Below, piece by piece: positions 1 through 64,000 of a DNA stretch of 64,000 nucleotides. Within the stretch, counting starts at the first letter, position 1. Every line of letters starts with the position of its first letter. The position numbers and the translations under genes were made by a program. Origin of the DNA: Spirochaetota bacterium (GTDB lineage: Bacteria > Spirochaetota > Brachyspiria > Brachyspirales > JACRPF01); assembly GCA_016214035.1 (NCBI GenBank), contig JACRPF010000019.1, forward strand, positions 53,926 through 117,925, written 5' to 3'. Below the pieces are notes generated by a model. That model was not told the DNA's origin and made no database searches. It saw nothing but the letters and a program-made list of their open reading frames with translations.

Positions 1-3
1 GAG

Positions 4-1149
4 GTGCTGCTCCAGGAAAACGCTTCGCTCAGGAAGGAACACGAAACCGACGCGCAGAAGATACAATGGAAGGAAGCGGATGAGCAGCGTTCGCGCGAGA
101 TGTTCCAGTCGCTCGCGTCGCAGGTATTGCAGGCAAATGCGTCGCAGTTCATGAACCAGTCGAAGGAACAGATAGAGCTTTTCCTCAAGCAGATGCAGGG
201 CGGGCTTACACTCCACCGCTCGGAGATAACCAATATCATACAGCCGCTCAGCAAGGGCATCGGCGAACTCGACAAGCAGGTACGCGAGCTTGAACAGAAA
301 CGCGAAGGCGCGTATCAGGGTATGTCCGAACAGCTTGTGGGATTGTCGCGTGCACAGCATGAACTCCAGGTTGCGGCGTCATCGCTAACGAGCGCGCTCA
401 GGTCGTCCGGTGCGGCGCGCGGAAAGTGGGGCGAGATGCAGCTTCGGCGGCTCGTGGAGATGGCGGGACTTCAGGAGCATGTGGACTTCGAGGAACAGAC
501 CACCGGCGACGACGGCGGACGGCCTGACATGATAATACGCATGCCGCAGGAAGGCATCGTGCCGGTGGACGCGAAAGCGCCCATGGAGGCATTCCTCGAC
601 GCCGTGGGCAAGGACGATGCGTACGCAAAGGGAAAGATCGCCGAGCACGCGCGCGCACTCAGAAGCCATGTGCAGCAGCTTTCGAAGAAATCATACTGGG
701 AACAGTTCAAGGTGGCGCCCCGCTTCGTCATCATGCTCATCCCCTATGACGCGGGGCTCCACGCCGCGTTCGAGGCGGACGGAACGCTCTACGATTACGC
801 GCTTGAGAACCATGTCATCATCGCTTCGCCGGCGACACTCCTCGCGCTCCTCAAAGTGATATCGTACGGCTGGCTGCAGCTGACCCTGTCGAAGAATGCC
901 GAGGAGATATCGCGTCACGGACGGGAGCTCTTCGACCGTGTGGCGCTTTTCATAAAACATTTCGCCTCCGTGGGCGAGAACCTCGACAAGGCGGTTGAGT
1001 TCTACAACAAAGCGGTGGGCTCTTACGAGACGCGCGTGCTCCCCGCCGGAAAGCGGATGAAGGAACTCGACGCGGGCACCGGCGAACTTGCGGCGGTGGA
1101 AAAGATAGATACACGTCCCCGTGCGGTCACCGCCGGCGATGAAAAATAG
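4..1149 (+). CDS. rmuC: DNA recombination protein RmuC family, 5' end truncated by window edge
   Basis: Coiled-coil N-terminus followed by RmuC-like core (GKWGEMQLRRLVEMAGL...DMIIRMPQ...PVDAKAPMEAF...APRFVIMLIPYDAGL). Confidence 0.9.
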   Translation: MLLQENASLRKEHETDAQKIQWKEADEQRSREMFQSLASQVLQANASQFMNQSKEQIELFLKQMQGGLTLHRSEITNIIQPLSKGIGELDKQVRELEQKREGAYQGMSEQLVGLSRAQHELQVAASSLTSALRSSGAARGKWGEMQLRRLVEMAGLQEHVDFEEQTTGDDGGRPDMIIRMPQEGIVPVDAKAPMEAFLDAVGKDDAYAKGKIAEHARALRSHVQQLSKKSYWEQFKVAPRFVIMLIPYDAGLHAAFEADGTLYDYALENHVIIASPATLLALLKVISYGWLQLTLSKNAEEISRHGRELFDRVALFIKHFASVGENLDKAVEFYNKAVGSYETRVLPAGKRMKELDAGTGELAAVEKIDTRPRAVTAGDEK

Positions 1150-2128
1150 CCGTATGCCGAAAGAAAAAGCACCGGCCGATACCGCGAATAAGATCATTGT
1201 CGGCGTAAGCGCGTGTCTTCTGGGCGAAAAGGTCCGCTTTGACGGCGGGCACAAGCACGACCGTTATATCACCGATACGCTCGGCAATTATTTCTCATTT
1301 GTGGGCGTCTGCCCCGAAGTGGAAAGCGGCATGAGCATACCGCGCGAGTCCATGCGTCTTGAAGGGAACCCCGCGGAGCCGCGTCTGGTGACCGGAAAAT
1401 CGCGCATTGATAAGACCGATCAGATGCAGTCGTTCTGTCGACGCAGGGTAAAGGAACTTGCCGCTGAAGACCTCTGCGGTTTTATCTTTAAAAAGGATTC
1501 TCCGAGCTCGGGACTGTACCGGGTTAAGGTATATGTGAACGGTTCTCCGTCGGCGGCGGGGAGCGGGCTGTTCGCCGCCGCTTTCGTGAAAGCGTTCCCG
1601 CTGATGCCCGTTGAAGAGGAGGGCCGGCTGAACGACCCCGATATCCGCGAGAACTTCATCGAGCGCGTATTCGGATACCGCCGTTTAAAAAACATGCTGG
1701 AGCGCGGCCCCACGGCAGGCAGGCTGGTAACATTTCATACGGCACATAAACTCCAGATGATGGCTCACAGCAATGTGCTCTATCGCTCCATGGGCGCGCT
1801 GGTGGCGCACGTCAAGGGGAGAAAGCTTGCCGAAGTTTTGTCGGAATATGAGACGATGTATATGCACACACTTGCTCAGCCGGCAACGGTAAAAAAGAAC
1901 ACGAACGTGCTGATGCATATCATGGGATACTTCAAGAAAGTTTTGAGCGCCGGAGAAAAAGCCGAGCTGCTCGATGTCATCGATGACTATCACGCCCGGC
2001 TCGTACCGCTCGTCGTGCCCATGACGCTGCTCAGGCATTACATTCGGAAATTCGACGACCATTATCTTGCCGGACAGACCTATCTTGCACCGCATCCCGC
2101 CGAGCTTATGCTTCGCAATCATGTGTGA
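1139..2128 (+). CDS. DUF523 + DUF1722 (YbgA-like) fusion protein
   Basis: IIVGVSACLLGEKVRFDGGHK...CPEVESGM (DUF523) followed by DUF1722-like C-terminus (LVTFHTAHKLQMMAHS...); ATG overlaps the end of rmuC. Confidence 0.85.
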   Translation: MKNSRMPKEKAPADTANKIIVGVSACLLGEKVRFDGGHKHDRYITDTLGNYFSFVGVCPEVESGMSIPRESMRLEGNPAEPRLVTGKSRIDKTDQMQSFCRRRVKELAAEDLCGFIFKKDSPSSGLYRVKVYVNGSPSAAGSGLFAAAFVKAFPLMPVEEEGRLNDPDIRENFIERVFGYRRLKNMLERGPTAGRLVTFHTAHKLQMMAHSNVLYRSMGALVAHVKGRKLAEVLSEYETMYMHTLAQPATVKKNTNVLMHIMGYFKKVLSAGEKAELLDVIDDYHARLVPLVVPMTLLRHYIRKFDDHYLAGQTYLAPHPAELMLRNHV

Positions 2129-2163
2129 TATAATGAAAAACGCTGCCGCAGGGGATTGGTGAC

Positions 2164-3474
2164 ATGGAACTGCTGACGATGACGCTCGCGCTTCCCGCTA
2201 CCGTGAAGATTGGTACGGTGTTTCTGCTGATACTGGTGTTCAACCGCGTCGGCATTCCGCTCTCGTGGTCTATCGTCATCAACGCGGTTATCCTCGGTAT
2301 CTGGACCGACGGCGCTATTTCCGCAAGTCTCCGCTGGCAGCTGCAGGTCCTTTCCGGCGCCGAATCGATAATGCTTGCGCTTGCCATCGTGCTGCTCCTC
2401 TTCTTCACCGAGTCGCTCAATCAGAGCGGGCGGATGGAACGGACAATTCACTCGCTGAAAGCTACGTTTAAAAACCCGAAACTCCTCTTAGCGGGGCTGC
2501 CCGCACTTGTTGGGCTCCTGCCCATGCCCGGCGGCGCTATTTTTTCTGCGCCGATGGTGGAATCACTTGACGACGGAAAGCTCATGCACGGCACGCTTAA
2601 GACCGCGGTGAACTACTGGTTCCGGCATATCTGGGAATACTGGTGGCCGCTCTATCCGGGCGTCATACTCGCGATGAAATATTCCGGTCTTCCCGTCCCG
2701 TTGTTCATCGCGATACAGGCGCCGCTGACACTTTTTGCCGTAACCGGCGGAACACTGTTCATCCTCAGCCACGTTAAGACACGTAAGGTTACGCTCACGC
2801 GGACACCTGTGTCCGGCGATGCGGCCGCCGCGCTCGTTCCCATCGGCATACTTGTCGCCTGCGCGCTCGCGGGATCATACATACTTCCGCGCTTCAGCAT
2901 CACCGGTTCGCTCGCAAGTCTCTGCGCCATGATATTCGGTCTCGTGCTCTCACTGTCAATCGTGTTCATCTCATCGCCTGCGTCGTTCCCCCGCTCGCTC
3001 GGTATCTTCAAAAAACAGCCGATATGGGATTTCGTCGTGCTCGTCATCGGTGTAACGCTCTTCTCCGCCGCGCTCAAGCGTCCGCTGTCATCCATTGATG
3101 TAACACTCGTGGGTGTCATGCGCGATGAGTTCATACGCTTCGGCATACCGCTCACGGCGGTGATGATAGCCGTGCCGTTCATATCCGGCATGGTGACCGG
3201 CGTGGCGATGGGATTCGTCGGCGCAAGTTTCCCGCTCGTCTTCGCGCTCATCGGCCCCCATCCGGTATTCCGCGACATCGCCGCGCTTACCGTGCTCGCC
3301 TACGGCTCGGGCTACATCGGCATGATGTTGTCGCCGATTCATATCTGCTTTGTGGTCACCAATGAATATTTCAAAAGCAATCTGCTGGCGGCATACCGGT
3401 ATGTGCTTCCGGCTGCCGGCGTCGTTGCACTCGGCGTCGCGGCGTGCACGATACTCTACCGGGGCATATTCTGA
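2164..3474 (+). CDS. DUF401-family multi-TM membrane protein
   Basis: Hydrophobic multi-spanning ORF with PMPGGAIFSAPMV motif; its stop overlaps the start of the downstream cbiM-like gene (TGATG). Confidence 0.75.
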   Translation: MELLTMTLALPATVKIGTVFLLILVFNRVGIPLSWSIVINAVILGIWTDGAISASLRWQLQVLSGAESIMLALAIVLLLFFTESLNQSGRMERTIHSLKATFKNPKLLLAGLPALVGLLPMPGGAIFSAPMVESLDDGKLMHGTLKTAVNYWFRHIWEYWWPLYPGVILAMKYSGLPVPLFIAIQAPLTLFAVTGGTLFILSHVKTRKVTLTRTPVSGDAAAALVPIGILVACALAGSYILPRFSITGSLASLCAMIFGLVLSLSIVFISSPASFPRSLGIFKKQPIWDFVVLVIGVTLFSAALKRPLSSIDVTLVGVMRDEFIRFGIPLTAVMIAVPFISGMVTGVAMGFVGASFPLVFALIGPHPVFRDIAALTVLAYGSGYIGMMLSPIHICFVVTNEYFKSNLLAAYRYVLPAAGVVALGVAACTILYRGIF

Positions 3475-4463
3475 TGCATATTCCCGATAATTATCTCAGT
3501 CCGCAGACATGCGCCGTGATGGGCGCAGTGATGGTGCCCGTGTGGACGGTGGCCGTAAAAAAAGTAAAAGAGGAACTCTCGCCGGAAAAGGTGCCTGTCA
3601 TCGGCATCCTCGCTGCGTTCTCGTTCCTCATCATGATGTTCAACATACCGCTTCCCGGCGGCACCACAGGCCATGCCGTCGGCGGCACGCTGGTGGCAAT
3701 CCTTGTGGGGCCATGGTCTGCATGCATCGCCGTTACCGTGGCGCTCCTGATTCAGGCGCTCTTCTTCGGTGACGGCGGCATACTGGCATTCGGCGCGAAT
3801 GCGTTCAACATGGCGTTCGTGCTGCCGTTCGTTGGTTTCTATCTTTTTGTATTGCTGAAAAAAATATTCAAAGGAAATACGGGCGCGTATATGTCGGCCT
3901 TTATCGCGTCATATGCCGGGCTCAATCTTGCGGCGTTCGCAACCGCCGTCGAGTTCGGGATTCAGCCGTTGTTTTTCAAGGATATAGCCGGTCTTCCAAT
4001 GTACTGCCCCTATGCGCTCAACATCTCTATTCCGGCGATGATGATACCGCATCTGCTCGCCGCGGGATTCGTAGAAGCAATCGCCACTGCCGGTGTTTAC
4101 GCCTATATCGCGCACGTTTCTCCCGGCATCATCTATGGCAGGAACGAACCCGTAAAAATTCCGCCGTTATACGCGCTCATACTCATCATGGCCGCGCTCG
4201 CTCCGCTCGGTCTTCTTGCCGCGGGAACGGCCTGGGGCGAATGGGGCGCTGATGAAATAAAGAGACTCACCGGCTATATCCCGCAGGCGATGGGTAAAGG
4301 TTTTTCTTTCAACGCGCTTTTCCCGGACTACACGGTCCCCGGCGTCAAACATGATATCCTCGCGTACATCATCTCGGCGCTGTTCGGAGCCGCAGTGCTG
4401 ATGGTCCTGTTCAAACTGATCGCGGGACTGGTAACGGCGAGAGCGCACCGCGCCAAAAAATAA
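3474..4463 (+). CDS. cbiM: Cobalt/nickel ECF transporter S-component CbiM/NikM, with extended C-terminus
   Basis: N-terminal MHIPDNYLSPQTCAVMGAVMVPVW typical of CbiM; start set to MHIP rather than the longer ORF; C-terminal extension resembles a CbiN/PDGLE-type region. Confidence 0.88.
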   Translation: MHIPDNYLSPQTCAVMGAVMVPVWTVAVKKVKEELSPEKVPVIGILAAFSFLIMMFNIPLPGGTTGHAVGGTLVAILVGPWSACIAVTVALLIQALFFGDGGILAFGANAFNMAFVLPFVGFYLFVLLKKIFKGNTGAYMSAFIASYAGLNLAAFATAVEFGIQPLFFKDIAGLPMYCPYALNISIPAMMIPHLLAAGFVEAIATAGVYAYIAHVSPGIIYGRNEPVKIPPLYALILIMAALAPLGLLAAGTAWGEWGADEIKRLTGYIPQAMGKGFSFNALFPDYTVPGVKHDILAYIISALFGAAVLMVLFKLIAGLVTARAHRAKK

Positions 4464-4570
4464 AGCGTATCGTACCGGTACACGCCGTCTCGTATTCATT
4501 CTGAACGGAACGTATCTGCCGGTGCATGTATCGTCTTGCATCTGTATGCGTCCGTGATTACCTTATAAGG

Positions 4571-5350
4571 ATGAATGAAGAAAAACACAGCGATATTTTC
4601 CCGCCTGATCACCGTCTTAGCAAAGCTCAACGGCGGTCACGGATGTGTTCTCGCGGATATAGTACGGCGGCGTGCTCCATCTTCACGATAATACTGCTGG
4701 TGACAATGCCCGGCCGGCCGTTCGGCTATTCGTTCAACGCGTATAATGAGATGATCGGTGCCGGAAAACTGACGGTGATACCGGCCACATATTTTTCATT
4801 GACGCCGTCATTCGAGGCTTCGGCTGAATTCGTCATCGGTTACGGCATTACCCCCGCGTTCGATCTGTTCGCGGACATCGTCACATTCACCTACGCGCCG
4901 GAATTGCGCTGTTCGCAGGTATGGATCATGCCGCGCTTCGACCTCGGCTGGAATAACATTGCGGCGCTGCAGATAATGTTTGAAAACGAAGTGCCGGGAT
5001 TCAGTGTGTCGATTGCACCGCAATATCATTTCTTTTATGAGAACGATATCGTCTTCATCGAGTTCAATGCGATAGTCACCGTTCCGGTTTCCGCTCCCGC
5101 CGATACCGTCGTCGAGGCGATTGTCGCGCCGGGGTGGAAAGTCAGTAAAAATGCGCTGCACCTGTTCCTGGAACTGGATCCCTCATATACATTCGGCAGC
5201 CGGTTTGAGGTAACGCTCTTGCCCGGCATGTGCATCTGTTTTGCGCGCAACACGCATCAGATCTGCGTCGGCATACCGTTCAGTGATATCACCTCGGGAA
5301 CGCTGAACATGGGTGTGAGCATCTGGTATGCAGGAACGTTCAGGCTGTGA
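4571..5350 (+). CDS. Exported, outer-membrane-barrel-like hypothetical protein inside the metal transporter operon
   Basis: Hydrophobic signal-like segment (CSIFTIILLVTMPGRPFGYSFN) followed by alternating amphipathic strands; collinear between cbiM and cbiQ. Confidence 0.55.
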   Translation: MNEEKHSDIFPPDHRLSKAQRRSRMCSRGYSTAACSIFTIILLVTMPGRPFGYSFNAYNEMIGAGKLTVIPATYFSLTPSFEASAEFVIGYGITPAFDLFADIVTFTYAPELRCSQVWIMPRFDLGWNNIAALQIMFENEVPGFSVSIAPQYHFFYENDIVFIEFNAIVTVPVSAPADTVVEAIVAPGWKVSKNALHLFLELDPSYTFGSRFEVTLLPGMCICFARNTHQICVGIPFSDITSGTLNMGVSIWYAGTFRL

Positions 5351-5423
5351 GCCGGCATGCCGCCGAACCTTATGCAGGAAAATCATGTTGTATAATTACA
5401 CGCTTTTGATAAGATGACGGGTT

Positions 5424-6242
5424 ATGAGCGGTAAAAAATATCATCCTGCCGTGCCCGATTGGCTGCTCTGCGATGAGCGCTACCAGCCGCGCAGTGACCA
5501 TGCCGTTTACATCGAAAAGACGATACTCGGCATACTCGGCGTGCTTGCGCGCATGCGTCACAATACGCGGGACACCGTCGGCGTGCTCGGGCGCGTCGAT
5601 CCGGTGATAAAACTCGGCGGCGCCGTTGTAGTGGTGCTGCTGGTGTCGCTTTCACGAAATATACTCTTCGTCACCTGTGTCGCAACTGCGGCTCTGTTCG
5701 CGCTCAGCACCCTGCGCGCGGGAACAATTGCCGCGGTACTCGCGGTGAGCGGCGCTGCGGCGCTGGTAACCGGCATCATCACGGCGCCGGTGATGGTCAT
5801 GGGTAATCACGAAAACGGACTGCTCCTCTGTGCGAAGGTAGGCGTATGCGCGTGCATCGTCAACATGCTCGCATACACCGCCACATGGCACCGGATGACG
5901 GCGGCGCTGAAGATGCTGTTCATATCCGATATTTTCATCCTCATCTTCGATATCGCGATGAAATATATTTTCATCCTTGGCGAGTTCTCGCTTTCGATGC
6001 TCTATGCGCTTAAACTACGCTCCGTGGGAAAGAACGACCGTAAGCATCATTCCGTGTCGCATATGGCGGGCGCGCTTTTTCTGAAATCCAAGGAGATGGC
6101 GGAGGATATGTATGCGGCGATGGTCTGCCGCGGTTTTGACGGCACCTACACCCGCCGCACGCGCATGAAGTTCACGTTCATCGACGGCATCTATTCTGCA
6201 GTGCATCTGGTCATCATCGTTTGTTTCGTGACGTTCCGGTAA
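5424..6242 (+). CDS. cbiQ: ECF transporter transmembrane component CbiQ
   Basis: CbiQ-like membrane protein (LGRVDPVIKLGGAVVVVLLVSLSRN...MVCRGFDGTY); adjacent to cbiO. Confidence 0.85.
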   Translation: MSGKKYHPAVPDWLLCDERYQPRSDHAVYIEKTILGILGVLARMRHNTRDTVGVLGRVDPVIKLGGAVVVVLLVSLSRNILFVTCVATAALFALSTLRAGTIAAVLAVSGAAALVTGIITAPVMVMGNHENGLLLCAKVGVCACIVNMLAYTATWHRMTAALKMLFISDIFILIFDIAMKYIFILGEFSLSMLYALKLRSVGKNDRKHHSVSHMAGALFLKSKEMAEDMYAAMVCRGFDGTYTRRTRMKFTFIDGIYSAVHLVIIVCFVTFR

Positions 6243-6265
6243 TCGAGATGATAAAAAAGGAAACC

Positions 6266-6997
6266 ATGGGCAGCATTGTTCTTGACAACATACAGTATGC
6301 GTACGGCGAATACCGGGGGCTTGACGGCGTTTCAGCATCGATTAACGCGGGCGCATCTGTTGCCGTCATCGGACCCAACGGGAGCGGAAAGTCTACGCTT
6401 TTGAAGATCATCAACGGACTGCTCGTACCTTCGGGCGGCACGTACACGTTCGACGGCGAACGCATCGACGGACGTTTTCTGAAAGATGCGAAGCGCGCAA
6501 AACGGTTTCACCAGCGCATCGGTTTTGTGTTCCAGAATTCCGACACGCAGCTGTTCTCGCCGACGGTTTACGAGGAGATCGCTTTCGGTCCACGGCAGAT
6601 GGGGCTTTCCGACGACGAGGTGCACAAGCGCGTACTCGACTGCCTGTCGCTCCTTGCCATTGACCGGCTGAAACACCGCGAGCCGCATCACCTGAGCGAG
6701 GGTGAAAAGAAAAAGGTTGCCATCGCCGCGGTGCTTTCGCTCAACCCCGAGGTGCTGGTACTCGACGAGCCGATGGACGGGCTTGACCCGAAAACAAAAG
6801 GCGCCGTGCGCGAGGTGCTCATCACGCTCAACCGCTCCGGCAAGTGCATCATCGGCGCCACGCATGAGTTTGACTATGTGAAAGGCGTTTTCAGCCGTGC
6901 GCTCGTACTTTCCGGCGAACACACGGTGGTGCGTGAGGGTAATTTCGAAACCATAGTACGTAACCGCGCTTTTCTGCGGCGGCATAATATTCTCTGA
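6266..6997 (+). CDS. cbiO: ECF transporter ATP-binding protein CbiO
   Basis: Walker A GPNGSGKST, Q-loop, LSEGEKKKVAIA signature, Walker B VLVLDEPMDGLDP; AAAAAGGA Shine-Dalgarno upstream of ATG 6266. Confidence 0.92.
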   Translation: MGSIVLDNIQYAYGEYRGLDGVSASINAGASVAVIGPNGSGKSTLLKIINGLLVPSGGTYTFDGERIDGRFLKDAKRAKRFHQRIGFVFQNSDTQLFSPTVYEEIAFGPRQMGLSDDEVHKRVLDCLSLLAIDRLKHREPHHLSEGEKKKVAIAAVLSLNPEVLVLDEPMDGLDPKTKGAVREVLITLNRSGKCIIGATHEFDYVKGVFSRALVLSGEHTVVREGNFETIVRNRAFLRRHNIL

Positions 6998-7018
6998 AAA
7001 AAAAGAGGAATAACGACC

Positions 7019-7411
7019 ATGCTGAAAGAGATTAAAAATGTCACACCGACGGGCAGCGGACGTGTGCGGCAATGGTATACCGACGAATATTTTGATGTGT
7101 ACATCTGGTATGACGACCGTGTCGAAAAAATCATCTACGGCTTTCAATTATGCTACGACACCTACGGCGACGAGCAGTCGCTGACATGGAAAAAGGATTC
7201 CGGGTTCACGCACAGCGTCATCGACAACGGTGATGAGTCGTACTCGATGTCAAAGGCTCAGATAATGATACCGGACGGCATATTCCCCTACCGCAAGGTC
7301 ATCGATGAGTTCCTCAACCGCATCGACATCAATGACAGAGTCAATAAAGACGTTTTGATTTTCGTGTACGATAAAATGCTTGAATATGTGAACGCGCTCG
7401 AGAAAGCGTAG
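7019..7411 (+). CDS. Hypothetical protein
   Basis: 130-aa ORF closely following cbiO; same strand. Confidence 0.6.
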   Translation: MLKEIKNVTPTGSGRVRQWYTDEYFDVYIWYDDRVEKIIYGFQLCYDTYGDEQSLTWKKDSGFTHSVIDNGDESYSMSKAQIMIPDGIFPYRKVIDEFLNRIDINDRVNKDVLIFVYDKMLEYVNALEKA

Positions 7412-7428
7412 CGCCGGAACACCGGACG

Positions 7429-8121
7429 CTAATCGGCGACATACCCCCTGATAAGCGCTTTGACCTCCGCCCGTACTCTCGTCCCCGCACAATATTCCCG
7501 GTACATCGACATGATCCCGATGATGCGTTGGTTGCTGTTCATATTCAAAACGGCGGCGTACGGATCCAGAAGTGTTTGCCGTGATTGAACGATATAATTC
7601 AGATGCCATAATGCGTCACCGGTCTGATATGCCGCCTGGTGTGCCGCAAACGCATTGGTCATGCGGGTTTCTATCGCGCTGCATTGCCGATCGTACTCAT
7701 TCGTCATGCCGTTCTGTTTCGCCGCGATGGCCTTCCGGACGTCACCGGCTATGTTGGACATTTTAGCGCTTAGCAGATTATCCGCAAGGATATCCGCAAG
7801 CGCATCGGAATCATTTTTCGGCAATGTGTACACCCGCATATAGTTCATGAAATAACCGAGACGCACTGCCGCTTTCTCCCGGTTCGTCATTCCGGTCATT
7901 GCGCCGCTGAGAAACGTGTATTGGCTGGCCGACTGGTCATCAGAGAAGAGCGCCGATATTTTCCGTATCTCCGGGTCTGATATTTTCGGACGCGCTGAAA
8001 GGATGAAGTACAGGATGCCGACGGCAACTGCGGCGATTATCGCCAGTGCTATCAGCTTCTCGGGGGATACTGCATCGCGGGCAGCGAGCCGGGCGAATAT
8101 GTTCTTTTTTCCGTTTTTCAT
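7429..8121 (-). CDS. Hypothetical protein with one N-terminal TM helix
   Basis: LIALAIIAAVAVGILYFILSA TM segment; codon usage consistent with coding. Confidence 0.65.
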   Translation of the reverse strand: MKNGKKNIFARLAARDAVSPEKLIALAIIAAVAVGILYFILSARPKISDPEIRKISALFSDDQSASQYTFLSGAMTGMTNREKAAVRLGYFMNYMRVYTLPKNDSDALADILADNLLSAKMSNIAGDVRKAIAAKQNGMTNEYDRQCSAIETRMTNAFAAHQAAYQTGDALWHLNYIVQSRQTLLDPYAAVLNMNSNQRIIGIMSMYREYCAGTRVRAEVKALIRGYVAD

Positions 8122-8202
8122 ATATGGTATATTGTATGCCTATTATCCGGTTTCGCAAATGACTTCTGCTCACTGTATGCAATTCCAACTGAGGATACAA
8201 CC

Positions 8203-9549
8203 ATGATCAAGATCGTTTTTATCGGCGCCGGCAGCGGTTTCGGCGCAAAATCGTTTGTCGACATTCTGTCGTTCCCGGAACTCAGGGAATGCGAAGTGGT
8301 GCTCGTCGATGTGAATCCCACACACCTCGAGCCCGTTGCCGCGTTCTGCAGAAAAGCCGCCGAGGCGCAGCAGGCTAAAGTAAAGATAACGCTTGCCGAC
8401 AACTGGCGCAACGACGGTGTTCTCGACGGCGCACACTATGTGATCACATCGTTCGCGCAGGGCGGCCCCGCATATGTGGGCGTGCCGTATCATCACGAGA
8501 TAGCGATACCGGCGGAATACGGCATCTACCAGAATGTAGCCGACACCGCGGGCATGGGCGGCGTATTCCGGCTGCTGCGTACGCTGCCTGAACTTACCGC
8601 CATCGGCAGGGAAATGGAAAAACGTTCGCCGGGTTCGTATATGCTCAACTACGTGAACCCCATGTCTATGCTCACCCGTTCGCTCGTCATGCTCTGCCCG
8701 GGCATACACGTCATCGGCCTCTGTCATAACATACAGTACGGCATACGCGATGTCGCCCGCTTTCTCGGCGTACCGCACAAGGAACTCTGCTACCGTGCCG
8801 CCGGTGTCAACCACATGGACTGGTTTCTCACGATTGATTATCTCGACGGACGCAACGCCTATCCCGATCTCGTGAAGGCGATGGACAAAAGCCCCGTCAT
8901 GCGCGAACGTTTCCCCGTGCAGTGCGAACTGCTCACCCATTTCGGATACTGGACCACCGAATCATCGAAACACTGCGCGGAGTATCTGCCGTATTTCATG
9001 CCGCGTGAAACATCGCGCGCGTCGGTGAAAATCGATGTGCGGAAAACAACACCCGATGTGCCGGCAACCGCTGCGCGCTGGGGAAAAGAGTCCGACCTCG
9101 TGATGCAGACGGACGGACGCAAGCCCATGGACCTCGCCCGCTCGCATGAATACGGTATTCACATCATCCACGCGCTTGAAACGGATAATGTGTACCGCAT
9201 GAACATCAACGTCATCAACAATGGCGCCATCACAAATCTGCCGGACGACTACTGCGTTGAAGTGCCCTGCGTGGCGGACCGGACCGGCATTCATCCGACC
9301 ATGGTGGGGGAATTGCCGGTGCATCTGGCCGCGCTCTGCCGGGGCATGGCCGACATGCAGACACTTGCAAGTGAAGCGGCTGTGCGGCGCGATCTTACAC
9401 TTGCCTATCGCGCGTGTCTCGTCGACCCGCTCACGGCGGCAAGCGCCCCGCCGAAAGCCATATACGAATGCTTCACGAAACTCCTTGACGCCGAACGCCC
9501 GTGGCTTGAACCGTACTGGAACGATGCGCTCACAGCATTCCGTCACTGA
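8203..9549 (+). CDS. GH4-family alpha-galactosidase/galacturonase-like glycosidase
   Basis: N-terminal NAD-binding IVFIGAGSGFGAK, GLCHNIQ, AAGVNHMDWFL, NYVNPMS motifs. Confidence 0.88.
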   Translation: MIKIVFIGAGSGFGAKSFVDILSFPELRECEVVLVDVNPTHLEPVAAFCRKAAEAQQAKVKITLADNWRNDGVLDGAHYVITSFAQGGPAYVGVPYHHEIAIPAEYGIYQNVADTAGMGGVFRLLRTLPELTAIGREMEKRSPGSYMLNYVNPMSMLTRSLVMLCPGIHVIGLCHNIQYGIRDVARFLGVPHKELCYRAAGVNHMDWFLTIDYLDGRNAYPDLVKAMDKSPVMRERFPVQCELLTHFGYWTTESSKHCAEYLPYFMPRETSRASVKIDVRKTTPDVPATAARWGKESDLVMQTDGRKPMDLARSHEYGIHIIHALETDNVYRMNINVINNGAITNLPDDYCVEVPCVADRTGIHPTMVGELPVHLAALCRGMADMQTLASEAAVRRDLTLAYRACLVDPLTAASAPPKAIYECFTKLLDAERPWLEPYWNDALTAFRH

Positions 9550-9598
9550 GTATTTCTGCAGTTTGATGATATAGTGATAGAACGGCGAGGAGATTTCT

Positions 9599-10981
9599 AT
9601 GAAAAATCAATTTATCCGCTGTCTTCATCTCGATCTGAAAGGTCTTCCGCCGACGGCATCACGGCTCTTGTCGCTGCTTGACATCATGCATGCGTCGGGT
9701 TTCAACGCGGTGCTCGTTGAATGGGAGGACATGTTCCCATGGACAGTCGACCGGAAGTTCCGCGCGACGACTGCATACCGTGAGACTGACATAAAACGTT
9801 TTGCCGCAAAAGCGCGTAGACTCGGCATCGAGATAATACCGCTCGTACAATGTCTGGGACACATGGAAATGGTGCTGCGACTGCCGAAATATGCACGGCT
9901 TCGCGAAGTCGCCGGACAGAATGACGTGATGAACCCGTTGGCGCCCGGCGCCCGCGAACTGGTGCGATCGATGGTGAACGATGCGCTCAGACTTACCCCC
10001 GACGTCCGTTATTTTCATCTCGGCGGCGACGAGGCATGGACATTCGGCAAGCATAATGATACGGCGGCATATATCAAACGGCACGGCGACAGCGGCCTCT
10101 ACATGGATTATCTGTCACCGCTCCTCACCGAGCTCAACGCCCGCGGCATACGGCCGATTCTCTGGCACGACATGATGGTACACTGGGACACGGCGTCGCT
10201 CAAACGCCTCGGTACGATCGCCGACCTCTGTGTATGGGGATACAAAGTATATGACCGCGTCAAGGAACCGTGGCTGCATCCGGTCGATAAGAGAGACCTG
10301 AAAAACCCCTGGCCCATAATGGCGGGCGGCGGCGGCCCCATCACCGACAGTCTTCTGCGGCGTTTCACCTCGCATGGTGTGACGATATGGGGCGCGTCAG
10401 CGTTCAAGGCCGCGGAGCACCGCGAGGATGTGAAGGAGCGCGCGGCGAATACCCGCCAATGGGCGGAGATATCTGCACGCTACGGACTTCGCGGAGTAGT
10501 AGCCACCGGCTGGAGCAGAAACAATTCTCATGAGCTCCAGCGTACACCGCTTGAATGCAATCTTGACCTAATGGTATGCGCGGGGCTTACGCTGAACGGA
10601 GCCCGCGACAATGCGCTCAAAAAGTCGGAACAGGTGCTCAAAAAACTTAAGGTATGGAAACATTTCAGTGAATGCGCCGAACTTGCAGGAAAAATGGAAA
10701 AACAGCGTCAGGAATCGTGGAAAAAGATTCAGATGCTCTGGGAATATGTCGCCGAGGCGCGCATTGACCGGGAGCGGCGTTCGAATGTCGTTGCGGAGAA
10801 AACGTACGGCTATCTCGGCAATCATATCGATGCACTTTCGCGACTGTCGGCCGCTTTTCTGAAAGCGACAAAAAATCATATTCAGCCGCTCTGGGCAAAA
10901 CGGTATTGCGACGAACGGCTCATGCCGATTATTATGAATCGGGAAATCGTGCGGCGAAAACTGTCGTTTCAGAAGAAATGA
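9599..10981 (+). CDS. GH20-like glycoside hydrolase (beta-N-acetylhexosaminidase catalytic-domain type)
   Basis: TIM-barrel with YFHLGGDEAW catalytic Asp-Glu motif; clean SD (gaggag). Confidence 0.8.
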   Translation: MKNQFIRCLHLDLKGLPPTASRLLSLLDIMHASGFNAVLVEWEDMFPWTVDRKFRATTAYRETDIKRFAAKARRLGIEIIPLVQCLGHMEMVLRLPKYARLREVAGQNDVMNPLAPGARELVRSMVNDALRLTPDVRYFHLGGDEAWTFGKHNDTAAYIKRHGDSGLYMDYLSPLLTELNARGIRPILWHDMMVHWDTASLKRLGTIADLCVWGYKVYDRVKEPWLHPVDKRDLKNPWPIMAGGGGPITDSLLRRFTSHGVTIWGASAFKAAEHREDVKERAANTRQWAEISARYGLRGVVATGWSRNNSHELQRTPLECNLDLMVCAGLTLNGARDNALKKSEQVLKKLKVWKHFSECAELAGKMEKQRQESWKKIQMLWEYVAEARIDRERRSNVVAEKTYGYLGNHIDALSRLSAAFLKATKNHIQPLWAKRYCDERLMPIIMNREIVRRKLSFQKK

Positions 10982-11059
10982 GACCAGTCCCGCTGTTCAC
11001 TATGCATCGATTCGATGTTCGCCTCTTGCAACGAATGAACGCTTTGGTATAATGGCTGC

Positions 11060-12025
11060 ATGTTCCACTTTCAAACACCGCTTGCACTGCTCCTGTTTCT
11101 CGGCTATCCCGTGCTCATCTGGCTGTACATCCGCCGGCAGACCCGCGGCACCGGCGCGCTGAAGTTCTCATCGCTTGCCGGGGCAAAAGAGATAACGCCC
11201 ACCGCGGCAGCATACGGCAGGCATATCGTCTTCGTCCTGAGGCTTCTCGCCATCGCCATGGTGATACTCGCGCTCGCGCGTCCGCAGGGGGCGAAATCAT
11301 CCGGCGAGTCGGAAACGGAAGGGGTGAACATCAGTCTCGTCCTCGACATCTCACCCACGATGGGCGGCACCGATTTCTATCCCACGCGCATAGAAGCCGC
11401 AAAAAAAGTGATAACTGAATTCATCAACGCGCGGAAGGACGACAACATCGGTCTTGTCGTATTCTCGTCGGAAGCGCAGGTGAGCTGTCCGCTCACGCTT
11501 GACCATGCGATACTCAACAATCTGCTCGGACAGGTGAATGCGCTTCGCGAGGGCGGAACGGCCATCGGCCTCGGGTTGGCTACCGCGGTCACCACGCTCA
11601 AAAATGTGAAAAGCAAGAGCAAGGTCATCATCCTGCTCACCGACGGAGACAATAACGCGGGTGAGATAGACCCGGTTACCGCGGCGGAACTTGCAAACAC
11701 GTTCGATATACGCATACACACCGTGGGCATCGGCAAACCGGGCTCACGCGACGTGATGGTGAACGGCATGCTCATGCGCATCTCGTTCGATGAGGCGCTG
11801 CTCAGACGTCTGGCCTTCATCACCGGCGGCAATTACTTCAACGCGCAGGACCATGAATCGCTTGCCGCCGTGTACAAGCAGATCGATTCGATGGAAAAAG
11901 TGAAGATCAAGAAAAAGCATTTCGTCAACTACCGGGAACTCTTTGCTATATTCATCATACTCGCGCTTGTGTTCCTGCTTGCCGAGATTATCCTCTCGAA
12001 CACGCGTTTCATCAAAGTGCCGTAA
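11060..12025 (+). CDS. BatA-like vWA-domain membrane protein
   Basis: Two N-terminal TMs, vWA domain (LVLDISPTMGGTD...LLTDGDNNAGEIDP), C-terminal TM. Confidence 0.85.
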   Translation: MFHFQTPLALLLFLGYPVLIWLYIRRQTRGTGALKFSSLAGAKEITPTAAAYGRHIVFVLRLLAIAMVILALARPQGAKSSGESETEGVNISLVLDISPTMGGTDFYPTRIEAAKKVITEFINARKDDNIGLVVFSSEAQVSCPLTLDHAILNNLLGQVNALREGGTAIGLGLATAVTTLKNVKSKSKVIILLTDGDNNAGEIDPVTAAELANTFDIRIHTVGIGKPGSRDVMVNGMLMRISFDEALLRRLAFITGGNYFNAQDHESLAAVYKQIDSMEKVKIKKKHFVNYRELFAIFIILALVFLLAEIILSNTRFIKVP

Positions 12026-12046
12026 TAAACAGCACGACCGCGCGAG

Positions 12047-14230
12047 CTACGCCCCGCCATGCCTCACCGGCAGCACCATCCGCATAAGCGTTCCCTCTCC
12101 CGGCATCCCCCAGGCGTTGATGGTGCCGCCGTGCCGCTCAATGATGCGCTTGCATATGGCAAGTCCTATGCCGGTGCCTTCATACCGTTCGCGCGAATGC
12201 AGCCGCTGGAATATGGTGAATATCTTGTCCACGTACTGCTGTTCGAAACCGATGCCGTTGTCGCGCACATCGATGGTGACGATGCCGCCGGTGACCGCGG
12301 ACGATACCGTTATCTCAAGCGGGCGTTCGGCGCAGCGGAACTTTATGGCATTGCTGACGAGATTCTGGAAAAGCTGCAGCATCTGAATGCGGTCCGCCTC
12401 GAGCACGGGCATGGTGCCGCGTATGATGCGTCCGCCCGTTTCCATAAGCTGCGTCTCGAAAAGTTCGGCGATCTCGTCGATCACCGTTGCGAGATCGACC
12501 GATGAGAACGGGAGTCCCGCGGTGTTGATTCGGGAATACAATAGAAGGTCCTTGATGAGGTCCTGCATCCGTTCAGTGGAGCGCATCATGCGTTCAATAT
12601 AGTCTTTTGCCTCGACGTGCATGTCGGCGGCAAAGCGCGTGAGCAGACGATCGCCGAACGCCTGCACTTTGCGCAAAGGCTCCTGAAGGTCGTGCGATGC
12701 GGCATAGGCGAATTCGGCAAGCTCGCGGTTCGAACGCTCAACCTCCGCGAGATAGCGCATCGAATCTTCCTCGGCCTGTTTGCGCTGCGTGATGTCCCTG
12801 ACGGCGACGATGCGCACCTCCCGTCCGCCGAAAATAAATACACTGCCGGTTATCTCCACCGAAAATACCGAGCCGTCATGTCTGCGGTGTATCGATTCGG
12901 GCATCCACGCGCGTGAATGCCTGCCCTCATGATGATCCGGAGCCATGCCGCTCAGCGTTTCATACTGCATGCCGATGAGTGTTTCACGCGGATATCCGTA
13001 AAGCGTACCGGCGGCCTTATTCGCCTCCAAAATGCGCCCCGTTCCGTTGTCGACGAGAAAGATGGCATCTGATTCCGAGTCGAACAGCTCCCGGTATTTC
13101 TGCTCGCTTTCGAAAAGCGCGTGCGTCGCCCTGCGCCGTTTCACGACACTCACCATGAGCATGATGAGCAGTATCATGGCGGCCGTGAGCGCAGCGACAA
13201 GTGCGATGAGCACGGGCTTCCAGACCTCATAGAACGTTTTCGGCCCGCCGATGATGATACTCCCTCGAGGCAGTATCGAATGCGGTATGCGGTGACGCGT
13301 AAGCTCATGATAATCGAACATGAATTTGTTGGGGCTGTTGGTGTTCACCGGCAGCGCCGACAGCGGCGTGCCTGCGAGCAGTTTTCGCGCCATGATCGCG
13401 GCTTCTTCGCCCTGATGAAATCCGGTGACGCATTTGCCGCCGGTCATTCCGCTGCCGACCATCCATTCAGAACGCCCGAACACCGGCGCGGCACTCGTTT
13501 TGAACGCTGAGCCGAGCTCGGCGGGAGCGATATTTCTGCCGCTGCGGTCTTTCCAGAAACCGATGAAGAACACGACATCATCGGGCGGCGCCGTTCTGAG
13601 GAAGGCGGCCAGTTCATCGAGCGTGTACTGCTCGAGTATGGTTATGCGCGCATCCGGGCGCACCGTCCGGACCGCCGGTATGAACTCGTCCCGGTTAATG
13701 ATGCTGGTCTTTGTGGCGTCGCATACCGCATAGACATTCGACGCCGCCGGTCTCGCCTTGAATGCGAGTGAAAGCGTCTCAATGAAATCGCCGTATTCGA
13801 CGACACCGGTGACATTCGTATCGCCCTGCAGAAGCGCCGGTGTGTACGCATTTACACCGCAGAAAATCACCGGGGCATTATTGAAAATATACGCATGATG
13901 CTCGATGACGAACGCGAGCGCGTCATTGTCGCTCGTGATGATGAGCGCGAAACGATTGTTGCGGTATTTTATCTCATAGGACCGCCGCAGCAGTTCCAGA
14001 TATTCTTTTGACCCCGCTTTTTTTGTGTCCATGTATTCTACCTGGACGATGATTCCCGGGATCGTGCGGAGCACCGAATCGATGCCGGACATAATCGCAT
14101 CGGTCCAGTCACTCTTATGATAGGAATGAAGTATGAGTATCTCGCGCGGTGACTCGACGGCGGCGAAGGTCACTGCCGCACACAGTATGCCGACAAGTAA
14201 AACCGATCTTTTTATCCGAGCCGCATTCAT
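12047..14230 (-). CDS. Sensor histidine kinase with periplasmic ABC_sub_bind-like domain, TM, PAS, HisKA, HATPase
   Basis: Signal/TM; ILILHSYHKSDWTDAIMSGI... sensor; PAS (DAIFLVDNGTGRILEAN); H-box SHDLQEPLRKVQAF; N/G boxes (LVSNAIKF, DNGIGFE, GTGIGLAICKRI). Confidence 0.9.
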   Translation of the reverse strand: MNAARIKRSVLLVGILCAAVTFAAVESPREILILHSYHKSDWTDAIMSGIDSVLRTIPGIIVQVEYMDTKKAGSKEYLELLRRSYEIKYRNNRFALIITSDNDALAFVIEHHAYIFNNAPVIFCGVNAYTPALLQGDTNVTGVVEYGDFIETLSLAFKARPAASNVYAVCDATKTSIINRDEFIPAVRTVRPDARITILEQYTLDELAAFLRTAPPDDVVFFIGFWKDRSGRNIAPAELGSAFKTSAAPVFGRSEWMVGSGMTGGKCVTGFHQGEEAAIMARKLLAGTPLSALPVNTNSPNKFMFDYHELTRHRIPHSILPRGSIIIGGPKTFYEVWKPVLIALVAALTAAMILLIMLMVSVVKRRRATHALFESEQKYRELFDSESDAIFLVDNGTGRILEANKAAGTLYGYPRETLIGMQYETLSGMAPDHHEGRHSRAWMPESIHRRHDGSVFSVEITGSVFIFGGREVRIVAVRDITQRKQAEEDSMRYLAEVERSNRELAEFAYAASHDLQEPLRKVQAFGDRLLTRFAADMHVEAKDYIERMMRSTERMQDLIKDLLLYSRINTAGLPFSSVDLATVIDEIAELFETQLMETGGRIIRGTMPVLEADRIQMLQLFQNLVSNAIKFRCAERPLEITVSSAVTGGIVTIDVRDNGIGFEQQYVDKIFTIFQRLHSRERYEGTGIGLAICKRIIERHGGTINAWGMPGEGTLMRMVLPVRHGGA

Positions 14231-14404
14231 CGTATAACGTCCTCAACGTCCGCGGGCCTTCCACGGACGATACGGATAGTATATATGATGAAAGGTCGAA
14301 CTGTCAATATCCCGACAGTGTCGACAGTACACGTTTCCTTCAATTGTGGAAGTATGAAACATGTGCTGTTTACATTTCCATCTGCTGTTATATAATACCG
14401 GATA

Positions 14405-15244
14405 ATGGAACGAAACGGACACAGAACCATCGGCGCCATTGCCGGACGGATGATCATCATCACGGCGGTTATTGCGGCCGCCGTATCGGCGAAATCGCTG
14501 TGGAATGACAACAGTGAACTTTTTCTCGATAAAAAACCGCAGGCCGGCGATCCGGTAAAAATTGTTTTTGACGACAAGATAATAGTAAAATACAAGAACG
14601 CGAGCAAAGGCCTCAAATCGAAATCCACAGCTCCGCTCGGGGCCGCATCGCCGATCATAAGCTTTCTTCCGCAGGTGGACTTTAACGAGAATGCCACGTA
14701 TACCCACGAAGGACAGTCGCAATCGCAGGGCGAGATGAAAGGCACGATCACGGCAACGGTGACCGCGGTGCTCGGCAATAAAAATCTGTCCATAGCCGGA
14801 ACGCATACGATAATCGTGAACGGGGAAACAGAGACGGTGAATGTCACCGGAACCGTTTCGCCGAAAAGCGTGCGTAAAGGCGGCGTGGTCTCGTCGACGG
14901 ATATCATGAATCCGACGATAACGTATTCGGGCATCGCCATCGGCAACCGGCAGCTGTTCGCCGCCAGCGATATCGTTACGGTGACCAATGTCACGATGAA
15001 AACCAATATTCAGCGCACAAATTTTCAGGCGCCGGGGTTCGTCACCAATATCGTTCCGACGGTGTCGGCAGCAGGCGTGACGACATACCGCACGAACATC
15101 GTGGCGACCAATGTCATGCGTGAGATAGCGGTGACCAATGTTGCCACCAATCAGGAGATAAAACTCGATATCGAGAAGAACAAGAAACAGAAACTCATCG
15201 TCGACTATTTGAACAAAATGATCGATGTGCTCTTCCGCTATTAG
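14405..15244 (+). CDS. flgH: Flagellar L-ring protein FlgH-like, with TNV-rich insertion near C-terminus
   Basis: SLWNDNSELFLDKKPQAGDPVKI...GTITATVTAVLGNKNLSIAGTHTIIVNGETETVNVTGTVSPKSVRKGGVVSSTDIMNPTITYSG matches the FlgH core pattern. Confidence 0.75.
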   Translation: MERNGHRTIGAIAGRMIIITAVIAAAVSAKSLWNDNSELFLDKKPQAGDPVKIVFDDKIIVKYKNASKGLKSKSTAPLGAASPIISFLPQVDFNENATYTHEGQSQSQGEMKGTITATVTAVLGNKNLSIAGTHTIIVNGETETVNVTGTVSPKSVRKGGVVSSTDIMNPTITYSGIAIGNRQLFAASDIVTVTNVTMKTNIQRTNFQAPGFVTNIVPTVSAAGVTTYRTNIVATNVMREIAVTNVATNQEIKLDIEKNKKQKLIVDYLNKMIDVLFRY

Positions 15245-15267
15245 TTGCGCGATATACTGCGACATGG

Positions 15268-15273
15268 TATAAT
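15268..15273 (+). promoter_or_regulatory. Predicted -10 box TATAAT (-35 TTGCGC at 15245-15250, 17-bp spacer) for SBP-MCP pair
   Basis: Seen directly in sequence upstream of the 15312 gene, which also has an AGGAGG Shine-Dalgarno. Confidence 0.6.
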
Positions 15274-15311
15274 CCCTCCTGAGAAGGCCACAACAATTAG
15301 GAGGTTTCTTT

Positions 15312-16229
15312 ATGAAACACGCGCTATTGCTCGTCTCCCTGTTCGTGTCCGTTACCGCACTCTTCCCGCAGAAATCCGTCGGGGTGATGTGGTATCAGAA
15401 ATCGACGATGGCCGATGATGTCACCAAAGGTTTCGCCGAGGCTATGAAGACCGGTGCGCCGGCAGTGACGATTGAATATCAGAAAGACCTCACCAAAGAA
15501 GATGCAAAAACGGTATACGCACGTTTCCAGAAAGAGAAGAACGCTGTTGTGTTTCTCCGGTCTGACGGTGCGACCATGGCCAAGGAACTCGGCGGCACAA
15601 AACCGGTATTCCTCGGCGCCTGCAATAATCCCGAACAGCTCGGTGTCATCAAGAACATGGCCGCCCCCGAGGGCTTCATGACCGGTGTGACCTATTCCAT
15701 CCCCGCAGATGTGCATTTCGGTCTCTATAAGAAGGTTTTCCCTTCGCTGAAATCAGTAACCCTGGTGGTCCATTCCACGCATTCGGGTGCGCCGGTCGAC
15801 CGCGCGGGAACGAAGAAGGCCTGCACCGCAAATGGCATAGCGTATAACGAAATTGCGGCAGCATCGCTTGAAGAGATCGTTGCCGGAGTCAAAGCGGTAA
15901 AAAGCGACCTTATCATCCTCGGCGTGCAGAACGTTGTATTCGACAATGCCGACAAGATCATTGCGGTCACCGGGAACACACCGGTGGTTTCATATGATAT
16001 CAAGGCGGTTAAGAAAGGCGCACTGCTGTCGCTGTCAGCAGATGACGTTAAACTCGGAAAACTGCTTGCACAGCAGGTCATCGACGTTCTCGGCGGCAAA
16101 AAGATATCCGAGGTGCCGGTTAAATTCGATGATGACCCGCTCTTTACCGTCAACATGGCCGCGGTGAAAAAATACGGTGTCGTCATACCGTTTCAGCTCA
16201 TGAAACGGGCGAACAAGATAGGCGAATAG
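15312..16229 (+). CDS. Orphan ABC transporter substrate-binding protein (ABC_sub_bind-like)
   Basis: Signal peptide MKHALLLVSLFVSVTALFPQ; periplasmic binding fold with KPVFLGACNNPEQLGVI, YSIPADVHFGLYKKVFPSLK; no permease/ATPase adjacent. Confidence 0.8.
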   Translation: MKHALLLVSLFVSVTALFPQKSVGVMWYQKSTMADDVTKGFAEAMKTGAPAVTIEYQKDLTKEDAKTVYARFQKEKNAVVFLRSDGATMAKELGGTKPVFLGACNNPEQLGVIKNMAAPEGFMTGVTYSIPADVHFGLYKKVFPSLKSVTLVVHSTHSGAPVDRAGTKKACTANGIAYNEIAAASLEEIVAGVKAVKSDLIILGVQNVVFDNADKIIAVTGNTPVVSYDIKAVKKGALLSLSADDVKLGKLLAQQVIDVLGGKKISEVPVKFDDDPLFTVNMAAVKKYGVVIPFQLMKRANKIGE

Positions 16230-16292
16230 TCTCTTTCATTGACTATACTATACCGGCACCGATGCCGATAATATATTGACAAGGAAACGTGT

Positions 16293-18218
16293 ATGTCAAT
16301 TAAATTACGCATCGTTCTTATCGCCGCGGTTTCATACGCGCTGCTTACCGCCGTAGTGCTTACGCTGAGCAACATCAGCCTCTCAGGCATCATTAATGAA
16401 GCCAAAAACCTCGAATATTTGAATACGATTACACTTGAAATTGATTCACTGGGAAAGGCGCAGCGCGAACTTGAGGCGACCGGATTGGTCTCACTGTATG
16501 AGAAACAGGTGAAAGAGGAAGTCACCGAAGTCTTCAAAAAATCGTACTACGCGAAATCAAACGCGCATTACCCTTTTATATTGGATATGAGCGGGACAGT
16601 GATCGCGCATCCGAGTCTTCAGCCCGGGGATACGTCACTGCAGAAGCTTGATTTCATAAAGACACTTATTGAAAAAAAGAACGGCTCGTTCGATTACACA
16701 TACAAGAATGTACGCAAGTATATGGTGTTCAGGGCGTTCGAACCGTGGCAGTGGGTCGTCGGGTATGCGATCCCGATTTCCGAGAAATACGCGCAGGTGA
16801 ACAGGTTTATCTTCACACTTCTGCCGCTGATGCTGATCCTTTCGGCAATTTTCTCGGTGGTAATGTTCTTCATATTCAGCCGCATCTTCAACCGGATGGA
16901 TGAAGTCGTCGTGAACATCAAGGACATCGCCGAGGGAGAGGGTGATCTGACCAAGCGCATCACGGTACGGAGCAAAGACGAAATAGGAACGCTTGCACAG
17001 TGGTTTAACGTTTTCGCCGATAAGATACAATCGATGTTTTCGCTGATCTCGCAGAGCGTTATACTGTCGAAACAGCACAGCGACAGTCTGAAGCAGACCA
17101 TCGACAGCGGCATGAAGACCATCGGCGAGATGACTACAAGCATAAAAACGGTAGAGGCCGATGTCGAGGTGCAATTCTCGCAGGTGGGCATCACGGAGCA
17201 GAGCAACGGTGCGCTGCGGAAACATATCGGAGAGAGCACACAGACGGTCCGCCGCATGGTGGAGAAGACCGGTGAACTGAAACATGAGATAGAAGAGCAG
17301 GCGAGCAACGTGAACCAGATATCGTCGTCCATCGAAGAGGTCTCGTCGACCATCACGAATGTGAACAAGGTCGCCGGGAACGCGACCGCGGCGGCGGGAG
17401 AGCTCAATGCCATCGCCGATAAGAGCAAGGTGCTTCTCACCGAGACCACGAAAAACATGGCGCAGGTGATGCAGTCGGTGAAGGCGATCGGCGAGTTTGT
17501 GACGGCAATTGTGAGCATCTCGCAGCAGACGAATCTGCTGGCGATGAACGCCGCCATTGAAGCCGCCCATGCGGGGCAATACGGACGGGGCTTTGCCATT
17601 GTCGCCGACGAGATACGCAAACTTTCGGCGTTCTCAAACCAGCGCGCGGAAGAGGCGCAGAACGCGCTCAAGCTCATTGAAAAGAACGTTATGCTCACCT
17701 CGAAGAACCTGAGCGCAACTGAAGATAATTTCAGCGCGGTCACCAGCGAAGCAGAAAAGGTCGCCGACACCATGAACGAGGTCAAGCGTGCGACCGAAGA
17801 GGAACTGCTCGCGACATCGGAGATGCTCCGGGCGATCACAGATATCGCGAACATCACGTCTTCGGTGAAGAGCAATTATGAGGATATCACCCAGGGCATG
17901 CAGTCGGTACTCGACAATACCACCGGCATCGATGCGGCGGCGAACACCGCGGACACATCAATACGCGAACTGAGCGCCTCGTCAAAACGCATCACCGACA
18001 CGATGCGCTCCCTCACCTCCATGGCGGATGTAATCAACGCGGCTATCGTGAATATCGTTTCACTCACCGCAACGACGGCGGGAAATATCTCCTCCATCGA
18101 ACGGGAGGTCTCGCGGTTCCGTATTTCTGAATCCGGTGCGGCAGCAGCTGATGCCGGCACAGAGCATTCCATATCGATCGAGGATATCCCCATGCCGGCC
18201 ATGGGAGAGAAGCGGTAA
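16293..18218 (+). CDS. Methyl-accepting chemotaxis protein (Cache-like sensor, HAMP, MCP signalling domain)
   Basis: Two TMs, HAMP, hairpin tip [34 protein letters not shown]. Confidence 0.93.
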
Positions 18219-18237
18219 TGACTGAAGGCCGCATGCA

Positions 18238-19248
18238 ATGAACGCGCTTGAAACATCAGACACGCCGCCCGTGACATCCACAGGAACAGCGGAACTGCTT
18301 CGCATTGAAGACCTGCATGTGTCGTTTCGTACTGACAGCGGGAATGTGCCCGCGCTTCGCGGCGTTACGCTTGCTGTGCGTGAACATGAGACCGTCGGCA
18401 TCGTGGGTGAAAGCGGCAGCGGAAAAAGCGCGCTCGGGCTGTCACTGCTCAGACTGCATAATCCGCGTCACACCGAATACCGGGGGGCGATACGTCTGAA
18501 CGGCCGCGATATACTTTCGTTCAACGAGACGGAATTGAACGGTGTGCGCGGTAAAGAGATGGGCATCATATTCCAGGAGCCGATGTCGGCGCTCAATCCC
18601 GTCATGCGCGTGGGCGATCAGATAATCGAAGCGCTGCTGCTTCATACAGACATGCCGAAACAGACAGCATATGCGTTTGCCGAAGAGCGTCTTGCCGCCG
18701 TCGGCATTCCGGACGCACCGGCACGTATGCGGTCATATCCGCACGAACTTTCAGGCGGCATGCGTCAGCGGGTAATGATAACACTCGCCACCGTGCTCAA
18801 TCCGTCGCTCCTCGTCGCCGATGAACCAACCACCGCGCTCGACGTAACGGTGCAGCGGCAGGTCATGGAACTCATGAAGCGCATCAAGCAGGAGTTCCGC
18901 ATCGCAACGATATTCATCTCCCACGACCTTGGACTTATCAGCGACATCGCCGACCGTATTGCCGTGATGTATCTCGGCGAGGTGGTCGAACACGGGGATA
19001 AACAGGATGTCATCGAAGCGGCGAAGCATCCCTACACATCGGCGCTGCTCAGGCTTTCACGCGGGCTGTCGTCAGGCGATCGGAGCGAGTTGAAGCCCAT
19101 CACGGGAAGTGTTCCGTCGCCGAGGAATATACCTTCAGGCTGTGCGTTTCATCCGCGCTGCGAGCGCGTATTCGACCGCTGCAGAACGGAACATCCCGAG
19201 CTCTGCGAAGTGGACGGACGAAAAGTCCGCTGTCACTTATACACGTAA
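18238..19248 (+). CDS. Oligopeptide/dipeptide ABC transporter ATP-binding protein (OppD-like)
   Basis: Walker A GESGSGKSALGLS, LSGGMRQRVMI, LLVADEPTTALDV, C-terminal oligo_HPY (CAFHPRCERVFDRC). Confidence 0.9.
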   Translation: MNALETSDTPPVTSTGTAELLRIEDLHVSFRTDSGNVPALRGVTLAVREHETVGIVGESGSGKSALGLSLLRLHNPRHTEYRGAIRLNGRDILSFNETELNGVRGKEMGIIFQEPMSALNPVMRVGDQIIEALLLHTDMPKQTAYAFAEERLAAVGIPDAPARMRSYPHELSGGMRQRVMITLATVLNPSLLVADEPTTALDVTVQRQVMELMKRIKQEFRIATIFISHDLGLISDIADRIAVMYLGEVVEHGDKQDVIEAAKHPYTSALLRLSRGLSSGDRSELKPITGSVPSPRNIPSGCAFHPRCERVFDRCRTEHPELCEVDGRKVRCHLYT

Positions 19249-19250
19249 CG

Positions 19251-20423
19251 CTACATCATTCCCGTTGTATCATTAAATGGCGAAAGTTCGCGAAGACGCT
19301 TGACTATGGGGACGATTGTTTCGGCAACGGTATCGACCTCGGTTATCGTGTTGTAGCGGCTTAAGCTGAACCGGATGGAACCGTGTGCATATTCGAACGG
19401 CACGCCCATTGCGCGAAGCACATGCGACGGCTCGAGTGAACCCGAGGTGCATGCCGAACCGCTTGATGCGCAGATGCCCGTCTCATCGAGCATGAGGAGT
19501 ATCGCCTCACCTTCGATGTATTTAAAACTGATATTCACCGTGTTCGGCAGCCGCCGTGCAGTACCGCCGTTGACCTTGGTGTTCGGAACGCTGGCGACGA
19601 TCTTTTTTTCAAGCGCATCGCGAAGTTTCGCTATCGCCGCTTCGTCTGCAAGGTCCTTTTGGGCGAGATCCGCGGCAACGCCGAGACCCACGATGGACGC
19701 CACATTTTCCGTGCCGCCGCGCCGTCCGCGTTCCTGATGTCCGCCGGTGATGAACGGGCGTATCCGCGTGCCCTTGCGGATGTACAGCGCGCCGACACCC
19801 TTGGGCGCGTGCAGTTTATGTCCCGACAGCGAAAGCAAATCGATCTTGTTCGTGCGCATGGCGAGCGGAATCTTCCCGGTGGTCTGCACCGCATCGGTGT
19901 GAAATATCACGCCGTATGAATTCGCTATCGCGGCTATTTCCTCCACGGGGAATATGACGCCGGTTTCGTTGTTCGCATGCATGATGGTGATGAGCGCCGT
20001 TGTGTCCTTGATGGAACGTTTCAATTCGTCGATGTTCAGTTCGCCGTTCGCGTTCACGCTGAGATATGTCACCTCGTAACCTGAACGTTCGAGCACGCGC
20101 AGGGTGTTGAGTATCGCCGGGTGCTCCACTTTCGAAGTGATGATATGATTTTTTCCGGCGGTCGCGTCGAGTATGCCCCAGATGGCAAAGTTGTCACTTT
20201 CCGTTCCGCACGACGTAAATAGAATCTCATAAGGCTCGGCGCCGATGAGCGACGCCACCTTCTCACGGGCGGTCTCAACGTCCTTGGCTACACTGCCGCC
20301 GAATGTATGCATACTCGAAGGGTTGCCGTAGCGTTCGGTGAGAAACGGTTTCATCGCCTCAAAAACTTCCGGCGCCACTTTCGTTGTGGCATTGTTGTCG
20401 AAATAGATTATCTGGCCGCTCAT
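19251..20423 (-). CDS. nifS: Cysteine desulfurase NifS
   Basis: IYFDNNATTKVAPEVFEAM...SGHKLHAPKGVGALYI...GICASSGSACTSGSLEPSHVL. Confidence 0.95.
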   Translation of the reverse strand: MSGQIIYFDNNATTKVAPEVFEAMKPFLTERYGNPSSMHTFGGSVAKDVETAREKVASLIGAEPYEILFTSCGTESDNFAIWGILDATAGKNHIITSKVEHPAILNTLRVLERSGYEVTYLSVNANGELNIDELKRSIKDTTALITIMHANNETGVIFPVEEIAAIANSYGVIFHTDAVQTTGKIPLAMRTNKIDLLSLSGHKLHAPKGVGALYIRKGTRIRPFITGGHQERGRRGGTENVASIVGLGVAADLAQKDLADEAAIAKLRDALEKKIVASVPNTKVNGGTARRLPNTVNISFKYIEGEAILLMLDETGICASSGSACTSGSLEPSHVLRAMGVPFEYAHGSIRFSLSRYNTITEVDTVAETIVPIVKRLRELSPFNDTTGMM

Positions 20424-21280
20424 TGTTTGGCCTCTTCAACGACGAGGTCGGGGGAGACGAATTCGCGGAGTTTCGGTTCGATGAACGACTTGATGGTAAC
20501 ATTGGAAACGTTGCATCCCGAACACATGCCCCGGAGCGATATCAGCACGCGGTTGCCCTCGATGTCGATGAGCTCCACGCCGCCGCCGTCCTTTTCAAGC
20601 TCGGGGCGTATCTCAGTTTCAAGCGTTTCTTCGATGCGCTTCATTTTCTGCACGGCGGTGAGGGGTTTTCCCGGCGCTTTGGACGCCTCCTTCCCCATGG
20701 TCTTGCGCACGTCCTCGATGATGTCCTCAATCTGCGGTTTGCATGCGCCGCACATGCCGCCCGCCTTGGTGTAATTGGTCACCTGCTCGACGGTGGTGAG
20801 ATTGTTTTCGCGCACCACGCGCTCGATCTTTTTATTGGTGACGCCGAAGCATTTGCAGACGATATAGCCTTCGTCATCGCCGTGTTCTTCGTGCGCCTTG
20901 CTCATGTCCCTGCCGCGGTAGGTGCCGAGCGCCTTGTCAAGCGCCTCTTTCCCCATCACCGAGCAGTGCATCTTCTCCTCGGGAAGGCCGTCCATCTCCC
21001 GGGCGATATCCTGGTTCGTGATGGCAAGAGCTTCGTCGACGGTCTTGCCTTTCACCATCTCGGTGAGCATGCTCGATGAGGCGATGGCCGATGCGCAGCC
21101 GAACGTTTTGAACTTCGCGTCGGTGATAATATCCTTTGCGCGGTCAATGCGCAGCGTCAATTTCAGCGCGTCGCCGCAGGTTATGTTTCCGATGAGTGCT
21201 TCCGCTTCCGGCGATTCTATTTCGCCCACGTTGCGCGGGTTGGTGAAATGGTCTTTCACCTTTTTTGAATAATCCCACAT
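20420..21280 (-). CDS. nifU: Full-length Fe-S scaffold NifU (NifU_N, BFD-type [2Fe-2S], NifU C-terminal CxxC)
   Basis: MWDYSKKVKDHFTNPRNVGE...FGCASAIASSSM...GGMCGACKPQI...SLRGMCSGCNVS; overlaps nifS start by 4 nt. Confidence 0.95.
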   Translation of the reverse strand: MWDYSKKVKDHFTNPRNVGEIESPEAEALIGNITCGDALKLTLRIDRAKDIITDAKFKTFGCASAIASSSMLTEMVKGKTVDEALAITNQDIAREMDGLPEEKMHCSVMGKEALDKALGTYRGRDMSKAHEEHGDDEGYIVCKCFGVTNKKIERVVRENNLTTVEQVTNYTKAGGMCGACKPQIEDIIEDVRKTMGKEASKAPGKPLTAVQKMKRIEETLETEIRPELEKDGGGVELIDIEGNRVLISLRGMCSGCNVSNVTIKSFIEPKLREFVSPDLVVEEAKQ

Positions 21281-21333
21281 GAGTTTGCTCCTGAGAATTC
21301 GTTACCTTCATAATATAAAAAAACGTACGGAAA

Positions 21334-22266
21334 TCAATGCAGCACGTTCGCGCGGATGAAGAGCATGATCGCATCATCGTCGATGCCGTGATGAGCCCGG
21401 GTGCGCCGGGCTGCTGCAGTTGTGCCGCGCAGACGCATGAGTCCGAGCGCGGTGAAGACTTCGGAGGATGAATGTCCGCGGCTTACGATGAATGCGGATA
21501 TGCTGCGGTAGCGCGGAGAAAGAATATTGCGGAAATGAAAAAGAAGATTGTCACGCGTATCGGTATCGCCGCTTGGCAAAGTCATCTTGCCGCTGCGTTC
21601 AACGGCCAGGTCATCGGTTATCGCACAGTAAAGACCGGCGGCGTATGCGCGATAGCTGAGGTCAAGGCATGCAGCGCTGAAATGGCGGAAGCCGGCATAG
21701 AAACCTCCCAGGCGGAGAAACGCATCACGGCGGTAGATGCCGATGCCGTCAGGCATGTGCAGCGTTAAATCGAAGTGTACACCAGTTGCATACTCGAGTG
21801 AAAACGCATCGTCAACAAGATAGCCTTTTGCCACCACCGGCAGCGGTGTACCGTCTCTAAACTGCTGCGGGGCGAGCATAAAGCATCGCGCACGATCGGC
21901 TGTGTTGAATGAAGGCATGGAGAATCGTGTCATGAGCGCCGATGAGGTAATGACGTATACGAACGGAGATCGGCTTTCGGCAATGCCGGTAGTGACAGCC
22001 TGGTGCCTTGTGAATGGACGGGCCGGGATAATGCATCGTGTGGACGGATGACTCCGGACGATTGATGTCACATCTGATGATAAAGCCGTATCGAGGAATA
22101 TCGTCTCGCTCGGGATACTCAGCTGTTCAGACTGCCGCTGTACCCTGGTTAATGCCGGAACAGGATCGATATCATGTTCGCCGATGACAAGAAATGTCAG
22201 TTCAGGTTTTTGTTTCGATCGCCGGTCGTTCAGTGCGGCAAAGGAAAGCGCATGAGCACTGTCCAT
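21334..22266 (-). CDS. GT2-like glycosyltransferase-fold protein
   Basis: GIGIYRRDAFLRLGGFYAGFRHFSAACLDLSYRAYAAGL resembles the C-terminal half of GT2 enzymes. Confidence 0.5.
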   Translation of the reverse strand: MDSAHALSFAALNDRRSKQKPELTFLVIGEHDIDPVPALTRVQRQSEQLSIPSETIFLDTALSSDVTSIVRSHPSTRCIIPARPFTRHQAVTTGIAESRSPFVYVITSSALMTRFSMPSFNTADRARCFMLAPQQFRDGTPLPVVAKGYLVDDAFSLEYATGVHFDLTLHMPDGIGIYRRDAFLRLGGFYAGFRHFSAACLDLSYRAYAAGLYCAITDDLAVERSGKMTLPSGDTDTRDNLLFHFRNILSPRYRSISAFIVSRGHSSSEVFTALGLMRLRGTTAAARRTRAHHGIDDDAIMLFIRANVLH

Positions 22267-22298
22267 GAAGATGGCCGCGGATTATCGCTGCGGATGCG

Positions 22299-22883
22299 TT
22301 ATTTTACGAGCTGTTTGAGTACCGCTTCGATCTCGGCAATGCTCTTGTCGCCTTCCCAACCGGAGTGCGTATAGACATACGAATCACCGCTGGCGATGAA
22401 TAATGCCGGTGCATGGAGCACGCCGCCGGTATAAATGCCGTAATTCTTCGCGGCAACAAGGTTATGATCGTCGAGCACCGTACCTTCGATGTTCCATTTT
22501 GCGATGATGTTCTTGACGCGGGTTATCCCTTCTGACGCCCAGGATTCGCCGTCGCTTACCTTCACCGGCTCCGAGCAGATGAGCACCAGCGCAACACCCT
22601 TGTCCTTGTAGGTTTCCATGAGCTTCTGAACAGCGGGTATCTCTTTTTCGCAATTGACGCATGTGGAATAGAAGAAGCTGCCGATGACAACCTTATTGTT
22701 CTTAAGCAGATCTTTCAGCGATACATATTTATACTGCCCTTCAAGCGACAGCTTGAAATCGACGAGATAAATATTGCGGATCTTATCTTTGGCTTTCGGA
22801 AAATTGGTCTCAGCGGCAGCGCCAAGTCCGCCGAATGCTGCGAGAGCAACCGTCGCGATAAGCGCCATAATCTTTGTTTTCAT
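22299..22883 (-). CDS. Exported thioredoxin/TlpA-like protein
   Basis: Signal peptide; VIGSFFYSTCVNCEKEIPAVQKLMETYKDKGVALVLI (CXXC). Confidence 0.8.
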   Translation of the reverse strand: MKTKIMALIATVALAAFGGLGAAAETNFPKAKDKIRNIYLVDFKLSLEGQYKYVSLKDLLKNNKVVIGSFFYSTCVNCEKEIPAVQKLMETYKDKGVALVLICSEPVKVSDGESWASEGITRVKNIIAKWNIEGTVLDDHNLVAAKNYGIYTGGVLHAPALFIASGDSYVYTHSGWEGDKSIAEIEAVLKQLVK

Positions 22884-23016
22884 ATGAAGTACTCCTCCAT
22901 GGTGATTGGCAACAGGTTAATCTTACCATAGCGCCGTCTTTATTGCAAACAAGGGGTATGGACAGTTTTCAAATTGACCGTATTATTGGATGAGACATTT
23001 AAAAGGAGCCGCTGAC

Positions 23017-23991
23017 GTGAAACGCGCGCAAAAGAACATCCGTCTCGCCGTAGTGGGTGCCGGCCCGTTCGCCAGGAAATATCATTATCCGGCAATCGAG
23101 TATCTGCGGCGCAAACGCGGACATGGATTTACCATCGCCGTGAAAGGAATATGGAACCGGGAACGTCCGGATGCCGAAACGCTGGCCGCGCGTTATCGTA
23201 TTCCCGGAATATACGGTTCACTCGATGAGCTTATCGATGATCCTGACATCAACGGCATTGTCGTGCTCGTGAATCCAAAAGCGACGCATGAGGTGATTAC
23301 GCATATAGCATCACGGCGTGATATACCGGTATTCACGGAAAAACCGCCGGGAATATCATTCGTTCTGGCAACGGAGCTTGCCGCAGCGGTGAAGGCGCCC
23401 AATGTCGTCGCATTCAACCGCCGGTATGATACGCTGTATAACGAATATAAGCGGATAGTAGATTCGATGAACGGTGTATCATTTGTTGAGTGTCAGTTTT
23501 TTCGTTACAACCGCAACGAGAGCGGGTTTGTGCTGACCACCGGCGTGCATGCGGTCAATTATCTTGAATATCTTTTCGGACCTATTGCACAGGCCCAGAC
23601 CGAACGTTGGGAAAACGGCGGCAGTTTCTCGTGGACAGCGCAGCTCAGGTTCACTTCCGGACTGCGCGGCAGCATCGCTTTTTTCCCCTGCTCGGGTTCC
23701 GTCATCGAGCGGTTTGCCGTCCACAGCGCCGACACGTCGGCATATCTCAACGGCGGGCAGTACCATACGATGGACAGACCCGGCAGCATCGTGATTCATC
23801 GCGCGGGCAAGGCGGATCGCGTCATTACCGGGAAAAGCGAACCGACGAACATCATACACGCGGGATTCATCGCCGAATATCTTGAATTCTTTTCGGCAAT
23901 TGCCGACGGAGCGTCAACGCGGTCGAATTTTATAAACGCGGCGAACGCGATGCGCGTTGTCGAACATATCGAAGCCGGCCTCTCTCTCTGA
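23017..23991 (+). CDS. Gfo/Idh/MocA family oxidoreductase
   Basis: IRLAVVGAGPFARKYHYPAI...VFTEKPPGIS; GTG start at 23017 preceded by aaaaggag. Confidence 0.88.
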   Translation: MKRAQKNIRLAVVGAGPFARKYHYPAIEYLRRKRGHGFTIAVKGIWNRERPDAETLAARYRIPGIYGSLDELIDDPDINGIVVLVNPKATHEVITHIASRRDIPVFTEKPPGISFVLATELAAAVKAPNVVAFNRRYDTLYNEYKRIVDSMNGVSFVECQFFRYNRNESGFVLTTGVHAVNYLEYLFGPIAQAQTERWENGGSFSWTAQLRFTSGLRGSIAFFPCSGSVIERFAVHSADTSAYLNGGQYHTMDRPGSIVIHRAGKADRVITGKSEPTNIIHAGFIAEYLEFFSAIADGASTRSNFINAANAMRVVEHIEAGLSL

Positions 23992-24004
23992 CACGCGGAA
24001 CTAA

Positions 24005-25069
24005 TCAGGCCGCTTTTTCCCTGCGCCGGCAGTTTGCACGGAAATAGTCTATGTAACGATCACACATGTCGTCTGAAATATTCGCCGGAATGTGATTGCC
24101 GACAGCAAAAATAAGTCCTTTGCATTTTTCGGCAAGCATGAATGTTCTGTCCATATCCGCTTTCACTTTATCCCATTTGCCGAACGTCATGTCGCGGCAG
24201 TCGACGGCGCTGCCCACGAGACATGATGTACCGCCGAAATTGTTTACCATATATTCAAAATCGTTCATCGGTTCGAAGATGAGGCCGTCGGCATGCGCGG
24301 TGGCGACGATGTCTTTTGCGAACTCGGTGAAATTGCCGTCCGAGCAGAACAGCACTTTCTTGCCGGCTTTGTGCAGCGGTTCCCAGAGCTTCCGGTAGCG
24401 CGAAATGATGACGCGTCGGTAGAACTCAGGGTTCATGAAGGGCCCCGCTGTCCAGACGAAATCATCATGCTGAATGACCACTTCAACGTCAGTCTCCGCC
24501 CAGGCGTTCATATGATGCTGCGTGAAGCGGAAGAAACCATCGAGTACTTTTTCGAATTTATCCTCTTCCGACGCCGCCATGAGGAGCATATCCCAGCCGA
24601 ATGACTGAATGGCTCCCGAGATTATCGTTTTGTAATAACCGCCGGTGACAAGCTGTCCGGGGAATTTTACACGGCGTTCGTCGGTCATTTTCTGATATGC
24701 GGAAACCTGTGCTTTGAAATCCGGCAGACCGTATTCTGCTACCGGATCGAACGCCCATACATCCTCGGGCGATTTGAACGGGCTGTCATGGATAACCGTC
24801 TGGTCGCTCCCGTCGGCGGCATACGATGCGTGCCCCATGTCGGTAGCCCTTCCGCGTGCGCCCCAATTGGCATGAAGCCCGTCGTTCGTACCCCAGAGGA
24901 AGTCGAAATCCCAGGCGTCGTAAAATCGTGCCGTCCGGTTCGTGTCGGTGTCGGGAAGACCGGTGACTTTTGCGATATAATCCTTGTGATATTCCATACT
25001 ATAATCGGTGTGCGCAAGCCGGTCTACCGGTTTCAGATTGATGGTGTCCAGTGCTCGCTGACGGCTCAT
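24005..25069 (-). CDS. Uroporphyrinogen decarboxylase (URO-D) superfamily protein (MtaA/CmuA-like)
   Basis: DVEVVIQHDDFVWTAGPFMNPEFYRRVIISRYRKLWEPLHKAGKKVLFCSDGN. Confidence 0.8.
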   Translation of the reverse strand: MSRQRALDTINLKPVDRLAHTDYSMEYHKDYIAKVTGLPDTDTNRTARFYDAWDFDFLWGTNDGLHANWGARGRATDMGHASYAADGSDQTVIHDSPFKSPEDVWAFDPVAEYGLPDFKAQVSAYQKMTDERRVKFPGQLVTGGYYKTIISGAIQSFGWDMLLMAASEEDKFEKVLDGFFRFTQHHMNAWAETDVEVVIQHDDFVWTAGPFMNPEFYRRVIISRYRKLWEPLHKAGKKVLFCSDGNFTEFAKDIVATAHADGLIFEPMNDFEYMVNNFGGTSCLVGSAVDCRDMTFGKWDKVKADMDRTFMLAEKCKGLIFAVGNHIPANISDDMCDRYIDYFRANCRRREKAA

Positions 25070-25208
25070 ACATCGCCTCCATGAAAGAATCGTGAATCAA
25101 ATGTACTGTTGATCATGCCGGACAGCCATAGACGGAACATATAAAAGCATAGACGATTTTTCACTCGATACAAACGGGTATGTGATGCTAATGCGTGCGA
25201 AAAAGCGC

Positions 25209-26114
25209 TTATTCCGACCAGGATTTCTGTATAACACGTAATAATGCAATACGGCTGTTTGTCCCGGTTTTCTGATATAAACCGTAGATATAATTGCGTG
25301 TTGTCTGCTCGGAAACGGAAAGCGCCGCGGATATCTCGCTGTTCGATTTTCCGCCGAGCAGGAGCAGTAACAGATCCTGTTCACGTTTCGTGAGCGAATA
25401 TTTCCGGATGCATTGCTCGGGTATTTCAGATAATGCCGCGGGGGTATATCTGAATGCACGTATCGCATAAATAATTGAGAGAAGATTCCATGACAGATAA
25501 TACACGACGAGTGCGAGCGGAGCCGTAGCCGCATTCCGGTCACCGATGGGGCGGCTCATGATGAACGCGTACAGCACGGTAAACGGGATGAGTACCGTAT
25601 TCATGATGAGGTATGTTCGTGTGGCTGAACGTACCAGCGGCAGTGCAATGTTCTTGAAGTATTTGAACAGGAGGGACGATCCTAAAACAAGTACACCGAC
25701 AAATGCGAGATCCATGGTCCGGGCTATCACAATGCCGGGATTAAGAATTTCGATGATAAGACCGGTAAGATACGCTGCTCCCGCGGCAACAATACCGATG
25801 CGGCTGACCACCGAAAATGGTAATTGCACCGCACGCACAACGATGACGGGTATCAGGAGTATGATGCCCATTTCGGCAACGGTGGCGATAATAGCGTGCA
25901 TGATATCGGCAAAAGGACGGATATTTCCCGATGTTACCAGCGCATACGCCCATACCATGTCTATCATGGTGAGCAGGAATGCGCTGATGAGCAGCAGCAG
26001 ATAGTGTAACAGCACGGTAATACGGAATTTTATATATATAAGGGATGTTATGGCAATGGCAACGATGCCGACCATCGCCGATATGAGATATAGGAAAAAA
26101 AGTGCATGTTCCAT
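25209..26114 (-). CDS. Membrane-bound LuxR-type transcriptional regulator (multi-TM N-terminus + C-terminal HTH)
   Basis: Several TM segments then LTKREQDLLLLLLGGKSNSEISAALSVSEQTTRNYIYGLYQKTGTNSRIALL. Confidence 0.85.
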   Translation of the reverse strand: MEHALFFLYLISAMVGIVAIAITSLIYIKFRITVLLHYLLLLISAFLLTMIDMVWAYALVTSGNIRPFADIMHAIIATVAEMGIILLIPVIVVRAVQLPFSVVSRIGIVAAGAAYLTGLIIEILNPGIVIARTMDLAFVGVLVLGSSLLFKYFKNIALPLVRSATRTYLIMNTVLIPFTVLYAFIMSRPIGDRNAATAPLALVVYYLSWNLLSIIYAIRAFRYTPAALSEIPEQCIRKYSLTKREQDLLLLLLGGKSNSEISAALSVSEQTTRNYIYGLYQKTGTNSRIALLRVIQKSWSE

Positions 26115-26178
26115 GATGTTGTTCCCAATGCTGAAGAAAAACGCTGCAATTACGGTGTATTACTGATAATCGGTTGCT

Positions 26179-26207
26179 ATAGTAACATACGAATGTCTGT
26201 TTGTCAA
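26179..26207 (-). promoter_or_regulatory. Predicted sigma70-type promoter for the LuxR gene: -35 TTGACA (26207-26202), 17-bp spacer, -10 TACTAT (26184-26179)
   Basis: Seen directly on the reverse strand. Confidence 0.6.
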
Positions 26208-26241
26208 AAAAGATGAGTGCGGGGGAAGACTGAAATGGTGT

Positions 26242-26269
26242 TTGACAGAACACATTACTTTAATATAAT
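26242..26269 (+). promoter_or_regulatory. Predicted consensus promoter for barrel/PstS-like/MCP cluster: -35 TTGACA (26242-26247), 16-bp spacer, -10 TATAAT (26264-26269)
   Basis: Both hexamers match consensus exactly; located upstream of SD and ATG 26299. Confidence 0.7.
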
Positions 26270-26298
26270 TGAATATAGTTAAAATAACGGAGCGCGTG

Positions 26299-27327
26299 AT
26301 GGGAAAGCACATAGCAATTATTGTGATCGCATGTTTAATTACCATTAGTGTTTTCGGCATCAAATTCGAATCCGGCGCGGACACATTTGAAGTGAAAGGG
26401 TATCTTTCTACCGAAGTCAGCTATCTCAGCGGCAGCTACAGCACCAACGATATGAAGAATTTCTATGCCGGTCTCGGGTACTCGTCGCTCATGATGGACC
26501 TCTGGCACGGCAGCATGTTTCATTTCCGTTATACCTTCGGCATACGCTCGGCATTTCCGAATCCCTATGGCGGCAGCAATAACACATGGATTTCCGGTAT
26601 GGAAGCCTATGGTGAATACAATCCGAACGACTACATCTCGATAAAAGCGGGCCAGGTTATCACGCCGCTCGGGTATCTCATGCCGATTCACCTTATGCCG
26701 GCGCTGTATCCGCAGGTGGGACCGTCGATATTTTTCGAGGAGGAGATGCTTCCGTATAACACCACCGTCGACATCAGGATAACAATTCCGCTTCGCGGAC
26801 GTATGTCCATCCCGATCAACCTTTTCGGCGGCAAACCGATAGCCAACTACGGTGTGCGGAAGATTAATCCCGCAATAGGCGAAGTGGATGTGAATAATAT
26901 CTACCTTTTCGGCATACGTGCCGGCTATGAATGGAACGATATGCTGAAAGCGGGGTATTCGTTCATGGCCTCTGAACAGAATCTGCTCTATATAAATATG
27001 CCGTATGTGGCATTCGATAATGATCTGCTGCTGATAGTCGCCGAGGCAAGCCATAAGACCTATGTCAAAGCGGTCGGGAAAAAATCTGAAGCGTCGGCGG
27101 ATATCCTGTTCGGCATGCATTTCGGTCCGGTGACGCCGTATATCAATTATGAATATATGGTGGTGCTGCGTCAGGAAAAAGAATATCGGCGATGCACGGT
27201 CGGCGTTGACTGGGGTGTCAATGATTATCTTCATCTGAAGATGCAGTACGATTACCGGCGGGTTTTTATTCAGAACAGCATGACGCCGGTATGGCTGCTG
27301 AGAACCTCAGCGGTGTATATTTTCTGA
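26299..27327 (+). CDS. Outer-membrane beta-barrel (porin-like) protein, copy 1
   Basis: Signal peptide, beta-rich sequence ending in Phe (SAVYIF), close paralogue of 27804-28832. Confidence 0.75.
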   Translation: MGKHIAIIVIACLITISVFGIKFESGADTFEVKGYLSTEVSYLSGSYSTNDMKNFYAGLGYSSLMMDLWHGSMFHFRYTFGIRSAFPNPYGGSNNTWISGMEAYGEYNPNDYISIKAGQVITPLGYLMPIHLMPALYPQVGPSIFFEEEMLPYNTTVDIRITIPLRGRMSIPINLFGGKPIANYGVRKINPAIGEVDVNNIYLFGIRAGYEWNDMLKAGYSFMASEQNLLYINMPYVAFDNDLLLIVAEASHKTYVKAVGKKSEASADILFGMHFGPVTPYINYEYMVVLRQEKEYRRCTVGVDWGVNDYLHLKMQYDYRRVFIQNSMTPVWLLRTSAVYIF

Positions 27328-27349
27328 CAGCGTCCCAAGGATGAACCAC

Positions 27350-27763
27350 ATGAAAACAATCATCACACTTCTTGCACTCAGCCTCATGGCGCCGCTCGCC
27401 GCACAGGAAACGGACATTGCGCTTATCGTGAATAAGGCGATAGCGGTTGAAAAAATATCCGCACAGGATGTCCGTGATATTTTCACCGCGAAAAAGCGGT
27501 CGTGGGACGACAGCACGGCGGTAAAGATTGTCATACAGTCGAAGAACCTGCCGTCATTCTTTGAAAAGTTTCTCGGCATGAGTGACTCATCGTTCAAAAA
27601 GCTCTGGCTGAAACTTACGCTTGAAGGCAAGGCGAAAGCGCCGACCGATCTCACCTCGGACACGGAGGTTCTCAAGTATGTCGCTGAAAATAGCGGCGCC
27701 ATAGGATATGTGAAAGCGGCGGCATTGACCGATGCGGTTAAACGTGTCAGTGTAACTGAATAG
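27350..27763 (+). CDS. Small PstS-like periplasmic phosphate-binding-domain protein, copy 1
   Basis: Signal peptide; [40 protein letters not shown]...[12 protein letters not shown] resembles truncated PBP-like family. Confidence 0.78.
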   Translation: MKTIITLLALSLMAPLAAQETDIALIVNKAIAVEKISAQDVRDIFTAKKRSWDDSTAVKIVIQSKNLPSFFEKFLGMSDSSFKKLWLKLTLEGKAKAPTDLTSDTEVLKYVAENSGAIGYVKAAALTDAVKRVSVTE

Positions 27764-27803
27764 CGGAACAACGGTCAGAGGAATTTAAAACAACGGAGCT
27801 GTT

Positions 27804-28832
27804 ATGAAAAAGAACATTGTCTGCGTATTGGTTGCATGTGTTTTTACCGCATCTGTTTTCGGGATAAAATTTGAATCAGGAGATTCAGCGTTCGAGATTA
27901 AGGGATATTTATCGGCTGAAATCAGTTATCTTTCCCAGCCGTATGCTTCCGGCATGCAGAAATTTTATGCCGGCCTCGGGTATTCGTCGCTTATCTTCGA
28001 TCTCTGGCAGGGCAGTAAGTTCCACATGCGCTATTCGATGGCCGTACGCTCGCAATTCCCCAATGTATTCGGCACCTCGAACAATATCTGGATACCGGGC
28101 ATGGAAGCGTACGGCGAGTTCATCCCCAACGATTTTTTATCGATAAAAGCGGGCCAGGTGCTCACACCGATCGGCTATCTGATGCAGATACATCTCATGC
28201 CGGCGCTGTACCCGCAGGTGGGTCCGTCGGCCTTTTTTGAGGAGGAGATACTGCCGTATAATACGACCATCGACATCAAGATGACATTCAAACTCCCGGG
28301 CAATGCGACGCTGCCGGTCAATATTTTCGGCGGAAAGCCGATTGCCAATTACGGCGCCCGTGTCGCTCAGCCGGCTCAGGGTGAGATTGAGATCAATAAT
28401 TTAAATCTGTTCGGCGCCCGTGTAGCCTATGAGCTCGGCGAATACTTTAAGGCCGGCATGAGCTATGTCATCAGCGAAGATTTTTCCGTCAGACTGCAGG
28501 TCCCGTATATCGTGTTTGAGAATGATTATCTGCTTATCGTCGCCGAAGGCTGCAATAAAATTTTCGTTGCATCAAGCGGCTATAATCAGTCCGAACGGTC
28601 CACGGACGTGCTCATCGGCGTTCATCTCGGCAGATTCACCCCGTATGCCGACGCGGAATACATGGAAGCGCCGCTCATCGGCAAGATTGTACGCCGTTAC
28701 AGCGCCGGAGTCGACTTTGCCGTATATGACAACCTGCGGCTGAAAGCGCAGTTCGATTACCGCGATGTGAACAACGGCAGCTATCGGGCGAAACCGCTGG
28801 TGCTCCGGACATCAGCGGTATTTAATTTTTAA
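27804..28832 (+). CDS. Outer-membrane beta-barrel (porin-like) protein, copy 2
   Basis: Paralogue of copy 1 (IKFESGDSAFEIKGYLSAEISYLS...GYLMQIHLMPALYPQVGPS); terminal Phe. Confidence 0.75.
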   Translation: MKKNIVCVLVACVFTASVFGIKFESGDSAFEIKGYLSAEISYLSQPYASGMQKFYAGLGYSSLIFDLWQGSKFHMRYSMAVRSQFPNVFGTSNNIWIPGMEAYGEFIPNDFLSIKAGQVLTPIGYLMQIHLMPALYPQVGPSAFFEEEILPYNTTIDIKMTFKLPGNATLPVNIFGGKPIANYGARVAQPAQGEIEINNLNLFGARVAYELGEYFKAGMSYVISEDFSVRLQVPYIVFENDYLLIVAEGCNKIFVASSGYNQSERSTDVLIGVHLGRFTPYADAEYMEAPLIGKIVRRYSAGVDFAVYDNLRLKAQFDYRDVNNGSYRAKPLVLRTSAVFNF

Positions 28833-28853
28833 CCGCAGAAAAGGATGCAGCAC

Positions 28854-29276
28854 ATGAAAACAAACCTCATACTCATCGCGCTTGCGGCGCTGTGCGGCAT
28901 GATATCACTCAGCGCTCAGGAAGCCGACATTGCACTTATCGTCAATAAGGCGATAGCGGTTGACAAAATATCCTCGCAGGATGTCCGTGATATTTTCACC
29001 GCGAAAAAGCGGTCATGGGACGACAGCACGGCGGTAAAAATTGTCATTCAGTCGAAGAACCTGCCGTCGTTTTTTGAAAAGTTTCTCGGGATGAGCGATT
29101 CATCGTTCAAGAAACTCTGGCTCAAACTTACGCTCGAAGGCAAGGCGAAAGCGCCGACCGATCTCACCTCGGACACGGAGGTGCTCAAATATGTTGCGGA
29201 AAATGCCGGCGCCATCGGGTATGTGAAAGCAGCAGCACTGACCGACGCGGTCAAACGCGTCGCTGTGACAGAATAA
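28854..29276 (+). CDS. Small PstS-like periplasmic phosphate-binding-domain protein, copy 2
   Basis: About 5 substitutions relative to copy 1 over the mature region (by eye). Confidence 0.78.
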
Positions 29277-29280
29277 CACC

Positions 29281-31200
29281 GTGCGGACACTGTCGCTTCG
29301 TCTCAAACTCATTGTCGCGTTCGTCATCATTCTGGCGGTGATGTTCGTTTCACAGGTGCTCACCTTTGCCGGGAGCATGACCGTAGGAAATCTCGGCATC
29401 AGTGTGCGCGAGCGGACCTATCCCACCATGCGCACCGCCGAAGAGATGAGTACGATCGTGGATGAAACGAAACGCATCTTCACGAGTGTCATCAGCGAGA
29501 ACGCGAAAGACCCGCTTGACGCGCTGCCCGAAGTAACAGCTCGGTTCACTAATGCCGCGGCTGCCATGCGCCGTCTCAGCGGTGAAGAAAAGGAAGTAAA
29601 CGCACTCGTCGCGCTGTATGACGACTATATCGCCACCGGAAAGGACATTGTCGGCAGGGCGCTTGTCAATGGTATCAACGCGGTATATGACGATCTCCCG
29701 AAAATAGGTGAAAAGGCGCTGGCGCTCAATGAGCGCATTGTCGCATTCCGTGAGAAGAATTATAAATCATTCATCGCATCGCTTGACGGCATCGTAGGGC
29801 AATCGAAAAGCTTCCGTATGACGACTATTGTAACCGGTATCATACTGCTGCTGCTTGTTGTAGTGATCAACATTGTACTGGTATTTATCATCATACGGCC
29901 GATATCGAACGTGTCCTCGCGGCTTCGCGATATCGCTGACGGCAACGGCGATCTTACCAAACGCGTTGTGGTGGCGAATCGCGACGAGATCGGCGAACTT
30001 GCATCGTGGTTCAATAAATTCGCCGACGCCATCCGCACAACCATCGCCTCAGCCGCCGCGAGCGTAGTCAATTCAAAAAAGCAGAGCGAAACGCTGTCCC
30101 TGAGCATGACGGAAAGCGCCGCAGCGATCAATCAGATGGCCGACCGCATCACCGCCATAGAAGAGAACGTTACCGTGCAGTTCTCGCTGGTGGAAGAAAC
30201 CGAGCATGCCAACAGTTCGCTGAAAGAGAACGCAGCGCGCATCATCACCACGATAAAAACGCTTCTCGCGCAGACCGCGGAACTGCAGGCGACCATCAGC
30301 AGTAATGCCGCGAGCACCACGGAGATGGCGTCATCCGTGAGCGAGATGACGGCGACCATCGACAGTGTCAACAATGTCGTCGGCCGCGCCGATGCCACCG
30401 CCGCCGAACTTTCCGATATCGCCGGCAAAAGCACGGACCTTCTCGTGCGCACGTCGAAGAACATGGATACGGTGCTTAAAGCGGTGGGGTTCATAACGGA
30501 ATTCGTGGGCGTCATCAGCGACATCGCCACGCAGACGAATCTGCTGGCCATGAACGCGGCTATCGAGGCTGCGCATGCGGGGGAACACGGTTCGGGGTTC
30601 GCCGTTGTGGCGGATGAGATACGGAAACTCTCAACAACATCGAACCGGCAGGCGAATGAGGCTAAAAGCTCGCTGAAGGCCATCGACAAGAGCATTCGCG
30701 ACACCGCGCGCGATCTCTCCGAGACGGAAAAGAATTTCGCTTCGGTTGCCGGCGCATCGCAGAACCTCAAGGGCATTGTTGCCGAGGTGAAAAACGCGTC
30801 GCGCGAACAGACAGAAGGGGCGCAGGAACTTCTGTCGGCAATATCTTCCATCTCGTCAGTGTCAACCAGCATTCAGACGTCGTATGAAAATGTCAACACC
30901 GCGCTCGCGTCCATCCGCAGCGATTTTGAATCGTTCGAACGTTTCACCGAAGAGACTGAAAAAACGGTTACGCAGCTGAAACGGCTTTCGGATGAGATAC
31001 GGCGGAACATGCAGGAGATGGGGACCGGTGCCGGCGGCATTACCAATTCGATTCAGACCGTCGTCAAGCTGAGCGAGGAGACATCGGAAGCGATACGCAC
31101 GCTTGAGGCTGAATTGAGCAGGTATACGATTGAGACGGCGGATCAACATGCAGCGGCATCCGAAGTGCAGCCTCGTCCCGCAACCGGGATGACGCTCTAG
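29281..31200 (+). CDS. Methyl-accepting chemotaxis protein
   Basis: GTG start 4 nt after the PstS-like stop; HAMP; tip [36 protein letters not shown]. Confidence 0.92.
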
Positions 31201-31223
31201 TATCCATTCATACGGGCGGTGGC

Positions 31224-32138
31224 ATGAAGTTCCAACGCACATCGGCTGATGAGCAGACGCGAATACGAATCACTATCACGATATCCCTACTCGCAGTGTC
31301 AGCGCTTTTCGGCGCATCAAATACGGTGATCGTCGCCCGGCCCGATCTTGTCACGCTGCCCGGCGAAACCCGGATGGAAAGACCTCCGTTCACCGTCACT
31401 ATCTCGAATCGTACCCGGCATGTTCTACTGGTGGGCACTGAACATACGGCCGATACCGCAAGCGCCACGTTCAGATGCATTCGTGACGCGTTTCAATCAG
31501 GGAAACCGGATGTGCTGGTTATAGAGCGCGAGCATAGCGGTCTCGGCATAAATCCACGCGCTGAAATGGATCCGTATCGACGCACACCCCCTCCGGCAAT
31601 ACGTTCGGAATCTGACTTCGCGCTTATCTGCGGAGTGCGCGCCGGATGTGATGTTGTATTCGGCGAACCGCCGCACGGATATATCGTTTCGAATATAAGC
31701 TCATACCGTGTGAATGGACGTTCATTGTCGGAAACGGATCTGCTGTATTTTTATTTCATACGCGTTACTGCGGACATGCAGCGGCGCGGCATGTTTTCCT
31801 CCGCAATCGATTTTGCCGCGCGTTATGAATCGATAATTACGGAACGTAGAAAGCGCTTTGGTTTTTCAGTCCGTCCTGGTTCATATGAAACATTCACCCG
31901 CTGGTATCAGGATTTGAACGGTGAAACGTTCTCCTATGAGCGCGGGCTGCGGTATGATCCTGCAAACGGTACACGCGGCACAGATATGATCGGCAAATAT
32001 GTGAGCCATATCAGAGATACACATCTGATATGGCTCATCGCAACCCTCGCGAACAGCTATAAGCGGATACTTGTCGTGTACGGCGGCGGTCATGCCCCGT
32101 CACTTGAACCGGCGCTGCGCGAGATGTTCAGGAATTAG
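31224..32138 (+). CDS. TraB/TIKI-superfamily-like protein
   Basis: HVLLVGTEHTADTASATFRCIRDAFQSGKPDVLVIE near the N-terminus and RILVVYGGGHAPSLEPAL at the C-terminus. Confidence 0.6.
   Translation: MKFQRTSADEQTRIRITITISLLAVSALFGASNTVIVARPDLVTLPGETRMERPPFTVTISNRTRHVLLVGTEHTADTASATFRCIRDAFQSGKPDVLVIEREHSGLGINPRAEMDPYRRTPPPAIRSESDFALICGVRAGCDVVFGEPPHGYIVSNISSYRVNGRSLSETDLLYFYFIRVTADMQRRGMFSSAIDFAARYESIITERRKRFGFSVRPGSYETFTRWYQDLNGETFSYERGLRYDPANGTRGTDMIGKYVSHIRDTHLIWLIATLANSYKRILVVYGGGHAPSLEPALREMFRN
32002..32037. repeat. Perfect 14-bp inverted repeat with 8-nt loop inside the TraB-like CDS
   Basis: tgagccatatcaga (32002-32015) gatacaca tctgatatggctca (32024-32037). Confidence 0.95.
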
Positions 32139-34281
32139 TATCCGGTGCGAGTCTGCAGCAGTGCAGGATACCGATGAGGCAGGTGATATTCTCCGGCGCC
32201 AGTGACCGGGGGAAACGGGCGTTGGCCGGAAGACGCCATTTCCCTTTCGCTGACACACGCCGCCATTCACGTATCGACGCTTCCGCAATCGGGTCGGGAA
32301 GTTCAGCCAGAAGTTCCTCAAACGCTGCGCGCGGTTTTTCCCGTTCCACGATGAAAAGTTCGCTCATGCGGACATCATCGCCGAGCGACTCCGCGAGAAT
32401 GATGAAAACACTTCGTATCCACACCGGATCATGCGTGTACGACATCTCGTATGCGATGATATCCCAGAGAAGGTCACTGCGTTTCTGCGCGAGCAGCCCC
32501 CAGAGCATATCGAGCCGGTGCCAGGTATGCCGCAGTGAACGGTAACGCTTCATGAATGCGGTGCTGTCGCTCAGCTGAACGTCATGGCGCAGCAGCCCTT
32601 TATATGCTTTTGAAAAAATATCCGGATTCCGGTCATGCACCAGTTCACGAAGCGCGTCCGTTGCGGCAGGTACTCTGAGAAATCCGAGCGCGTTGACCGC
32701 TTCGCCGCGCAGCGGTGAATCCTGATTATCCGCTTCAGCAAGAATATACGGGAGTGATGACGGCAGCGGATTCTCATACAGCGCATTGAAAGCCGCGGAG
32801 CGCTGCCGGGCTTCGGGATGGCGCAGCGCTTCAAGGATCAGCCGTTCACCCGCCGGTGAATGCGACACGAGGACGTTCTCGAACTCACGCACTTCCGACG
32901 GCTGACTCGACGCGTGAACGGTGACGTCATGCGCCCGGAACACGGTCAGGAGATTCGGGGGAAGTATCTGCTCGATGTCACGGGCCAGAAGTCCGAATTT
33001 CCCTTTCGCCATGACGAGTGCGAAGAAGCACACGCCCAGTGACAGGACTGTCCAGAGAAAAAAGGAATGACTGTACGGATGAAGACCCGGCATGCGGATG
33101 AACGGTGCAAGCATACCCAGTCCCTGCACCGCGGCAATACCCAGAATGGCGGCAACCACACCCGCAAGCTGATAGATGACCGAAAACGAGACCGCATTGT
33201 CCCGGGGAAGCCGCTCATTCGAGAGTGCCGCGAGCACCGTTCCGGATATTGCAAGAAAAAGCGTACCGAGGACGAAGAGGATCGCCGCGATGATGCTGCG
33301 TATCGGCGCGGGAAAGAGCTGTAGCCATGTCCACGAGGCGCCAAGTATAAACAGGAAAAGGTGTGATCCCAGGAGCAGCGGACGCACCGGTATGCGCGCG
33401 CCGATGAGCACGAGTGCGCGTGCACCTGCGACAGAAACAACAAGCCCCACAACCGTCAGTGCGGTAATAGCCTCCGGGGTGTAGCCGAGATATCCGCGAA
33501 GGGCGTTGACCTGATATGCCGCGGCGATGGCCATGGGCACCTGCAGGAGTGTTATCCACACCACCTCGCGGTAGGTGCGCTGGCGTGTCACTTCAAAAAA
33601 AGCTTCCTTCAATGCGCGGAGGGATCCGCCTTCGATGCTGCCGGTCTGCGGCAGGCATGAAAGGCGCTGTGACGTGACCAGGTTGAACATAAAGCCGACG
33701 CCGAACAGTATCATGAACGCATTCTCTTCACCGAGTCGATGGCGCTGCGAGAGTACGCCCCATGCGAGGAGTGCGGTTATAAGGCAGCCGAAATACCAGC
33801 GCAGCATCGCCTCCGCGTTCATCGTGGTCAGTTCGCGCGGACCGGATATCGTCCTGAGCACCGACGGTATCGTGCTGATGCCGACGGCCCGTATTGAGAG
33901 GAATGCAAAGAGAATTCCCACAAGCAGCCAGACTTTGAGTGATGCATCCGGAATGAACGGAAAAAAGAGTATGCTGCCGGCAATGACTGAACGTATCCAC
34001 CATGAACGCGAGGTGACGCGGCTCGCATCCATGCCCTGAAAAAGCGCCGGTGTAACTACGGCGAAAACGCCGGCAAGATATATGGATGCGAACAGGAGAC
34101 CTGTCTGCAGATTGTTCGCTCCGTAATAAAGCGCGAGCAGCGTGCTGATGGGACCTATGGTGAGACTTGCACCCAGCGGGTTGAACATGGCGTAGCTCAG
34201 ATAGGTACGCTGCGCCTTGATTTGTTCAGGCCGTGACAGTACGGATGATTCAGCGGTTTCGGTATTGTCGGATAGATCCAT
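32128..34281 (-). CDS. MFS-like transporter fused to C-terminal HEAT-repeat region
   Basis: About 12 hydrophobic segments followed by alpha-helical repeats (RQRSAAFNALYENPLPSSLPYILAEADNQDSPLRGEAVNALGFLRVPAATDALRELV). Confidence 0.78.
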   Translation of the reverse strand: MDLSDNTETAESSVLSRPEQIKAQRTYLSYAMFNPLGASLTIGPISTLLALYYGANNLQTGLLFASIYLAGVFAVVTPALFQGMDASRVTSRSWWIRSVIAGSILFFPFIPDASLKVWLLVGILFAFLSIRAVGISTIPSVLRTISGPRELTTMNAEAMLRWYFGCLITALLAWGVLSQRHRLGEENAFMILFGVGFMFNLVTSQRLSCLPQTGSIEGGSLRALKEAFFEVTRQRTYREVVWITLLQVPMAIAAAYQVNALRGYLGYTPEAITALTVVGLVVSVAGARALVLIGARIPVRPLLLGSHLFLFILGASWTWLQLFPAPIRSIIAAILFVLGTLFLAISGTVLAALSNERLPRDNAVSFSVIYQLAGVVAAILGIAAVQGLGMLAPFIRMPGLHPYSHSFFLWTVLSLGVCFFALVMAKGKFGLLARDIEQILPPNLLTVFRAHDVTVHASSQPSEVREFENVLVSHSPAGERLILEALRHPEARQRSAAFNALYENPLPSSLPYILAEADNQDSPLRGEAVNALGFLRVPAATDALRELVHDRNPDIFSKAYKGLLRHDVQLSDSTAFMKRYRSLRHTWHRLDMLWGLLAQKRSDLLWDIIAYEMSYTHDPVWIRSVFIILAESLGDDVRMSELFIVEREKPRAAFEELLAELPDPIAEASIREWRRVSAKGKWRLPANARFPRSLAPENITCLIGILHCCRLAPDTNS

Positions 34282-34385
34282 CAGGATAATCAATATACTT
34301 TATACGACATCGATAATGGCATAGCGGTAGTATAATCGAATCAGCGCTGTCGTCAAGCAGAATACGGTGTGCGGTGACGGAGTAT

Positions 34386-34970
34386 CTAGAATCGTACATT
34401 CATCAGATTGACTGAGAATTGAATGTTTCCGCTGCAGCTCAGTTTATCGTTGAATAACACTTCTTTGTTATATAATGAAACGGCATTGACCAGGTTTTTA
34501 TATGCATTCTGTGAGATACTTCCGCTGATGACCGGGAAGATCATTTCAATTAGTAACCCAAGTCCCATGATCGATGTAAATACAATTGAATACGCTTGAT
34601 TTTGACCATAATTCAGATAATAACCGACACCGTATCCCGCCATGGCTATTACAGGACCGCCGATCAATCCTGACCAGAAAAACGCATTTGCGGCAAAAGC
34701 ATCTTTCTCATAATCGGCAATGGCATTGGATGATTTTGCTGTTGAATAGAGTATTGCCAGCAGTTCTTTATCGGTACCCATACCGTTGAGCCGATACAGC
34801 TTTCCGGCATTTTCTCCGTTGTAAAGACACAGCCCCATGTTCGGAGTAAATACAAAATGAAGATATTTTGTATTGTACGATTCCAGTATTTTTTCCCGTT
34901 CTGTTTTTTCTGCACATACAATCCCCGCCGCCAGAAAGACTGCTGTCATTGCGAAAAGATATTTTTTCAT
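34386..34970 (-). CDS. Exported/membrane hypothetical protein
   Basis: Signal peptide MKKYLFAMTAVFLAAGIVCA; internal TM segments; more AT-rich than neighbours. Confidence 0.65.
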   Translation of the reverse strand: MKKYLFAMTAVFLAAGIVCAEKTEREKILESYNTKYLHFVFTPNMGLCLYNGENAGKLYRLNGMGTDKELLAILYSTAKSSNAIADYEKDAFAANAFFWSGLIGGPVIAMAGYGVGYYLNYGQNQAYSIVFTSIMGLGLLIEMIFPVISGSISQNAYKNLVNAVSLYNKEVLFNDKLSCSGNIQFSVNLMNVRF

Positions 34971-35140
34971 ATGTGTCCCTTTTGTTCCGTGGTATGCATT
35001 TTCAGCGGGTATACAGATGCCTGTTCATCAGCATTTCCCCGTTTCGTGAATATGAAGATGACAACCTGCGAATACCCGACTATATATATCACGCCGCAGC
35101 GGGAAAGTCAAATGATTGGCGATTGTACTGTCTACTGACG

Positions 35141-36001
35141 TCAATGTCCCTGTAGTATTCGAAGAAGGTCATCCCATCTGCCGACATGCTTCAGATAGTT
35201 CACGCAGTGTTCATACAGCACTGCGCTGTCGCTGATGGAAACCGCATCGCTGCAATAGGTGAAGAACGGGAGCAGCCGGTCCTCCTGGGTGATAAATTCA
35301 TCAAGGATGAGCAGCGCCATCGGTCCGCCGCGGCCGATGAAATCCGCTTGCAGCAGCGATTGGATGAACGCGCTGTTGTCGTATGAAGCCCCGGCGAATT
35401 GCATGCGGCATGACCGTCCGTCAAGATGTGCGATTGAAAAATACGCCATCTGTTTCTGTTCATATCCATTCGGATAACCTATGCTGCCGGCATAATGAAC
35501 GGTTGTATTTCCGTACACGCATGTGCGCTGCCAGTGATTATGCCCCGCGATGACGGTACGATGGCGCAGACGTTCCATTACCGGTACATTCGGTCTGCCG
35601 TCAAGGTAGAACAGAAACCCCCCGGCGTTCTCCGGTGTTCCATGGCAGAGCAGTATCGTGTCGTCCTGCAATGTCATCGTTGATGGTAACGAAGCGATGC
35701 GTTTTATCTGCTCAAGCGAACATAATTCCATGGTATGTTTCGACGGGAACAGATGCAGCGGGATATCCGTCCCCGACATCATTTTAGCATGCAGATCGAC
35801 GATGCGTTCCTCACCGTTGCCTTTCACCATGATCACCTGATGCTGTTCAAGCAGCGCATGAATTTCCCGTGAAAACGGGCATGGACAATAGGCATCGCCG
35901 AGACAAATTATCGAGTCAACATGCTCCTTATGCAGATGGTCGAGCACTGCTTTCAGCGCGATGTGGTTGCCGTGTATATCGGCGATCAATCCAATCTTCA
36001 T
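35141..36001 (-). CDS. YfcE/MJ0936-type metallophosphoesterase
   Basis: MKIGLIADIHGNHIALKAVLD...IICLGDAYCPCP...KGNGEE...LCHGTP...VIAGHNHWQR. Confidence 0.85.
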   Translation of the reverse strand: MKIGLIADIHGNHIALKAVLDHLHKEHVDSIICLGDAYCPCPFSREIHALLEQHQVIMVKGNGEERIVDLHAKMMSGTDIPLHLFPSKHTMELCSLEQIKRIASLPSTMTLQDDTILLCHGTPENAGGFLFYLDGRPNVPVMERLRHRTVIAGHNHWQRTCVYGNTTVHYAGSIGYPNGYEQKQMAYFSIAHLDGRSCRMQFAGASYDNSAFIQSLLQADFIGRGGPMALLILDEFITQEDRLLPFFTYCSDAVSISDSAVLYEHCVNYLKHVGRWDDLLRILQGH

Positions 36002-36016
36002 CGGGTAACGCTCGCG

Positions 36017-36886
36017 TTATATTTTCTTTTTCTGTTGTGCGCGGAAATCAACCGGCGTGATGCCGGCATAGCGCTTGAATATGGTGGCGAAATGCTGGCT
36101 TGAGGAGAAGCCGAGCGCGAGCGCGATATCGGTCACCGCCGTATGACGCGCAGCGAGCATTTCCTTGGCGCGGTCAATCTTCCGGCGCAGGATAAACTCT
36201 TTCGGCGGAATGCCGACCTCAGCGGAGAAAAGCCGTTTTATCTGCGGCACCGAAACACCGGCGGCCGCGGCTATGTCCGCCGTATCTATGGCTTCGTCGC
36301 GGTGTTCATCGATATAGCGCATGGCGTGCGATACCGCCGCGGAAACAGGGTTCTGTTCGCGGTTATTTCCGGCGGCTACCACGTCGAGTATGAATTCCAT
36401 GAACCGGTTCATGATGACACTGCGGTAAAACGGTACATGGTCGATGAGGGCGGCGCACGCATCATCAAGAAGCGTTTTCATCCGGGGATATCCCTGGAAA
36501 CAAACGCGCTCGGATGTGCGCAGAGCTTTAAGTATGTCTTTTGCATCCATCGGGTCGAAACCGAGAAGCGGCGGCTTTTGTTCAATGGTAAGATAGTAGA
36601 GCGCGCATTTTTCCGCGGGCTGATCCGATGAACTGTGCGGAGCGCCGGGCGGCGTTATCAGCACGTCGTTGCCGCGCATTTCATAGCACTCATCGTTCAC
36701 TTCAATAATCTGCCGTCCCGACGAGAGATAGCATATCTCAATAGCGCCCTGATGAGTGTGTTCGGGAATCGGTGTGTTGGCGGTGGAATAGCGATGCATG
36801 CCGAACATGACGAGACCGGGGAGCACGATTTCCTCACGCGTCATGCGCACCGACGCGCCGGAACGGAACGTGGCATGTGATTTCAT
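36017..36886 (-). CDS. AraC-family transcriptional regulator (cupin + HTH)
   Basis: HTHQGAIEICYLSSGRQ cupin; AAAGVSVPQIKRLFSAEVGIPPKEFILRRKIDRAKEML...GFSSSQHFATIFKRYAGITPVDFR. Confidence 0.9.
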   Translation of the reverse strand: MKSHATFRSGASVRMTREEIVLPGLVMFGMHRYSTANTPIPEHTHQGAIEICYLSSGRQIIEVNDECYEMRGNDVLITPPGAPHSSSDQPAEKCALYYLTIEQKPPLLGFDPMDAKDILKALRTSERVCFQGYPRMKTLLDDACAALIDHVPFYRSVIMNRFMEFILDVVAAGNNREQNPVSAAVSHAMRYIDEHRDEAIDTADIAAAAGVSVPQIKRLFSAEVGIPPKEFILRRKIDRAKEMLAARHTAVTDIALALGFSSSQHFATIFKRYAGITPVDFRAQQKKKI

Positions 36887-36927
36887 GGTGTTATTGTAGC
36901 ATAAGCGTCCGGTATGGCAAGGCGCGC

Positions 36928-36939
36928 ATTGTATACAAT
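36928..36939. promoter_or_regulatory. Candidate operator: perfect palindrome ATTGTATACAAT in the AraC/Gfo divergent intergenic region; ATTGTATAC recurs at 36985-36993
   Basis: Seen directly in sequence. Confidence 0.45.
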
Positions 36940-37011
36940 CAGCACACGTCATGCATGTGAACGACAGCACCGCATCTTTCGCTTATTGTATACCTAACGC
37001 AAGGAGTTCAT

Positions 37012-38223
37012 ATGAAAAAGATTGGTTTTGCCATCATCGGCGCGGGAGCGATAGCGAAATCGCACGCTGATGCGATAATCGCCTGCCCGGGTGCACACCT
37101 AGAATCGATTGTATCCGATAATACAGAGCAGGCATCACGGCTTGCCGGGACATATAAAACATCGTACGACAATACGCTGGAACAGGCGCTGTCACGGAGT
37201 GCGGTAGATGCCGTCTGCATCTGCACGCCGAGTTTTCTTCATGCGGATATGGCGGTCACGGCGCTTCATGCCGGACGTCACGTGCTCGTTGAAAAACCGA
37301 TGGATATTTCGGTCGTCAAGGCGGATGCGATGGTTGCCGCAGCGGAACGTTCGGGTAAAACGCTCGGAGTCGTGTTTCAGAACCGCACAAGCGATGCGAT
37401 ACGCGGCGTGAAAGCCGCCATAACCGCGGGCAGGCTCGGACGCATCGTCGCATGCTCGGCACGTGTGAACTGGTTTCGTTCCGAAAAATATTATGCTGCG
37501 TCGGACTGGCGCGGTACCTGGGAAAAGGACGGCGGCGGCGCGGCAATGAACCAGGGCATACATTACATCGACATGCTCATCCATCTGGTAGGTGATATCG
37601 ATTCCGTCACGGCGGAATCAGATACGCTCCATCATGCGGTGGAAACAGAAGATACGATAGCGGCGGTTATCCGGTTTGCGAACGGCGCCATCGGTACGTT
37701 CCAGGCAGCAACGGCGGCGTTCCCGGGACTTCCGCCGGTTATTGAAGTGAGCGGGACCAAGGGCAGCGTCATCATACAGAACGGCGCGGTACGTTTTCGC
37801 TACTACGCGGATGAACATGGCGCCGATGTCGGCGACTACGGGCTTGAAGGGAATGCGTCGGCTCCGTATTTCACGAACGATGCGACGGCGACTGCATACA
37901 GCGGCGGACATGCGTTTGTCATCAATGATTTTGTCACCGCGATACACACCGGCCGCGAGCCGTTCGTCAGCGGTGTTGAAGGCAGAAAATCGCTTGCGGC
38001 GGTGGACGCGATGTACCGTTCCGCGCGGGAAGGCAGCAACATAATCCATTTTAATTCGCCATTACAAACGCGCAGGATGCGCGTCGAACGCCGAAGAGTA
38101 AATGCCATCGCGCGGAAAGCAAGCGCAAGCGGTGCCGGATGCACCGCGAGAGCGACCTCGCACATAGCTATAACACAATGCAATACTGACGAAAATATTC
38201 AGTCTACAATAACCGTAGCTTAA
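37012..38223 (+). CDS. Gfo/Idh/MocA family oxidoreductase with aberrant C-terminal tail encoded by a repeat-containing segment
   Basis: IGFAIIGAGAIAKSHADAI...HVLVEKPMDIS; SD aaggag; family-like domain appears to end near 38050. Confidence 0.88.
   Translation: MKKIGFAIIGAGAIAKSHADAIIACPGAHLESIVSDNTEQASRLAGTYKTSYDNTLEQALSRSAVDAVCICTPSFLHADMAVTALHAGRHVLVEKPMDISVVKADAMVAAAERSGKTLGVVFQNRTSDAIRGVKAAITAGRLGRIVACSARVNWFRSEKYYAASDWRGTWEKDGGGAAMNQGIHYIDMLIHLVGDIDSVTAESDTLHHAVETEDTIAAVIRFANGAIGTFQAATAAFPGLPPVIEVSGTKGSVIIQNGAVRFRYYADEHGADVGDYGLEGNASAPYFTNDATATAYSGGHAFVINDFVTAIHTGREPFVSGVEGRKSLAAVDAMYRSAREGSNIIHFNSPLQTRRMRVERRRVNAIARKASASGAGCTARATSHIAITQCNTDENIQSTITVA
38122..38156. repeat. Dispersed hairpin repeat, copy A (agcgcaagcggtgccggatgcaccgcgagagcgac)
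   Basis: 33/35 identical to copy B; stem gcggtg/caccgc, loop ccggatg. Confidence 0.85.
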
Positions 38224-38244
38224 AAAGGAATGGAGGAACTTGCC

Positions 38245-39249
38245 ATGCGTGCAGAACGAATTGTTTTCAAAGACAAGATGCAGTGCGATGTTGATTCATA
38301 CGACGCTGTTGTCCGCGATCCGATGGACGTGCTCGTGGAAACGGTATGCTCGCTCGTGAGCGCCGGGACGGAACTTGCGATGTACACGAAGATTCATCCG
38401 CACTTCAGCGATCCGGCGAACACCTGGGCCAAATATCCGTTCTTCCCGGGTTACAGCAGCGTGGGTGTCGTTCGGGAAACGGGCAGCGGTGTAACCGATC
38501 TTGCCGCCGGGGACATGATTTATTTCTGGGGAAAGCACGCGACGTATCAGGTGGTGAACACCAAGTCTTCGCGCATGATAAAGATACCGGCGAACGCTGC
38601 GTATGAACCATTTGTGTTCTATCATATGGCGGAAATTGCGCTCACCGCATCATGGCAGGTTCCCGCTGCGTTCGGCAAATCGGTGCTGGTCGCCGGCATG
38701 GGTGTCATCGGCAATCTCGCGGCGCAGATCTATATGCTTTCCGGCGCGTCGCAGGTTTATGCGTGCGATATCGTTCCGCGGAGACTCGAACAGGCTAAGG
38801 CGTGCGGACTTGTCAACGGCGTCAATACCGCCGGACGCCCGTTCACCGATGCGCTTAAAGAGATCGGCGTGAGCGGTGTGGATATCGCCGTCGAGGCTAT
38901 CGGCGCGAATCCGGTGATACGCGAATGCCTGAAAGCCGTCCGTAAGAACGGCTCGGCGGTACTTCTCGGCAGTCCCCGCACGCCGATGGAAGTTGATATG
39001 TACAGCGACATACACTGCAAGGGACTCCACCTGGTGGGCGCGCACGAAGCGTCGCTTACTCCCGACGAAAAGCGGCGTGTGGAGCCGTATCTTATCACGC
39101 TCCTCGCGAACGATCTGCTGCGCACCGGTCCGCTCATCACGCATCGCTGCGAATTGACGGATGCGCCCGCAGTATATGACGGACTGCTCAATAAAAAAGA
39201 CGAGTTCACCGGCGTTCTGTTCACGTACGGGAAAAAACTGGCGGCATAG
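38245..39249 (+). CDS. Zinc-type alcohol/polyol dehydrogenase-like (MDR superfamily) protein
   Basis: LVSAGTELAMYTKIH...PFFPGYSSVGVV...VLVAGMGVIGNLAAQIYMLSGASQVYACDI; GGAGG at 38232-38236. Confidence 0.82.
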   Translation: MRAERIVFKDKMQCDVDSYDAVVRDPMDVLVETVCSLVSAGTELAMYTKIHPHFSDPANTWAKYPFFPGYSSVGVVRETGSGVTDLAAGDMIYFWGKHATYQVVNTKSSRMIKIPANAAYEPFVFYHMAEIALTASWQVPAAFGKSVLVAGMGVIGNLAAQIYMLSGASQVYACDIVPRRLEQAKACGLVNGVNTAGRPFTDALKEIGVSGVDIAVEAIGANPVIRECLKAVRKNGSAVLLGSPRTPMEVDMYSDIHCKGLHLVGAHEASLTPDEKRRVEPYLITLLANDLLRTGPLITHRCELTDAPAVYDGLLNKKDEFTGVLFTYGKKLAA

Positions 39250-39378
39250 GATTGCTGTTCGCGCGGCCTCGGTGTGGGATATTCCGAATGGCGGAGTGGA
39301 TTTTTTTCGGGAATAGATTATACTATACTGTATGAGTAGGATATTCAGTTCAAAAAATCCACGTACACAGGCGGAACA

Positions 39379-39810
39379 ATGGAAAAAGTCAAAAAAGCGA
39401 AAGAAGTGAAGATCACGACGAAAAACGGTGTCGGAGTATTGTCCGGTCTTGCGAGTCTCATGGCGGATAATGGCGTGAATATCGAGAGTGTGTGCGCGTA
39501 TACCAACGGTGATATGGCGACGTTCAGCTTTCTCACCGCCAATAATCAAAAAGTAAAAGATCTGCTGAAAGGAAAAGACCTTCGTATTGAAGAGCGCGAT
39601 GTGGTGGTTCTGGTGCTGTGGAACCGTCCGGGTGTTCTTGCGGAGGTTGCATCGAAATTCAGCCAGAAGGGGCTGGACCTTGAATATGTCTACGGCACCA
39701 GTCTTCCGAACAGTGAAATGACGACGATAGTATTCTCTTCAAAAGATAACGAAAAGGCGTCCGCAGTATTCGATGAGATCGTCATTGAAGAATCTGGAAA
39801 ATCGTTTTAA
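39379..39810 (+). CDS. Tandem ACT-domain protein
   Basis: Two ACT-like units (GVGVLSGLASLMADNGVNIESVCAYT and RPGVLAEVASKFSQKGLDLEYVYG). Confidence 0.8.
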   Translation: MEKVKKAKEVKITTKNGVGVLSGLASLMADNGVNIESVCAYTNGDMATFSFLTANNQKVKDLLKGKDLRIEERDVVVLVLWNRPGVLAEVASKFSQKGLDLEYVYGTSLPNSEMTTIVFSSKDNEKASAVFDEIVIEESGKSF

Positions 39811-39830
39811 AAATACCGACAGCAATAAGC

Positions 39831-40409
39831 TTACGTTCGAAAAAGCGCCGTATTCATTGAAGTGTATACCGGCCCGTCGGGCGTCAGTTCGCTTTTCAAT
39901 AGATGCACGGCATCGACGCGGATAATATCCGGCATCACAAACTGCGCTGATTCCAATGCGCGGCCAATGTGCGCAGCGTCCGACGTACCCGAGTTTTGAA
40001 TGACGCGCCCGAGTGTGAGATGCGGCGTGTACGCGCGTTCTTCGGGCCGATACCCGAGCGATTCTGCGCCCGATGCGATGGTGCGCTGCAGCGTACTAAG
40101 ATCGTCCGGGGCTTGAATACCGGCATAGATGACGTGCGGATGACGTTTGTCGGGAAATGCACCGATACCGCTGATGCGTATATCGAACGGATGTGCGGCT
40201 TTGGTTTGTTCGGCAAGCATGCGGGCATAAGCATCGACATCAGCGGACGGTATATCACCCAGAAACAGCAGTGTCAGGTGCATGTTTTTTGCCGGCACCC
40301 ATCGTACGGATGCGCGGATCTTTGTTCGCAGTCCGGCGGTTTCTCCGTATATCGCCGTCTGGATATCCGCCGGCATTTTTATCGCGATGAAAGCGCGCAC
40401 GGGCATCAC
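39831..40409 (-). CDS. thpR: RNA 2',3'-cyclic phosphodiesterase / 2'-5' RNA ligase family (ThpR)
   Basis: Two HxTx motifs: MHLTLLFLG and PHLTLGRV. Confidence 0.88.
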   Translation of the reverse strand: MMPVRAFIAIKMPADIQTAIYGETAGLRTKIRASVRWVPAKNMHLTLLFLGDIPSADVDAYARMLAEQTKAAHPFDIRISGIGAFPDKRHPHVIYAGIQAPDDLSTLQRTIASGAESLGYRPEERAYTPHLTLGRVIQNSGTSDAAHIGRALESAQFVMPDIIRVDAVHLLKSELTPDGPVYTSMNTALFRT

Positions 40410-41117
40410 TCACACATGGAATACTTTCTTCATGTCAAGCGCATGGAAACGGTAATGGATGAAGAACAGCACCGCCATGGGTACGATGATCGCGACGCAT
40501 ACGATGACAGACCAGCTCAGCCCGAATCTGCCCGTTGAATAGATATGGATGAGCATGTCTATTCCCACGCACCAGACGGTAGCGTCGGCGAGAAAGAATG
40601 CGGGAATGTTAAGCCCGTTGCGCCGTGTGGTGCGTATGTAGACGACCATGATGACGAAGAGCACCACGAACAGGAGCAGTATGGGAAGACCGAGTATGAG
40701 AAACCACTCGATCGCGCCGCTGAACATGTCGATGAGGAAGAGATACACAGCAAGCGACAGCGTCGTCGCGATGCCCACCTGCACCGGATGCCGGCGGAGC
40801 ACCAGCGCGCCGTTGGCGAGTATGCCGAGGAGCACCACCGAGATGAATGCGTATTTCGACCAGCTTATCGAACGGGTAAGCAGTAAATCGATGACGACGA
40901 TCATGAACGCCGATGCGGCGATGATGAAATTGATGATCTCGCGCGCAAGTCTGAGCTTTGCTTCGCCGGTGAGTGTATCGCTTTTGGTGATCGTCGCCGG
41001 ATAGATGCCGGCCGGTGTCCGTACATCGGCAGCGTTCTCGGTGACCGCGGACGTGCAGAGCGGACATGAACTGACCGACGCATCCACTTCCACGCCGCAT
41101 GAGGTGCAATAAGGCAT
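40410..41117 (-). CDS. Zinc-ribbon multi-TM protein (DUF6320-like)
   Basis: MPYCTSCGVEVDASVSSCPLC zinc ribbon followed by TMs. Confidence 0.7.
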   Translation of the reverse strand: MPYCTSCGVEVDASVSSCPLCTSAVTENAADVRTPAGIYPATITKSDTLTGEAKLRLAREIINFIIAASAFMIVVIDLLLTRSISWSKYAFISVVLLGILANGALVLRRHPVQVGIATTLSLAVYLFLIDMFSGAIEWFLILGLPILLLFVVLFVIMVVYIRTTRRNGLNIPAFFLADATVWCVGIDMLIHIYSTGRFGLSWSVIVCVAIIVPMAVLFFIHYRFHALDMKKVFHV

Positions 41118-41130
41118 ATGAACTCCTGAC

Positions 41131-42450
41131 CTAATTGGTGATTATCTTTACCGGCACGCCCATGGAGACAAGCCTCCGGAAAAACAGTTTTTCCAGTATC
41201 GGTTCCATGCTCGTTCTGCCGAAGGTGATGGACATGGTGTTGCCGAACGTTATAATGCCGCCGCTCACGGTGGTGATCGCGCTCGGATCCGGGATCAAGT
41301 CGAAGCGTTCGATGTGCTCAGACATGCTCTGCGGAAGCGACACGATGCCCAGATTCGACATGCTCGTCGTTTTTGTATCCTCACCGAGCGTCCGGTATAA
41401 ACGGCGGAGTACGATGTTTTTCAAGAATAACGGCGCCATCCGGTTCGCTACGGCAAGTTCGGCGCGGACATTGCGCGCGAGCTGGCGGCGGACCGTTTTT
41501 TCATTGATAACCATGGAAAGATAATGATATACATGCGCCGCGACCTCTTCAAACGTATAGGTTCCCAGCCGGAGGTCGATCTCAGGGAATATGGGAATAA
41601 AAAAGTTCCGCATGCTTTTCGACGAGAAGAAGCTCCGTATGTTCACCGGCACAACAATGCGAAGCGGCCGCAGGTCACGGTGATCGAGCCGGTCATGCGA
41701 CTGTGCAATCACGATGTCCTGAAGCGCCATGAACGCGGTGGCGATGATAAATGCCGAAACAGAGACGCCGTTTTTTTTCGCCTGTGCCACAAGCACATTC
41801 GCGGGAATTATGCCGGTGGTGATGTGGTATATACCGGGGTCTTCGGGTTCGTCTGAAATATGGTATGCCGCGTCCATGCGTTTCAGTTTCGGCAGGCCTT
41901 TTTCAAAATGCGTGATGAAATCGTCACGATACTCGCCTTCGTCGGGAGTTTCATCGACACGGAGTATGCCCGTCCAGTCGTCGATGACAACGCCGCACTC
42001 CGTGAGATATACCGCGAGCAGTGTTTTAAAGAACGTCAGCGCACCCATGCCGTCGGTCAATGCATGCGAGAACTCAACGGCTATCATGGTTTTATAGGCG
42101 TATACCTGAAACGGGAAAGCGCCGCGGCGGGTGAGCGTGCGTTTACGGCATGGATACCGCGAGTCGGCATGCACTGACGGTGTTCCGGTGTTGGTGTCGA
42201 AATAGTACCAGAAAAATCCCGCTTTCAGCTGCACGCAGTAATAGGGAAAGCGCTTCATGCAGGCGGTCAGCGCGCGCTGCAGCGCACCGGCGTGCACGGG
42301 CTTTTTCATGAGCGCCTGAATACGGAAAAGCGATGTAACGCGCGATGATATCACGCCCGGATAGAGTTTCCCGGTGTTGTCGAGACGGTACCACGGCGCT
42401 TCTTTTACCGGTGTGGTCATCATACGCTCATACCGTGCATGTTCTTTCAT
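41131..42450 (-). CDS. Condensation/alcohol O-acetyltransferase-like acyltransferase
   Basis: IAVEFSHALTDGMGALTFFKTLL (HxxxDG); adjacent to the zinc-ribbon membrane protein. Confidence 0.72.
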   Translation of the reverse strand: MKEHARYERMMTTPVKEAPWYRLDNTGKLYPGVISSRVTSLFRIQALMKKPVHAGALQRALTACMKRFPYYCVQLKAGFFWYYFDTNTGTPSVHADSRYPCRKRTLTRRGAFPFQVYAYKTMIAVEFSHALTDGMGALTFFKTLLAVYLTECGVVIDDWTGILRVDETPDEGEYRDDFITHFEKGLPKLKRMDAAYHISDEPEDPGIYHITTGIIPANVLVAQAKKNGVSVSAFIIATAFMALQDIVIAQSHDRLDHRDLRPLRIVVPVNIRSFFSSKSMRNFFIPIFPEIDLRLGTYTFEEVAAHVYHYLSMVINEKTVRRQLARNVRAELAVANRMAPLFLKNIVLRRLYRTLGEDTKTTSMSNLGIVSLPQSMSEHIERFDLIPDPSAITTVSGGIITFGNTMSITFGRTSMEPILEKLFFRRLVSMGVPVKIITN

Positions 42451-43730
42451 TTCAGAACAAGCACCGTCACCGATTCCGGCGCCAGCGGCAGTGACCGTAA
42501 CGGTTCTCTGCTCAGATTTGTCTGTATGCCGTTTGTCTCAACCGAATATTGTGTATACTGCGTGAAATTCCCATCGGCAGAGATCGACACCTCCTGTGGT
42601 GTTTCAGAGCGGTTGGCCAGTGAAAGCGCCACGCTGCCGTCTGCGTTCCTGACGGCAAACGGTACCACCGCGGATTCCGATGATGCTGCGGACAGTATGG
42701 TGCCGGTGAAATACTTGTTATAGAGCATGAATACATAACCGCCGGGGAAAAATTTGTATTTGGTGGACATTTTGCCGTAGGTGTTGTCCGAATCGTTCCA
42801 GGCGAGCATATAATCAACACCGCCGGATTCGGCGGCGTTCTTCATGTGCAATGCATCATATACGGCACTGCGGTAGCTCACCATGAAATGACGCTTGCTG
42901 TCCGCCTGCCAGTTGTAGAACATGTTCCATTCATCAAGCCATACGGGGAGCGTGAATCCGCGTTCCGTGAGCGCATTGCGGACTTTGGTATTATCAGCAG
43001 TAACCGCCTTATCATAGATGGACTGCATATCGGCGTTTGAACTCCCCGTCACGTATCCGTGATAACTGTAGAACGCAATCTCATTTCCCGCTATTGACAG
43101 AAGCTCCGACGCCTGCGCGGGCATCGTCCACGACCACGCGTTCGCGCCCACGTGTATCGACGGGTCTTTCGCGAGCATCGCCGCTTTACAGGCGCGGAAT
43201 ATCCCCGCAAGCACGGCGCCGTCGCCTTTCTGTTTGTAGCCGCCGAGCTCCGCTTCGTTGAGCGTCTCCCACCACTGTACGCCGGCATTGCATTCGATGT
43301 TGATGTAGTGCACCATATCGGCGCACCATGCGGCATAATCTGCGATGTGATCATCGTCAAGACGTTTGTCGTTGTTCTCGTCCATCCAGAACGGCGGTTT
43401 GCAGATGGTCACGAGCTTTATCGGAAATTTCGAAGCAAGCGCCGCCATCACCCGCTGAACGGCGTTCGTGTTCAGGCAGCGGTTCGACGCGTCTATCCAT
43501 TTCGACATTCCCATGTTGTGAAAACGCACCACCGATACGCCCATCGCCGCGAGGTTCGCCTGATATTCCGGAGATTCGGCAGTCTCGGGGTCGAACGCGC
43601 GCCAGAGATTGATGCCGTAAAGGTTTTTCGATACCGTCCGCGCTGTAGCCGCACCGACGGTGATGTCGGCAGCCGGAAGTGTCGCGGCCGCGATGATGGA
43701 AATTGCGATAACGACGCGTATGCTGTTCAT
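42447..43730 (-). CDS. Secreted clan GH-A glycoside hydrolase (GH39-like)
   Basis: Signal peptide; acid/base WWETLNEAEL; nucleophile-region VWLDEWN; C-terminal beta domain. Confidence 0.7.
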   Translation of the reverse strand: MNSIRVVIAISIIAAATLPAADITVGAATARTVSKNLYGINLWRAFDPETAESPEYQANLAAMGVSVVRFHNMGMSKWIDASNRCLNTNAVQRVMAALASKFPIKLVTICKPPFWMDENNDKRLDDDHIADYAAWCADMVHYINIECNAGVQWWETLNEAELGGYKQKGDGAVLAGIFRACKAAMLAKDPSIHVGANAWSWTMPAQASELLSIAGNEIAFYSYHGYVTGSSNADMQSIYDKAVTADNTKVRNALTERGFTLPVWLDEWNMFYNWQADSKRHFMVSYRSAVYDALHMKNAAESGGVDYMLAWNDSDNTYGKMSTKYKFFPGGYVFMLYNKYFTGTILSAASSESAVVPFAVRNADGSVALSLANRSETPQEVSISADGNFTQYTQYSVETNGIQTNLSREPLRSLPLAPESVTVLVLK

Positions 43731-43764
43731 AAGTACTCCGGGCGGATAGAGAACGATATTGAGG

Positions 43765-45423
43765 TTACAATCCGTCGACGATAACTTCGCGCGGATATTC
43801 TACGGAGAACGAGTAGGTGATCTCCTTTTTTTCCTTCACCGCAAGCGTGAGGTCCCACTGCCATACGCCTTTCCGGTCATCCCAGTCCTTCTGCGTCGGC
43901 GCGATGTTCGGTTCGCTGAGCGTTACCTTGATGCGGTCATTCTCGGAGACCGGCATCGGTTCATACAGCTTGAATTTTATCGGCTTCGCTTTGTAGTTCT
44001 CGATGGTGATCTTGTATTTGAAGTTCATCTTTTTCGTCGCGGCGGTCATACCGAGGAATGTCTCATCCATTTTCTTCTCGATCTGCTCCCGGCGCACCTT
44101 CACATTGTCGTCGATGCCGAGGTAGAGATCGAATCCCTCGCCGGGGCCGATGCCGTCGAGACTTGAGGGTCCCACATAACCGCCGGTGAGGAATATGTTC
44201 GCGCGTCCCGGCATGAGCTGACGCGCATTGTTGGTGAGGCGGCTGCCGAGATATGCCTGCGGTCCCGCCTTCGGGTATGCGGTGTATTCGAACGCGCCGG
44301 TGATATTCTCGGTGAAGATCGGAAGCTTGTTCTCGGTGCCGTCGCTGTCAATGACGCTTTTGCGGTTCAATATATACGTCATGGCGATGCCGTTCTCCGC
44401 GGAGCTGCTCAGTTCCGGCGGCGGAGGTGCAACAAGCTCTTCAGCCTCTTTGGCCGCGAACGCGCGTGTTTGAGCCGCCGGTGCGGGCGCCGCCGACTTC
44501 ATGGCGGAAGGCATCGATCGCCGGTATTTATCCTGCGATACATATACCTCTCTCGGGCGGAGCGTGAACGGGGCGATATACGGCATGCGTCCGCCGGTCA
44601 CCGGTTTTGCCGTGGAAAGTGAAATGCTCACATTGCTCCACGATTCCCCGGTGCGCTGCCGGACTACGCCGTAGGCGATGAGTTCGACCTTTGCCGTGTC
44701 AAAATCAACACGCACATCATAGACCGGCGTCCACCAGGCGCTTTTCACCTGATATGTCAGCGCGAGCGTGTAAGTTCCCGCGCGTTCCACGTACACCGGA
44801 ATCTCAACGCTCGTTTTCACCAGCGCGGTGCCTTCGGTAGATTCCTGCATCGTCCGCCTGAGTACATTAATTTTATTATCGATATCACGCATGACAATTT
44901 CCTGCTGGAATGTGCGCGCATAGTAGTCGGCCAGTCTGTTGCTGATGTACGCATAGACATCGCCGAGCTCTTTTCCCGACGGCATCTTCGTATTCATCTC
45001 CTTCGGCAGCTCGCGCTGGGCGAAAAGGATGACGGTATCGATGAAGCGTTTTTCGTCGGCGATGAGTTTCATGGCATCGGAGACGCGGCGTTTTTCGTCG
45101 TTGAGTTTTTCAATGTCCTGTTCCAATGAACGGCGCTGCCCGGAAACCGGAGTGATTACCTGCTCGCGTTTGAGTTCCGCCCCGTAGATGCGAACAGCGT
45201 CACCGGCTGCTACTTTGAGCGAGTTTTCATCCACCTCGGGAACGATGTCGCTAATGCTCACGGTTGATTCACCGGCGCGAAGCTGCACGACAGCTTCACG
45301 GGTTACCAGCGCCGACTGCGGGTAGACGGTCACCGAGGTGATAACGGAGCGCGCGACGATGTCGGTCCCCGAAACAAGTGCGTTCACGGCGAGCAGTGCG
45401 AACAGCGATAGGAATTTTTTCAT
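43765..45423 (-). CDS. DUF4139 (mucoidy inhibitor-like) exported protein
   Basis: ITSVTVYPQSALVTREAVVQLRAGE...SAWWTPVYDVRVDF...KYKITIENYKAKPIKFKLYEPMPVSENDRIKV; start overlaps upstream stop (ATGA). Confidence 0.85.
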   Translation of the reverse strand: MKKFLSLFALLAVNALVSGTDIVARSVITSVTVYPQSALVTREAVVQLRAGESTVSISDIVPEVDENSLKVAAGDAVRIYGAELKREQVITPVSGQRRSLEQDIEKLNDEKRRVSDAMKLIADEKRFIDTVILFAQRELPKEMNTKMPSGKELGDVYAYISNRLADYYARTFQQEIVMRDIDNKINVLRRTMQESTEGTALVKTSVEIPVYVERAGTYTLALTYQVKSAWWTPVYDVRVDFDTAKVELIAYGVVRQRTGESWSNVSISLSTAKPVTGGRMPYIAPFTLRPREVYVSQDKYRRSMPSAMKSAAPAPAAQTRAFAAKEAEELVAPPPPELSSSAENGIAMTYILNRKSVIDSDGTENKLPIFTENITGAFEYTAYPKAGPQAYLGSRLTNNARQLMPGRANIFLTGGYVGPSSLDGIGPGEGFDLYLGIDDNVKVRREQIEKKMDETFLGMTAATKKMNFKYKITIENYKAKPIKFKLYEPMPVSENDRIKVTLSEPNIAPTQKDWDDRKGVWQWDLTLAVKEKKEITYSFSVEYPREVIVDGL

Positions 45424-46442
45424 ACCGTTCTCCTGTGTTCCTGATAGAAATCGCGATAATAGATAAGGTTCTTCTTGAGCAGTTCGGGCGTATCGAGACC
45501 ATACGGACATTTCTCTTTGCAGCTGCCGCATTCGGTGCAGCCGGCGATGCGTTCCATTCTTTCGCGCCACGTATCGCTCATGAACTGCTGATACGGCATG
45601 CGGTTGAGCAGAAGCGACATGCGGGCCGCCATGCTGATCTGAATATCCTGTGGACAGGGCATGCAGTACCCGCAGGCGCGGCAGAACGAACCCGACAATT
45701 CGCGGCGGTCGTCGTCGATTGCTTTCTGTATGGCCGCATCGAGCACCGGCGGATCTTTTTCAAGCGCGACGAACTCGTCGAGTTCACGATCCTTTTCGAT
45801 GCCCCAGATCGGTACCGCGTTTTTGTACTGCCGGAGGAAAGCAAACGCACGCCGTGCGTCGGTGATAAGTCCGCCGGAGAGCGCCTTCATCACGATGACG
45901 CCGACATCATGGTTTGCGCATTCACCGATGAGCGCGAGTTCGTCATCGGTGGAAAGATGATTGAACGGGAACTGAATCGTGTCATAGAGGCCGGACAGAA
46001 GCGCCTCACGCGCCGTTTTCAGCTGATGGTTCGTGAATCCGATGAAACGTATCTGCCCTTTCGCTTTTGCATCAAGCAGTACGCGGTATGCCTCATGATC
46101 CGTACCCGGGACGTCCGGCGGATTGTGCAGCTGCAGAATGTCGATGCAGCCGGTGCGGAGATTGCGGAGACTCGTCTCGATGTTCGTGCGAAGCGCCGCG
46201 GCATCGACGAGCGGCGATTTTGTCGCGATGACTATGTTTTTCCGTACACCCGAAAGCGCGCGGCCTATCTTTTCTTCGCTGTCCGAATAACTGCGCGCCG
46301 TATCGAAGAACGTGATGCCGCTGTCATATGCTTTTTTCAGGAGACGCTCGGCATCGGCGAAACTCAGCCGCTGTATGGGAATGGCGCCGAATCCGCTTGC
46401 ACTTACGGAAAGACCTGTCCTGCCGAGACGTACCGTGTTCAT
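45420..46442 (-). CDS. Aldo/keto reductase with C-terminal Fe-S binding (CxxCxxC) region
   Basis: VRLGRTGLSVSASGFGAIPIQRL...FFDTARSYSDSEEKIGRAL; CRACGYCMPCP and CTECGSCKEKCPYGL. Confidence 0.9.
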   Translation of the reverse strand: MNTVRLGRTGLSVSASGFGAIPIQRLSFADAERLLKKAYDSGITFFDTARSYSDSEEKIGRALSGVRKNIVIATKSPLVDAAALRTNIETSLRNLRTGCIDILQLHNPPDVPGTDHEAYRVLLDAKAKGQIRFIGFTNHQLKTAREALLSGLYDTIQFPFNHLSTDDELALIGECANHDVGVIVMKALSGGLITDARRAFAFLRQYKNAVPIWGIEKDRELDEFVALEKDPPVLDAAIQKAIDDDRRELSGSFCRACGYCMPCPQDIQISMAARMSLLLNRMPYQQFMSDTWRERMERIAGCTECGSCKEKCPYGLDTPELLKKNLIYYRDFYQEHRRTV

Positions 46443-46492
46443 GATGATACTATACAACGGACGTATGATTATTTCAATGACAACGCGTGTCT

Positions 46493-47554
46493 TTACTTAT
46501 ACGGACCGCGAAGCACGCGGTTGTTCTCCGTATCGGCGACATACAGCATGCCGTCCGGTCCGATGCGGACGCCGTGAGGACGCTTGAGGCCCGTCTCGAG
46601 CCACGTCGTACCGACATTGCTGCTCACCTTTCCCGGTATGCCGGCGATAAGCTCGATGACGCCGCTTGCGGGATCGTATCTCCGTATGCAGTGATTTTCC
46701 GTGTCGTTGATGAGTACGCGGTTTTCTTTGTCTGTCGCGAGATACTTCGGTCCCCGCATGAGCGCGTCACGTCCGTTCCCTCCGTCGCCGGCATATCCCG
46801 CCTTGCCTGATGCGTTTACCACATTGCTGATGACGCCGTTTCTAAGCGTCACAAGCGAGTTGCCCTCGCGCAGCACGATGTAAACCGTACCGTCCGCGGT
46901 AACCGTCACCGCGCGCGTCCCTCTGAGCGGACAATCAAGCGCCGCGGTACCGTCGACAACCGGGCCTTTCTTTCCGTTGCCGGCAATCGTCTGCACGATG
47001 CCGGTAGCAAGGTCAATCGTCCGCGTCCGTCCGTTGCCGATGTCGGCCACATAGAGCGTTTTTTTATCCGGTGAAAGCACACCGCATATCGGCTGCGCAA
47101 AACGAACGTTCATCCCCGTATCGTTATCTCCGGTAAATCCGGATATCCCGCTCCCGGCTACCGTACTCACCGTTCCCGCGGCGAGGTCGAGCAGGCGTAT
47201 ACGATTGTTGAACGTATCGGCGATATACGCCTTGTTCCCCGTGATGGCGATGTCATGCATGCCGTAGAACAGCGCCGAAATCGCCGGGCCGTCGGCAGCG
47301 TCGGTTACCTTAAGATTGGTGCCGTGTTCTACGCCGGCGATGAACATGACGATGCCGTTCACCACTTTGAACACGCGGTTCGCTTTGGTGAACTCGACGC
47401 CGTGCATGATGCCGCTCGTGTCGAAATCGACGGAGAACGGTTCGCTGACCGGCTCGGTGGCCGGCGTTCCGGCGACGACGGTTATCTGTGCGGTGAGCGA
47501 AAAAGCGATACATAGGAACGAGACAAGGATAGACAGGTGTATTTTATTTTTCAT
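46493..47554 (-). CDS. Secreted NHL-repeat beta-propeller protein
   Basis: Repeated DTFNNRIRLLDLAAGTVSTVAGSG..., DTENHCIRRYDPASGVIELIAG..., DTENNRVLRG. Confidence 0.88.
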   Translation of the reverse strand: MKNKIHLSILVSFLCIAFSLTAQITVVAGTPATEPVSEPFSVDFDTSGIMHGVEFTKANRVFKVVNGIVMFIAGVEHGTNLKVTDAADGPAISALFYGMHDIAITGNKAYIADTFNNRIRLLDLAAGTVSTVAGSGISGFTGDNDTGMNVRFAQPICGVLSPDKKTLYVADIGNGRTRTIDLATGIVQTIAGNGKKGPVVDGTAALDCPLRGTRAVTVTADGTVYIVLREGNSLVTLRNGVISNVVNASGKAGYAGDGGNGRDALMRGPKYLATDKENRVLINDTENHCIRRYDPASGVIELIAGIPGKVSSNVGTTWLETGLKRPHGVRIGPDGMLYVADTENNRVLRGPYK

Positions 47555-47693
47555 GCAATCAGTATACGACTCCTTCAGTATACCGTCAAGCCGATTTCAG
47601 ATGGAACCGCCGTAACATCACAGCGCCTTGACTAGTTTCAGACACTGTTATACGATGGCATTCCGAATACATACTTTATTCACGGAGCACGGA

Positions 47694-48767
47694 ATGGCAC
47701 ACGCCGATGTGTTTTTTACCCCGATGACGGCGCAGACAAGCGACACCGATGCCGCCGCTATCATCAGAAAGCTGTACGATCTTCTTCCGGTGACGAAGCA
47801 ATTATGCGAGGACGATCTTGTCGCGATTAAAACGCATTTCGGCGAGGATGGTAACACTACGCATGTGAAGCCCGCCTATATCCGCGTCATAGCCGATGCG
47901 CTCAAGAACGCGAAGGCGCAGCCGTATCTCACCGAAACGAGCGTGCTCTATAAATCGGAACGGATGAACGCAGTGAGCCACATGCTCCTTGCATACAAAC
48001 ACGGATTCACCTTCGAGAACATCGGCGCGCCCATCATAATGGCGGACGGTCTTCGCGGCAATCTTGAACGCGAGATCACTGTCGACGGAAAATGCTACGA
48101 GCATGTGTCGGTGGCGGCGGACGCCGCGAGCGCGGATGCGATGATCGTAGTATCACACGCCACCGGGCATCTCGCCGCAGGCATGGGTGCGACCATTAAA
48201 AACATCGGCATGGGCCTTTCTTCGCGCAAGGGCAAGCTCACGCAGCATTCCGCCTCAAAGCCTTTCATAACACCGAGTATCTGCACCGCATGCGGACAGT
48301 GTATACGCCATTGCCCGGTTGACGCTATCTCCTACGTCAACAAAAAGGCGCACATCGACGACAAGATCTGCATCGGCTGCGGGGAATGCATCACCGTATG
48401 CAAGTTCAACGCGGTCGGATTCTCGTGGGACGGTGCGAGCGCGGATCTGCAGCGGAAGATGGCCGAACACGCGTGGGGCATCTGCAAGGAGATGAGCGGG
48501 AAGATCGGGTACATCAGTTTCCTCATCAATATGACCAAGGACTGCGACTGCATGGGCACACATCCGAAGATCGTGGTGCCCGATATCGGCATTCTCGCGT
48601 CAAACGATCCGGTGGCAATCGACATGGCAACGCTCGATCTTACCAAACAGAAAGCGGGGAAAACGATCGCCGCACTCTCATTCCCGCAGCTTGACCCGAT
48701 GGTGCAGATAGATCACGCGGTATCGCTCGGCATGGGAACGAAAGAGTACCGGCTCGTGACGGTATAA
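47694..48767 (+). CDS. DUF362 protein with two [4Fe-4S] motifs
   Basis: DLVAIKTHFGEDGNTTHVKPAY...CTACGQCIRHCPVDAI...CIGCGECITVCKFNAV. Confidence 0.92.
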   Translation: MAHADVFFTPMTAQTSDTDAAAIIRKLYDLLPVTKQLCEDDLVAIKTHFGEDGNTTHVKPAYIRVIADALKNAKAQPYLTETSVLYKSERMNAVSHMLLAYKHGFTFENIGAPIIMADGLRGNLEREITVDGKCYEHVSVAADAASADAMIVVSHATGHLAAGMGATIKNIGMGLSSRKGKLTQHSASKPFITPSICTACGQCIRHCPVDAISYVNKKAHIDDKICIGCGECITVCKFNAVGFSWDGASADLQRKMAEHAWGICKEMSGKIGYISFLINMTKDCDCMGTHPKIVVPDIGILASNDPVAIDMATLDLTKQKAGKTIAALSFPQLDPMVQIDHAVSLGMGTKEYRLVTV

Positions 48768-48797
48768 CCGTTCCATTTCCGCCGCTGAGCCGGCCGG

Positions 48798-50729
48798 TCA
48801 ATTGTCATCATGGGCCGAACTGCCGGACGCTGCAGAGAATTCCCATTTCTTCACGGGCGTTCCGTCCGCGTTCATGAGACGGATCCATTGCAAATTGATA
48901 TCGCCCGGGGCACTCGACGGGTCAAGGCGGAGCGTTGTGATCGCCGTCTTTGCGGGAATCGCGAGTGTATAGTCATGCCAGACGCCGTCATGGACAGGCG
49001 TAAACACTTTGAGGCGTTCGCGGGCAAAGCCGAGTCTGCCCGATGACCAGTAGAGGCCGCCGTCACCGGCGCTCGCCGATTTCATTCTGAACTGAACCGT
49101 ATATGAACCCTGCGGCAGATCAATCGCATCGCGCAGCACCAGCTGCGGGTCCTTACCACTTGATACGATGTTGAGTACATTGCCGCTCACCACGGCCGTC
49201 GCGGTTCCGCCGGCAAGCCAGAGCGGCGGATTTTTCTGATAATCGGGATTGATCTTCGGTATCACGGCACCGCTGTCGGCGAGGAATCTGTTGAGAAGCA
49301 TTCCGAGTTCCGTCACTCTGGCGGGCATCTGTTCCGCGAGATCACGCTGCTCGGAAATATCATCCTTTAGATTATACAGTTCATGACGGTCGGTGAGATC
49401 GCTTTTGTCGTGAAAGAAACGGATGAGCTTCCAATCGCCTTTACGGACATATGCCGACGGTGTTTCGTGATGATGACCCATGTAATGCGGGAAATGACAG
49501 AATATCGCCTCACGCGAAAGCACAGCTCCTTTCAACGCGAGTACTATCGATATGCCGTCGAACTTCTGTTCCGGTTTTGCGTTCAGTCCGAGCATGTCGA
49601 GTATCGTGGGATGAAAATCGATGCTCTGGATGACCGCGTCGCTTTTCGTTCCCGGTCGTATCACACCGGGCCAGACAACCGCGCACGGCACCCGCGTTCC
49701 GCCTTCGTATATGGAAGCCTTCCCCGCACGCAGCGGCGAGTTGCTCGTGGGCGGGACATCCATGCCGTATTTCGTTTTCATCGTGTCCTCATGCCAGTTC
49801 ACGCCGCCGTTGTCGGAAAAAAAGATGATGATCGTATCGTCGGCGAGTTTCAGGTCGTCAAGCGTCTTGAGCAGCGTACCCACGGCGTCATCGAAACTTT
49901 TCAGCATGCCGGCATACACGGGATTTTTCTGCTCGGCTGACGGATCTGCCTTCTTCGCGTATTCTGTCATGTACTCGTCCTTCGCCTGCCACGGACTGTG
50001 AACGGAGAACGCCCAGTAGTTGAGAAAGAACGGTCTGTCCTTATTGGCCGTAATGAACTTCACCGCTTCATCCGCCATGCGGTCTTCGATATGTTCGCCC
50101 GTTTTCCCGGTGAACTTCAGCGCGTCGGGGAATTTCCACGGCGCGAGATAACTGCCTGCCGGTCCCGGTCCGGAATAATGCGGGACATCCGCGTCAAATC
50201 CCTGATGGAGCGGATCGTACGGCTCGGGGCCGAGATGCCATTTCCCGAAATGACCGGTCGTATAGCCTGCGTCCTTAAGCGATTCCGCAAGCGTTATATA
50301 TTCCAGTTTCAAACGCGTCGCGCTCGCCGCCTGCAGCACCTTCTGCGTGACCGACGCCCTGGTGAACAGCGTCTCTTCGAGCTTTTCCTCTTTCACGTGA
50401 CACACCGGCGTGGTGATGCCGATGCGCGCGGGCCAGAGCCCGGTCATGATGCTCGAGCGCGTGGGCGAGCAGAGCGGGTTTGCCGCATACGCCTGCGTGA
50501 ACATCATGCCGCGTTTGACGAGGCGGTCGATGTTCGGCGTCCCGTGAAAAGTGCTGCCGAACGGCGTGGTGTCGCGCCAGCCGAGATCGTCGGCGAGGAT
50601 GAACACGATATTCGGTTTCCGCCGGGAAGTCTGCGCCGATGCGTCCCCGATGAACGGCAGTGTCAGTGCGGCAGCGGCGGCCGCTGCACGCGTGATGAAT
50701 GCCCGCCGCGATAATGTCCTGTGTTTCAT
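48798..50729 (-). CDS. Type I sulfatase (Cys-type), Tat signal, C-terminal beta-sandwich extension
   Basis: SRRAFITRAAAAAAALTLPF Tat-like signal; PNIVFILADDLGWRD; LCSPTRSSIMTG (CxPxR). Confidence 0.93.
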   Translation of the reverse strand: MKHRTLSRRAFITRAAAAAAALTLPFIGDASAQTSRRKPNIVFILADDLGWRDTTPFGSTFHGTPNIDRLVKRGMMFTQAYAANPLCSPTRSSIMTGLWPARIGITTPVCHVKEEKLEETLFTRASVTQKVLQAASATRLKLEYITLAESLKDAGYTTGHFGKWHLGPEPYDPLHQGFDADVPHYSGPGPAGSYLAPWKFPDALKFTGKTGEHIEDRMADEAVKFITANKDRPFFLNYWAFSVHSPWQAKDEYMTEYAKKADPSAEQKNPVYAGMLKSFDDAVGTLLKTLDDLKLADDTIIIFFSDNGGVNWHEDTMKTKYGMDVPPTSNSPLRAGKASIYEGGTRVPCAVVWPGVIRPGTKSDAVIQSIDFHPTILDMLGLNAKPEQKFDGISIVLALKGAVLSREAIFCHFPHYMGHHHETPSAYVRKGDWKLIRFFHDKSDLTDRHELYNLKDDISEQRDLAEQMPARVTELGMLLNRFLADSGAVIPKINPDYQKNPPLWLAGGTATAVVSGNVLNIVSSGKDPQLVLRDAIDLPQGSYTVQFRMKSASAGDGGLYWSSGRLGFARERLKVFTPVHDGVWHDYTLAIPAKTAITTLRLDPSSAPGDINLQWIRLMNADGTPVKKWEFSAASGSSAHDDN

Positions 50730-50784
50730 ATGACACCTCATCTCAGCCGTTCATTACGTACGGATAGTGCATCCCAGCATCGGC

Positions 50785-53715
50785 CTACTTCACATTGCTC
50801 TCTTCCGCCCGGTACCGGTGTTCGCTTCCGTCCGTCTCCACCGTGAAAGCAAAGCCGAACGTTCCCTGACCGTCGGGGTAGACCTGATATCCGTCGTTAC
50901 CGTTCTTTGCATATACGACGGGTTTCCACAATCCGTTCACCAGTTCAGATACCGCCGGCGGCGGGAAATACCGCTGAAAGCCTTCGACTTTAAAAGATAT
51001 ATTATTCCTGCCGCCCGTGATGACGAACTCCGTTTTTCCCTGTTCAATGCGTATCGACGGCACAAAGCCGGATATCTTTTTACCCGTAACTGCGGTAAGC
51101 GAAAGATCGTTTACGCCGTAGTCGTTTCTGAGCGTGCGCATAGCGGCATCGTCATGGGTAAGATGCGAACCGAAGGGAAGCAGTATCATATCGAGGTCTA
51201 TCGTGTCCCCCTTGGTAAACGTAACATCTTTCTGCGCGAGCGTGAGCGTTCCCGTGGTCACCTTACCCGGATGCTTTTTCACCGAGAACGCCAGATTTCC
51301 CGTATACGGTTTCCCGCCGATGACTATGTCGCTCTTTTTCACGAACACGCCCACGCAGGCACCGGCAGGTCCGTCATGCGGCGAACGTTCGGGTTTTCCC
51401 GTGAAGTCGATCATCGCGGCATACGGCATATTTTTGCCGAGTACAGCGGTCTCAACGGATGTGCGACCGTAGTCCACAGCACGTTCCGCAGGTACATCGT
51501 CCGTACCGAGCCACGTGTATTTGCCGAACGAAATATTAGGGTGGTCGCTTTTACTTGAAAAGAAACCGAGATTATCCGCGCAGTTACGTACCGTGACGGT
51601 GTCGTTGAAGCGTATGCGCATGCGGGTGTATGCACGATGTTCGTCCGTCTGCGCGAATTCGACAGCGGTAACGACAACGTCAGCCTTGCCGCCGTCAACC
51701 GAGAAATACATATCCATGGCGGAGTACACGGGGCCGACACTGGTGAATACCGTCCGCACGTATTCCATATTGTGCGCGGCGCCTGTTTCATCGTAATACC
51801 GGAAGAGAACGTTTTTGCCGATAGAATCGAACTGCGGCTGGCTTTTCCAGATGATGCCGCTTCGTGCGCGGAAGTCCGGCAGTATCCATCCCTGTCCGTC
51901 CGCGTAGAACGGCACCCAGCACGATGTCTCCGTAACGCCGGTCGATGAATGATAGTACGGGACGAAAAAACAGACGCTCGAGATCTGCTTGAGGGGCTTC
52001 TGTCCCCAGTTCTGGTAGAGATGCAGCGAAGTTCCGGATACCGAAGCATTCGGCGCAAGCGTCACGGGCAGCATGCTTTCACCGAAGCCGGTATCGCCGG
52101 GCATGTAGAACGGCTCCTCGTTCTCGCCCTTGAAGTTTTTTCCGACCTGCACCGGTATCGGGAGCACGTATCCGCGCTCATCCATAACCGCGGAAGACTC
52201 AAGCCCGCCCGCTTTCGTAGCATGTTTGATGAAAATCGTCCGCGGCGTTGCGTCGTTCTTCACCGTGAACCGCACCGACGGGCGTACGTCGGGTGTTTTA
52301 TAGAACGCTGTGTTGAAATCGCTGCCGCCCGAGGTGACGGTGTAGCATCCCCTGAGCGGATGATAACCGATGAACGCAGAGCCGGTATCCGTGTTCACCA
52401 TGAACGCCGGTGCTTCGAGCGGAGAGAATTCAGCCGACCTTTCAGCGGCTTCACGGCCGGGTTCGTCCGCGGCTGAGACCATCATGCGGCAGCCGATGAC
52501 AATACGCTGACCTTTACGGAATGTGCTGATGCTGCCGATGTCAGCATATTGTCTGACCACCGTCAAGCCGTCATCTTTTCCCACCGTAACGGCGCCGTTC
52601 ATCGCAGTCACATCGGTTTCCCGGATTGCTGCAAGACGTGAACGGTCCGGATAGAGATATGTCAGTACGCCGTTGTCATTTTTTAAACGTACACAGCGCA
52701 CCTGCATCGGGTCTGTGGCGCCGGTTGTTTTCTCGCCGGCGTCTATGTCATTCACGGTGCTTATCATACGCGTTTCAAAGAAGGCGTTTTTTATCACCGC
52801 GTCTCCGGTAAAATGTATCGTATATTCCTGATACATGCGGTCGGCGTAGACATGATAGGTCTTCTGCGCCTTGGCCGGGACTCCCGCGCCGGCAATGATA
52901 TCGATGCTTTCAACGGCGACCTCGGTATTATCCGCCGCGCCGTCGATGTCGATCCTGAGACCGGTGACCGTTCCTTTCCATTTTGCATTCGCCATATCAG
53001 CGGCATAGGTACGCAGGGAACCGTCAGTTTTCAGCCGTATGCCTGCGCTTATTTTGTCACCGGAAAAATTCGGTTCCGTTTTCGTCATGAAATAAATGCG
53101 TGCCGATCCGCTGCCGGAAACCCGCATGCGCAGACGTACCGACGACGGGCCGTTTTCAGGAAGTGTAATCGACAAACCCGTTGCGTAGAAGTACGGGTCT
53201 TTCGTGCTTTTCACCGTACCCTTGAACACTCCGTCGGCAGCGCCGCCGGTCATGTCGTTGCATTTCCACGCCTGCGAGCCGTCAAACGGAAGCGAACCGA
53301 TGACGTCCCCCGCTGCTCCGTTCTCCGATGCGAACGCGAGATCGAGGATGTTCACCTCGGCGTAGTACATGCCGTGACGGAACATGTTCATGCGCCCCGG
53401 CGTCTCCGAAAGCGACGTGCGGTATTCCTTTCCCGCAGCATCAACGATGACGAGGTCCATTGAGTTCGTGAGAAGCGGACCGGAAGCGCCTGCCGCGGCA
53501 AGCCGTGTGACCAGACGTGCACCTTCGCGCGTGAGCTCATGCGCGAACGAGCATTCATCGTTCGCGATGACGAAACTTCCTCGTCCCGGTTCATAGCGCG
53601 TGATAACGCGGTCCTTGAACTTCTCTGCGGCGGTGATACTTGCGTCCCACGCGCCGCCGAATGCGAGTGATGCGGCTGTTCCGCAGATCAATAAGGCTTT
53701 CAGTGTTGTATGCAT
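50785..53715 (-). CDS. Large secreted hypothetical protein of a putative polysaccharide utilization locus
   Basis: Signal peptide MHTTLKALLICGTAASLAFGGA; long beta-rich ORF between sulfatase and GH78. Confidence 0.7.
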   Translation of the reverse strand: MHTTLKALLICGTAASLAFGGAWDASITAAEKFKDRVITRYEPGRGSFVIANDECSFAHELTREGARLVTRLAAAGASGPLLTNSMDLVIVDAAGKEYRTSLSETPGRMNMFRHGMYYAEVNILDLAFASENGAAGDVIGSLPFDGSQAWKCNDMTGGAADGVFKGTVKSTKDPYFYATGLSITLPENGPSSVRLRMRVSGSGSARIYFMTKTEPNFSGDKISAGIRLKTDGSLRTYAADMANAKWKGTVTGLRIDIDGAADNTEVAVESIDIIAGAGVPAKAQKTYHVYADRMYQEYTIHFTGDAVIKNAFFETRMISTVNDIDAGEKTTGATDPMQVRCVRLKNDNGVLTYLYPDRSRLAAIRETDVTAMNGAVTVGKDDGLTVVRQYADIGSISTFRKGQRIVIGCRMMVSAADEPGREAAERSAEFSPLEAPAFMVNTDTGSAFIGYHPLRGCYTVTSGGSDFNTAFYKTPDVRPSVRFTVKNDATPRTIFIKHATKAGGLESSAVMDERGYVLPIPVQVGKNFKGENEEPFYMPGDTGFGESMLPVTLAPNASVSGTSLHLYQNWGQKPLKQISSVCFFVPYYHSSTGVTETSCWVPFYADGQGWILPDFRARSGIIWKSQPQFDSIGKNVLFRYYDETGAAHNMEYVRTVFTSVGPVYSAMDMYFSVDGGKADVVVTAVEFAQTDEHRAYTRMRIRFNDTVTVRNCADNLGFFSSKSDHPNISFGKYTWLGTDDVPAERAVDYGRTSVETAVLGKNMPYAAMIDFTGKPERSPHDGPAGACVGVFVKKSDIVIGGKPYTGNLAFSVKKHPGKVTTGTLTLAQKDVTFTKGDTIDLDMILLPFGSHLTHDDAAMRTLRNDYGVNDLSLTAVTGKKISGFVPSIRIEQGKTEFVITGGRNNISFKVEGFQRYFPPPAVSELVNGLWKPVVYAKNGNDGYQVYPDGQGTFGFAFTVETDGSEHRYRAEESNVK

Positions 53716-53829
53716 ATTAAGGCTCCGGACGGAGGATAATAGTACCTGCGCAGGCGTTGTGAAGTAACTCGTTCTGCATCTATTGTACGACGACATTTCG
53801 TGAAACGCAACTGCGCCATACGTCACGCG

Positions 53830-56145
53830 TCAGGCCACAACCGTAATCCCCTCCGGCACGGCGACCACGGCATTTCTGCCGATGCTTTTCTGCACCGATA
53901 TCCCGCCAAGCGGCGTGGGTATTACGACCTGATATTCGAACGGCGCATCCTTCGGAGAAATCCGCACCTTTGTACAGCCCGGCTCGACGATCTCAAATCC
54001 GCTGAGTGTGCGTATGAGGAATTCCGCCGGACACGCCGACCACGCGTGACTGTGCGTCCGTAAAAAACCCTTAAACTCGCCGCTGCGCCATGAGCCGTTC
54101 TCATACCATTCCTCGAGCGTTGATGAAAAACCGCGCGCCGCCATGCGGTCGCCCCAGCGTTCCTTCAGGATGCGGAGCGCAATATCCGTGCGGCCGATAC
54201 GGTCAAGCGCGGAGAGCACCACGGTGGTGAAGAACGGCTGAGCTTCGGTATAGCGCACATCCTTTGTTTCATAGAGATGACGGATGATCAATCCCGCAGC
54301 CTCGTCGCTGACAAGTCCCCATCGTATCGCCGCGAGATTCGCATGCTCGCTTATTTTTCCGGAAAGCACATCGTCCACGCATGCATCAAACACAACACCG
54401 CGTCTGTCGTCAAAGAGACGCTTCTGGAAGTTTTCCCGCATCGATGACCGCATGCTGTTGACCATATCCAGGAAATAGTCGTCGTGTCTGAATGCCGCCA
54501 TAGCGGCGACTGCTTCAAGTGCTCCGTAGAACAGTGCGTTATACGCGGCGCATTCTCCGCGCTTGTCGATGTCTGCCCAGTCGATAAACACCCAGTACGG
54601 CATGTTCTCGATGAGGCCGTGCGCGCCGATATATCCGGCATGCGCCTGGATGATACGCAGCACGTGCGGATAGAACTCATGCAGCGTGTCCGCGTCGCCG
54701 GTATACCGGTAATAGTCCCGGAGCGCCATCACCCACCAGAGCGAATAATCGGGGATGACGTTGCGGTAATCCGTGTCTATCGTGTTCGTCATGTTCGCGA
54801 TGAGTCCGGTGGGAAGCATGTTCGCCGCGGACTGACGGAGGAACTTTTTCGGGAGCACCGTATCACCGAAGCAGGAATAGATACCCGGGAGCGTCACCGC
54901 CGCCACGTCGCCGAGCCATTGGCCCTGTTCACGCCACGGCGTATCGACGATAGAGTCGTTTGAGCATAAGCGCAGTGTATACTTCGACATAGCAAAGACG
55001 CGATTTATAATATCGTCGCCGGATGAGAACTGTCCCCGCTCATCATACGGATATTCGGTGATGAGTGCCGTGATCATTACCGTGACCGGCGTGAAACAGG
55101 AACGGAAACGGAGTTTCAGATACCGGAAACCTTTCCAGGCGAACGGCTGCCAGGACTGCGCGCCGTCCGTCATCGTATAACGGTCGGCGAACGGGCACTC
55201 GATCGCGTTGTTGAACCTGCCGTCGATGAGGCGTTCGGCATAGCCGATATCGACGATGCCGCCGGCAGCACCCGTAAGCGAAAGCATCGGCCGCGCGGTG
55301 ATGACGCGCCCGAAATCGAGGATGATGCACGGATCATAGATGCCGTCGAAAATACCGTCGCGGTGTTTCGTACTGCACATCACTTCAGCGTATCCGCCGG
55401 ACAGCAATGCATCAGGATCTTTGATAGTGCTGTACCGCAATTCTGATGAACCCGCCGCGGACAGCGATATCGACAGATCGTCCGCGCGGTGACGGTTGGC
55501 GACATCAAGGCATTCCTCAGTGTATGCGATAGCCGCCGGGAACACCGGGTGTTCGTGCATGAACGGTATGTCGCGTGCGACGAGAGTGGTCCATTTTTTC
55601 AATTCTGGTATGATGGCGGCTTTTTCCCAGCCGGCATCGTCAAACCCCGGAATATTCCAGCCGGCAAATGATTTCCGCGCATCGAAATGTTCCTGATAAC
55701 AGGCAACCTGATTGAACTGTATGTGGTGCGTGTTCGCATTCCACGCCTGCGCACGGGTCACGCGCCACGAATCATCACTCACGATACGCTCTCCGCCGCA
55801 GTCGATCTCGGCGATGAGACCGCCGCGCGTCCCCTCATACTTTCCGGTAAAATTCACGACGACACCTACGGTGTTTTTCCCGGATGTCAGAAGGCCGGAA
55901 ATATCGACCACATCGTAATACTGGTGATACGGCTGGCCCGGCACCGGTCCGCGTCCTGCGAGTGAGCCGTTGATGAAAAGCTCATAGCGTGTGCTTGCGG
56001 AGATGAACACACGGGCATTCGTCGCGGTATTTTCAGACGTTATCTCCCTGCGAAAAAAGTAATACGAGTTCTTTACCGCGTCTTCGCCGCGTTTCCATAT
56101 CCACTGCGCTTGCCATCGATGCGGCACCATCCGCTTGTCAGTCAT
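53830..56145 (-). CDS. GH78 alpha-L-rhamnosidase-like protein
   Basis: AQWIWKRGEDAVKNSYYFFRREI...YELFINGSLAGRGPV...STIVDTPWREQGQWLGDVA-type DxPWREQxxWxGD; (a/a)6 domain. Confidence 0.88.
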   Translation of the reverse strand: MTDKRMVPHRWQAQWIWKRGEDAVKNSYYFFRREITSENTATNARVFISASTRYELFINGSLAGRGPVPGQPYHQYYDVVDISGLLTSGKNTVGVVVNFTGKYEGTRGGLIAEIDCGGERIVSDDSWRVTRAQAWNANTHHIQFNQVACYQEHFDARKSFAGWNIPGFDDAGWEKAAIIPELKKWTTLVARDIPFMHEHPVFPAAIAYTEECLDVANRHRADDLSISLSAAGSSELRYSTIKDPDALLSGGYAEVMCSTKHRDGIFDGIYDPCIILDFGRVITARPMLSLTGAAGGIVDIGYAERLIDGRFNNAIECPFADRYTMTDGAQSWQPFAWKGFRYLKLRFRSCFTPVTVMITALITEYPYDERGQFSSGDDIINRVFAMSKYTLRLCSNDSIVDTPWREQGQWLGDVAAVTLPGIYSCFGDTVLPKKFLRQSAANMLPTGLIANMTNTIDTDYRNVIPDYSLWWVMALRDYYRYTGDADTLHEFYPHVLRIIQAHAGYIGAHGLIENMPYWVFIDWADIDKRGECAAYNALFYGALEAVAAMAAFRHDDYFLDMVNSMRSSMRENFQKRLFDDRRGVVFDACVDDVLSGKISEHANLAAIRWGLVSDEAAGLIIRHLYETKDVRYTEAQPFFTTVVLSALDRIGRTDIALRILKERWGDRMAARGFSSTLEEWYENGSWRSGEFKGFLRTHSHAWSACPAEFLIRTLSGFEIVEPGCTKVRISPKDAPFEYQVVIPTPLGGISVQKSIGRNAVVAVPEGITVVA

Positions 56146-56159
56146 AGTGTGCTCCTTAT

Positions 56160-56189
56160 GTACTATAGTACTGTGCGGATGCGCGCACA
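56160..56189. promoter_or_regulatory. Candidate regulatory site upstream of GH78: palindrome GTACTATAGTAC (56160-56171) abutting inverted repeat tgtgcg-gatgcg-cgcaca (56172-56189)
   Basis: Seen directly between AraC stop side and GH78 start. Confidence 0.45.
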
Positions 56190-56222
56190 ACCTTCAGAAT
56201 ACCGTTGGATAATAGCACTATC

Positions 56223-57098
56223 TTACTGCCCGCTGCGGAACGCTACCGGTGTCTTCCCCGTTTCTTTGCGGAACATGCGCGTAAAATAATTCGAATCGTG
56301 AAACCCTGTTTTGAATGCGATATCGGTGACGCTCAGCCCGGTGTCACGCAGGAGCCGCGCCGCTTCATCGATGCGCGATTTTATGAGATAGTCGATGGGC
56401 GAAAGCCCCGTTGCTTTTTTGAACCGCGCCGAGATGCGGCTCGTGCTCAGGAGCGCCGCATCAGCTACATCGGACAGGCGTATGTCGCCGTTGATGTTCG
56501 CCTCGATGTATGCAATAGCCCGTTCCACCGCATCCGATTTGCCGGCGAAATCGGAGCGTATCGTTTTCGCCGACAGTACCGTATCGTGATACCGGCCGCA
56601 GATGAAGACGATGAATCGAAGAAATTCCCCCGCCGCCGATATACAGCCGCCCGCCGCGTCGTGAAGGTCGCGTTCCATCCCGATGAGCATAGGCTCAACG
56701 CGCCGCTGATCGGCCGCGTTCAGATGCAGCTTGTAGCGCGACGATGTTTCTGCACGGAACATGGGTTCGAGCGAAATGAATTCCTTATATCCGGAGATGA
56801 CGTTCAGATCGAAGCGCACCTGTGAAAAGAACGACGGGTGTATGCAGATATTCACTATGGTCAGTGACGTTCGCGGAAGATAGGCATGCCGGTCTCCCGG
56901 AAGGATGGTAAAACAGTCGCCGTGATGCACCGGAAAATCATCTCCCGCGTGACGATGCGTTCCGCTGCCGCGCATGATATAGACGATCTCGAGAAAATCG
57001 TGATCGTGATAGAATATCGACGCGGGCTGTGTGCGCGTGTGCACCGACAGCGGGAAATCGGTCTTGAAATCCGCGTAGCGCATTGTTCTGCGCTTCAT
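56223..57098 (-). CDS. AraC-family transcriptional regulator (cupin + HTH)
   Basis: DFLEIVYIMRGSGTHRHAGDDFPVHHGDCFTILPG; LSDVADAALLSTSRISARFKKATGLSPIDYLIKSRIDEAARLL...GFHDSNYFTRMFRKETGKTPVAFR. Confidence 0.93.
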   Translation of the reverse strand: MKRRTMRYADFKTDFPLSVHTRTQPASIFYHDHDFLEIVYIMRGSGTHRHAGDDFPVHHGDCFTILPGDRHAYLPRTSLTIVNICIHPSFFSQVRFDLNVISGYKEFISLEPMFRAETSSRYKLHLNAADQRRVEPMLIGMERDLHDAAGGCISAAGEFLRFIVFICGRYHDTVLSAKTIRSDFAGKSDAVERAIAYIEANINGDIRLSDVADAALLSTSRISARFKKATGLSPIDYLIKSRIDEAARLLRDTGLSVTDIAFKTGFHDSNYFTRMFRKETGKTPVAFRSGQ

Positions 57099-57131
57099 GA
57101 GCGTACTATGCCCCGCGGACAGACAGGATTG

Positions 57132-58499
57132 TCAGAGGACGGCACGTTTAAAGTAAAGCTGACTATCATTCCACGCGTCACGATATCCCTCCTCGATGAT
57201 ATATTCGCGCCACGCGCGGAATCGTATGCCGTGTTTTGCGGTAAGTGACGAAAGCATTTTCTCCATGTCACGCCGGATATCAGCCGCCGCATCATCGTCA
57301 ATGAGGTTTTTCATCTGATATGGGTCTGCTGCATCATCGAAGAGCATCGTCGCTTGTTGTGCGTCGCGGACATAGGTATGCGATTTCGTTTTCACGCCGA
57401 TCCATGCGTCAGCGCCGCGGTCTTCAGCCTGATGACACGGAACAAGATCGCAGATGATAGCGCCGTCAGCTCCGCGGGCTGCCGTATCGGTGAACAATGC
57501 TGACAAATTTTCGCCGTCGACTTTTCCGGGAAATGAAATGCCCATCAGTCCGAGCATGGACACCGGCAGATCGGTAAGGCCGATGACTTCATCAGTTACG
57601 CCGCTGCGCGTATGTCCCGGCCATGAGACGATGAGCGGCACGTTCACGCTTTCCGCATACGGCAGCTGTTTGTTCGTAAATCCGTGGCTGCCGTGCATGT
57701 CGCCGTGGTCGCTCGTATATACAACGATGGTGTTTTCATACTGTCCCGTACGTTTGAGCGTATCGATGAGCCTGCCGAACTGATCGTCGATGAGCGTGAT
57801 AAGCGCATAGTACCCGCGAAGACGTTCAGCGATCTCGGCGCGGATGAACGTTTTATTTTTATGATGCAGTGCGCTTTCACCGACATTCGGCCGGAGCGTT
57901 ATCGGCTTATCGTGATACAATGAAAGATATTTTTCCGGAACGTCAAAATATGGATCATGCGGCGGTTCCCATGAGAGTGTGAGCGCCCACGGCTTGCCGC
58001 TGTTGCGTTCGATGAACTTCGCGGCAAGCGATGTTTCGGCGATGCACGAATGCTCTTTCATGTCGTGACGGACATCGTTCTCGTCGAAATAGAAACCTTT
58101 TGAATAGCTGTGATTGCAGTTATACGCTTTCCACTCCGTGAACCCGAGCCGTTCATGCCTCGGTATGGCCTTGTCGCGGGGAATGCCGCCGAGATGCCAT
58201 TTGCCGATGTAACCGGTATGATAGCCAGCGCGGTTAAGAACCGTTGCGATGCTTTCAGCATCAGTCCTGACCGGAAGATCGTTCGTAATCGCGCGATGAT
58301 GCCAGGGATACAGCCCGGTCATGAGCGAGCCGCGAATCGGCACGCAGAGCGGGCAGTTCGACACGGCGTTCGTGAAGCGTACGCCCTGCGCGGCGAAGCG
58401 GTCAAGCTCCGGCGTATGAACGTCGGCATTACCGTAACAGTTCAGATCGCAGGCGCGATGCTGGTCGGAGAATACGAAAAGCAGATTCGGTTTACGCAT
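57132..58499 (-). CDS. Type I sulfatase (Cys-type), no obvious signal peptide
   Basis: KPNLLFVFSDQHRACDLNCYGN; CPLCVPIRGSLMTGLYP (CxPxR). Confidence 0.93.
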   Translation of the reverse strand: MRKPNLLFVFSDQHRACDLNCYGNADVHTPELDRFAAQGVRFTNAVSNCPLCVPIRGSLMTGLYPWHHRAITNDLPVRTDAESIATVLNRAGYHTGYIGKWHLGGIPRDKAIPRHERLGFTEWKAYNCNHSYSKGFYFDENDVRHDMKEHSCIAETSLAAKFIERNSGKPWALTLSWEPPHDPYFDVPEKYLSLYHDKPITLRPNVGESALHHKNKTFIRAEIAERLRGYYALITLIDDQFGRLIDTLKRTGQYENTIVVYTSDHGDMHGSHGFTNKQLPYAESVNVPLIVSWPGHTRSGVTDEVIGLTDLPVSMLGLMGISFPGKVDGENLSALFTDTAARGADGAIICDLVPCHQAEDRGADAWIGVKTKSHTYVRDAQQATMLFDDAADPYQMKNLIDDDAAADIRRDMEKMLSSLTAKHGIRFRAWREYIIEEGYRDAWNDSQLYFKRAVL

Positions 58500-58584
58500 A
58501 ACGTTACGGCTCCGGTAGAACACTACGGCGTTGATTCGATACTACAACGCACCGGCGGGATGTCAAGGCAGACGGCTTCCGCAC

Positions 58585-58612
58585 TTGACGGTTGTATTAC
58601 ACGCGGTATACT
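58585..58612 (+). promoter_or_regulatory. Predicted promoter: -35 TTGACG (58585-58590), 16-bp spacer, -10 TATACT (58607-58612); ATG 6 nt after -10
   Basis: Seen directly; no Shine-Dalgarno between -10 and ATG 58619. Confidence 0.65.
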
Positions 58613-58618
58613 GTTGCT

Positions 58619-59764
58619 ATGAAAATCCGAATCGTAGCCGATGAAAATATCCCGTACGCACGCGAGGCATTCTCCACCATCGGGGAGGTTACGCTCGCGA
58701 AAGGACGCGCCATCACCCGCGGCATGCTTGAACATGCGGACGCGCTCTGCGTGCGCTCGGTGACCAAAGTCAACGAAGCGCTTCTCGCCGGTACACCGGT
58801 GCGCTATGTCACCACGGCGACGATAGGCTACGATCACGTCGATACCGATTATCTCGCGGGCAGTGGCATCGGTTTTGCGTCGGCGCCGGGCAGCAATGCA
58901 AACTCCGTCGGAGAGTATATCACGAGCGCCATCTGCGCCGTCGGCGAGAAATACGGCATCGACTGGCGCGGCAAACGCATCGGCATTATCGGCGTCGGGA
59001 ATGTGGGAAGCAACGTGGCGAAGAAGGTCACCGCGCTCGGACTTATCCCCGTGCTGCACGATCCGCCCCTGGCCGACAGGACCGGCGATATACGGTACCG
59101 TCCCCGCGAAGAAATATATGACTGCGACATCATCACCATACATACGCCGCTGGAGAAGGCGGGGAAATATCCCACGATGCATCTTGCCGACGACGCATTC
59201 TTCGCCAAGCTGAGTAATTGCACGCTTTTCATAAACTCGTCACGCGGAAAAGTGACGAAGCAGAGCGCGCTTGCCGCGGCACTCGCCAAAGGAGCGGTAC
59301 GCCATGCCGTTGAGGACGTGTTTGAAACCGAACCTGAGATACATGCACCCGACATCGCCGGTGTGACCTACATTACACCGCATATCGCCGGGTATTCATT
59401 CGACGGCAAGGTGAACGGAACCGACATGAATTACCGGAGCGTCTGCGCATTTTTCGGGCTCACCCCGGCGTGGGACGCACGCGCGGCACTCCCGCCCCCC
59501 GCGATACCGGAACTCGTTATCGACAACAGCGCAGGTCTTCAGCATGCACTTGCCAATGCCGTTTTTCCGCTTTACGACATACGCGAGGATGACCATAATC
59601 TCAGGGCCGTTGTCTCGGGCGGCACCGGCGTGGCGGAAAAGTTTGATCAGCTGAGAAAGACGTACCGCACGCGCCGCGAGTTTATCCATACAAAAGCCGT
59701 GCTCAAGCATCGGGATGACGCACTTCTGCAGGCGCTGCGGACACTCGGATTTATCTGCGAATAA
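58619..59764 (+). CDS. pdxB: 4-phosphoerythronate dehydrogenase PdxB-like
   Basis: MKIRIVADENIPYAREAFSTIGEVTLAKGR...IGIIGVGNVGSNVAKKVTALG...ITPHIAGYSFDGKVNGT. Confidence 0.88.
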   Translation: MKIRIVADENIPYAREAFSTIGEVTLAKGRAITRGMLEHADALCVRSVTKVNEALLAGTPVRYVTTATIGYDHVDTDYLAGSGIGFASAPGSNANSVGEYITSAICAVGEKYGIDWRGKRIGIIGVGNVGSNVAKKVTALGLIPVLHDPPLADRTGDIRYRPREEIYDCDIITIHTPLEKAGKYPTMHLADDAFFAKLSNCTLFINSSRGKVTKQSALAAALAKGAVRHAVEDVFETEPEIHAPDIAGVTYITPHIAGYSFDGKVNGTDMNYRSVCAFFGLTPAWDARAALPPPAIPELVIDNSAGLQHALANAVFPLYDIREDDHNLRAVVSGGTGVAEKFDQLRKTYRTRREFIHTKAVLKHRDDALLQALRTLGFICE

Positions 59765-59783
59765 TCACATCGGGGGCATATGC

Positions 59784-60983
59784 ATGGACACTCGGCAAGA
59801 GCAGGCGCTGGCAGCACAGATGGTTGACGCACTGTTCGCGGATACACTCGTCCCCGCGGATTTCAGCCGGAAAATAGTACGCGCCGTCGGCGGCACAGAC
59901 GCCGTCGTCGCCGCCATAGAAGAACTCTGGCAGGAACGCAACGCCCGTCAGCAGAGCGGCGGCGGCAGCCGTGATTTTGACATGCCGATAATGCTTACCC
60001 GCGGCTATGATCCGGCGACACCGGAAGTGGAGCTTTCGAAATATCTTGCCGAGGAAAAGATACTCATCAACCGCGAGATATTCCGCAAAAAACTTGCCGG
60101 TATCGACTTCGCCGCCGTACAGGCCGCGCAGGAAAAGTCGATCATGGACGACCTCAATAATGAATCCATAGGCCTTTCCGCCCGGGAAGTCGCGCTCTAT
60201 TATACGCTCATCAAGGTCGGAAGCCTCGGCGATGCGGTAAGTGCGCCCGCTTCCGCGCAGGCGGCATCACCAGCGTCCGCTGCTGCCGCAGGAAGCGATG
60301 CAAAAGCAGCAACACCGCAGCGCATTCTGCAGCTCCTTGAAGAGAATATCACTACGGTGGAAAAACTTGCGGGCATCAACGACGGCAAACAGATCAACCG
60401 GGAATACCTCATGCAGGTGGTAAAGGAACGCATCACCCGCGGCAAAGTGAACCCGAAAGTACTCGCACTTATGCTGGGCGAAACCACGAAAAAATTCATA
60501 TCGCTTGAAAAGGAATTTCTCTCAATGACGGCGGAGAAATGGGGTGACAGCACCGATGAAGTGCTGCGCTACTACGGACTCTACGTCCTTGTCAACGGCG
60601 GCGACGCGACGCTGCTCCGGAATCTGCAGCTTTCAGTGCCGCTCTCGAAATTCGTTGCCGACGGCCTCGGGCGCATCAAGGAGATACACTACGTATCGAT
60701 CCTTTTCATAATGACGTTCATGTACGTGCTCCTCACGCAGGTCTATGAGGTGTCGAAAAAATTCCACGCGTCACCCGACGAGCAGAAGGTGAAGATACTG
60801 AAGCTCTATAACGCCGAAGAGCGGTTGAAGATGCTTGTCAATAATGCGGTGAACATCGCATCGCAGAAGATATCGTCCTACCGCGCCGAGTCGCGCGACG
60901 TCACCGCGAACATCACCAAGTTCCTTGCAAAGCACAAGGATATCATCAACAGCACGGATATGTTCAAGACGAAATACGAGTGA
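59784..60983 (+). CDS. Hypothetical helical protein
   Basis: Long ORF with SD ggggg upstream and Ala-rich linker; no family recognised. Confidence 0.75.
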   Translation: MDTRQEQALAAQMVDALFADTLVPADFSRKIVRAVGGTDAVVAAIEELWQERNARQQSGGGSRDFDMPIMLTRGYDPATPEVELSKYLAEEKILINREIFRKKLAGIDFAAVQAAQEKSIMDDLNNESIGLSAREVALYYTLIKVGSLGDAVSAPASAQAASPASAAAAGSDAKAATPQRILQLLEENITTVEKLAGINDGKQINREYLMQVVKERITRGKVNPKVLALMLGETTKKFISLEKEFLSMTAEKWGDSTDEVLRYYGLYVLVNGGDATLLRNLQLSVPLSKFVADGLGRIKEIHYVSILFIMTFMYVLLTQVYEVSKKFHASPDEQKVKILKLYNAEERLKMLVNNAVNIASQKISSYRAESRDVTANITKFLAKHKDIINSTDMFKTKYE

Positions 60984-60990
60984 CCGTTCC

Positions 60991-62256
60991 TTACTGCGGG
61001 GAGAAAGCGCTGCCCGATTTGCGCGTGATCGCATCGGTGCCGGACGGTCCCACCGCCGACAGGAAGAAACGCATGGCGCCGAATACGGTGTCGATGACGC
61101 CGTGCACATCCTTCGCCTTCACTGATGATATGAACCGGTACATCTCGTTGAAGGTGTAATATCTGCCGTAGTAGAATTCATGTTTGGCATTTTTATTCAT
61201 GATGAAGTCCGGGTTCATCTTGTTGAACGCGAGCGCACCGCGATACATCTCTTTGGCTTCCTGTATCTCCTCTTCGGAGAGCTCCTTGTGTTTCAGCTTG
61301 ATGAGCTCCTCGTAGATGAGCTCAAGCGAACGCGCATAGTTGTTGATACCGGTGGCCGCGTGTATCTCGAATGTTCCCGTATCCTTGTAGGTCGACGAGT
61401 AGGTGTAGATGTTATAGCAGAGCGCGTTCTTCTCGCGCAGTGACTGGAACAGCCGCGATGATGACCCGCCGCCGAGCATATTGTTGACGACGGTGAGCGG
61501 ATAATTCCTGGGGTCTCCCGCCACATACCCTTCATGGACGAGGCAGAAATAAACCTGATTGAGGTCTTTCTTTACCGTGGTGTGAAGTCCGTAATGAGCC
61601 TGCGGCGGTTCGCTTTTCGCGGATACCGTGCCTGTCGGTATGTTCATGCGCGCGATGCGCTTGACGAAATTGTTCATGTTGAACTTGCCCGCCGCCGAGA
61701 CGATGAGGTTCTTCGCGGTGAACATCCTGCGGAAATACGACACCAGTCTGCCGCGGTCGATGCGGCGTACCGTTGCCGCGGTGCCGGCGATGGGAAGCGC
61801 CATCGGATGCTTTGCGTAGAATTTCGAGAAGAACTGCTGGCTCACGATCTCCTCGGGAGAGTCGTTAGACATCTTGATCTCTTCGATGATGACGCGTTTC
61901 TCTTTTTCTATCTCTTTGGAGTCGAACATCGATGATTCCATGATGTCGATGAGGATATCGAGCGCCCGGTCGACATGCGGCGAGGGAATGCTCACATAGA
62001 ATGCGGTGAACTGCCGTGACGTGAACGCGTTGAAATTGCCGCCTACCCCTTCGATGGTCTTTACGATATCGTATGCACTGTAGCGGCGTGTGCCCTTGAA
62101 GAGCATGTGCTCGATGAAATGCGTATAGCCGTTGACGTCGATGCTTTCATCGGCGCTGCCCACATCGAACCAGAAGCCTATCGAAACCACGTCGAGTGAG
62201 GGCAGACGTTCGCCGACAATGCGTATGCCGTTCGGTAGCACGACTTTTTCAAACAA
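60991..62256 (-). CDS. M16-family zinc peptidase
   Basis: LPNGIRIVGERLPSLDVVSIGFWFDVGSADE...GYTHFIEHMLFKGT (HxxEH); TTG start at 62256 proposed. Confidence 0.92.
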   Translation of the reverse strand: MFEKVVLPNGIRIVGERLPSLDVVSIGFWFDVGSADESIDVNGYTHFIEHMLFKGTRRYSAYDIVKTIEGVGGNFNAFTSRQFTAFYVSIPSPHVDRALDILIDIMESSMFDSKEIEKEKRVIIEEIKMSNDSPEEIVSQQFFSKFYAKHPMALPIAGTAATVRRIDRGRLVSYFRRMFTAKNLIVSAAGKFNMNNFVKRIARMNIPTGTVSAKSEPPQAHYGLHTTVKKDLNQVYFCLVHEGYVAGDPRNYPLTVVNNMLGGGSSSRLFQSLREKNALCYNIYTYSSTYKDTGTFEIHAATGINNYARSLELIYEELIKLKHKELSEEEIQEAKEMYRGALAFNKMNPDFIMNKNAKHEFYYGRYYTFNEMYRFISSVKAKDVHGVIDTVFGAMRFFLSAVGPSGTDAITRKSGSAFSPQ

Positions 62257-62283
62257 TTGCGGCCTCGCTTTCCTTGAATGGCT

Positions 62284-62308
62284 TAGACGGCGCACAGCAC
62301 GCCGTCTA
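62284..62308. repeat. Perfect 9-bp inverted repeat (tagacggcg cacagca cgccgtcta) at 5' side of M16 gene
   Basis: Seen directly. Confidence 0.9.
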
Positions 62309-62397
62309 TCTATTATCGGAAGCGGGGGGGATAAACTGGAGCACAGGGCTATTCAGATGACTTTATAAATTTAAACATCGACACGCTCGAAAATAGC

Positions 62398-62414
62398 TCG
62401 CACACGATGTGCGA
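62398..62414. repeat. Perfect 7-bp hairpin (tcgcaca cga tgtgcga) upstream of repeat copy B
   Basis: Seen directly. Confidence 0.9.
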
Positions 62415-62441
62415 CATATGGCAAGACACCTGTGCTCCGCT

Positions 62442-62476
62442 AGCGCAAGCGATGCCGGATGCATCGCGAGAGCGAC
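62442..62476. repeat. Dispersed hairpin repeat, copy B (agcgcaagcgatgccggatgcatcgcgagagcgac)
   Basis: 33/35 identical to copy A; stem gcgatg/catcgc, loop ccggatg. Confidence 0.85.
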
Positions 62477-62492
62477 ACAATAGTGTTATCGG

Positions 62493-63479
62493 TCAGCAAA
62501 TTCTCGGCAGCGGTGTATCGACAAGCTGTTCTATCTGCCGCTGCACGCCGTATCCGGTGTTCAGAAGCAGTCTGTCCCCGGCGGTTACATGCCCGATGAC
62601 AGCGGCGTTTGCGCCGTCCGGACAGTGCCTCAAAGCGGTAACGATATTGTCCGCGGCAGCAGCGTCGGCGATCATGACCGCGCGTCCTTCACAGGCAAGA
62701 AACAGTGCGTCAAAACCGAAGATCTCACACACGCTTTTCACCGCATCGCTTACCGGCACTTCATCAAGCTCGATACCAACGCCCGACGCGTCGATAATCT
62801 CGTGCAGCGTCTGTGCAAGACCGCCGCGGGTGGGGTCATGCGCGATGCGAAGCGATGCGCGATACGGTTCAAGGGCCGCGAACAGCGGAGAGAGTACGGC
62901 AACATCACTCGCGAGACTCGATGCAAAACGGTGCCCTTCGCGCGCGAGCAGTATCGCCGCGCCGTGACGTCCGATGTCGCCGGTGATGATGACCGCATCG
63001 CCGGGGCGAACCCGCTCTGCGATGGGCGTATCTATCGTGCCGATGCCCGTTGTCGTGAGAAAGATTCCGTCGGCTTCGCCTTTGGGGACCACTTTGGTGT
63101 CGCCGGTAACCACCGAAACGCCGGCCTCGCGCGACGTAGCAGCGATGGAGTCGATGATGCGGTTCAAGTCGTCGAACAAAAATCCCTCTTCAATGACCGC
63201 CGCGAGCGAGAGATATTTCGGAGTCGCGCCGGTTACGAGCAGGTCGTTGACGGTGCCCGCCACGGCAAGTTTGCCGATGTCGCCGCCGTTAAAAAATATC
63301 GGTTTCACGGTGAACGTGTCGGTGGTGAATGCGACGTTACCGCTCCACGGCAGCACTGCGCTGTCGTAGCCGATGTTGAGTTTGTCGTTGCCGAGGCGCG
63401 AAACGAATGAGTCGCGGATAAGTTCGCGCATGCGTCTGCCGCCGTTGCCGTGGGCGATTGTTATCGATGATTGCGGCAT
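62493..63479 (-). CDS. hypE: Hydrogenase expression/formation protein HypE
   Basis: AHGNGGRRMRELI...AFTTDTFTVKPIFFNGGDIGKLAVAGTVNDLLVTGATPKYLS...C-terminal LPRIC. Confidence 0.95.
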   Translation of the reverse strand: MPQSSITIAHGNGGRRMRELIRDSFVSRLGNDKLNIGYDSAVLPWSGNVAFTTDTFTVKPIFFNGGDIGKLAVAGTVNDLLVTGATPKYLSLAAVIEEGFLFDDLNRIIDSIAATSREAGVSVVTGDTKVVPKGEADGIFLTTTGIGTIDTPIAERVRPGDAVIITGDIGRHGAAILLAREGHRFASSLASDVAVLSPLFAALEPYRASLRIAHDPTRGGLAQTLHEIIDASGVGIELDEVPVSDAVKSVCEIFGFDALFLACEGRAVMIADAAAADNIVTALRHCPDGANAAVIGHVTAGDRLLLNTGYGVQRQIEQLVDTPLPRIC

Positions 63480-63662
63480 GGTAATCTCTCTCAAAGATTT
63501 TTCATCATGCTATTCTATCGGCGGTATATTGTCAATGGTTTTTATGTTATCCCGCATGCGGCAAGGACAAAGCAATGGCTGCGGGAATCGGGACGAACAG
63601 CGTGCGTTTAATCTAGTGATGCGATCAAGGCTCATCATCGGAAATAAAACCGATCCTTCGCT

Positions 63663-63935
63663 TCATGGTGCTTTCTTCTTTTGTGGAGCATATCGCCTGC
63701 CGCCCCGATTTGAGGTACCATATTGGCGCCTCAAGTTTTCATATTCCTTTTCATTTAGCTGGAACATAAAATCATCGGGAAATCGTGTGCGATTCCTTTT
63801 AACAGCACGGTTAAATGTCTTGGTATCAACGCCATACAATAGGGCGAGATCGCTATCGTGCATTACATTATATCCGCGAATGGTGTATATCTTTTCTCTG
63901 ATAGACTCCTGCGGTAGTTGAATATGATCGCTCAT
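63663..63935 (-). pseudogene. ORF6N-domain protein, probably C-terminally truncated
   Basis: SIREKIYTIRGYNVMHDSDLALLYGVDTKTFNRAVKRNRTRFPDDFMFQLNEKEYENLRRQYGTSNRGGRRYAPQKKKAP; diverges abruptly after GGRRY where family members continue. Confidence 0.6.
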
Positions 63936-64000
63936 GCTTTTACTCCCTACTGTATATATACAACATTTCGCGTGTGCGATATGCCTGAAAACCGCATTTT

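Follow-up and report, generated by a model that had tools for sequence, protein, structure and literature searches.

The window analysed here, a stretch of 64,000 nucleotides (C17:53926-117925), belongs to a genome of 5,214,743 bases in 22 contigs and harbours two copies of a structured element (Table 1). Copy 1 is located where a Gfo/Idh/MocA-type gene (window 37012-38223) ends, and the open frame of this gene traverses the copy. As the Pfam domain of this gene ends around position 38038 and the frame continues through the element, the final 60-70 codons appear to be element-derived. Copy 2 is antisense, with an M16 peptidase gene on one side and an AIR-synthase-related gene on the other. Elsewhere in the window (27337-29172), gene segments of 300 nt are duplicated with 88% and 74% identity at a spacing of about 1.5 kb.

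The sequence-only reading had described a 35-nt hairpin repeat in two copies that differ only by a compensatory base-pair change. Both 35-mers are present where it placed them, with 33 of 35 positions identical, and none of 100 shuffled windows contained even one such match. The differing sites (38132/38144, G-C; 62452/62464, A-T) indeed lie opposite one another in a stem of 7 bp closed by the loop CGGAT. The additional hairpin reported upstream of each copy is equally real and corresponds to hairpin P2 of the same element. The 35-nt hairpin is thus genuine, but the unit is larger than was proposed: it is a composite structure of 147 nt (about 185 nt with its tail), of which the long-range stem P1 had been overlooked. 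In folding calculations both window copies adopt the element fold individually, as RNA and as DNA.

Table 1. Coordinates of the two element copies in the window and of their structural parts.
Feature	Window position	Strand	Basis
Element copy 1 (covariance-model match, 147 positions)	38018..38161	+	G000:C17:91943-92086, 80.3 bits, E 1.3e-15
Copy 1, P1 5' strand TTCCGCGCGG	38019..38028	+	Fold of copy 1
Copy 1, P1 3' strand, partner of 38019-38028	38108..38117	+	Fold
Copy 1, P2 hairpin ACGCGCA-GGA-TGCGCGT	38068..38084	+	Fold
Copy 1, P3/P4, CGC AA (GCGGTGC CGGAT GCACCGC) GAGA GCG, hairpin of the 35-nt repeat	38124..38154	+	Sequence, fold
Element copy 2 (covariance-model match)	62336..62481	+	G000:C17:116261-116406, 110.2 bits, E 8.3e-23
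Copy 2, P1 5' strand GGAGCACAGG, compensatory variant of AGCGCGGG	62338..62347	+	Fold
Copy 2, P1 3' strand CCTGTGCTCC	62429..62438	+	Fold
Copy 2, P2 hairpin TCGCACA-CGA-TGTGCGA	62398..62414	+	Fold
Copy 2, P3/P4, CGC AA (GCGATGC CGGAT GCATCGC) GAGA GCG	62444..62473	+	Sequence, fold

Alignment of 30 copies with their flanks shows that the 35-nt repeat constitutes P4, the hairpin at the 3' side of a composite that measures roughly 150-190 bases overall. P1 (consensus TAGCGCGGGA ... TCCCGCGCTA) is a long-range stem that encloses about 90-95 nt, including the P2 hairpin (consensus CGCGCA-TGGA-TGCGCG). It is followed by P3/P4 (consensus AGCGCNAGCG...YGGAN...CGCGARAGCGAC) and by a weakly conserved 3' tail of about 45 nt that ends near GAGAAGTAATA. 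Extra hairpins, the loops of which are mostly GGA, are inserted in P4 of about 20 copies and in P2 of two. The extra-hairpin module of P4 was also searched for as a free-standing repeat; this possibility was rejected, with seven of the nine places found falling within known copies. The remaining two (L291, G000:C20:100541-100570, and L285, G000:C14:198857-198886) are GGA-loop modules that resemble those of the long copies and lie outside the 92 listed. In L080, L086, L099 and others, the sequence 15-45 nt past the element contains an A+T-rich near-palindrome, ATATTTTGC...GCAAAATAT, a candidate promoter or protein-binding site.

The element is abundant in this genome. The 35-mer alone occurs 46 times at three or fewer mismatches (zero for a reversed control pattern), and a covariance model, with which up to 150 candidates from the genome were scored, identifies at least 92 element copies with E < 1e-5. 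These are dispersed at a density of about one per 57 kb, without arrays. No pair of copies exceeds 87% identity and the median identity to the nearest copy is 67%, so that nothing points to current movement. Retention of the structure long after the copies separated suggests a function, or an effect of repair, acting on resident copies.

Outside this genome the distribution is patchy. In the nearest relative available, from another genus of the same family, one match is good (55 bits) and has a similar tail, and a second match is weaker. Its best copy (L077:1501-1700, on G001:C112) has the tail ATATTTTGCACATTGTGCGTAAAATATGCAAAGTAATAG in common with our element, and ATAGCATAGC flanks it on both sides. 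The covariance model gave no convincing match in about 390 genomes of the phylum, and a 32-bit match in the distant genome G152 is probably due to chance. A strict pattern gave zero matches in other GTDB contigs and zero in viral contigs. A wider distribution was also considered and rejected: the many matches to a looser pattern in unrelated taxa score weakly with the covariance model (23 bits at best), and those that were inspected resemble coding or serine/alanine-repeat sequence.

Further copies and compensatory changes within them were what the structural claim of the sequence-only reading depended on. It withstands this test: there are many further copies, and the great majority of the changes in their stems compensate one another. 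The first 30 copies were chosen by P4 alone and their alignment was not fitted to the covariance model, so that covariation in P1 and P2 constitutes an independent test. In this set both stems covary and the signal is strongest in P1, where seven of nine pairs show two-sided changes, and the structure exceeds all 500 shuffles and all slid controls. The alignment of the 93 model matches is fitted to the covariance model and hence biased towards its structure; here, 95.0% of the cells are paired (93% for the P1 columns, 94.5% for the P2 columns) and 17 of 25 pairs show two-sided changes, with 227 two-sided cells compared with a mean of 54.5 after shuffling and at most 28 in slid controls. On the basis of this covariation and of the copy number, a protein-coding or chance origin of the repeat was rejected.

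Across the stems, the non-Watson-Crick cells comprise 29 G.T and 27 A.C, which amounts to no wobble bias. Parsimony on a tree of the unpaired columns gives a similar picture, with about 159 replacements of one Watson-Crick pair by a different one and 28 G.T and 26 A.C events; these counts are rough, as the tree was built from 88 noisy columns. Selection on a single RNA strand would favour G.T over A.C. The near-equality of the two therefore argues for a constraint that acts at the DNA level or through repair, more than on RNA.

Many copies begin at the stop codon of a gene. Genes were called with a simple codon-usage gene finder and 88 copies were classified by their neighbours. For 61 copies a gene on the same strand lies upstream, and in 31 of the 61 its stop codon coincides exactly with element positions 4-6 (20 TAG, eight TAA and three TGA). 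In a further 13 copies the upstream gene ends between -8 and +5. The stop codon forms part of P1, and the stem matches the stop in use: TGATGCGGGC is found with GCCCGCATC in L124, and TGACACGG with CCGTGTCA in L157.

In seven of 93 copies, 10-12 nt of the copy's own 5' end recur as a direct repeat 48-54 nt past the end of the model, where 0.06 (repeat-free flanks) or 0.6 (flanks of all other copies) repeats of at least 10 nt are expected; this comparison uses filled sites alone. The repeats of L085, L090 and L098 contain the stop codon. Some take in bases 5' of the consensus, namely GTCC in L085 and ATCA in L126, which is to be expected of target duplications. Most copies lack such a repeat. 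Furthermore, two of the seven cases, L126 and L137, continue into partial second copies, and L093 represents a genuine tandem pair, so that target duplication is favoured but not proven.

Three Y1 transposase genes are present in the genome and are weakly to clearly RAYT-like, the RAYT model scoring above its cut-off only for the gene on C8. These genes do not establish the link to a RAYT-type transposase that the sequence-only reading had proposed to check. On C12 (L092:1857-2443), an element copy in the opposite orientation directly adjoins the 5' end of a RAYT-like Y1 gene, which may be missing its native start. The genes on C1 and C8 have no element nearby. Since none of the three is flanked on both sides, a REPtron (a RAYT gene between two inverted REPs) was rejected. 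Two other sources of mobility were dismissed in searches that detected their positive controls: no RVT_1 match was obtained in this genome or in that of the relative (group II intron, retron or DGR), and no PF07282 zinc-ribbon match in this genome (TnpB omega-RNA element).

The element shares several traits with the REP/RAYT system, namely dispersed GC-rich palindromes 3' of genes, compensated stems, ends that often give a TAG stop and the presence of RAYT-like genes in the same genome. REPs often supply TAG stop codons and sit downstream of genes (PMC3733652), and their palindromes are maintained through complementary mutations (PMC2817692). However, GTAG and CGTC REPs are single hairpins of 20-40 bp with a GTAG or CGTC tag, often arranged as inverted dimers, whereas the element is a fixed composite of 147 nt. 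The base before its TAG is mostly A (49 of 93; G in 15 of 93) and the stem opened at TAG closes about 90-95 nt away. In a CGTC REP, the tag CGTC (or TGTC) precedes a stem beginning with AT (PMC3733652); the complement of P4 starts with TGTCGCTYTCGC, in which a tag-like TGTC is followed by GC. In addition, the element is mostly in the sense of the upstream gene and flanks no RAYT gene on both sides.

YPAL/RU-2 of Yersinia is about 168 bp long, carries inverted repeats internally, lacks TA ends, is accompanied by target duplications and is intergenic (PMC2229807). By this description it resembles the element, in which the direct repeats of seven of 93 copies may likewise be target duplications. 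Its duplications vary from 3 to 26 bp, compared with direct repeats of 10-12 nt here, and GGA-loop hairpins and a stop-codon-containing stem are not among the features given for YPAL in the parts of that report consulted (PMC2229807). More generally, the element is dispersed, non-coding, shorter than 250 bp, palindromic, mostly intergenic and patchy among relatives, as are miniature palindromic elements. IS200/IS605-derived miniature elements presumably resemble it in having a pair of subterminal hairpins whose loops are alike, and an internal strand able to pair with the target in the flank. They differ in that this genome contains no TnpB zinc-ribbon gene and in that direct repeats of 10-12 nt are atypical for them. 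As the element fits the REP/YPAL kind but lacks the REP tags and the flanked RAYT gene, it looks like a new, distinct family of that kind, set apart from YPAL by description.

On balance we think it probable that these are non-autonomous, REP/YPAL-like miniature palindromic DNA elements that were spread in this lineage by an enzyme inserting them at gene ends, in line with the earlier suggestion of a selected structure of REP-like or mobile palindromic type. The patchy distribution, the 31 of 61 starts on stop codons and the seven direct repeats argue for this reading; the low identity between copies, the scarcity of direct repeats and the lack of a transposase flanked on both sides argue against it. 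IS200/IS605-type enzymes normally act without duplications of 10-12 nt, which also counts against it. We infer mobility, recognition of a folded single strand and the participation of an enzyme, for which a Y1/HUH transposase of the RAYT type is the best candidate. Such an enzyme would recognize the folded strand via the shared GGA-loop hairpins and would insert the element where genes end. In most cases a short target including the stop codon would be duplicated or used, which would leave the upstream gene intact. Mobilization would belong to the past, and copies now fixed at stop codons may also influence the mRNA, be it its termination, its stability or the stalling of ribosomes on it. Ribosome stalling has been reported for REPs that lie no more than 15 nt from a stop codon (PMC12306157).

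A more specific version, which we regard as quite unlikely, is that the 3' strand of P1 serves as a guide: it would pair with a target spanning the stop codon, where the element would insert with target duplication. Covariation of P1 with the TAG, TAA and TGA stops would then be a record of guide-target matching. Were this true, the element would amount to an insertion system that guides itself and spares genes.

The main rival to the mobile-element reading is a family of RNAs that bind CsrA, in which transcripts or mRNA 3' ends would present two to five GGA-loop hairpins and serve as a distributed sponge for CsrA or regulate at 3' ends. We consider this unlikely, despite several attractive points. 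GGA occupies 150 of 227 hairpin loops within copies compared with 62 of 1195 in the flanks, and it recurs in the extra hairpins of the long copies. The usual P2 loop, A-YGGA-T, resembles CsrA sites. A csrA gene is present (C11:207312, E 3e-23), and 43 of the 88 classified copies lie in sense between two genes on the same strand. The element also resembles RNAs of the CsrB/RsmZ and TwoAYGGAY types, which have several hairpins with GGA (AYGGAY) loops. Unlike these, it has no Rfam match, either in the window at the gathering threshold or for five full copies at E <= 5 (tRNA excepted), shows no excess of G.T over A.C and occurs in dozens of dispersed copies. Fourteen of these, including window copy 2, have both neighbours on the opposite strand. 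Moreover, the P2 loop carries CGA instead of GGA in 15 of 93 copies, terminator-like T runs precede L100, L106, L123 and L135, and a tRNA-like 3' end precedes L132.

Alternatively, the covariation could be mostly mutational, with fold-back template switching during replication repeatedly copying one arm onto the other and so restoring the palindromes of an old, inert repeat. In its favour, nearly every change replaces one Watson-Crick pair by a different one, and intermediates are few and symmetric. Against it, P1 is the most changed stem although its arms are about 90-95 nt apart, and conservation extends to the GGA loops and to GCGARAGCGAC in the 3' part, which the copying of arms would leave unprotected; we judge this explanation improbable. 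A cassette for site-specific recombination akin to integron attC sites (a folded single strand beside stop codons) would account for structure being conserved rather than sequence, for the adjacent stops and for the direct repeats that flank some copies, but it is highly improbable given that inspection of the ends, both in the consensus and in the copies that were read, showed no RYYYAAC/GTTRRRY boxes, that the copies do not form arrays and that the partner strand of P1 is internal instead of at the 3' end.

The element is an unusually clean example of a dispersed bacterial repeat: a composite fold, including a stop-codon stem with arms about 90 nt apart, has been kept by compensation in about 92 diverged copies. 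The missing wobble bias helps to separate constraint at the DNA level from constraint at the RNA level, a difficult question where REP-type repeats are concerned. Both gene-sparing insertion and effects on translation become testable through the location at stop codons.
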